Virus record (IMG/VR): IMGVR_UViG_3300046830_000003
Coordinates: 1 to 30,973 of that record
DNA from: a virus
Reading direction: 5' to 3' (one strand)
Length of the DNA stretch: 30,973 bases
The translations under genes and the position numbers were made by a program. The first letter of the stretch is position 1; the number at the start of each line of letters is the position of its first letter. Positions 1-30,973 of the stretch are shown piece after piece. The notes beneath the pieces were generated by a model. That model was not told where the DNA came from. It did no database searches and saw nothing but the letters and a program-made list of their open reading frames with translations.

Positions 1-335
1 TTCGATCAGGCAACGCAGGCTCTTCAGTAATTACTGTATTTGAGCCTTCTCATGGGCGCAGCACATCAAATATTGTTATTTTTCGTAAAACACAGGCATT
101 TGACGGTTTTACAAAAACTGTTTTAGAACAAGCTGCGGGATACACGATTACTGTTGTTGATGCTGACTCATATACATTTACTGTTACTGGGGAAACAGCA
201 ACAATTGGCGGTCAGCAAGGAGGCGGTGCGAACATAACTGCTGAAAAAAGCGCCGCTTCAGGGGCAACGGCACCAACATTTGATGAAACAAGTGTTACAC
301 TTGATGCAACAAACAAAACTTTTGACGAGGCTTAA
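1..335 (+). CDS. Virion structural protein, 3' part only
   Basis: An open frame entering from the left edge (first full codon at position 3) ends at a TAA immediately before the next ATG. About 110 residues are visible. They are rich in Thr, Val, Ala and Gly, as expected of beta-structured phage surface proteins. The stretch FEPSHGRSTSNIVIF followed by YTITVVDADSYTFTV resembles a beta-sandwich module also present in the nozzle protein at 12407-14581 (THTNHGAVSGDFVTF, then YSINQV and SSYEIT). A Gly-rich GGQQGGGANI segment and a low-complexity tail follow. I infer a tail or virion structural protein. The N-terminus, and so the exact family, is outside the window. Confidence 0.6.
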   Translation, partial: RSGNAGSSVITVFEPSHGRSTSNIVIFRKTQAFDGFTKTVLEQAAGYTITVVDADSYTFTVTGETATIGGQQGGGANITAEKSAASGATAPTFDETSVTLDATNKTFDEA

Positions 336-986
336 ATGGCAAAGCAAGCAGTAGGAATTGGATCGTCAGCTAATGATGGCACGGGTGATACTCTTCGTGT
401 AGGCGCTGATAAAATAAACGACAATTTTGATGAAATTTATGCTGCGTTAGGTAACGGAACAACGCTTACGGATATTATTGATACAAATGGCGTTCTTGAC
501 GTTAGCCAAGGCGCTAACAAGATTGTTTTTTACTATGGAGCTTTAACCGACCTGCCCAGCGCATCAACGTATCATGGAGCGATTGCTCATGTTCATGCGA
601 CTGGAGGAATGTACTTTGCTCACGGCGGAGCTTGGGTGCGTTTAAATGATGAAGCAAGTGGCCCTGTAACCAAATACACCGCTGGTGTGAACGGTTCTTC
701 TGCGTACACATTTACTGGTCCCGGGGCAACTTCAGGCAATAATCCAAACTTTACCTTCTACAAGGGTCACACATATCTGATTGATAATACAGCTAATGTA
801 TCAAGTCATCCTTTGCAAATCAGAACATCTAATGGTGGGTCTGCTTTTACAGCGGGGGTAACAGATAACTACAATTCTACCACTGGATTAACCCAGTTTA
901 TCGTTCCACATGAGCCAAGCGATACATCTTTGGTATATCAATGCACTAATCATAGTAGTATGGTTGGGAATATAACAATAGTATAG
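336..986 (+). CDS. Fibre-like virion protein with C-terminal cupredoxin-like domain
   Basis: 216 residues. Residues 1-40 (GTGDTLRVGADKINDNFDEI) match the N-terminal anchor common in phage fibre proteins. Residues about 68-105 form a central phage fibre segment (ALTDLPSASTYHG, AHGGAWVRL). Residues about 113-216 look like a cupredoxin beta-barrel: the segment begins YTFTGPG, has SSHPLQI (H158) in the middle, and ends VYQCTNHSSMVGNI. H158, C203, H206 and M209 could supply the full His-Cys-His-Met set of a type-1 copper site, with C-x2-H-x2-M spacing at the end. Copper binding is inference; the fold may simply be reused as a virion decoration. The ATG directly follows the upstream stop, with a weak GAGG ribosome-binding site. 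Confidence 0.7.
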   Translation: MAKQAVGIGSSANDGTGDTLRVGADKINDNFDEIYAALGNGTTLTDIIDTNGVLDVSQGANKIVFYYGALTDLPSASTYHGAIAHVHATGGMYFAHGGAWVRLNDEASGPVTKYTAGVNGSSAYTFTGPGATSGNNPNFTFYKGHTYLIDNTANVSSHPLQIRTSNGGSAFTAGVTDNYNSTTGLTQFIVPHEPSDTSLVYQCTNHSSMVGNITIV

Positions 987-998
987 TGAGCAAGTGAC

Positions 999-1646
999 AT
1001 GTCATTTACATACACAGAGCTACAAGACGCAATTAAAAACTTTACAGAGAATGAAGAGACTTCTTTTGTAAACAGTTTGCCTGTGTTTATTAGAAGCGCA
1101 GAAGACCGTATTTTAACAGTTGTCGATCTTGAGCTATTCCGTAAAAATGCTACATCTCAGCTTACAATTAATGACCCGTATTTAAACGTGCCTAACGATT
1201 ATTTAGCGCCGTTTTCCTTGCAGATAACTACAGCTAATTACAAGAATTTTTTAGAATTAAAAGACGTTAACTTTTTGCAAGAATATTACAACACATTAAG
1301 TGCCACAGCCGTACCAAAGTATTACGGCATTTTTGACGTAGACAATTTTATTTTAAGCCCAACGCCTAATATAGCATACGATGTCGAGCTTCATTATTAT
1401 TACAAGCCGACAAGTATAACGGCTGGTGCAGGCACAGGCACTAGCTGGCTCAGTACCAATGCTCCTAATGCCCTTCTTTACGGTTCGCTTGTAGAAGCGT
1501 ATACTTATATGAAAGGCGAAGCAGATATGATGCAGTTATATGAGCAAAGGTTCATACAGGAAATACAACGCTTGAAGGATTTGGCTGAAGCTAGAGAGAA
1601 TAGTGATGCCTACAGGAGAGGTCTACCTGATAGGCCACGCACTTAA
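999..1646 (+). CDS. Head-tail adaptor (SU10/P22 gp4-like)
   Basis: 215 residues. The N-terminus (YTELQDAIKNFTENEE, then FIRSAEDRIL and a hydrophobic/aromatic helix) and the Tyr-rich middle (VELHYYYKPTSIT) are typical of the podovirus adaptor family. The C-terminal helix (YEQRFIQEIQRLKDLAEAREN) is strongly alpha-helical and ends in a basic Arg-rich tail. In SU10 and P22 such proteins form the ring joining the portal to the tail nozzle. The assignment rests on recognising this sequence pattern; I cannot run a profile search. The spacer before the ATG has only a weak GAGCAAG ribosome-binding site. Its presence supports a short-tailed virion and suggests that portal and capsid genes lie left of the window. 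Confidence 0.7.
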   Translation: MSFTYTELQDAIKNFTENEETSFVNSLPVFIRSAEDRILTVVDLELFRKNATSQLTINDPYLNVPNDYLAPFSLQITTANYKNFLELKDVNFLQEYYNTLSATAVPKYYGIFDVDNFILSPTPNIAYDVELHYYYKPTSITAGAGTGTSWLSTNAPNALLYGSLVEAYTYMKGEADMMQLYEQRFIQEIQRLKDLAEARENSDAYRRGLPDRPRT

Positions 1647-1661
1647 ACAGGAGTAAGAACG

Positions 1662-2714
1662 ATGGCAACATCAAACGCAGCAACCAATTACCTAGAGAGA
1701 AGGGTTCTTGACTTCATATTTAAGAACAACTCGCTCTCTTTTGCTACGCCAAATAACGATATTTATGTTGGCCTAGCAACTGCCGTGACAAACGCGGAGG
1801 CTGGAAATGTTACAGAAGTACAGGTAGACACAGACGATGCCAACTATACAAGGCAGCAAGTCACCGCAGCAAACTGGAAACAGTCAACAACAACCGTAGC
1901 GGTTGCTCTGACAAACAGTGCAACAGAAGTCATACTGACAGACGCAGAAGCGTTCCCGTCCTCTGGCGCTGTTGTTATTAACGATGAAATCATCACCTAC
2001 ACTGGTAAAGATGGCACAGCTACCGCAAACACAAACGGAGCGGTTAGTTCATCAGCCAACGTAGCGGTCGATGGAAACAGCGGCACTATTACTGTTGGTA
2101 TGGTTGTCACTGGTACAGGCATATCTGGCACAGTCAGAGTGGCTACTGTTACAAACCAAAACAACATTGTTTTGAGTTCAGCAGTTTCCATTAGTGATAA
2201 TGTGGCGCTAAACTTTGACGGCACAAACACTCTTACAGGTGGTACACGAGGAACATCCAGCACAACTGCCGCCGCGCACAGCGCAGCAGACGTTGTTGTT
2301 TGTGATACTCAACGAGTGATCAACGACAACAATGTTGAGTACGCCGCCGCCGCTGGAACAGCCTCTACTTACACGGTTACTACAGCCTTTATCGCGGACA
2401 AGAACATTGCTACGGCAACTGTCAACGGCGCAGTTAGCTCATCAGTCAATGTGACGGTTGATGCAAACAACGGAACAATTGTTGTAGGCGATGTAGTTAC
2501 AGGAACTGGCATCAGCGGGGTCGTGCGAGTAGCCACAGTAAATAGCCAGACCAGTATTGCTCTGGATACTGCCGTGTCAATCTCGGACAATGTGCTACTA
2601 ACCTTTGATGGCTCAAACATTCTGTTTGTTGGTACATTGGACGCAAGTAAGACAATAGCAGTTGGCGATATATTCCGTATTAACGCAGGGAACTTGTCAA
2701 TCGAGTTGAAGTAA
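1662..2714 (+). CDS. Beta-rich virion protein with duplicated inserted domain
   Basis: 350 residues, with a strong ribosome-binding site (AGGAG) ahead of the ATG. The N-terminus (YLERRVLDFIFKN, then IYVGLATAV) and C-terminus (ILFVGTLDASKTIAVGDIFR, then AGNLSIEL) look like the two halves of one phage family that usually reads 'YVALHTADP ... GTLDASK.I..GD'. Between them is an 'ND-E-I-TYTG ... TRGTSSTTAAAH' module (residues about 87-213), also present in the nozzle protein at 12407. A roughly 70-residue beta unit occurs twice, at residues 120-189 and 250-319, exactly 130 residues apart and alignable without gaps. The first copy interrupts the TYTG/TRG module; the second sits before the C-terminal half. 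Probably an exposed decoration or tail protein. The stop overlaps the next start (TAATG). Confidence 0.6.
   Translation: MATSNAATNYLERRVLDFIFKNNSLSFATPNNDIYVGLATAVTNAEAGNVTEVQVDTDDANYTRQQVTAANWKQSTTTVAVALTNSATEVILTDAEAFPSSGAVVINDEIITYTGKDGTATANTNGAVSSSANVAVDGNSGTITVGMVVTGTGISGTVRVATVTNQNNIVLSSAVSISDNVALNFDGTNTLTGGTRGTSSTTAAAHSAADVVVCDTQRVINDNNVEYAAAAGTASTYTVTTAFIADKNIATATVNGAVSSSVNVTVDANNGTIVVGDVVTGTGISGVVRVATVNSQTSIALDTAVSISDNVLLTFDGSNILFVGTLDASKTIAVGDIFRINAGNLSIELK
2019..2228 (+). repeat. Intragenic duplicated domain, copy 1
   Basis: Encodes residues 120-189 of the protein at 1662-2714, with NGAVSSS, GTIT, VVTGTGISG, VRVATV and AVSISDN as landmarks. It aligns without gaps with copy 2 (2409-2618). 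Confidence 0.85.
2409..2618 (+). repeat. Intragenic duplicated domain, copy 2
   Basis: Encodes residues 250-319 of the same protein. It shares NGAVSSS, GTI, VVTGTGISG, VRVATV and AVSISDN with copy 1 but is well diverged at the DNA level, so the duplication is not recent. Confidence 0.85.
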
Positions 2715-3085
2715 TGACCCTTGTACTTAAAGATCGTGTCAAAGAGACAACCACAACCACAGGCACTGGCACATATACATTAGCTGGTGCTTTGACTGGT
2801 TTTGAGCCTTTTAGTCAGGTGGGTGATGGTAACACAACCTATTACACCTGCACTGATGGCACTGATTTTGAGACAGGCATTGGGACTTTTACCTTATCCG
2901 GGACAACTCTTGCTCGTACCACTATATTGCAGTCCAGTAACTCAGATAATGCTGTTAGTTGGTCATCTGGCACTAGAACAATATTTTGCACATTGCCTGC
3001 GCAGAAAATGATATTTAATGATGCAACTGGCGGTGCAGTAAATTTAACAGATAACTCGCTGGCATTTGCAATAGCGTTAGGATAG
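2714..3085 (+). CDS. Small virion/tail-fibre-associated protein
   Basis: 123 residues, starting in a TAATG overlap with the preceding gene. The pattern LKDRVKETTTTTGTGTYTL, then GFEPFSQVGDGNTTYYTC, FETGIGTFT, LARTTILQSSNSDNAVSWSSG and LPAQKMIF is a recognisable small structural family found in many phage tail regions (DRV-E-T-GTG ... YY ... E-G-GT ... R-T-L-SSN). Its biochemical role is not known to me. No membrane segment, signal peptide or catalytic motif is visible. Position between the adaptor and the fibre array suggests a virion component. Confidence 0.6.
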   Translation: MTLVLKDRVKETTTTTGTGTYTLAGALTGFEPFSQVGDGNTTYYTCTDGTDFETGIGTFTLSGTTLARTTILQSSNSDNAVSWSSGTRTIFCTLPAQKMIFNDATGGAVNLTDNSLAFAIALG

Positions 3086-3089
3086 GAAA

Positions 3090-3425
3090 ATGGCAAACGC
3101 ATTTAAAACATTCACGGCGCAAAACATTGATACGTCATCAGGCAAAGCGACCCTGTACACTTGCCCCGCCAATACAGAAACTACAATCATTGGCCTCAAC
3201 ATTGCTAACATATTGACAGTCTCAATTACGGTTACAGTCGAGCTACTGGATGGTGGAAGCACTATTACTCATGTAGTTAAAGATGCAATTGTGCCTGTTG
3301 GATCATCTCTGGTGGCAGTCGGAGGACCTCAGAAAATTGTTATGAATGCTACTGACATATTAAAAGTTTATGGGTCACAGGCTAACTGCTGTGACGCAGT
3401 TCTGAGTGTACTGGAGATTACATAA
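3090..3425 (+). CDS. Small beta-rich virion protein
   Basis: 111 residues, with an AGGA ribosome-binding site just before the ATG. The sequence LYTCPANTETTIIGLNIAN, then alternating hydrophobic strands, IVPVGSSLVAVGG and VMNATDILKVYGSQA, follows a small phage structural pattern ('LYTVPA-T ... N ... V.IP.G.SL ... GD.L.V'). It contains two adjacent Cys (NCCD) near the C-terminus, probably incidental. The stop overlaps the ATG of the next fibre gene (TAATG), suggesting translational coupling. Function is not established; I infer a tail or capsid accessory protein from the fold pattern and context. Confidence 0.55.
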   Translation: MANAFKTFTAQNIDTSSGKATLYTCPANTETTIIGLNIANILTVSITVTVELLDGGSTITHVVKDAIVPVGSSLVAVGGPQKIVMNATDILKVYGSQANCCDAVLSVLEIT

Positions 3426-4369
3426 TGGCACTCGGCACTATTGGCACTAACCAGATTGCAAGCGAAGCAGTCACTGTACCGAAGGTGGCTGACCAAGTTC
3501 TGTCTAGCAGAAATCTCATAATTAACGGCTCTATGGATATAGCGCAACGCGGAAGCAGCCATACAACAGAAGGTTACGGTTCTTTAGATAGATATTATCT
3601 CGCACTTTCTGGTGCATCAGGAGTAACAATGTCACAGCAAGCATTTTCAACTGCTGACAGAAACTCTCTTGGATTTGAAAAATACCTAAAACTAGCAGTA
3701 ACAACTGCAAATAATAACTGTGGTGTTTATCAATACATTGAAGCGTCAAATGCTGTAAGTTTAATTGGTAACAAAGCTACACTCAGTTTTTACGCAAAAG
3801 GAACTAATCCCGCTGGTGGCAGTTTTACAATGCAACCCGCGTGGTATAATAAATCTAGTGGTGGTGGTGATAATGCAGTTGCTCAGTCTCTTACTGTAAC
3901 TTCATCGTGGGTCAAATACAGCTTTACGTTTGATATTCCAGCCCCTGCCAATACTGTTATAGATAACAATGCATATCTTTCACATTCGTTTGCTCAACCT
4001 TCTGGAGACACTAGCACAACTGCGTGGGAGTTAAATTTGGCTGGGTTGCAATTTGAACTAGGCGACACAGCCACGCCGTTTGAACACCGCAGCTTTGGTG
4101 ATGAGTTGGCTAGGTGTCAGAGGTATTATTGGCAATTTACTGCTAACAATCCTTTATACGCTTTTCAATACCATGATAGTTATAAATACGCAATTCGCCC
4201 ACATCCGGTTCAAATGAGAGCATCACCAACCATAACGGTTGCTTATACTGGTGGTTCTATGACGCAATACCAAGTTGATAATTATCATTGGAAAGCCTAC
4301 ATAGCTTCTGGCACTTCAGACACCACTTCTCGTTATGTAAACAGCCTTAAAGCGGATGCGGAGTTATAA
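3425..4369 (+). CDS. Tail fibre with carbohydrate-binding-like domain, copy A
   Basis: 314 residues. After a short N-terminal anchor (residues 1-28), NLIINGSMDIAQRG (30-43) opens a beta-sandwich domain typical of phage fibre proteins with carbohydrate-binding-module folds. It ends with WELNLAGLQFELGDTATPFE, then SFGDELARCQRYY (residues about 201-235). The remainder to residue 314 is a distal domain ending in DAEL. The gene is a paralogue of 9020-10072, which has the same landmarks and the same DAEL terminus, and each is followed by a related small gene. Likely role: receptor binding to a surface glycan. This is inferred from the family; no ligand can be read from sequence. Confidence 0.7.
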   Translation: MALGTIGTNQIASEAVTVPKVADQVLSSRNLIINGSMDIAQRGSSHTTEGYGSLDRYYLALSGASGVTMSQQAFSTADRNSLGFEKYLKLAVTTANNNCGVYQYIEASNAVSLIGNKATLSFYAKGTNPAGGSFTMQPAWYNKSSGGGDNAVAQSLTVTSSWVKYSFTFDIPAPANTVIDNNAYLSHSFAQPSGDTSTTAWELNLAGLQFELGDTATPFEHRSFGDELARCQRYYWQFTANNPLYAFQYHDSYKYAIRPHPVQMRASPTITVAYTGGSMTQYQVDNYHWKAYIASGTSDTTSRYVNSLKADAEL

Positions 4370-4380
4370 ATGAATATTAC
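4355..4380 (+). repeat. 26-bp junction identical to 10058-10083
   Basis: Covers the last codons of fibre A, its TAA stop and the first codons (MNIT) of the following small gene. It matches 10058-10083 base for base, while sequence on both sides diverges. Confidence 0.9.
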
Positions 4381-4540
4381 ATCAGCACAATACATTGCCG
4401 TAGAGGGCGTTAATGACAGCATCAAAGCCACCATTGATGGCACTGAAATGTCCGTACCCCTCGACCCAGACAACCGCCACTACGCAGAAATACAAAGGCA
4501 AGTATCTGCTGGCACTCTAACCATAGAGGATGCAGATTAA
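4370..4540 (+). CDS. Small fibre-partner protein, copy A
   Basis: 56 residues, with ATG directly after the fibre stop and TAA overlapping the next ATG. The protein begins MNITSAQYIAVEG, has a variable middle, and ends with NRHYAEIQRQV, then AGTLTIEDAD. It is clearly homologous to 10073-10246 (MNITSAKY; NRHYAEILRQV; AGELTIADAD). The family is common beside phage fibre genes. Its tight pairing with a fibre gene suggests a fibre assembly factor or chaperone, but this is inference. The conserved core is VP-x-x-x-DNRHYAEI. Confidence 0.75.
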   Translation: MNITSAQYIAVEGVNDSIKATIDGTEMSVPLDPDNRHYAEIQRQVSAGTLTIEDAD

Positions 4541-5547
4541 TGGCATATTTAGGACCACCACCATCACAGAAACTAGCAACCCCTACTAGCCAGTATTTTA
4601 GTGGGAACGGTTCTGCTACGGCCTTCACACTAAACCGTCCGGTTAATGTGGCTGAAGACCTAAACGTGTATGTGAATAACGTGGCTCAACAGCCGGGGTC
4701 TGGAAAGTCCTATACTGCCACAGGAACTACACTAACATTTGATGCAGCACCTGACGCTGGTACAAACAATGTATATGTTGTCTACCGAGGACTGTCAGAG
4801 GGGACATTGCGATTAGAGCAAGACCCTAACTCTGGTATAACAGCCACCACTGGTACGTTTACCGGCGCGTTTACATCACCCGGAATTGACGACAATGCAG
4901 ATGCTACTGCTATTACAATTGATTCGTCAGAAAGAGTAGGTATTGGTGTGACCAGCATGGTCAATAAACTGGTTTTGCCAAATGCTGCTTACTTTGCAAT
5001 GCAAGATACCAGTGCGGCTGAAAGTTTAGCGATTAGAGCCAATTCTTCCAACGCGATGGAAATTCTTACTGGCGGTGGTGTAAGGGCAACTATAGACAGC
5101 AGTGGTCGCACTACAATTCCTAATCAACCATTGTTCGTTGCAACGTCACCCATTGAGGGGACTAGTGGTGCTTTAACCGCTGACACTGATGTTCGTTATA
5201 AAAGATGGACGACTGTTTTATTTAACATAGGAAGTCACTTTAACAACGCCTCTGGTGGGGGATTTTTTACAGCCCCTGTCGCGGGTAGATATTATGTAAT
5301 GTTTAAAGCTGGTCATAAAGTAACCTACAATGCGTGGAATGGTATGTATCTTTTTAAAAATAGCACAAACCTACTGGTCTTCTGGGACCCGCCAGACTCA
5401 GCGACCAGTGGCACTTACAACTCAAACAACGCAAACATAGTCCTAGACCTTGCTGCGAATGACACTTGCGGGGTGGGTTATCACACCAACTATTCTGACC
5501 TTTCGGCTAATTCTAACAACTTCATTAGCATTGGGCTTCTGCATTAA
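4540..5547 (+). CDS. Tail fibre: SATAFTL anchor plus C1q-like tip
   Basis: 335 residues. Residues 1-85 (MAYLGPPP, then FSGNGSATAFTLNRPV, LNVYVNNVAQQPG, YVVYRG) form an N-terminal domain shared with 6332-7060 and found in many marine phage fibres. A linker with IDSSERVGIGV follows. Residues about 195-335 look C1q/TNF-like: a strand series with GGGFFTAPVAGRYYVMFKAG, MYLFKN, LDLAANDTCGVGY and the terminal FISIGLLH. A second C1q-like tip is at 8107-8616. C1q-like phage tips are trimeric receptor-binding domains. The start overlaps the preceding stop (TAATG). Confidence 0.7.
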   Translation: MAYLGPPPSQKLATPTSQYFSGNGSATAFTLNRPVNVAEDLNVYVNNVAQQPGSGKSYTATGTTLTFDAAPDAGTNNVYVVYRGLSEGTLRLEQDPNSGITATTGTFTGAFTSPGIDDNADATAITIDSSERVGIGVTSMVNKLVLPNAAYFAMQDTSAAESLAIRANSSNAMEILTGGGVRATIDSSGRTTIPNQPLFVATSPIEGTSGALTADTDVRYKRWTTVLFNIGSHFNNASGGGFFTAPVAGRYYVMFKAGHKVTYNAWNGMYLFKNSTNLLVFWDPPDSATSGTYNSNNANIVLDLAANDTCGVGYHTNYSDLSANSNNFISIGLLH

Positions 5548-5559
5548 AAGGATAAACAC

Positions 5560-5835
5560 ATGCCTTCAATCACGATAGAGTTAACAGACACTCAGTATAA
5601 GAGCTTAGAGTATGTCACTCCAACTGTTCAAGTCTGGGCTGACAATGCGCTTCATAACCGCGCTCGTCTTGGTCAGGAAGAAATCATTGCCGCACTGGTG
5701 GCTCACTGCAACGAAAACGAAATTGCTATCGCCACAGGCGGTGACGCACAAGTGACACAAGCCTTTGAGTTAGGCGTTGTTAAGACAGCAGCAAAACGAA
5801 ACGAAGAAGCAATGGCTAGTAGTTTACCGGAGTAA
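5560..5835 (+). CDS. Small fibre-region protein, probable assembly factor
   Basis: 91 residues. The pattern is ITIELTDTQYKSLEYV, then VWADNALHNRARLGQEEII, an ALVAHC helix, and a helical C-terminus. The short N-terminal strand followed by helices, with the 'W-NA---R-R-----I' core, matches small proteins that recur beside phage tail fibre genes. I recognise the pattern but not a proven function; a chaperone-like role is inferred from its position between two fibre genes. No membrane segment is seen. An AAAGGAT ribosome-binding site lies 8 bases upstream. Confidence 0.55.
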   Translation: MPSITIELTDTQYKSLEYVTPTVQVWADNALHNRARLGQEEIIAALVAHCNENEIAIATGGDAQVTQAFELGVVKTAAKRNEEAMASSLPE

Positions 5836-5839
5836 TTAG

Positions 5840-6328
5840 ATGCCCATATCTAAAATATTATCAGGCTCTTTTGCTTCCGGCGTAGGCGGGAAGGTGTTGC
5901 AAGTAAAACAAACTGTAATTACAACAGGTGCATCAATAAATAGCACTACACATGTTGATTCTGTTTTGACAGTTAACATTACACCAAGCTCAACAACCAG
6001 CAAAATTATGGTTAATGTTAATGGTTATTTTGGAATCCACTTTTGGCATGGGGGGCCGTATTGGAGATTAAGAAGAGATACAACTGTAATTAGTGGTAAT
6101 GCTACTGCGGTTTTTCCTAGAGTTCAATATGACAGCACAAGAGATGGCAATACAACTTATCCATTAGTAATGAATATTTTAGATTCGCCTTCTTCAACAT
6201 CTCAACTTACTTATACTGTTCAAGGGGCTACTTCTAATGCTAGTTATCCTATTTATTTAAATAGGCCTCACAACGATAGCACTACTAACACTCAAACAAG
6301 CATTACTGTTATGGAAATTGCAGGATAA
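5840..6328 (+). CDS. IQV-type tail fibre tip, copy 1
   Basis: 162 residues. GGKVLQVKQTVI (residues 16-27) opens a beta-strand-rich domain. It continues LTVNITPSSTTSKIMVNVN, YWRLRRDTT, a TSQLTYTVQ segment, and the terminal TSITVMEIAG. The same ordered landmarks ('G-VIQV ... TP-S-I ... L-R ... MEIA') occur in 7068-7595 and 7592-8110, so the three are paralogous tips. This is a family often seen at the distal end of marine phage fibre clusters. Host-surface binding is inferred from family and context. Confidence 0.6.
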   Translation: MPISKILSGSFASGVGGKVLQVKQTVITTGASINSTTHVDSVLTVNITPSSTTSKIMVNVNGYFGIHFWHGGPYWRLRRDTTVISGNATAVFPRVQYDSTRDGNTTYPLVMNILDSPSSTSQLTYTVQGATSNASYPIYLNRPHNDSTTNTQTSITVMEIAG

Positions 6329-6331
6329 AAA

Positions 6332-7060
6332 ATGGCATACATAGGTATAGACCCAAACGTAGGCGACATAACATTCCAGAAGTTTACTGGAACAGGGAGC
6401 GCCACTGCCTTCACTCTGTCTCAGGCTGTTGTGAGCGGTGAGGCTATTGTCGTAACCATAGGAAACGTGGTTCAGGAGCCGGGGTCTAGCGCAGCTTATA
6501 CAGCGCAGGCAAACACCCTTACATTCTCCGCAGCCCCTGCCAACGGTGACATCATTACTGTGCGCTACTTTGGTCGCGCTGTAGATCAACCAACCAGCTA
6601 TGCCATGCAGCTATTCAAGTATGTGGCTACAGCAAGTCAGACTGCATTTACTGGCGCAGACAGCACTGGCGCTATACTGGTGATTAGCGGCAATGACGTA
6701 GATGTTTACTTGAACGGTGTGCATCTGGATAGCTCAGACTTCACAGCTAGTGGTGGGGACACAATAACACTGGGAACAGGCGCAGCTTTAAACGATGAGC
6801 TAGTCATTAGAGCCTATCGCGCATTTAGCGTAACTGATACAGTGAGTAAGGCTTCTGGGGGTACGTTTGCTGGGGAGATTACCGCAACGTCCTTTCAGAC
6901 AACAAACACAATAGTTGATACGGCTGTGTTCCGCACAAACGGTCAGAGCGTTTCAGAGAACACAACAATAGGGTCAACCAAGAACGCCTTGGCGATTGGC
7001 CCTCTAACGATAGGTTCGTCAACCACGATTACGGTTAACGGCAACCTAACAATACTGTGA
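6332..7060 (+). CDS. Tail fibre with two related beta domains
   Basis: 242 residues. Residues about 14-86 (FTGTGSATAFTLSQAV, VTIGNVVQEPGSSAAYTA, ITVRYFGRA) repeat the N-terminal domain of 4540-5547. Residues about 95-168 are a second version (FKYVATASQTAFTGAD, VDVYLNGVHLDSSDFTASGG, ELVIRAYRAF). The C-terminus is a short linker with TSFQTTNTIVDTAV and repeated TIGS/TI segments, and it lacks an obvious receptor-binding tip. It could therefore be a scaffold or anchor onto which neighbouring tip proteins dock; that is inference. Confidence 0.6.
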   Translation: MAYIGIDPNVGDITFQKFTGTGSATAFTLSQAVVSGEAIVVTIGNVVQEPGSSAAYTAQANTLTFSAAPANGDIITVRYFGRAVDQPTSYAMQLFKYVATASQTAFTGADSTGAILVISGNDVDVYLNGVHLDSSDFTASGGDTITLGTGAALNDELVIRAYRAFSVTDTVSKASGGTFAGEITATSFQTTNTIVDTAVFRTNGQSVSENTTIGSTKNALAIGPLTIGSSTTITVNGNLTIL

Positions 7061-7067
7061 GGCATAG

Positions 7068-7595
7068 ATGGCTTCGATAATAAATGTAGACCAGATTAGA
7101 AATGCGGCGGGTACTAACGGTCTGACGCTAGACGCAAGCACAGGCAAGGCATCGTTTCCGAACGGGGCGACACTGCCAGCGGGTAGTGTGATTCAGGTCA
7201 CACCTCTGTCAACTTCGACCTCAAACGACAACTATCAGTCAAACTCTTTTGTTAATCTAACGGGCTTGTCTGTGACTATGACACCTCTTTCCGCATCTTC
7301 AGACATCTATGTGATTTACAGCTTTATAAACTATCATCTACAAGCCGGTGGTGGCGGGATTCAAGTTATGCAAGATGGTTCTGCTGTGGCAAACCAAGGA
7401 AGTAATCCATCTTATGAAAATTACTTAGGTAGCAGTGACCTCTATTCAAGATTACATAAAACAGTTCTAGTCCCAGCCGGAAACACAAGCTCAAGAACAT
7501 ACAGCTTGCAAATCCGTACTTACTCAACGGTTACGGTACAAGCGAACCCCGGAGGAGCGCAATCATTTATGTATGCTTTGGAGGTTGCGCGATGA
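7068..7595 (+). CDS. IQV-type tail fibre tip, copy 2
   Basis: 175 residues. The N-terminal leader (ASIINVDQIRNAAGTNGLTL, then DASTGKASFPNGA) resembles those of 7592 and 8107. PAGSVIQVTPL then starts an IQV tip domain, with LSVTMTPLSASSDIYVIYSF, a middle RLHKTVLVPAG and the terminal FMYALEVAR. The stop overlaps the next ATG (ATGA), which suggests coupled translation of two tip variants. Receptor binding is inferred from similarity to the adjacent tip genes. Confidence 0.6.
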   Translation: MASIINVDQIRNAAGTNGLTLDASTGKASFPNGATLPAGSVIQVTPLSTSTSNDNYQSNSFVNLTGLSVTMTPLSASSDIYVIYSFINYHLQAGGGGIQVMQDGSAVANQGSNPSYENYLGSSDLYSRLHKTVLVPAGNTSSRTYSLQIRTYSTVTVQANPGGAQSFMYALEVAR

Positions 7596-8110
7596 GCCAG
7601 TTATTTGTTGATACAATCACCGAGAAGACCAGCGGTCATGGTGTTAGTATTCCGGGTCATGTAATTCAGGTTGTGCGTAAGGACCCAACTGCTGATTGGT
7701 CGGCCACCCGTTGGTCTGGCACGGGTACATCCTACTCCAAGGGATTTATGGAGTTGACCATCACGCCAAAACAAACAAGCAGCCTAATAATTATACGGGC
7801 TAACATCATGCAATTCATGGGTTCCGGTGCTTCTTATTTTTATCACACCTTAAAAAGAAACGTGTCGGGTGGTTCGTCAACAGATTTGGGACTGACAGCC
7901 AATACAGCAGGATTGGTTTGTAATCAGCTAAATAGCTGGAACACACAAAATATAAATTATGTAGATGCTCCGAACACAACAAGTGCAATCACTTACGAAA
8001 TTTGGCACAGAAATCACGCCTCTAGTGGGACAAGCTATGTCGGTTGGGTGGCTACATCTGGTAATACGCATAATATGTGTTTCATGGAACTTATGGAGAT
8101 TGCACAATGA
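7592..8110 (+). CDS. IQV-type tail fibre tip, copy 3
   Basis: 172 residues. A short leader (SQLFVDTITEKTSGHGVSI) is followed by PGHVIQVVRKDP, MELTITPKQTSSLIIIRANI, a FYHTLKRNVSGG segment, SAITYEIWHRNHASSG and the terminal MELMEIAQ. The ordered landmarks match the two other IQV tips. It begins in an ATGA overlap with copy 2 and ends in an ATGA overlap with the C1q-like gene, giving three coupled tip genes in a row. Its two Cys residues do not form a motif. Confidence 0.6.
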   Translation: MSQLFVDTITEKTSGHGVSIPGHVIQVVRKDPTADWSATRWSGTGTSYSKGFMELTITPKQTSSLIIIRANIMQFMGSGASYFYHTLKRNVSGGSSTDLGLTANTAGLVCNQLNSWNTQNINYVDAPNTTSAITYEIWHRNHASSGTSYVGWVATSGNTHNMCFMELMEIAQ

Positions 8111-8616
8111 CAAGCATCTTGAAAGTCTCCGAAATCCAAGACCCGACTAATGGGAATGCTGCGCTGACTGTTGATACCAGTGGTCGTGTTGCTATGCCTA
8201 ATATAATTGCTTTTACTGTAGGATATAACACTACCACTGGTGCTTATGTAGCGCCTGTAACTTCATTAGGTCTTACTAGCTGTGTTCCGTTTAATTTTGT
8301 AACTCAAGGAGGCACTAATGGAGTTTTTCCTAACTGGAGTAACACAACACACGCTTATACAGTCCCTATCGCAGGGATGTATTTAATATGTATGTCTGGC
8401 CTATGGCTAAATGCTGGATCAGGGGATTTAAGGGTAGCTAAAAATCAAAATGTTGTTAGTCAAGCTAGACTTTTTGTCAATAATGAAAGAGGGACCGCAG
8501 GCTCTGTTGTTCTTCGTTTAGCAGTAAATGATGTGATTCAAATGTCATCGAATCAAGATTTATATTTAGATTATGATAACGTATATAGTTGGATGTCCAT
8601 AGCATTTTTAGGATAA
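8107..8616 (+). CDS. C1q-like tail fibre tip
   Basis: 169 residues from the ATG at 8107. An in-frame ATG lies 30 bases upstream inside the previous gene, but 8107 gives the MTSILKVSEI leader seen in sister genes and a 4-base ATGA overlap. Residues 1-30 are the leader (VSEIQDPTNGNAALTVDTSGRV). Residues about 31-169 are C1q-like, with strands including HAYTVPIAGMYLICMSGLW, LFVNNERG, VVLRLAVNDVIQMSS and the terminal SWMSIAFLG. The same jelly-roll pattern ends 4540-5547. Such domains usually trimerise and bind receptors. Confidence 0.65.
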   Translation: MTSILKVSEIQDPTNGNAALTVDTSGRVAMPNIIAFTVGYNTTTGAYVAPVTSLGLTSCVPFNFVTQGGTNGVFPNWSNTTHAYTVPIAGMYLICMSGLWLNAGSGDLRVAKNQNVVSQARLFVNNERGTAGSVVLRLAVNDVIQMSSNQDLYLDYDNVYSWMSIAFLG

Positions 8617-8626
8617 GGAGAATAAA

Positions 8627-9016
8627 ATGAGCATATCACAAGCACTAACCGAACTAGGCATCACCGAATGGGTGTTGCGTGGTGAGCCAACAACAGAAGA
8701 CGAGTTCAACGAGATGTTCCGTAAAGTTACGGGCGCTGATTCCAATGGTTCGGCTATCGAAAGCAGCAGTCCTGATGACTGGGGTACAACTTGGTCAGCG
8801 GTCAAAGCAAAGTCTGATGAGCTAAAGGCGGCAGAGCCTATGAAGCTGCTACGCGAAGAGCGTGACCGTTTAATTGCAGAGACAGACTGGTGGGCATCTA
8901 GTGACTTAGCTGCTTCAATGAGCGGCGCTCGTACAGCATACCGTCAGGCACTGCGTGACATTACCAAGAGCGCCACAAGCCTTGACGATGTAACTTGGCC
9001 TACTAAGCCGGAGTAA
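8627..9016 (+). CDS. Tail assembly chaperone-like protein
   Basis: 129 residues, with an AAGGAGAATAAA ribosome-binding region before ATG. The C-terminal half (LREERDRLIAETDWWASSD, then ARTAYRQALRDITK and DDVTWPTKPE) is the recognised signature of the phage tail assembly chaperone family (Phage_tail_APC type). The N-terminal half (ALTELGITEWVLRGEPTTEDEFNEMF) is helical and acidic. In related phages these genes sit next to fibre genes and are thought to help fibre folding or attachment. Here it separates the C1q tip from the second carbohydrate-binding-like fibre. Confidence 0.7.
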   Translation: MSISQALTELGITEWVLRGEPTTEDEFNEMFRKVTGADSNGSAIESSSPDDWGTTWSAVKAKSDELKAAEPMKLLREERDRLIAETDWWASSDLAASMSGARTAYRQALRDITKSATSLDDVTWPTKPE

Positions 9017-9019
9017 GAT

Positions 9020-10072
9020 ATGAGCAACGCCCGTAATTTAGCAAACCTACTTGGTACTGGAACGCAGATAACTACTGCCTATATTGCTGATGAGGTGTTT
9101 CGAGCGAACAAGAATATTATAAAAAACGGGGCGATGGTTGTTGCACAAAGAGCGACCTCAGTCACAGGTGACACGGCTGGTGGAAGCGTTAAAACTGTTG
9201 ATAGAATGAACCCAGAAATGAATGCGGCTGGAACTTGGACACAGAGCCAATCAACGGATGTGCCAAGCGGTCAAGGGTTTGTAAATTCATTCAAGTTAGA
9301 CTGCACGACAGCAGATGCGTCTTTAGCTGCAAATGATTACGTTGCTTTTGGTCATAGAATAGAGGGTCTAGATTTACAGCGTTTGAACTATGGAACATCA
9401 GGAGCAAAAAATTCAGTTCTTTCATTTTGGGTAAAAACAAACAAAGTTGGTAATTACGTTGTTGGTATTCAAAATGCTATTACTGGCAGTACGGCTAAAA
9501 ATTGTTCTTTCCTTTACACAGTATCATCAGCAAATACATGGCAAAAAATTAAATTCTCTGTTCCCGGAGATACAGCAGCAGCATTTGACAATGATGCAAA
9601 TGCAACAGTTTATATTTATTGGTGGTTAGCTGTTGGCTCAAATTATAACACAGGAACGCTTAGAACTACTTGGACAAACAATGTTAGTGCTGATTTTGCT
9701 GCTGGCTTAAATGTTAACCTAGCAGATAGCACAGACAATGAATGGTACATCACGGGCATACAGTGGGAAGAGGGCGATGTAGCCACGCCGTTCGCGTATG
9801 AAGAATACTCAACCACGCTACGCAAGTGTAATAGGTATTTCCAAACCGTGTCTGGTAGACTCTGGGGCGGTTATGGTGCAGGAGCCGATTATCTACAGTG
9901 GTGGTTTGATGGTGAAATGAGAACGGCTCCAACCGTTACAGGCACGACAGGAACTGTGGATGTAAACACCTCAAGCCATGGCAATTATAGAAGAGTGCAT
10001 CAAGTATATAATCCATCTCCTAGCAGCTACGCCCAATATGCAGCAACAGCAACAGCAGATGCGGAGTTATAA
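9020..10072 (+). CDS. Tail fibre with carbohydrate-binding-like domain, copy B
   Basis: 350 residues. An N-terminal anchor (NARNLANLLGTGTQITTAYIADEVF) precedes KNIIKNGAMVVAQR (31-44). A beta-sandwich follows, ending EWYITGIQWEEGDVATPFAY, then TTLRKCNRYFQ (241-275). The distal domain finishes with the DAEL terminus. Landmarks and order match 3425-4369; the middle of the beta-sandwich and the distal tip differ, consistent with different receptor specificity. It is followed at once by a homologue of the small gene that follows copy A. Glycan binding is inferred, not shown. Confidence 0.7.
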   Translation: MSNARNLANLLGTGTQITTAYIADEVFRANKNIIKNGAMVVAQRATSVTGDTAGGSVKTVDRMNPEMNAAGTWTQSQSTDVPSGQGFVNSFKLDCTTADASLAANDYVAFGHRIEGLDLQRLNYGTSGAKNSVLSFWVKTNKVGNYVVGIQNAITGSTAKNCSFLYTVSSANTWQKIKFSVPGDTAAAFDNDANATVYIYWWLAVGSNYNTGTLRTTWTNNVSADFAAGLNVNLADSTDNEWYITGIQWEEGDVATPFAYEEYSTTLRKCNRYFQTVSGRLWGGYGAGADYLQWWFDGEMRTAPTVTGTTGTVDVNTSSHGNYRRVHQVYNPSPSSYAQYAATATADAEL

Positions 10073-10083
10073 ATGAATATTAC
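10058..10083 (+). repeat. 26-bp junction identical to 4355-4380
   Basis: Covers the stop of fibre B and the first codons of its small partner. It is identical to the corresponding junction in module A. Confidence 0.9.
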
Positions 10084-10246
10084 TAGCGCAAAATATACAA
10101 AGGGCAGAGAGGGTAGTATCTGCAACGTAAGATGCATCATCGATGACATTGTTCACCAAGTCCCAATGGTTGAGGATAATCGCCACTACGCAGAAATCCT
10201 GCGCCAAGTAGCGGCTGGCGAACTAACTATAGCAGATGCTGACTGA
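10073..10246 (+). CDS. Small fibre-partner protein, copy B
   Basis: 57 residues, with ATG immediately after the fibre stop; its own TGA overlaps the next ATG (TGATG). The protein starts MNITSAKYTKGREG and ends DNRHYAEILRQVAAGELTIA followed by DAD. The ends are nearly the same as in 4370-4540, while the centre differs (two Cys here, none there). As with copy A, fixed pairing with a carbohydrate-binding-like fibre suggests an assembly partner. Function is inferred. Confidence 0.75.
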   Translation: MNITSAKYTKGREGSICNVRCIIDDIVHQVPMVEDNRHYAEILRQVAAGELTIADAD

Positions 10247-10965
10247 TGTTTGGTGAGTTGGCATTATCCGAAAGGGCTATAGCGGATCAAGGTATTCTAG
10301 CCTTTGGTTCTGCAACTGCTGATGCCAACTTCACCGTAGACGGCGCACCTATGTTTATAGCAAGCGCCTCCGAAGAGATGTCCGCAATTGGTGTTAAAGT
10401 TTCAATTGGCGTTGGTGTGCTTGCAGGTATCTTCGAGGCTTCTGCTCAGTTCTTACAAAGCACAGAGCTTACCCGCTTTGGAACAGTCATTGCGGAGATG
10501 GATTTTAGCACTGTGCAAACTGCAAACGGTACGTTTGTGGCTTCAGCTATCTCCGATCAAGACGCTGCCTTTATACAAAGCACAAACTCGGTTATGACTT
10601 TAAGTGGAGTCTCTGAGCAGAGTGCTAACTTCACACAGACATCTGCGGCAAATCTGTTATACTCTGCCTCGCAAGAAATGACGGCGGAGTTTATCCAGTC
10701 GGTCGCGCCTACATTTATAACAAACTCTCCGTTGAGTATTGAGTCTGTCTTTATACAGACTTCTCTAGGAACCAAAGTTATCCTTATGGATGAACTGCAA
10801 ATTAATGCAGTGTTCATTGTGTCAGCCGAAGGTAGGTTCTATTGGGAGCGTATAGATGCAGACACCCCATCCGAAAACTGGGTGCAAGTTGTCCCAAGTG
10901 GTGGAACATGGACAGAAATCAATGCGGGTGCTACAATAGCAACGTGGACAAATAAGGTGGTATAA
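10246..10965 (+). CDS. Virion protein with 20-residue beta repeats
   Basis: 239 residues, starting in a TGATG overlap. From about residue 28 to 190 the sequence shows a 20-residue period, anchored by a small residue pair plus Phe, often followed by Gln-Ser/Thr. Phe sits at 29, 69, 109, 129, 149, 169 and about 190, with weaker units near 49 and 87. Examples are SAQFLQST, DAAFIQST, SANFTQTS, TAEFIQSV and ESVFIQTS. A regular 20-residue beta repeat suggests a solenoid or fibrous shaft. The C-terminus (FYWERIDADTPSENWVQVV, then GTWTEINAGATIATW) is a Trp-rich cap. No enzyme motif is seen. It may be a fibre shaft or tail spike element. Confidence 0.6.
   Translation: MFGELALSERAIADQGILAFGSATADANFTVDGAPMFIASASEEMSAIGVKVSIGVGVLAGIFEASAQFLQSTELTRFGTVIAEMDFSTVQTANGTFVASAISDQDAAFIQSTNSVMTLSGVSEQSANFTQTSAANLLYSASQEMTAEFIQSVAPTFITNSPLSIESVFIQTSLGTKVILMDELQINAVFIVSAEGRFYWERIDADTPSENWVQVVPSGGTWTEINAGATIATWTNKVV
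10327..10815 (+). repeat. 60-bp/20-residue periodic coding repeats
   Basis: Codes for residues 28-190 of the preceding protein. The repeat is visible mainly in the protein (A-x-F-x-Q-S/T); the DNA units are diverged. Confidence 0.7.
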
Positions 10966-11778
10966 ATGGCAAGTACATATACTTCAAATGTTGGAATTGA
11001 AAAACCCGGCTCCGGCGAACAGGCAGGAACTTGGGGTACAACAACTAATACCAACTTTGACATAATTGATCAGGCGCTTCACGGTCAGGCGCAGATAACT
11101 ATTTCAGGTAGTCAGGATCTGACTACCAACGATGGATCTACTAGCGATGGCGCGAACACCGTTCTTGTTCTTACCGGATCTCCGGGTTCTACTTTTGAGC
11201 TAAGAGTCACCCCAACAGATCAAGAAAAATTCTATACTATCAAGAATGAAACAAACGCTGCATGTCGCGTCATATACAAGGGTGTAACGTACTCTACATC
11301 TAACGGCGTAGAAATAGCATCAGGTGCATCAGCCGCTGTGACAGGTGATGGTGGTGGCGGTTCTGGCGTTTTCAAAAGCCTGACACCAACTACCGATCTG
11401 GTTAACGACACAAGTCCTGAACTTGGGGGCAACCTTGATGTTGTAACGCACAGCATTGTAACCACAGCAAGCAATAGGGATATTGCAATTACCCCGCATG
11501 GCACAGGTTCTGTCATACTTGACGGATTGTCCTACCCGCAAGCAGATGGAACCGCAGGTCAACTATTAAAGACAGACGGCTCTGGGCAGCTTGCGTTTGT
11601 AAGCGCAGGCTCTAGCTTTGGAAATACATTAAGCCTTACAGGCGGCAGTGGCTGGACAATTTCTGTTGATGGCAGTAACAACTTAGTTTTTTCTTACGGT
11701 GGTTCTGCGGTAGCTAAAGTAGCTACTACCGGAGCGATAACTTCTGTAAACGATGTAACCGCATATGGATCTATCTAA
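10966..11778 (+). CDS. Tail fibre protein
   Basis: 270 residues. The N-terminus (YTSNVGIEKPGSGEQAGTWG, then TTNTNFDIIDQALHG) is the well-known anchor domain of many phage fibre proteins ('P---GEQ-GTWG--TN-NF'). A beta region (VLVLTGSPGSTFELRV) and a linker with a GDGGGGSG hinge follow. Next come NDTSPELGGNLDVV and HGTGSVILDGLSYP, which are common shaft motifs, then ADGTAGQLLKTDGSGQLAF. The C-terminal 50 residues are Ser/Gly-rich beta. No receptor-binding tip of known type is evident. The stop overlaps the next ATG (TAATG). Confidence 0.7.
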   Translation: MASTYTSNVGIEKPGSGEQAGTWGTTTNTNFDIIDQALHGQAQITISGSQDLTTNDGSTSDGANTVLVLTGSPGSTFELRVTPTDQEKFYTIKNETNAACRVIYKGVTYSTSNGVEIASGASAAVTGDGGGGSGVFKSLTPTTDLVNDTSPELGGNLDVVTHSIVTTASNRDIAITPHGTGSVILDGLSYPQADGTAGQLLKTDGSGQLAFVSAGSSFGNTLSLTGGSGWTISVDGSNNLVFSYGGSAVAKVATTGAITSVNDVTAYGSI

Positions 11779-12407
11779 TGACGCTGCCATCTTCTGGAAC
11801 CCTGTCACTTTCTGATCTTCAGACAGAGTTTACTGGCTCAAACCCTATTTCTATGAGCGAGTATTACAAAAGTGGCGGTAACGGGTACGTTCCGTCCACT
11901 GTAGCAGAAGCAGTAACTGCATCAAGTCTTGGCGGCAGTAACTCAACAAACTACAGATACCCCGCGATTGGTGGTTACGACCCGCAGATAAACACTCAAA
12001 GTCGTTTGTATACACAAGCCCTTTGGGGTGACAATGGCAGTACAATTACTATGGACAGGAATTTTACTGTCAGTAGAACCGGATCTTATCAGTATTACGT
12101 TGGTTATTACATACAAGGTAGCGGAACAGCCAATATTACTATGTACGCAAACGGTAGCTCGGTTCGATCACACAGCCTAGCTGTGGGGTATAACACCACC
12201 ACTTCAGCCGTTAACACACTTTCTCTGAGTGCTGGGCAGGTCATACGGTTTACTGGAAGCGCCCCGTCTTCTGGCTGGGCTTGTATTTATCTTTATGTTG
12301 GTGGAAGTTCGTACAGCAACTCTTCCGTTACTACAGCCGTTAACTCAGGCATTCCTACATCTGGTGCTTTAGATATATCTGATTTTTATGGCGGGAGAAA
12401 AACATAA
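11778..12407 (+). CDS. Tail fibre / tip protein
   Basis: 209 residues. The opening LPSSGTLSLSDLQTEFTGSN, then PISMSEYYKSGG, is a signature N-terminal segment of phage fibre-like proteins ('LP-SG-ISL-DI--EFGGS-PISLSEYY'). The rest is beta-rich: YRYPAIGGYDP, FTVSRTGSYQYYVGYYIQ, TLSLSAGQVIRFTGSAPSSG and a Tyr/Ser-rich end. The closing ALDISDFYGGRK echoes the opening segment, which is also usual in this family. It overlaps both neighbours by one base (TAATG at each end), consistent with a co-translated late operon. Confidence 0.65.
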   Translation: MTLPSSGTLSLSDLQTEFTGSNPISMSEYYKSGGNGYVPSTVAEAVTASSLGGSNSTNYRYPAIGGYDPQINTQSRLYTQALWGDNGSTITMDRNFTVSRTGSYQYYVGYYIQGSGTANITMYANGSSVRSHSLAVGYNTTTSAVNTLSLSAGQVIRFTGSAPSSGWACIYLYVGGSSYSNSSVTTAVNSGIPTSGALDISDFYGGRKT

Positions 12408-14581
12408 TGCCGCTAACAAAATTACAATTTAGACCCGGTATTGTTCAGGATCTTACATCTTATTCCAACGAAGGTGGCTGGCGTGATGGTGATAAGGTGC
12501 GCTTTCGTTTGGGCTACCCTGAAAAAATAGGAGGGTGGGCTAAGTATACCAGTTCAACTTTCTTAGGCTCTTGTCGCGCTTTACATAACTGGATTGCTTT
12601 GGACGGTTCTAATTATTTGGGTTTAGGGACAAACTTAAAATATTATGTTGAAGAAGGTGGCACATACAATGACATAACCCCTATCCGCACTGGCTCCCCT
12701 ACCAGCGCAGGTGTTATCACTTTTGCCGCGACAACTTCAGCGCCATTCTCTAGTACAATCACCGTAACACACACCAACCACGGTGCGGTATCTGGGGACT
12801 TTGTTACTTTTTCTAGTGTAGCCAGCCTTGGCGGCAACATGAACGCCAATGTTTTAAATCAAGAATACAGCATTAATCAGGTGCTAAGTGCGAGTTCCTA
12901 TGAGATTACAGCTAAAGATCTTCTTGGAGCTACGGTGACATCCAATGGTTCTGACACAGGTAATGGTGGCAGCAATACAGTAGGAAATTATCAAGTTAAC
13001 ACAGGTCTAAACTCTACAGTTGGTGGCACAGGATGGGGCGCAGGTTTGTTTGGAGGTAGAACTTCAGGGCCTCTGCAAACTCTGTTAAACGAAGGCGGCA
13101 CCCTTTCGGCAAGTGACACCACAATTACTGTAACCAGCACTACGGGCATTGTGGCTACTGACATTGTTATGATTGATAACGAGTTAATACTTGTTGGTGG
13201 CATCTCAGGCAATGATTTAACTGGTTGTACAAGAGGTCACTCTGGCACCACAGCAGCCACACACACTGACGGTAGTTTGGTTATCTTAGCCAAAGGCAAC
13301 GCTGATGCGGCTGATGATTTCTTCGGATGGGGCGTTGCAGCTTCTGGCGGACTGACAACAACGACTCAAATAAGATTGTGGTCACACGATAATTTTGGAG
13401 AAGATCTTATTATAAATCCACGAGATTCTGGCTTGTTCTATTGGGATAAGTCAACTGGGACAAACGCTAGAGCCGTAGAACTATCTACGACATCTGGCAC
13501 CAAGAGAAGCGTCCCCACTATTTGCAAGCAGGTTATGGTATCAGACAGGGATCGTCACGTTCTTGCTTTTGGGGCTGATGGGTTAGGTAGCTCAACAGAC
13601 ACTCAAGGTAACGGAGTGCAAGACCCATTATTAATACGTTTTTCTAGCCAAGAAAGTCCAATAGATTGGTTCCCCACTTCTTCTAACACTGCTGGGGATC
13701 TACGCCTTGGTTCTGGGTCTACCTTTGTAAAAGCTATTGAAACTAAACGTGAAATTCTAGTGTGGACAGATACTGCTCTAACATCTATGCGTTTTATTGG
13801 CCCTCCCTTTACCTTTGGTTTACAGCAACTTGCCTCTAACATAACTATCGCTGGACCAAACGCCGCTGTTGCCACAGAAGATTTTGTATTCTGGATGGGT
13901 GATGACAATTTTTATGTGTACGCTGGTCAAACAAAACAATTACAATGCACTGTTAAGGATAAAGTGTTTAACGACATTAATCTGGATCAGAACGACAAGA
14001 TATATGGCGGGGTAAACTCTGAGTTTAGTGAGGTGTTCTGGTTCTACGCATCAGCCAGTTCACAATCTAATGACAGATATGTAGTGTACAATTACTTGGA
14101 CAAAATATGGTATTATGGAAATCTTAGCAGAACAGCTTGGCTGGATCGCGGAACCAGACCATTCCCAATAGCCACAGACAACAATGGCTACCTGTACAAC
14201 CAAGAGTTTGGTCATGATGATGATGGGGCGGCTATGGATTCTTATATAGAGTCAGCAGTGATGGATATTGGTGATGGAGATAGATTTACTTTTATAGACA
14301 AAGTGATACCAGATTTAAGTTTTTCTGGATCAACAGCTATATCTACGCCTCAAGCCACATTTACAATAAAATCCAGAGATAACCCCGGAGAAGATTTTTC
14401 CAGTACAGGCTCTGGCACAGCAGTTAGAACACAAACCGTACCTGTAGAAGAGTACACGCAACAACTTTATTTGAGGTCAAGAGGCCGTTCCTTTGCTATG
14501 CGGGTTCAATCTGCTGCTGTTGGGTCAAAATGGAGACTAGGAAGCCCACGGGTTAATCTGCGTCAGGATGGGAGGCGCTAG
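12407..14581 (+). CDS. Tail nozzle / stabilisation protein (P22 gp10-like)
   Basis: 724 residues. The start (FRPGIVQDLTSYSNEGGWRD, then DKVRFRLGYPEKIGGWAKY) and the core RLWSHDNFGEDLIINPRDSG followed by FYWD identify the beta-propeller-like nozzle family related to P22 gp10. These close the podovirus tail beneath the adaptor. Two extra modules interrupt the usual order. An HG-type sandwich (residues about 110-200, THTNHGAVSGDFVTF) resembles the partial protein at the left edge. A TRG module (about 232-294, TTITVTSTTGIVATDIVMID, then TRGHSGTTAATHTDG) resembles one in 1662-2714. The C-terminus (TVPVEEYTQQLYLRSRGRSF, then WRLGSPRVNLRQDGRR) is typical. It ends in an overlap with a GTG start. Confidence 0.75.
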   Translation: MPLTKLQFRPGIVQDLTSYSNEGGWRDGDKVRFRLGYPEKIGGWAKYTSSTFLGSCRALHNWIALDGSNYLGLGTNLKYYVEEGGTYNDITPIRTGSPTSAGVITFAATTSAPFSSTITVTHTNHGAVSGDFVTFSSVASLGGNMNANVLNQEYSINQVLSASSYEITAKDLLGATVTSNGSDTGNGGSNTVGNYQVNTGLNSTVGGTGWGAGLFGGRTSGPLQTLLNEGGTLSASDTTITVTSTTGIVATDIVMIDNELILVGGISGNDLTGCTRGHSGTTAATHTDGSLVILAKGNADAADDFFGWGVAASGGLTTTTQIRLWSHDNFGEDLIINPRDSGLFYWDKSTGTNARAVELSTTSGTKRSVPTICKQVMVSDRDRHVLAFGADGLGSSTDTQGNGVQDPLLIRFSSQESPIDWFPTSSNTAGDLRLGSGSTFVKAIETKREILVWTDTALTSMRFIGPPFTFGLQQLASNITIAGPNAAVATEDFVFWMGDDNFYVYAGQTKQLQCTVKDKVFNDINLDQNDKIYGGVNSEFSEVFWFYASASSQSNDRYVVYNYLDKIWYYGNLSRTAWLDRGTRPFPIATDNNGYLYNQEFGHDDDGAAMDSYIESAVMDIGDGDRFTFIDKVIPDLSFSGSTAISTPQATFTIKSRDNPGEDFSSTGSGTAVRTQTVPVEEYTQQLYLRSRGRSFAMRVQSAAVGSKWRLGSPRVNLRQDGRR

Positions 14582-14811
14582 TGTCTAGCAATCAGGTCCC
14601 ACCACCAAGACTCCCAGAAGCTCCAGAGGAGTACAGCGTGAGCTATATGTCTGATTTAATAAGGGCTTTGGAGATATTTATTGAGCAGGAACGCAACCCC
14701 GGAGGCATTCGTGCCTCTACTGCTACTTTAACAGGATTGCCTACAAGTGCATCTGGCCTTGAGGTTGGTTCTTTGTATAATGACTCAGGAACAGTGAAGA
14801 TAGTGACATAG
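14581..14811 (+). CDS. Small structural protein following the nozzle
   Basis: 76 residues, with a GTG start whose first base is the last base of the nozzle stop (TAGTG). The N-terminus is Pro-rich (VPPPRLPEAPEEY). A helix (YMSDLIRALEIFIEQERN) follows, then the motif LPTSASGLEVGSLYNDSGTV with a short KIVT end. The LPT-GL--G-LY-D-G---IV motif recurs in phage structural proteins. Role unknown; probably a minor tail or virion component given coupling to the nozzle gene. Confidence 0.65.
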   Translation: MSSNQVPPPRLPEAPEEYSVSYMSDLIRALEIFIEQERNPGGIRASTATLTGLPTSASGLEVGSLYNDSGTVKIVT

Positions 14812-14830
14812 CAAGATTTTTCTGTATAAT
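14803..14830 (+). promoter_or_regulatory. Candidate sigma70-like promoter for internal virion genes
   Basis: GTGACA, a 16-base spacer and a perfect TATAAT occur in one of the few gaps in the late region (14812-14857). The -35 element matches 5 of 6 consensus bases and overlaps the end of the previous gene. Transcription would begin about 14837 and enter the gene at 14858. Confidence 0.45.
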
Positions 14831-14857
14831 TGTTCGTGTTTAGTAAGGATTTAAACT

Positions 14858-15706
14858 ATGGGTTTTTTAGATGATCTAGCCAAAATAGCTCTACCTGCTG
14901 TAGCTGGTAGCTTTTTAGGGCCTGCTGCCGCCCCTTTGTTTAGTGGTGCAACTGGGATTATGGCAAACCCAGCCGTGCAGAATGCTTTGCTATCAGGAGG
15001 CATTGGCCTGCTAACTGGTCAAAAACCTAAAGATGCTCTAAAATCAGCATTGTTAGGCGGAATAGGATCTACCATGTTTGGACAGGCGGGCGAAGCCGCT
15101 GGACAAAATGCGGCAACGTCACAGTTCGTTCCTAACACTGGAGGCAGGCCAGACTTTGTAACAGGTGGTTCTGCTAGAACAGGAAAAGCAAATGTTCCAG
15201 CAGGCACAGGCTCAAGTAAATCAGTTGAAGCAATCAAACCCAAAACCATGTCCGCTGAGTTATTGCAGGGTCTTGGTATGGCTGACGACAATTTGTTATA
15301 CAAAGTTTTAAACACACAACTTGGCGAAGGTGCAGCCGCAGGTTTAATTGCGGAGCTTTTAGCAAGCGGTGATAAAGAAGACACAAGAACGGCATTTGAA
15401 AAACGACCATATGCTGGTGGTTTGCAATATGGTAAGCTTGGTGGCATAAATTACAATCAAGGTGGTTTAGTCCAGTATTTTAACCAAGGCGGTGCGATGG
15501 ATAATTATCCAGAGAATCCTCCTAGAAGAGATGGACCTATTAATCCATATGAAGGATCTGGAACCAAAGACGATGTACCAGCACTATTAACGGCTGGTGA
15601 GTTTGTAATGACCCGTGATGCTGTTAAAGGCGCTGGCGGTGGGGATTTAGATCAAGGTCTTAATCGAATGTACAGTATGATGGATAAATTTGAGGGGATG
15701 GCATAA
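14858..15706 (+). CDS. Internal virion / ejection-type protein
   Basis: 282 residues, with a TAAGGAT ribosome-binding site. Residues 1-75 are hydrophobic and Gly/Ala-rich (LAKIALPAVAGSFLGPAAAP; LLSGGIGLLTG; LLGGIGSTMFG), suited to membrane interaction. The middle is Gly/Asn-rich and probably disordered (GGINYNQGGLVQYFNQGG). The C-terminus GTKDDVPALLTAGEFVMTRD, then MYSMMDKFEGMA, is a widespread phage virion motif ('KDDVPALLT-GEFV'). Placement at the head of three linked genes before the lysozyme matches the internal core/ejection genes of podoviruses. The function is inferred from composition and order. Confidence 0.65.
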   Translation: MGFLDDLAKIALPAVAGSFLGPAAAPLFSGATGIMANPAVQNALLSGGIGLLTGQKPKDALKSALLGGIGSTMFGQAGEAAGQNAATSQFVPNTGGRPDFVTGGSARTGKANVPAGTGSSKSVEAIKPKTMSAELLQGLGMADDNLLYKVLNTQLGEGAAAGLIAELLASGDKEDTRTAFEKRPYAGGLQYGKLGGINYNQGGLVQYFNQGGAMDNYPENPPRRDGPINPYEGSGTKDDVPALLTAGEFVMTRDAVKGAGGGDLDQGLNRMYSMMDKFEGMA

Positions 15707-16605
15707 TGTCTACACAAACAGTAGAAACCGTAAATCGTCTTGCCCCCTACCTTGAAGGGTTAGAAAAACGCCTCCTTGGAACAGCATTCGGTGAGTTTGA
15801 CTCATCTGGCGGTCAAACTTCACAAGGTCTTCTTGACACCCCTATTGCTCTACCGCAACAGCAAGTTGCTGGGCTTGATCCCCTGCAACAACAAGCCCTT
15901 AACATGGCTCCGGGTATGGTTGGCTCTTACGCTCCATTTATGCTGGGTGCTTCAGGGCAAACGCTAGGTGGGCAGGCGGCTCTTTCTGCTGGCCTTGGTT
16001 CTTTAATGAATTTGCCAGCTACGGCTCAACAATACATGAACCCATACCAGAGCAATGTTATTAATGAAATAAATCGTCAAGCGGCTATTGAACAAAACAA
16101 ACTAGCAGGTTCGGCTGTTGGCGCAGGGGCTTTCGGTGGTTCTCGTCAAGGTGTGCAGGCCGCTGAGTCAGAAGGCCGTAGACTAGCCGCTGTAGGAGAA
16201 GCGCAGCGTAAAGGTTATCAAGATGCAATGAATACCGCACAAAAGTCCGCTCAACTTATGGGTGGAATTGGACAGGCATATGGGCAATTGGCTGGTACAA
16301 CAGCGGATATTGGGCGTGTGCAGTCAGAGCTTGGCAGGGCTGATCTTGGTATGCTTACACAAATTGGCGATATTGGTCGCAATCTTCAGTCACAACAGCT
16401 TGAGGCTCAAAGACAAAATCAGTTAGCATCAGCGCAAGAGCCATTCACACGCCTTGAAATGGGGCAGTCTTTGTTAAAAGGCATGCCTAGTGCTGGTCTA
16501 TCGTCTACGTTTAAATCAGCCACAACCCCGGCAACCAATCCTTTCTTAGCAGGTGTGGGCGCGTATACTGCCTTGCAAGGCATTAAGCCAACTGGCAGCG
16601 CATAG
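15706..16605 (+). CDS. Internal virion protein
   Basis: 299 residues, starting in a TAATG overlap. The N-terminus (VNRLAPYLEGLEKRLLGTAF) is helical. Residues about 110-185 contain YMNPYQSNVINEINRQAAIE, GAGAFGGSRQGVQAAESEGR and AVGEAQRKGYQDAMNTAQ, a pattern recurring in virion proteins of marine phages. The C-terminal part is Gln/Ala-rich helix (LGMLTQIGDIGRNLQSQQLE). Low aromatic content and long helices fit a component ejected with DNA. No enzymatic motif is visible. Its exact place in the particle cannot be told from sequence. Confidence 0.65.
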   Translation: MSTQTVETVNRLAPYLEGLEKRLLGTAFGEFDSSGGQTSQGLLDTPIALPQQQVAGLDPLQQQALNMAPGMVGSYAPFMLGASGQTLGGQAALSAGLGSLMNLPATAQQYMNPYQSNVINEINRQAAIEQNKLAGSAVGAGAFGGSRQGVQAAESEGRRLAAVGEAQRKGYQDAMNTAQKSAQLMGGIGQAYGQLAGTTADIGRVQSELGRADLGMLTQIGDIGRNLQSQQLEAQRQNQLASAQEPFTRLEMGQSLLKGMPSAGLSSTFKSATTPATNPFLAGVGAYTALQGIKPTGSA

Positions 16606-16615
16606 GAGAGCTTAG

Positions 16616-18520
16616 ATGGCTCAAAATCAAACACTACCTTTAGGCTCTGGTTTAGGGGCAATCAGAGCGCCTTCTCTGCAAGGTGATGCAAACGAAGCGG
16701 CATTTCGTAAGGATGCGGCAAGCGGTGGTATACTGGGTGAATTATTGGGCATGTACCCTACTCAGACTGAAGCAATTAATGCAAGAAAGTCTGCTCAAGC
16801 GGGGATTCTTGAGGCTATAAAAAATCTTACAAGCGGATCTGGGTCAATGGGTTCTGGATTGTTGAATGCTGTTGATAGCCCAGATAGCTTGTCTGTAAAT
16901 CGTTCTTTGGGTGCGCTTGGAGATTTTGATGCAATTGCAAAGTCAATACAAAATACGCTTGAGCCTAAAGTGGCTGGAGGGGATCAAGCAAGTTCTCTTG
17001 ATATATTTAATCCAGATTTATCTACTGGAGGCATAGGCTCTGAAAGAATGCCTCTCACTGGCAGAGGAGATCAGCCGGGTGATGCAACTTTTGGTGGCAC
17101 AATACCAGAATCAAGAGATCCGAACCTAGATGTTGACATTGGAGCCGCTGGTCTTGGCGTAGAGCCTCCTGCTGGCACTGAAGGATCTACTCCGTCCACA
17201 GCAACCACTGGCGGCGCTGGTAGCGGCGAAGAGGCTGGTGGACTTGGTGAGGCTAATGCAGGTCAAGGTCTTGTGTTTAGTGGCTCATCTCAAGGCGCTG
17301 GAGATCCAACAAAAACACCAAAATCTGCGTTTGAAGCTGGTCTTGTTGAGGCCATGAAAGATTATGAAGATGCTCAAGCTGGAGAAGACACTGGCACTAA
17401 AGATATTGATTACTATAAACAAAAATTTTCGGAAGCCACTGGCATAGACACATCTGGACAAGTAGATAAATCACAGGCTTTAATGGCTTTTGGATTGGCT
17501 CTTATGCAAAACAAAGCTGGTAAAGGATTTAATGTTGGCAATATATTAAACGCAGTTGGAGCGGCTGGTGAAAAAGCGCAACCACTATTAGCTAAAGCTC
17601 AATCAGAGGCTCGTGCTGCTCAGTTGGCTGGTGGTAAATATGCTCTTAATCAAGTCGCAAAAGATGAGGCTGATAGAAAATCGTCCATAACCGCAGCGCT
17701 TCAAAGAGTTCAAACTCTTCAAGATAAAGCTATAGATGCTCAAGATAAAGTTAATCTTGAATTGTTAAAAGGACGATTAAAAGCACAACAGGAAAGAATA
17801 AAAGCAGAAGGCGCTGTAAGAAAAGCTGCGGCTGAAAAGGGCGATCCTGATTTATATTTAGAAAAAACAGAATCTCTTCCATTGTTTGATGACGCTCCAG
17901 ATGCCTTTAAAATAACAGCTTTTTTACAAGCTCCAAATGTTGATAAAGATATACCAGTCAAGCTAACAAATGGCTCTGTAGCTGGTTTAAGAGCGCAATT
18001 TAACGCATCTGAGCGAGCTTTAAACAAGGCAGAAGACGAGCTTACAAAATTAACAGGTATAGTTTCAAAAGATGGAATTACCACACAACAACAAATCGCT
18101 TCTTATATAAATAGTTTTGGAAGAGGTTTTGGTATAAATGTAGATCAATCCTTAGATCCTGTAGCAGAAGCAAAAATCATTCTTGAAAGAATAGCAACAC
18201 AACAGGCTCCTGAAATACTTGGAGAGTCTGGTAAAACAATTTCTGATGCTGACAGAGAGAGAGTGACTAGAATTGTTGGAGATATTGGACTTTTAGCAAA
18301 AGCAGATCCTCAAGTTGTTATGACAAAATTAAAGTCTGTTTATGGACTTATTGTAGAGTCTGGCAGAAACAATTTAGATACAGCTTATAACAAACTTCAT
18401 GCTATGGGATATGACTACGGACCTTTTGCACAACAACAACAGCAACCAGACCAGCCTTCAAGTGGTGGATTTACGCCAAGCGATCAGCAACAGAAAATTC
18501 TAGGCAAATACGGAATTTAA
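16616..18520 (+). CDS. Large coiled-coil internal virion protein
   Basis: 634 residues, with GGAGAGCTTAG before the ATG. The first half is Gly/Ser-rich with long likely disordered parts. SQALMAFGLALMQNKAGKGF opens a conserved helix seen in phage internal proteins. A long charged helix follows (AKAQSEARAAQLAGGKYALN; ALQRVQTLQDKAIDAQDKVN; LKAQQERIKAEGAVRKAAAE), roughly residues 325-415, and is a probable coiled coil. The C-terminus has two more helical blocks and a Gln-rich tail (QQQQQPDQPSSGG). Late position and neighbours point to the ejected core. Confidence 0.6.
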   Translation: MAQNQTLPLGSGLGAIRAPSLQGDANEAAFRKDAASGGILGELLGMYPTQTEAINARKSAQAGILEAIKNLTSGSGSMGSGLLNAVDSPDSLSVNRSLGALGDFDAIAKSIQNTLEPKVAGGDQASSLDIFNPDLSTGGIGSERMPLTGRGDQPGDATFGGTIPESRDPNLDVDIGAAGLGVEPPAGTEGSTPSTATTGGAGSGEEAGGLGEANAGQGLVFSGSSQGAGDPTKTPKSAFEAGLVEAMKDYEDAQAGEDTGTKDIDYYKQKFSEATGIDTSGQVDKSQALMAFGLALMQNKAGKGFNVGNILNAVGAAGEKAQPLLAKAQSEARAAQLAGGKYALNQVAKDEADRKSSITAALQRVQTLQDKAIDAQDKVNLELLKGRLKAQQERIKAEGAVRKAAAEKGDPDLYLEKTESLPLFDDAPDAFKITAFLQAPNVDKDIPVKLTNGSVAGLRAQFNASERALNKAEDELTKLTGIVSKDGITTQQQIASYINSFGRGFGINVDQSLDPVAEAKIILERIATQQAPEILGESGKTISDADRERVTRIVGDIGLLAKADPQVVMTKLKSVYGLIVESGRNNLDTAYNKLHAMGYDYGPFAQQQQQPDQPSSGGFTPSDQQQKILGKYGI

Positions 18521-18533
18521 AAAGGCATATAAT

Positions 18534-21515
18534 ATGGCAAATATGGAACAGCTTGTTAATGCGTTGCAAAAAGCAGATGCTGCTGGAAACACTCAAGACG
18601 CTCAAGCTATTGCTGAAATGATTAAAGAAGCGAGAGGTCAACAACAACCATCACAGTTTGTTGGCAGACGCAGATCATTTGATGATATAACATCAGCGAT
18701 AGAAAGCAGAGATAAAGACGAACAATTGTTCGATACTAAGTCTGGTATTAAAAATGCTGGATTTCGTGCTGCTCTATCTGTTGCTGAAACAATACCAGAA
18801 GAAGATGCTATTCTTAAAGAACGATACGGCTTTGGAGAAGGTGACTTTACCCGTGATAAACGTGGTAGGCTTGTTGTTACTAGGTCTGGAGGGGAAAAGC
18901 TAGGTCTTGATTTGAGCAGAGACACATTAATGGATGAAGAAGGTTTCTCCCGTTATGATTTTGTTGATTTAGCTGGGATTCTGCCAGAAGTTGTTGGGGG
19001 TGTCGGTGGGGCTATAGCTGGAATACCTCTTGGACCTGCTGGCATTATTGGTGGTTCTGTTCTTGGAGCTATGGGCGGCGCAGGGGCTGAAGAAGCTGGC
19101 GAAGCGTTACTTGGAGTTTCCAAACAAACTGGGTCAGAAATAGCAAAGGACATAGCCGTTGAAGGCGCTATTACGCTTGCTGGAGAACTTACATTTGGTT
19201 TAGCTGGAATGGCTTTTAGAGCGGGTCGCAAAGGGCTTTCTGTGAAAAAATTACCAGACGAAGATGTGACAGCAATTGGTGAGGCTCTTACATATAAAAT
19301 AAAAGATCCAAAAACTGGTGAGTTAATTGATGTTCCAATAACTCCAGAAGCTGGCGCTGTTGGTGCGCCCGGTCTTATTGCAAGACAATTTAAAATTATG
19401 GAAAAAGTTATTGGATCTTCTGATCGTTTAAAAAATAACTATGATAATATGGGAAAAATTTTAGATGATTTTAGGGGCAGGTCTAACGCTACTAAAGCCT
19501 CAACAACAGAGGATACTGGCGAGGCAGTCCTTGACTCTGTTTTTAATGCGAACCAAGCATTAATCGCTAGTGAAAAGGCTGCAAGAGAGGCCGTGGTTAA
19601 AACCTTGTCTGGAGCAACAGATCAGTTTATGACAGCAGCTTCAAAAGGAGTTGATGTTGATGAAGAGGCTTTTAAAATACTTGCCGATGCCAGCAAGGGA
19701 TTTGATGAAATTGCCGCTACTAAGTTTAGTCAAATAGAAGATTTGGTTGGTTCCGTGACAGGAACAAAAGAGTTTATTAACACATCAACATTAAAAGACA
19801 TATCTAAACGTCTTGAAGGTGAATATGGGGCTTCCATAGCTGCGTCAAGGTCTACGTCAGAATCAGTTAGAGAGAGCGTAGCTGGCGATGTTTCTGCTAT
19901 TATTAACGGTATTAATAGTCTCGGTAACAAAACAGGTTTCTTACAGCTTTATAATTTACGCAAAGCGTTGAATGATGGGAAGATGGCGACTAACTCCACT
20001 ACTGGAGTTAGAGAAATACAGAAATCCATTGATGAAATTGACCGAATGCTTGAACCCAAAATGTTAGATTATTATGCGACAGGATCGGCTGGCGCTCTTG
20101 ATGGTCAGGCGTTAGACACTTTGCAATCAGCGGCTTCTAGTTTAGGAGCAGCTCGTGGGTTTTTTAAAGATGGTCAAACAGCCATTGATAACTTGCAAGA
20201 TGCAATAAGGATTAAAGATTTAGCTCAACGTGCTAGAGATGGAACTATACCACCAAATGTTGATTTTTTGTCTACCCTTGTTAAAAATGGTAAGCCTGAA
20301 TCATTAAAAAGAGCAATTAAAGTTGTTGAAGATTTTGGCGGGACTGGACAAGCCGAACAATTGCGCGGGTTAGTTGCAACTCGGTGGTTACAAGAGGCGT
20401 TAAAAAGAACAATGCCTGATGGTGTTGACGCAGCTTCCTTTTCTGGCAAATCTTTTGCCAAATCAATTAATGATTTAGGCAAAACTGCTGATGTATTATT
20501 TGGCGGTCAAGTTGGACAGGTTCGCGCTTTATCTAAACAAATAGAAAAAGCATCTTCATCAAACATGACAGAAGAAGCTATTCTTAGAGCCGTTCAAGAG
20601 GGCGGAGGTGAAGCTGGTGGGGTTGCAGGAATACTAAGATCTGTAAAAGAACAGCAAGACGCTTTAAATCAATTCACAACTGACAGAACATTAAGAAAAT
20701 TATCTTCTGGCAATATGACTGCAATTGAAGCGGCAGAGTATGTTGCAAGCCCTAAGTCACAACCAGAAACAATTCGATCTGTTTTAAATATGTTAAGACA
20801 GCGAGGAGATGATGAGGCTTTAGATAAGGTTCAATCTTTTTACATGAATAATGTTCTTAAAGATTTTGGTGCAGATACCTTTGTTGATGGAAATTCAATT
20901 AAAACATTTGCAAAGAACTTCAATGAAGCTGGCAAGAGCGGAAAATTTAGAATAATTTTTGGTCAACAAATGGGTAAGGACATGGAAAAGTTTGGTCGTG
21001 TTCTTGCCGTTAACGCTAAAACAGCACAAGGCGGCGATCTTGTGGCTGCCAACATTGCTGCCAGTCCGTTAAATAATCTTGGCAAAATATTTAAATATGG
21101 TTTGTTTACAAGATTTTTAACTTCGGCTCCGTATTATAAACAAGTCCTTAACCAGTATGAAGCTCTTTCAGGAACCTTGCCGCCAAAGAAAAAATCAGAA
21201 ATTCTTGGCAAAATAATGAGTCAATTGTTTGTACAAACACCTGGACAACTTACACAAGAGGCTGTCAATGAGGGAAACAGACAAATTAATGCGTTAATGG
21301 ATAACACTCAAGTTGGTCAACAATTGTCCGCAATCCAAAACCAGATGAATCAGCCAAACGCAGCATCTAGTCTTGGAGGGGTAAACGTGACACAACCAAC
21401 AGCCCCAGCAGGAACCAGTACAATTCGACAACAGGCAGCGGCTAACCCCGGTGTAGCTCAAGCCTTGGGCATTAGAGGCCCAACGGCAGGTCTGTTAGGA
21501 ACAGGAAACCCATAA
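18534..21515 (+). CDS. Very large internal virion protein, ejection-channel candidate
   Basis: 993 residues. The N-terminus has MEQLVNALQKADAAGNTQDA, then QAIAEMIKEA, a helical repeat typical of large phage ejection proteins. Residues 145-182 and 208-228 are strongly hydrophobic and Gly/Ala-rich (VVGGVGGAIAGIPLGPAGII; ITLAGELTFGLAGMAF) and could insert in a membrane. Residues about 300-850 are charged helices with several predicted coiled segments. The Gln/Pro/Ala-rich end includes NPGVAQALGIRGPTAGLLG. There is no transglycosylase signature that I can see, so wall digestion may rest on the adjacent lysozyme. A role in DNA passage through the envelope is inference by analogy with T7 gp15/gp16. 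Confidence 0.6.
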   Translation: MANMEQLVNALQKADAAGNTQDAQAIAEMIKEARGQQQPSQFVGRRRSFDDITSAIESRDKDEQLFDTKSGIKNAGFRAALSVAETIPEEDAILKERYGFGEGDFTRDKRGRLVVTRSGGEKLGLDLSRDTLMDEEGFSRYDFVDLAGILPEVVGGVGGAIAGIPLGPAGIIGGSVLGAMGGAGAEEAGEALLGVSKQTGSEIAKDIAVEGAITLAGELTFGLAGMAFRAGRKGLSVKKLPDEDVTAIGEALTYKIKDPKTGELIDVPITPEAGAVGAPGLIARQFKIMEKVIGSSDRLKNNYDNMGKILDDFRGRSNATKASTTEDTGEAVLDSVFNANQALIASEKAAREAVVKTLSGATDQFMTAASKGVDVDEEAFKILADASKGFDEIAATKFSQIEDLVGSVTGTKEFINTSTLKDISKRLEGEYGASIAASRSTSESVRESVAGDVSAIINGINSLGNKTGFLQLYNLRKALNDGKMATNSTTGVREIQKSIDEIDRMLEPKMLDYYATGSAGALDGQALDTLQSAASSLGAARGFFKDGQTAIDNLQDAIRIKDLAQRARDGTIPPNVDFLSTLVKNGKPESLKRAIKVVEDFGGTGQAEQLRGLVATRWLQEALKRTMPDGVDAASFSGKSFAKSINDLGKTADVLFGGQVGQVRALSKQIEKASSSNMTEEAILRAVQEGGGEAGGVAGILRSVKEQQDALNQFTTDRTLRKLSSGNMTAIEAAEYVASPKSQPETIRSVLNMLRQRGDDEALDKVQSFYMNNVLKDFGADTFVDGNSIKTFAKNFNEAGKSGKFRIIFGQQMGKDMEKFGRVLAVNAKTAQGGDLVAANIAASPLNNLGKIFKYGLFTRFLTSAPYYKQVLNQYEALSGTLPPKKKSEILGKIMSQLFVQTPGQLTQEAVNEGNRQINALMDNTQVGQQLSAIQNQMNQPNAASSLGGVNVTQPTAPAGTSTIRQQAAANPGVAQALGIRGPTAGLLGTGNP

Positions 21516-21516
21516 G

Positions 21517-21963
21517 ATGAACAAAGATAGATTACGCGAAGAAATAGCCGAGGATGAGGGCTGCAAATACGAGGTGTATTTGGATCATTTAGCACTGCCA
21601 ACCTGTGGTGTGGGTCACTTGATCACTGAGCATGACGAAGAATATGGCAAACCAGTCGGCACTGTTGTTGAGCAGGAACGAGTTAGAAACTTATTTTCTT
21701 TAGACATTGCTGTAACGATTGACGAGTGCAAAGTATTGTACCCAGACTTTGATGACTTTGACGAAGAGCTACAACATATATTGTGCAACATGATGTTCAA
21801 TATGGGTCGGCCTCGACTGTCAAAATTCGTTGGTATGAAAGCTGGAGTTGATGCTCGTGATTTCAACGAAGCAGCCGACCAGATGGTAGATTCCAGGTGG
21901 TACACGCAAGTCCCCAACCGAGCTAGACGTTTGGTAGATCGGATGAGGGCGCTTGCTGACTAA
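21517..21963 (+). CDS. T4-type lysozyme (glycoside hydrolase 24)
   Basis: 148 residues. The catalytic pattern of T4 lysozyme, E-x8-D-x5-T, is present as E14, D23 and T29 within EDEGCKYEVYLDHLALPTCG. GVGHLIT follows, as in the family. The C-terminal half has NMMFNMGRPRLSKF and VPNRARRLVDRMRAL, matching the C-lobe. It cleaves the glycan strand of peptidoglycan. There is no signal peptide or transmembrane anchor, so release needs a holin (none seen nearby), or the enzyme acts as a virion wall-piercing component, which its position after the ejection genes would also fit. The last 41 bases overlap the antisense zinc-ribbon gene. Confidence 0.85.
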   Translation: MNKDRLREEIAEDEGCKYEVYLDHLALPTCGVGHLITEHDEEYGKPVGTVVEQERVRNLFSLDIAVTIDECKVLYPDFDDFDEELQHILCNMMFNMGRPRLSKFVGMKAGVDARDFNEAADQMVDSRWYTQVPNRARRLVDRMRALAD

Positions 21964-22096
21964 CTGTTTTGTGGTTTGATATTTGTAATTTGCATACGTT
22001 GCAGATTGCTATGTCTTTACTATAGTCCACTGCGCTTCTGCACTTAGGGCATTGCCCTGCTTCTATAAGCCTCTGCATTTGGCCTTTTTCATTCAT
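21923..22096 (-). CDS. Small zinc-ribbon protein, antisense
   Basis: 57 residues read on the minus strand from ATG at 22096 to TAG at 21923-21925. The protein is MNEKGQMQRLIEAGQCPKCR, then SAVDYSKDIAICNVCKLQIS and a short polar tail. C16, C19, C32 and C35 form C-x2-C-x12-C-x2-C, a classical zinc ribbon. The start overlaps the stop of the upstream minus-strand gene as ATGA, so the two are probably translated together. Its 3' end runs 41 bases into the lysozyme gene on the other strand. Nucleic-acid or protein binding through zinc is inferred; I recognise no family. Confidence 0.65.
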   Translation of the reverse strand: MNEKGQMQRLIEAGQCPKCRSAVDYSKDIAICNVCKLQISNHKTVSQQAPSSDLPNV

Positions 22097-22272
22097 GCGG
22101 CTGAACCTATGCCAGCGTTCACTTCATTAGGGTAACGCTCTTTATAGGCATCAAAAACAAGCTTTGAAATTTGTTGTGATACTTTGCGGTGGTCTTCTGT
22201 AGACAGCTTCACAAGCTTTTTATGTGTGGCAAGGTCTACAGCAACTGACTTGTATTGTTTCGTATCAGTCAT
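22093..22272 (-). CDS. Ribbon-helix-helix-like DNA-binding protein
   Basis: 59 residues from the ATG at 22272, preceded on the minus strand by GGGAG eight bases upstream. The more distal in-frame ATG at 22296 has no comparable site. After MTDTKQ, YKSVAVDLATHKKLVKLSTE gives a short strand and helix, then HRKVSQQISKLVFDAYKERY gives the second helix. This is the length and layout of Arc/CopG-type ribbon-helix-helix proteins, which bind DNA as dimers. With its partner it forms a two-gene operon opposed to all neighbours, at the border between late genes and the DNA-metabolism genes. I infer a transcriptional regulator, possibly of the divergent plus-strand genes. Confidence 0.65.
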   Translation of the reverse strand: MTDTKQYKSVAVDLATHKKLVKLSTEDHRKVSQQISKLVFDAYKERYPNEVNAGIGSAA

Positions 22273-22278
22273 TATAAT
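22250..22278 (+). promoter_or_regulatory. Candidate promoter for the DNA-metabolism operon
   Basis: TTGTAT, a 17-base spacer and a perfect TATAAT. The -35 match is weak (3 of 6). It overlaps the 5' end of the antisense ribbon-helix-helix gene and would start transcription about 22285, 30 bases before the nuclease ATG. Overlap with the regulator gene would allow mutual control. Confidence 0.4.
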
Positions 22279-22314
22279 ACTCCCATGAATTAACAACTAT
22301 GGGCATATATTAGC

Positions 22315-22695
22315 ATGTATAACTACAAACGCAAAGCGAACAAATTCGGTGCAAAGAAAACAACCTTTATGGGCATTAAGTTTGACTCCAAGTGGGAAGC
22401 AGAGCGATGGGGTGAGTTAACTTCTATGGAAAAGGCTGGTTATATAACAGACTTGCAGAGGCAAATCCCATACGAAATTGTGGTTAACGATCAAAAAATT
22501 TGTAAATATATAGCTGACTTTAAATATAATAAGGTAGATGATTACGGTAGCCTTGAAGAAGTTGTTGAGGATGCAAAGGGCGTGGAAACCGCTGAATTTA
22601 AACTCAAAAAGAAACTCATGAAAGCCGTTCATGGAGTTGAGATTTACCTGTCAAAGAAAAATAATAACAATTTTCTCAAAATCCCCTTGACTTGA
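22315..22695 (+). CDS. DUF1064 family nuclease (PD-(D/E)xK type)
   Basis: 126 residues. NKFGAKKTTFMGIKFDSKWE, then AERWGELTSMEKAGYITDLQ and RQIPYEI, is the DUF1064 signature, followed by the core YIADFKY (D68) and VVEDAKGVET (D86-x-K88). With E28 these give the layout of a PD-(D/E)xK endonuclease. Family members occur in the replication or recombination modules of many phages; a branched-DNA nuclease role has been suggested. It is the first gene of the rightward operon. The ribosome-binding site is weak (GGG 12 bases upstream). Confidence 0.75.
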   Translation: MYNYKRKANKFGAKKTTFMGIKFDSKWEAERWGELTSMEKAGYITDLQRQIPYEIVVNDQKICKYIADFKYNKVDDYGSLEEVVEDAKGVETAEFKLKKKLMKAVHGVEIYLSKKNNNNFLKIPLT

Positions 22696-22715
22696 AAAGA
22701 TTGCATGCTTATCTT
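22687..22715 (+). promoter_or_regulatory. Candidate promoter upstream of recombination genes
   Basis: TTGACT (5 of 6 matches), an exact 17-base spacer and TATCTT (4 of 6) at the end of the nuclease gene. The start would be about 22722, leading into the gene at 22754 within the 58-base gap. Confidence 0.45.
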
Positions 22716-22753
22716 CCAGTTATGTTTAGCGACATTAAGTGAAGGAGAAAGCA

Positions 22754-23185
22754 ATGAACGCTATTAATCTGCATAATGATCTGACTGCTTTGTTTGACAA
22801 GCGTGAAGATCTCAAATCAAAAATTGATGATCTGCAAAAAGAATTGAAGATCGTTAATAACTCCCTCAAAGATCAGTTTGAAGAGACTGCCAAGATGCAA
22901 CTTGCTCAAGACGGCAAGGATTTTGGTCAGACTACAATGAACAATGGTGACTTCAAAGTTACTGTTGATTTCCGCAAACGTGTGATTTGGGATGAGAATA
23001 TTCTGTTGCGCGTTTTGAACTCTTTGGATGAAGACACTGCAAAGCATTTGGCTACGGTCAAATACAGCGTAGCTGAAGCAAAGTTTCAGAATGCTACACC
23101 AGATCTGAAAGCAGCATTATCAGAGGCTCGTACTGTAGAGTTACAAGGTGTGTCTGTAGACATGAAAAGAAGGGAGGAAGGTTAA
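22754..23185 (+). CDS. Coiled-coil protein upstream of Sak4-like ATPase
   Basis: 143 residues from the ATG at 22754, chosen because GGAGAAA lies just upstream; the upstream GTG at 22739 would include that site in the coding region. Residues about 8-50 are heptad-like (LTALFDKREDLKSKIDDLQK, then ELKIVNNSLKDQFEETAKM). The C-terminal part has NNGDFKVTVDFRKRVIWDEN and VKYSVAEAKFQNA, which look like a small beta-alpha domain. Similar proteins sit before Sak4-like genes in phages, but I know no function. TAATG overlap with the next gene suggests co-translation. Confidence 0.6.
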   Translation: MNAINLHNDLTALFDKREDLKSKIDDLQKELKIVNNSLKDQFEETAKMQLAQDGKDFGQTTMNNGDFKVTVDFRKRVIWDENILLRVLNSLDEDTAKHLATVKYSVAEAKFQNATPDLKAALSEARTVELQGVSVDMKRREEG

Positions 23186-24048
23186 TGCTAAAAATAATTA
23201 GCGCAGAAGAAAGGCTTGCCGAAAAACGTGGTCACAAGATTGTGATTGGCGGCAAGTCAGGAGTGGGGAAGACTTCACTGGTGCGTACCTTGGACATGAG
23301 CAAGACATTGTTCATGGACTTGGAAGCCGGTGATGCCGCCATCGAAGGGTGTAAGGTTGATGTAATCAGGCCGCGTACTTGGCAGGAGTGCAGAGACTTT
23401 GCATGCTTCCTTGGTGGGGGCAACCCTGCATTGAGTGAGGACTCACCATACTCAATGGCGCACTATGAGTATGTGTGTCAGACATATGGCGATCCAGATA
23501 CTCTGTTAAGCAAATACGATACAGTCTTTATTGACAGTATTACTGTAGCTGGTCGGCTTTGCTTTTCGCATAATCAAAATTCACCAGAAGCTAGATCAGA
23601 TCGAACAGGCAAGCTTGACACTCGTGCAGTGTACGGCGCTCAAGGCCGTGAGATGATGGCATGGTTAACACACCTTCAACATATCCGTGAGAAGAACGTG
23701 ATCTTTGTAGGCATCCTTGATGAAAAGACGGATGACTATGGACGTATCACTTACGACTTGCAGATTGAGGGTGCAAAGACTGGGCGTGAGTTGCCCGGAA
23801 TTGTGGACGAATTAATCACAATGACAACACTCACCGCTGATGATGGCACGTTATTTAGAGCCTTTGTCTGCGACACACTAAACCAGTGGGGCTACCCTGC
23901 TAAAGATAGAAGCGGCAGACTTGACGCTGTTGAAGAGCCGCATCTTGGTAAGTTGCTTGAAAAAATGTCTGGTCCAAGGCCAGAGGCAATGAACTTTGTA
24001 AATCCAAAAACGGTCAATAATAAAGAAGAGGAAAACGTAAATGCTTGA
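23185..24048 (+). CDS. Sak4-like RecA-fold ATPase
   Basis: 287 residues. Walker A is GKSGVGKTSL (from residue 23), then LFMDLEAGDAAIEG (residues 42-55), a typical Sak4 segment. Walker B is TVFIDSITVA (113-122). VIFVGILDEKTDDYGRITYD and GAKTGRELPGIVDELITM match the AAA_24/Sak4 phage recombinase family. These proteins anneal or assist single-strand DNA in recombination and replication, working with a phage SSB. The next gene, SSB-like, overlaps by 8 bases, supporting this. The last 25 residues are a charged tail. Confidence 0.8.
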   Translation: MLKIISAEERLAEKRGHKIVIGGKSGVGKTSLVRTLDMSKTLFMDLEAGDAAIEGCKVDVIRPRTWQECRDFACFLGGGNPALSEDSPYSMAHYEYVCQTYGDPDTLLSKYDTVFIDSITVAGRLCFSHNQNSPEARSDRTGKLDTRAVYGAQGREMMAWLTHLQHIREKNVIFVGILDEKTDDYGRITYDLQIEGAKTGRELPGIVDELITMTTLTADDGTLFRAFVCDTLNQWGYPAKDRSGRLDAVEEPHLGKLLEKMSGPRPEAMNFVNPKTVNNKEEENVNA

Positions 24049-24661
24049 CCTAAACAACGTACCACCAATGGAAGGTGGAAGTGGAGACTTTGAACTTATG
24101 CCTGATGGAACTGTAGTAAGCGGTATTATTAAGCTGACTGGCGGTGACATGGAAATCCCTGAGTATGGTGCTGGCACCTACTTTAAGTCTTCTCAGACAA
24201 CAAGCGCAAAATGGTTGCCGATTGAAATGACTATTGTCGGTGGCAGCTTTGACAAGCGCAAGGTCTGGCAGAACATTTTTGTTGATGGCGATGCCAAGGA
24301 CGAGAATGGTATGTCAAAAGCTAAGAAGATCGGCTTGAATACTATCAAGCAGATGGTTGATAGTGGTTTTGGTATCTCACCAAAAGATGAGAGTGAAGAC
24401 GCTAGGGCAAAACGTGCGTCTATCCAAGGCATCCATATGATTAATGGCATGACGATCTCCTGCACTTTGGGTATTGAGAAAGGTCGTGATGGTTATCCTG
24501 ATCGTAATAAGATCAAGACAGTCTTGACACCAGACTCTCCAAATTATATCCAGAGTACAGGACAGGCTGCACCTGTCGCGCAAGCGCCAGTTGCACAAGC
24601 ACCAGTGGCTCAACCCCAACAAACTGTACAATCGGGGGTGGCACCATCATGGGCGCGTTAG
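24041..24661 (+). CDS. SSB-like single-stranded DNA-binding protein
   Basis: 206 residues. The core (LMPDGTVVSGIIKLTGG; AKWLPIEMTIVGGSFDKRKV; WQNIFVDGDA; MINGMTISCTLGIEKGRDGY) resembles OB-like phage SSB proteins related to DUF669, usually next to Sak4 recombinases. The C-terminal 50 residues are a flexible Pro/Ala/Gln linker with three APVAQ repeats and the end PSWAR. It lacks the acidic DDIPF-type tip used by bacterial SSBs to recruit partners. The assignment depends partly on context. It overlaps its neighbours by 8 bases (ATPase) and 13 bases (winged helix). Confidence 0.6.
   Translation: MLDLNNVPPMEGGSGDFELMPDGTVVSGIIKLTGGDMEIPEYGAGTYFKSSQTTSAKWLPIEMTIVGGSFDKRKVWQNIFVDGDAKDENGMSKAKKIGLNTIKQMVDSGFGISPKDESEDARAKRASIQGIHMINGMTISCTLGIEKGRDGYPDRNKIKTVLTPDSPNYIQSTGQAAPVAQAPVAQAPVAQPQQTVQSGVAPSWAR
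24569..24613 (+). repeat. Three 15-bp repeats coding APVAQ
   Basis: Three in-frame degenerate 15-base units in the linker of the SSB-like protein. Codon third positions differ between units. Confidence 0.85.
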
Positions 24662-24999
24662 AGACACTGTGGCAATTTATTAGCGGCAAACCTTCACAGG
24701 TCGCTAAATCCAGTACGGGGGGCGCTGGAGCCGTAAAGCCCCCCATTCTCGACACTAAGTTTGAAGATGGTGTTCCACCATATACAACTCATTCTGTTGA
24801 TGATGTTCCTAGCTTTTGTCGGAAAAGTTTTAAAATGATTTCTCGTAAGAAGGGAGCAACAATTGACGAAATACACACGGTTGTCGGTAAAAAAAGGGAC
24901 TCTATTTATAATCATGTCTACATGATTAAGCAGTCTGGTTATAATGTTGTGAAGACTTACGAGAAATCGTCAGGCACTCACAGATATAAACTAGGCTAG
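24649..24999 (+). CDS. Winged-helix-like DNA-binding protein
   Basis: 116 residues, starting 13 bases inside the preceding gene with a GGGGG site upstream. The first 50 residues are a low-complexity linker. Residues about 55-116 (FCRKSFKMISRKKGATIDEI; HTVVGKKRDSIYNHVYMIKQ; SGYNVVKTYEKSSGTHRYKL) read as three helices and a beta wing: helix, turn-helix with DSIYNHV as recognition helix, then wing. This is the usual winged helix-turn-helix layout. A role in local regulation or in loading the adjacent helicase is possible but unproven. Confidence 0.6.
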   Translation: MGALETLWQFISGKPSQVAKSSTGGAGAVKPPILDTKFEDGVPPYTTHSVDDVPSFCRKSFKMISRKKGATIDEIHTVVGKKRDSIYNHVYMIKQSGYNVVKTYEKSSGTHRYKLG

Positions 25000-25003
25000 T
25001 ACG

Positions 25004-26686
25004 ATGATCCTCCGTGAGTATCAGAAAGTCGCTGTAGACGATGCTTCTGATGCACTGGATAAGCACGGTAACACTTTAGTCGTTGCACCAACCGGGGCTG
25101 GAAAGACAATCATGCTTTCTGCCTTGGTTGGCAAACGTCACAAAGGTTCACAAAATGTGCTTGTGCTACAGCATCGTGACGAACTCGTTTCACAGAACTC
25201 CAATAAATTTCACCTTGTAAACCCATCCTTGAGAACCAGTGAAGTAAACGCTGCATCTAAGGATTGGTCAGGTGACGCTGTATTTGCAATGGTGCAAACG
25301 CTTTGCCGCGAGAAAAACTTGGATAATATGCCCAAAGTTGATCTGATCGTGGTTGACGAAGCGCATCATACCATTGCGGAAACATATCAACGTATCATTA
25401 ACGCCGCAAAGAAGGCTAATGAGGGGGTTCAGATCGTTGGCTTTACCGCTACCCCCAACAGAGGCGATAAGAAGGGCTTGCGGGACGTATTTACGAACTG
25501 TAGCCACCAGATAGAAATTTCCACGTTAATTCGTGAAGGGTTCCTTGTACCGCCAAAGACATATGTAATTGATGTTGGTGTGCGAGATGAACTGCGTCAG
25601 GTACGCAAAACCATATCCGACTTTGACATGGCTCAAGTTGAGCGGATCATGAACCGCCGCGCTATTAACAAGCGTGTAGTTGAAGAATGGGATGATAAAG
25701 CTGGTGAGCGTCAAACGATTGTATTCTGCTCGACTGTGCAGCATGCCGAAGATCTATGCGAAGAATTTGTGGCTTACGGTATTGAAGCCGCAACAGTTAC
25801 AGGTGACACACCAAAACATGAACGCGAACAAATCCTTCATGATCTAAGCACTGGATATGTTCAGGTAGTTGTTAACGTGGCTGTACTGACAGAAGGCTTT
25901 GACTCACCACCTGTATCCTGCATCGTGTTAACCAGACCATGCTCATACAAAGCAACAATGGTTCAGATGATTGGTCGTGGTTTACGCACTGTAAATCAAG
26001 ATGAATTTCCAGGTGTCGTAAAGTCCGACTGTATCGTAATGGACTTTGGTACGTCTGTGTTAACGCATGGATCACTTGATGATGCTGTTAATCTGGATGG
26101 GAGTCAAAATGATGATGCCCAAGGCGATGCTCCAGTAAAGATATGCTCTAACTGCGATGCTGAGATACCGTTGAATGTACGCGAGTGTCCTATTTGCGGT
26201 CATGAAATAGAGCGTCCAGAACCAGAAATATTAGAAGATTTTGTTCTAACCGAAGTAGATCTTATGGAACGATCTCCGTTCCGCTGGATAGATTTGTTCG
26301 GGAATGGGGCTTGTATGGCTGCGTCTGGGTTTAACGGTTTTGCCTTAATTGCTGACGTAGATGGGCTTTGTATTGCTATTGTGAAGAAAAAAGATGGCAA
26401 GACCAGAGTGGTTTCTATTGGAACCAAAAGACACGTTATGGCATCTGCTGATGACTTTATGAGACAGAATGAGACAGGTGATAGCGCGAAAAAAACCAAG
26501 CGTTGGTTAAATGATGCGGTTAGCATTAAGCAGCGGGAATTGTTGGCAAAAAACGGTGTGAATGTAAGCCCTATTGATTTTTCATGGACTAAATATAGAG
26601 CCGCTTGTATGCTTAATTATATTTGGAATAAGCGTTTCATTGATCATCTTGTCAATGACATAATTTTAGAAGAGAGAAGCGCATGA
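25004..26686 (+). CDS. DEAH-box SF2 helicase with C-terminal zinc ribbon
   Basis: 560 residues. Motifs in order: LREYQKVAV (Q-like, 3-11), Walker A VVAPTGAGKT (26-35), Walker B LIVVDEAHH (114-122, DEAH), motif III GFTATPNRGD (146-155), TEGFDSPPV (297-304), and motif VI QMIGRGLRT (321-329). This is the RecG/UvrB-like phage helicase group seen in many podoviruses. Residues 381-398 form a zinc ribbon, C-x2-C-x10-C-x2-C (CSNCDAEIPLNVRECPIC). The last 160 residues are an additional domain with WIDLFGNGACMAASGF and a basic C-terminal helix, not part of the helicase core. It ends in an ATGA overlap. Confidence 0.85.
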   Translation: MILREYQKVAVDDASDALDKHGNTLVVAPTGAGKTIMLSALVGKRHKGSQNVLVLQHRDELVSQNSNKFHLVNPSLRTSEVNAASKDWSGDAVFAMVQTLCREKNLDNMPKVDLIVVDEAHHTIAETYQRIINAAKKANEGVQIVGFTATPNRGDKKGLRDVFTNCSHQIEISTLIREGFLVPPKTYVIDVGVRDELRQVRKTISDFDMAQVERIMNRRAINKRVVEEWDDKAGERQTIVFCSTVQHAEDLCEEFVAYGIEAATVTGDTPKHEREQILHDLSTGYVQVVVNVAVLTEGFDSPPVSCIVLTRPCSYKATMVQMIGRGLRTVNQDEFPGVVKSDCIVMDFGTSVLTHGSLDDAVNLDGSQNDDAQGDAPVKICSNCDAEIPLNVRECPICGHEIERPEPEILEDFVLTEVDLMERSPFRWIDLFGNGACMAASGFNGFALIADVDGLCIAIVKKKDGKTRVVSIGTKRHVMASADDFMRQNETGDSAKKTKRWLNDAVSIKQRELLAKNGVNVSPIDFSWTKYRAACMLNYIWNKRFIDHLVNDIILEERSA

Positions 26687-26967
26687 ATAGGGGCGAGGTA
26701 AAGTTAAAGTTAGTTTTTGATGATGATGTGTTTCTTGAAGCAAATTATTTTGTGTTGTTTAAAAGTTTAGATGACCGAGAAGAGTTGAAGGACACAGTTA
26801 CAGGTCTTCTTTGTAAATTGATTGAAGGCAAGGAAGAAATTTTTGAAGGGGCAGTGGTAGAGGTGGACATGCAGGGTTCAGATGAAATTTATGTGTGTGC
26901 ATACGGTCCGCTATCAGAGGAGATTTTAGAATGGATACGGAAAGAGGAGTACGAGACTCTTCATTAA
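26683..26967 (+). CDS. Small acidic hypothetical protein
   Basis: 94 residues, starting in an ATGA overlap with the helicase stop. The sequence (VKLKLVFDDDVFLEANYFVL; LKDTVTGLLCKLIEGKEEIF; EGAVVEVDMQGSDEIYVCAY; ILEWIRKEEYETLH) is acidic and alternates strands and helices. I do not recognise a family and see no motif or membrane segment. Coupling to the helicase suggests a DNA-metabolism accessory. The last 37 bases overlap the next gene. Confidence 0.55.
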   Translation: MNRGEVKLKLVFDDDVFLEANYFVLFKSLDDREELKDTVTGLLCKLIEGKEEIFEGAVVEVDMQGSDEIYVCAYGPLSEEILEWIRKEEYETLH

Positions 26968-27173
26968 AACAAGTAGGAGAATTGTTCGGGATTATTGGGT
27001 GGGAAAAAAGATTTTGTGATTTAAGCGAAGAAGAAGTTATCGCAATGACATTAATATTAAAGAGAATATCAGAAGGGCTTGATGATGAATACTCTAGCAC
27101 AGACCTTACAGAAATTTACTTCAGATATGGAGGCGGCAGAATCGGCCTCACCGAACAAGACATCCCTTTCTGA
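26931..27173 (+). CDS. Small hypothetical protein with SSB-like DIPF tip
   Basis: 80 residues from ATG at 26931, preceded by AGAGGAG. A longer frame from 26895 has no ribosome-binding site. Residues 1-50 look helical (SLKQVGELFGIIGWEKRFCD, then LSEEEVIAMTLILKRISEGL). The C-terminus is GLTEQDIPF. The last four residues, DIPF, match the conserved tip with which bacterial SSB proteins recruit partner enzymes. The gene overlaps the upstream gene by 37 bases and the nuclease by 89 bases in a different frame, which is unusual even here. It is supported by the ribosome-binding site and the meaningful C-terminus, but expression is uncertain. Confidence 0.5.
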   Translation: MDTERGVRDSSLKQVGELFGIIGWEKRFCDLSEEEVIAMTLILKRISEGLDDEYSSTDLTEIYFRYGGGRIGLTEQDIPF

Positions 27174-27885
27174 CGCACAGAGCATCATTAAAGAGCTTGA
27201 TCGGGCGATTGTAGAGAAGGAAAGCAAGCAGCCAAGGCGCAAATACCTTGGCGCTTCTTCTCTTGGCGATCCCTGCTCACGCAAGCTCCAGTATCGCTAC
27301 ATGAACCAACAGGTTGATGAGGGGAAAGGGTTTCCTGCAAAGACATTACGCATATTTGGCCTTGGTCATACCATCGAAGATATGATGGTTATGTACTTCA
27401 GGGACGCTGGATTTGACCTGCGGACAGAGAAGAAAGGCGAACAATTTGGGTTTGAGACTGCTGGTGGCGAAGTCAGAGGTCACATTGATGGGGTTATATG
27501 TGGTGGTCCGTTGCATATGACATACCCTATGTTGTGGGAGTGCAAGTCTGCTAATGAGAAGAAGTTTAATGAATTTGTTCGTAAAGGTGTAGCGGAAGCC
27601 AACCCAGTGTACGCAGCACAGATTGCAATCTATCAAGCCTACATGGATCTATCGGAAAACCCTTGTGTATTCACAGTGTTAAACAAAAACACAAGCGAGA
27701 TATACATTGAGATGGTTCCGTTCAATGGTGAGCTTGCACAAGCTACCAGTGATAAAGCAGTACAAATCCTGAAAGCTACAGAAGCTAACGATATGCTGCC
27801 GCGTGTTGCACAGAATGATGATTATTTTATTTGCAAGTGGTGCGAGTTCCGCAAGACTTGCTGGCAAAAAGAAGGGGCGGTATGA
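27085..27885 (+). CDS. RecB/Cas4-like exonuclease with candidate Fe-S cysteines
   Basis: 266 residues; ATG at 27085 gives a better distance from AGAAGGG than ATG 27082. Conserved blocks: LGASSLGDPCSRKLQYRYMN (57-74), FGLGHTIEDMMVMYFRDAG, GHIDGVI (D135), LWECKSANEKKF (E152-x-K154) and QIAIYQ (Q179-x3-Y183). These are the PD-(D/E)xK and QxxxY motifs of the RecB/Cas4 nucleases. C64 near the N-terminus and C250, C253 and C259 at the C-terminus (CKWCEFRKTC) have the split one-plus-three arrangement of the Fe-S cluster in Cas4 and AddB. It probably resects DNA ends for the Sak4-like annealing protein. The first 50 residues overlap another gene and are less conserved in look. Confidence 0.75.
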   Translation: MNTLAQTLQKFTSDMEAAESASPNKTSLSDAQSIIKELDRAIVEKESKQPRRKYLGASSLGDPCSRKLQYRYMNQQVDEGKGFPAKTLRIFGLGHTIEDMMVMYFRDAGFDLRTEKKGEQFGFETAGGEVRGHIDGVICGGPLHMTYPMLWECKSANEKKFNEFVRKGVAEANPVYAAQIAIYQAYMDLSENPCVFTVLNKNTSEIYIEMVPFNGELAQATSDKAVQILKATEANDMLPRVAQNDDYFICKWCEFRKTCWQKEGAV

Positions 27886-27894
27886 GCCGCCCCT
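27866..27894 (-). terminator. Candidate rho-independent terminator on the minus strand
   Basis: Read on the minus strand: AGGGGCGG, a 6-base loop and CCGCCCCT (perfect 8-bp, very GC-rich stem), then TCTTTTT. On the plus strand the same hairpin straddles the nuclease stop but has no T run after it. It would stop antisense transcripts, or act as a stable hairpin in the plus-strand mRNA. Confidence 0.4.
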
Positions 27895-27927
27895 AGTTGA
27901 AAACAATGCTTGGTAAGGATCAATATA

Positions 27928-30090
27928 ATGAGTGTGGTAAGGTTTGGCAATACTACATCTGGTAGTAATGACATAGTTGAGGAGATTTCTCGCAAAGTCC
28001 CCAAAGGCGAACAAATTCGGATTTTGCAGGATACATTCCCTGCTGGGCGTGTTCACGGCAAAACATTTTACATCGGTTCACTGCTTGGTGATCCGGGGCA
28101 ATCGTTAAAAATTAACATTGATCCTGCCTCGCAGCACTTCATGCAGGGGCAGGATTTCAACGGTGGTGTTGGTATCGGGGGTATCGTCAAGATACTGATG
28201 GAAGCGCGTAGTATGAAGCTCCCAGAAATAAAGGAGATGTTTTCTAGCTACCTTGACGGCACTGGGCCGCAAATTGTTCGGGATAACGCGCCGATAGAAA
28301 ACCCTATCAGGCCGCAGTACAATTCAAATAGCCCGTATGATGCTGAGTATGTATATACCAATGCTGATGGCGAGGTGCTGGTTTCCGTTAGGCGGTATAA
28401 CGTCAAGGACATTGCTGGCAACCCTATGCTCAACACAAAGGGCAAGCCAAAGAAAGAGTTCAGGCCATTTGTCGAAGGCTCTCCATACTCCAAGTTTCCA
28501 GACATACGCCCGTTATATAACATTCCGAATGTATTGGCATCTGATCGTGTTATATGGGTCGAAGGCGAGAAGTGTGCTGATGCTCTAAACCATGCTGGAT
28601 ATACAGCTACCTGCACGATTGGCGGGGCTGGTGCGCTAACAAAGAAGACTGCTCACCAGTTTGACTTTTCTCCGTTACAGAACAAAGAGCTTATCTTATG
28701 GCCTGATAATGATCCTGCTGGTAAAAAGCTGGCTGATCTTATCCAGGACTTTGCTTTGGCTGCTGGTGTTAAGTCGGTCACAATGCTTACGCCGCCAATG
28801 GGCAAGCCCGAAGGGTGGGATGCTTCAGATGCTTTGTCTGAGGGCTACAACATTGAAAACTTTGTTAATACCAAAGCCAAAATAACTAAAACAAACATCA
28901 ATCTTCTTGACGAGTCATTCCTTGTCAGTCGGTTTGCCGGGACTGCACCTGAACAAAAGTTCTTGATTGATGGCACGTTTCCGCTCGGAGTTCCTATTCT
29001 GTTTGCCGCTGCTGGTGATGCTGGTAAAGGCATGATGACACTGGACATGGGCATGAAGATAGCGTCAGGCAAGCCAATGACAAGTACGTTTGGCGGTCTG
29101 GTCAAAGAGTTCGGAAACGTGGTGATCTTTACTGCTGAAGATGATGAAGCTGAGATGCACAGGAGAGTTGAGCGTCTTGATCCGTTTGAAGAGCGGCATG
29201 GCTACAACCATGATCTGAAGATTGTATCGCTTCCGAATGTCGGCGGTGTGTTTGCAATTATGAACGAGTCCAACGGCGAGTTCGGTACAACAGCAGAGTT
29301 TGAAAAGATATACGAACAAATCTTGCAAATGAGTAACCTAAAGCTGATTGTGTTCGATCCACTGGCATCTTTTGTCCATGCAGATGTAAATGCTGATCCG
29401 GCTGCGGGGGCTGCTTTAACAGGTCTGCTGGCTAGAATGGCAACAGAAACAGGTGCATCTGTACTGGTTTGTCACCACATGACGAAGATCAAGGACAATG
29501 CTGTAATTAAAACACCCGAAGAAGCGCGTAATCTAATCAGGGGTACGACTGCTCTTGTTGATGGGGTCAGGTCTTCATTTGCGTTATGGCAGGTTGATGC
29601 TCAACGCGGCAAGAAGACTTGTGAGCGGCTAGGTTTACCATACCAGCGTAACAGTTGTTTCGATGGCGCTGTAGTCAAGTCTAACGGACCAGCCAGTAGA
29701 AATGTTCGGCATTTTGTACGAGATCCAATGACTGGGCTGCTAAATGATCGCACTGAAGAGATCAAATCACTTAACAGCGGTACAGTTCTTGAGATGAAGC
29801 TGGACGCTATGGCTGATTGGATTATCCATTGTGAGCGCGAAGGTGTGGCTCTAACCCATATGAGTGGCAACAACGGAGTTCATAAACGGTCAGAGGACGC
29901 TGATGCCCCTGAGATACTGCAAGGCATCGGGAAGCAGACACTAGAAGGATATGTTCGTAGTCTACAACAGGACAATCGAATTGATAAGTTCCAGTTGACG
30001 GCTACAGGTGGCAGAGTATGGCTCGGAGCAGTTGATGGGCCTATGAGTCGAGGTGAATATGAAGCGGTAACAGCGAGGGATAATGTCTAA
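27928..30090 (+). CDS. TOPRIM primase fused to RepA-like helicase ATPase
   Basis: 720 residues from ATG 27928, nine bases after AAGGAT; an upstream TTG at 27910 is not needed. Residues 45-100 look like a zinc-binding-domain remnant without Cys (SLKINIDPASQHFMQGQDF). The TOPRIM domain has VEGEKCADAL (211-220) and LWPDNDPAGKK (257-267), the primase metal-binding acids. The ATPase has AAAGDAGKGMM (360-370) as Walker A, VIFTAEDDEAE (399-409), LIVFDPLASF (473-482) as Walker B, and VCHHMTK (514-520). The C-terminal 100 residues look like a winged helix. It probably makes primers and unwinds at the fork. The Gly after the Walker Lys (usually Ser/Thr) is odd. Confidence 0.8.
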   Translation: MSVVRFGNTTSGSNDIVEEISRKVPKGEQIRILQDTFPAGRVHGKTFYIGSLLGDPGQSLKINIDPASQHFMQGQDFNGGVGIGGIVKILMEARSMKLPEIKEMFSSYLDGTGPQIVRDNAPIENPIRPQYNSNSPYDAEYVYTNADGEVLVSVRRYNVKDIAGNPMLNTKGKPKKEFRPFVEGSPYSKFPDIRPLYNIPNVLASDRVIWVEGEKCADALNHAGYTATCTIGGAGALTKKTAHQFDFSPLQNKELILWPDNDPAGKKLADLIQDFALAAGVKSVTMLTPPMGKPEGWDASDALSEGYNIENFVNTKAKITKTNINLLDESFLVSRFAGTAPEQKFLIDGTFPLGVPILFAAAGDAGKGMMTLDMGMKIASGKPMTSTFGGLVKEFGNVVIFTAEDDEAEMHRRVERLDPFEERHGYNHDLKIVSLPNVGGVFAIMNESNGEFGTTAEFEKIYEQILQMSNLKLIVFDPLASFVHADVNADPAAGAALTGLLARMATETGASVLVCHHMTKIKDNAVIKTPEEARNLIRGTTALVDGVRSSFALWQVDAQRGKKTCERLGLPYQRNSCFDGAVVKSNGPASRNVRHFVRDPMTGLLNDRTEEIKSLNSGTVLEMKLDAMADWIIHCEREGVALTHMSGNNGVHKRSEDADAPEILQGIGKQTLEGYVRSLQQDNRIDKFQLTATGGRVWLGAVDGPMSRGEYEAVTARDNV

Positions 30091-30289
30091 TATTGATGAT
30101 TTGTTTGGGGAATATGCAGATCCGTGGCGCAAAAAGCGGCTAAAAGAGATGTCGGAAAACAAAAAAGCCCCGGAGAAACGGCGCAGCACCGGGCCGAAAG
30201 AGAACATTTGTTCGTATTGTGGCAGCAACTGGGCTTGGCACAGCAGCGATGACGGGAAGACTTGGCAATGCAGGGAGCATCAAGAATGA
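30083..30289 (+). CDS. Small zinc-finger-like protein
   Basis: 68 residues, starting 8 bases inside the primase-helicase gene. The N-terminal half is charged and basic (PWRKKRLKEMSENKKAPEKR). ICSYCGSNWAWHSSDDGKTW, then QCREHQE, gives C43, C46, C63 and H66, a C-x2-C-x16-C-x2-H set that could bind one zinc. Nothing more specific is recognisable. Its stop overlaps the next ATG (ATGA). Position in the replication block suggests a nucleic-acid-binding accessory role. Confidence 0.55.
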   Translation: MSNIDDLFGEYADPWRKKRLKEMSENKKAPEKRRSTGPKENICSYCGSNWAWHSSDDGKTWQCREHQE

Positions 30290-30555
30290 AAAGGGCGGAA
30301 GTGCTGGACACAGCAAAGAAGTATGTAACGAAAGACAGAGCAGCAGATCATGGCGCTATGGAGGATAATTTCCGAACAATTGCTCGTTACTGGTCAATTC
30401 ACCTGGGTATCGAAGTCAGCCCAACAGATGTGGGGGTGTTAATGAGTCTGCTTAAAATTGCTCGTATTAAAAGCAACGTAAGTCACGAAGACAATTACAT
30501 TGATGGCTGCGGATACCTTGCTTGCGCCGCAGAGTGTGAAAATGATGCAGGATAA
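30286..30555 (+). CDS. DUF6378-like protein
   Basis: 89 residues from ATG 30286, which overlaps the upstream stop as ATGA; the ATG 24 bases upstream lies inside the previous gene and is less likely. The pattern RAEVLDTAKKYVTKDRAADH, GAMEDNFRTIARYWSIHLGI, DVGVLMSLLKIARI and HEDNYIDGCGYLACAAE is the DUF6378 family, common in phages. It is a small helical bundle resembling MazG-type nucleotide pyrophosphohydrolases in layout. I cannot confirm enzymatic activity from the sequence. Confidence 0.7.
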   Translation: MKRAEVLDTAKKYVTKDRAADHGAMEDNFRTIARYWSIHLGIEVSPTDVGVLMSLLKIARIKSNVSHEDNYIDGCGYLACAAECENDAG

Positions 30556-30811
30556 AAACCAGACAAATTACATTAATAAAGACTTAACGAATGTATGCGG
30601 CGGTTCGCGCAGACGGGCTGATGCCATGCAGGGAATGGATAGAGCCTATAAAGATTATGTTGAGGCAAACAAAGTTGCGTGGGATAAAGCAACACAAGGA
30701 ATGCCAAAAGATGCGTTTGCCGACAATGTGCCTGATGACATTGATCGACATGGCACAGTCAGGCCAGGACCAACCCATGTGCCGTCCAGAAGCATATTAG
30801 AAGATTTCTAA
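30542..30811 (+). CDS. Hypothetical small protein
   Basis: 89 residues from ATG 30542 (ATG 30545 is equally possible), overlapping the preceding gene by 14 bases. The sequence (MQDKNQTNYINKDLTNVCGG; AMQGMDRAYKDYVEANKVAW; DDIDRHGTVRPGPTHVPSRS; ILEDF) is polar with one probable helix in the middle and an extended Pro-rich end. There is no hydrophobic segment or recognised motif. The ribosome-binding site is weak. It is the last gene before the AT-rich gap and may end the operon. Confidence 0.5.
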   Translation: MMQDKNQTNYINKDLTNVCGGSRRRADAMQGMDRAYKDYVEANKVAWDKATQGMPKDAFADNVPDDIDRHGTVRPGPTHVPSRSILEDF

Positions 30812-30820
30812 ATAACGGCT

Positions 30821-30838
30821 AATTAACCTTAATTAACC
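30821..30838. repeat. Direct repeat AATTAACC twice, 10 bp apart
   Basis: Two exact copies start at 30821 and 30831, one helical turn apart, in a very AT-rich gap of 103 bases upstream of a strong promoter. It could be an operator or part of an origin, but function is unknown. Confidence 0.5.
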
Positions 30839-30855
30839 ATTATTGATATTTGCTA

Positions 30856-30884
30856 TTGACAAGTATGCAATCACTTCTTATATC
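30856..30884 (+). promoter_or_regulatory. Candidate sigma70-like promoter
   Basis: Perfect TTGACA, a 17-base spacer and TATATC (4 of 6). Transcription would start about 30891 and enter the gene at 30915, which has a GGAGG ribosome-binding site. Its layout resembles the promoter at 22687-22715. Confidence 0.55.
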
Positions 30885-30914
30885 TGTTATCAGGCACTAT
30901 CAATGGAGGGCAAT

Positions 30915-30973
30915 ATGGCTAGATCAACAGATTACTTGGAAGTTCAAGCGTTGCTTAATCAAACGATCAACGC
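30915..30973 (+). CDS. Start of a gene cut by the window edge
   Basis: ATG with GGAGGG seven bases upstream. Nineteen codons are visible (MARSTDYLEVQALLNQTIN), helical in look. There is too little to identify it. The promoter and ribosome-binding site suggest a well expressed gene, perhaps the next replication gene, such as a polymerase, which is missing from the window. Confidence 0.55.
   Translation, partial: MARSTDYLEVQALLNQTIN

Follow-up and report, generated by a model that had tools for sequence, protein, structure and literature searches.

Gene-specific repression is the usual role of small ribbon-helix-helix (RHH) repressors of the Arc/CopG type. The phage locus described here resembles phage P22 Arc and the CopG repressors in the size of its RHH protein (about 45–60 aa in this class), its RHH topology, its fold matches, and the placement of its gene beside its own promoter. 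It differs from them in that sequence similarity is near noise and the candidate operator consists of 10-bp direct repeats, and also in that a search of 28 related records revealed no integrase, so that a role in lysogeny is not indicated here. RHH autorepressors acting at divergent promoters are already known, and what is new here is a probable further member, in a group of uncultured phages.

Viral examples have been described as well. SvtR, a small RHH protein of the archaeal virus SIRV1, represses transcription from its own promoter, and F55 is a viral RHH protein that uses tandem repeats (PMC5569661). The likeness of both to the protein described here comes without a demonstrated sequence relationship, and SvtR differs further in belonging to an archaeal virus and in repressing a structural gene, whereas the operon adjacent to this locus is one of DNA replication. 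Type II toxin-antitoxin loci with RHH antitoxins share the arrangement of a small RHH gene followed by an overlapping small second gene. Here, however, the second gene is dispensable, switches strand between lineages, and encodes a zinc ribbon without toxin-family similarity. The closest relatives of that second protein are phage zinc ribbons with the motif GDG-x2-Q...DAG-x-CP-x-C, found in many uncultured phages, which share its four cysteines, N-terminal helix, and motif. The member studied here is coupled to an RHH gene, whereas others lie near genes for NrdR-like proteins, primase, or DNA polymerase, or after lysozyme.

Gene layout at the late/DNA-metabolism junction

The window, meaning the whole stretch of DNA that was analysed, is a complete IMG/VR record of 30,973 bases. 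Only 2 of its genes are on the minus strand, and the remaining plausible genes, about 40, are all on the plus strand; the sequence-only reading had correctly singled out this lone pair but had set it among about 45 plus-strand genes. It had also placed the pair at the boundary between the late and DNA-metabolism blocks, which is correct, and this placement is conserved in relatives. The pair lies between a lysozyme gene and a DNA-metabolism block that starts with a DUF1064 gene, divergent from the RHH gene, and continues with Sak4, helicase, a PD-(D/E)XK protein, and primase. The features of the junction are as follows:

21517–21963, plus strand: phage lysozyme gene (PF00959, E 3e-7), which closes the late block and converges on the zinc-ribbon gene
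21923–22096, minus strand: zinc-ribbon gene, 57 aa (ATG at 22096, stop at 21923), with C16-x2-C19-x12-C32-x2-C35
22093–22096, minus strand: ATGA stop/start overlap of the RHH and zinc-ribbon genes, a sign of translational coupling
22093–22272, minus strand: RHH gene, 59 aa (ATG at 22272, stop at 22093)
22250–22278, plus strand: candidate promoter TTGTAT-N17-TATAAT, reading toward the DUF1064/Sak4/helicase/primase operon
22273–22314, no strand assigned: divergent control region separating the RHH gene from the DUF1064 gene, 42 bp
22282–22306, no strand assigned: candidate operator, with CCCAT at 22282–22286, a degenerate middle unit at 22292–22296, and GGCAT at 22302–22306
22315–22695, plus strand: DUF1064/Holliday-junction-resolvase-like endonuclease gene (PF06356, E 8e-14; phrog_190, E 1e-27), which opens the DNA-metabolism block

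The coordinates and cysteine spacing first read from the letters hold throughout, as does the ATGA overlap, which is exact. This overlap is retained across the minus-strand lineages, with the exception of L070 and L071 (TAATG) and of L021, where a nuclease open reading frame (ORF) lies in between. The recurrence of the pair with an ATGA or TAATG overlap among lower-identity IMG/VR relatives marks it as more than chance. At its 3' end, the zinc-ribbon gene overlaps the lysozyme gene by 41 bp, an antisense run that is present in the window as first described. The overlap is absent from the L022–L032 group and is therefore incidental.

Further along the DNA-metabolism side of the window, the protein encoded at 27910–30090 is primase/helicase-like, with its best deposited relatives in Wolbachia phage WO (about 39–44% identity).

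The two minus-strand genes and their distribution

The first minus-strand gene is real, and its product is predicted to have an RHH fold, as the sequence-only reading had called it. Its dN/dS is 0.04–0.23 (pairs of about 75–100% RHH protein identity), and codon usage supports it. An AlphaFold model of the monomer (pLDDT 77, modest confidence) has an extended segment at residues 7–13 and helices at residues 14–26 and 31–46, matching the RHH topology of a short strand followed by two helices; in RHH proteins, the strand takes shape only in the dimer. The best structural neighbours of the model are MatP, Arc, CopG, and PutA (Z up to 6; MatP top in Foldseek), and the Foldseek and VIA lists are both led by RHH proteins, with weak single E-values. 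Profile libraries gave no match to the protein above curated cut-off; MatP_C and the Arc-like phrog_3180 were sub-threshold (Pfam), the latter near noise (E 0.02), and PDB profile matches were weak. A match to a curated profile is not a structural requirement of the RHH fold. The predicted DNA-contacting strand spans approximately residues 7–13 (YKSVAVD), and K8-S9-V10-A11-V12-D13 is invariant in an alignment of 15 homologues. The segment matching K8–D13 is where RHH proteins touch bases, and we infer that this protein dimerises and binds DNA.

The codon usage of the zinc-ribbon gene would not by itself mark a gene (mean log-odds −0.13), so its status rests on conservation, by which it is a real gene. 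All four cysteines of its two CxxC pairs are invariant in 19 homologues, in keeping with a zinc ribbon; zinc binding by the protein is predicted. Its dN/dS is 0–0.35 (first 41 codons), and values for both genes are mostly <0.25. No relative in IMG/VR, whether close or distant, has either frame broken by stops, and dN/dS is well below 1, two sequence-based points on which the first reading had staked the zinc-ribbon frame. That reading had also called the zinc ribbon novel, but it is not unique, belonging as a branch to a small family of phage proteins defined by a short N-terminal helix and the GDG-x2-Q...DAG-x-CP-x-C motif, a family overlooked by curated libraries. Members of this family also occur in unrelated phages: in L110 one stands next to an NrdR-like ribbon and DNA polymerase, and in G005 and L134 one lies between a primase and a DUF6378-like gene. 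Fold and profile comparisons of the zinc ribbon returned unspecific ribbon proteins, among them RNA polymerase and TFS types, with no E below 0.001, and no curated family reached its cut-off for the window protein. Its most likely role would be in binding either nucleic acid or the replication or transcription machinery.

Other zinc ribbons were seen in passing. A further zinc-ribbon-like ORF occurs in the window at 30083–30289, directly before a DUF6378 gene (30262–30555; PF19905, E 2e-29), and in G005 the slot before the DUF6378 gene is occupied by a GDG-type zinc ribbon. L030 carries an additional zinc ribbon, which runs in the late direction.

Related loci were found in IMG/VR via the neighbouring DUF1064 gene, which was used as the anchor in place of the RHH gene to avoid circularity. 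The best 80 of 415 loci were taken, down to 63% identity; 75 of them retain upstream DNA, and 66 also show the lysozyme gene. Many of these loci are near-copies, and the tallies that follow count records rather than independent events. Within this best 80 of 415, the RHH gene is divergent from DUF1064 in all 75 loci with upstream DNA. Of the 66 loci with a visible lysozyme gene, 26 have the zinc ribbon on the minus strand, coupled to the RHH gene, and 4 have it on the plus strand right after lysozyme (L168, L169, L207, and L209); in the other 36 it was not detected. The RHH gene is thus what all these loci share, and the zinc ribbon is an accessory. Recurrence at this junction holds throughout for the RHH gene (75/75) but not for the coupled zinc ribbon (26/66, best 80 of 415), and "coupled" fits one lineage group without serving as a general description. 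The zinc ribbon is a genuine but optional passenger and, judged by this distribution, very probably not a toxin partner.

Beyond these loci, other phages have relatives of the zinc ribbon with no RHH gene next to them, and some larger phages, such as G016, carry the two families apart. Among cultured phages (50,697 deposited phage records), neither protein had a homologue, and no RHH–zinc ribbon pair was listed in 5 cultured-phage DUF1064 neighbourhoods. The bacterial genomes searched gave no RHH match and a single weak zinc-ribbon match, in a Gordonia contig (L133, 8001–8132; 39%, E 9e-6). A literature search for the combination of RHH and zinc ribbon found nothing.

The divergent control region and its candidate operator

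In every lineage measured, 41–44 bp separate the RHH gene from the DUF1064 gene. Compared with L011, L019, L022, L069, and L071, this control region of the window diverges by 10–14%, against 26–62% at fourfold sites of the RHH gene; the contrast is smaller for L015 (7% versus 17%). The candidate promoter is intact or nearly so in 23 of 24 distinct sequences, the exception being L206. Its −35 element lies inside the RHH coding sequence at codons 6–8, and the codons beneath it are frozen (Lys8 is AAG in 20/20 and Tyr7 is TAC in 17/17), while other lysine codons are mixed. This −35 is weak, agreeing with the consensus at 3 of 6 bases; the poor fit makes promoter function putative, and it also explains why a sigma-70 scan of the window did not pick up the element. 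Taken together with its conservation, the intergenic region appears to behave like a promoter-operator to which the RHH protein may bind, and the "genetic switch" first proposed for the pair would fit a conserved divergent promoter region of this kind.

Downstream of the −10, the candidate operator units stand in a 10-bp register. Summed over lineages, the lag-10 direct repeat stands out (P = 0.001–0.003), and a test for direct repeats at any lag gave P = 0.007–0.043, both by joint permutation of alignment columns, which preserves relatedness. The lag-10 repeat had weaker values in an earlier, smaller set and is not significant in the window's near group alone. The middle unit is AACAA (degenerate) in the window lineage, whereas lineages that lack an RHH-coupled zinc ribbon have CCAT there. 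An inverted-repeat operator, CCCAT...ATGGG at 22282–22304, was considered, but it is not kept in relatives, and direct repeats fit better. The window contains one exact site, with near misses at chance level, so multiple operator sites per genome were also discarded, and the three-unit CAT pattern in the window is not above chance.

Operator type is associated with RHH type. Residue 30 of the RHH protein matches the middle operator unit in 40/40 unique loci, Lys30 proteins occurring with the degenerate unit and Asn/Tyr30 proteins with a CCAT/CCAC-type unit, a pattern that was spotted in the same data in which it was counted. In partial Mantel tests, intergenic distance correlated with RHH distance given DUF1064 (r 0.47, 0/1000 permutations) and with DUF1064 distance given RHH (r 0.22, P 0.001). 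The intergenic sequence thus seems to track RHH type more than DUF1064 type, although part of this correlation is due to linkage, because the tract touches both genes. The two genes can also disagree in their relatedness to the window: L011 has 65% identity in DUF1064 and 93% in RHH, and L147 has 94% and 56%. About three changes of cassette type have to be assumed on the DUF1064 tree, one of them on well-supported branches, and a one-clade arrangement is weakly rejected (AU p 0.042). Exchange of RHH gene and operator between phages is likely on these grounds, if not firmly shown, and a regulator may thus pass from phage to phage with its operator as one cassette.

Regulatory readings of the locus

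We consider it probable that the RHH protein acts as an autorepressor of Arc/CopG type on the early replication operon, accompanied by an accessory zinc ribbon. A small dimeric repressor would bind the 42 bp that separate its own gene from the DUF1064 gene, using the CCAT-type direct repeats with 10-bp spacing just past the −10 of TTGTAT-N17-TATAAT, and would bind also around its own ribosome site and promoter. Bound at all of these, it would limit both itself and the replication genes, lowering the plus-strand DUF1064, Sak4, helicase, and primase operon as infection proceeds. In the window lineage, the zinc ribbon would be co-expressed on the same transcript, and the switch would work without it. 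A role of the RHH protein in lytic timing is more likely than one in lysogeny, because 28 related records yielded no tyrosine integrase and 11 no serine resolvase, although these records may be fragments. Such a switch would likely be a master control point of DNA replication genes in uncultured marine podovirus-like phages in which no integrase was found, and it comes with a short candidate operator that is open to testing.

Other readings share parts of this evidence. The zinc ribbon could instead modulate the RHH protein or RNA polymerase at the promoter wherever both occur, making a two-part switch, in which case RHH gene, operator, and zinc ribbon would form an exchangeable cassette and an early-gene switch undescribed before. 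All lineages with an RHH-coupled zinc ribbon do share the altered middle operator unit and K30 (not N/Y30), and some of the weak zinc-ribbon matches are to RNA polymerase or TFS-type ribbons. These matches are, however, non-specific, none having an E below 0.001, and with few independent changes (one well supported, three in all), common descent may explain the association; we regard a two-part switch as unlikely. Slightly less probable still is a replication-origin or segregation module, in which a MatP-, ParG-, or CdbA-like RHH protein would sit on iteron-like 10-bp repeats without acting mainly as a transcription repressor. RHH proteins with DNA-organising or segregation-type roles do exist, CdbA among them (PMC7156744), MatP is the top Foldseek match, and the direct repeats lie at the edge of the replication genes. 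Against this, the window has one operator site only, the repeats directly adjoin a conserved promoter in a region of just 41–44 bp, and fold likeness at the size of an RHH protein does not separate functions.

The layout had also suggested a type II toxin-antitoxin locus, with the RHH protein as antitoxin and the zinc ribbon as a toxin of a new type. The pair does resemble such loci in its gene order, its ATGA overlap, and the fold of the RHH protein, whose fold matches include the antitoxins AtaR, TacA, and MazE, but the two genes are separable, which argues against an obligate pair and leaves this reading very improbable. Across the 66 loci (best 80 of 415), the zinc ribbon is coupled in 26, on the opposite strand in 4, where it sits in the lysozyme operon, and undetected beside the RHH gene in 36, and its relatives elsewhere lack an adjacent RHH gene. 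The RHH protein has no C-terminal neutralising extension, and there was no meaningful PADLOC match. In L021, the two genes are separated by an unrelated ORF at 2313–2747 for a PDDEXK_14 putative endonuclease (PF24579, E 2.8e-35), itself ATGA-coupled to the RHH gene.

The same record carries, at 3411–3611, a short ORF recognised by eye as similar to DUF1289-type cysteine motif proteins. PDDEXK_5-type endonuclease genes adjoin the RHH locus in L030 (5301–5916, borderline), L080 (1856–2278), and L135 (1270–1824, sub-threshold).
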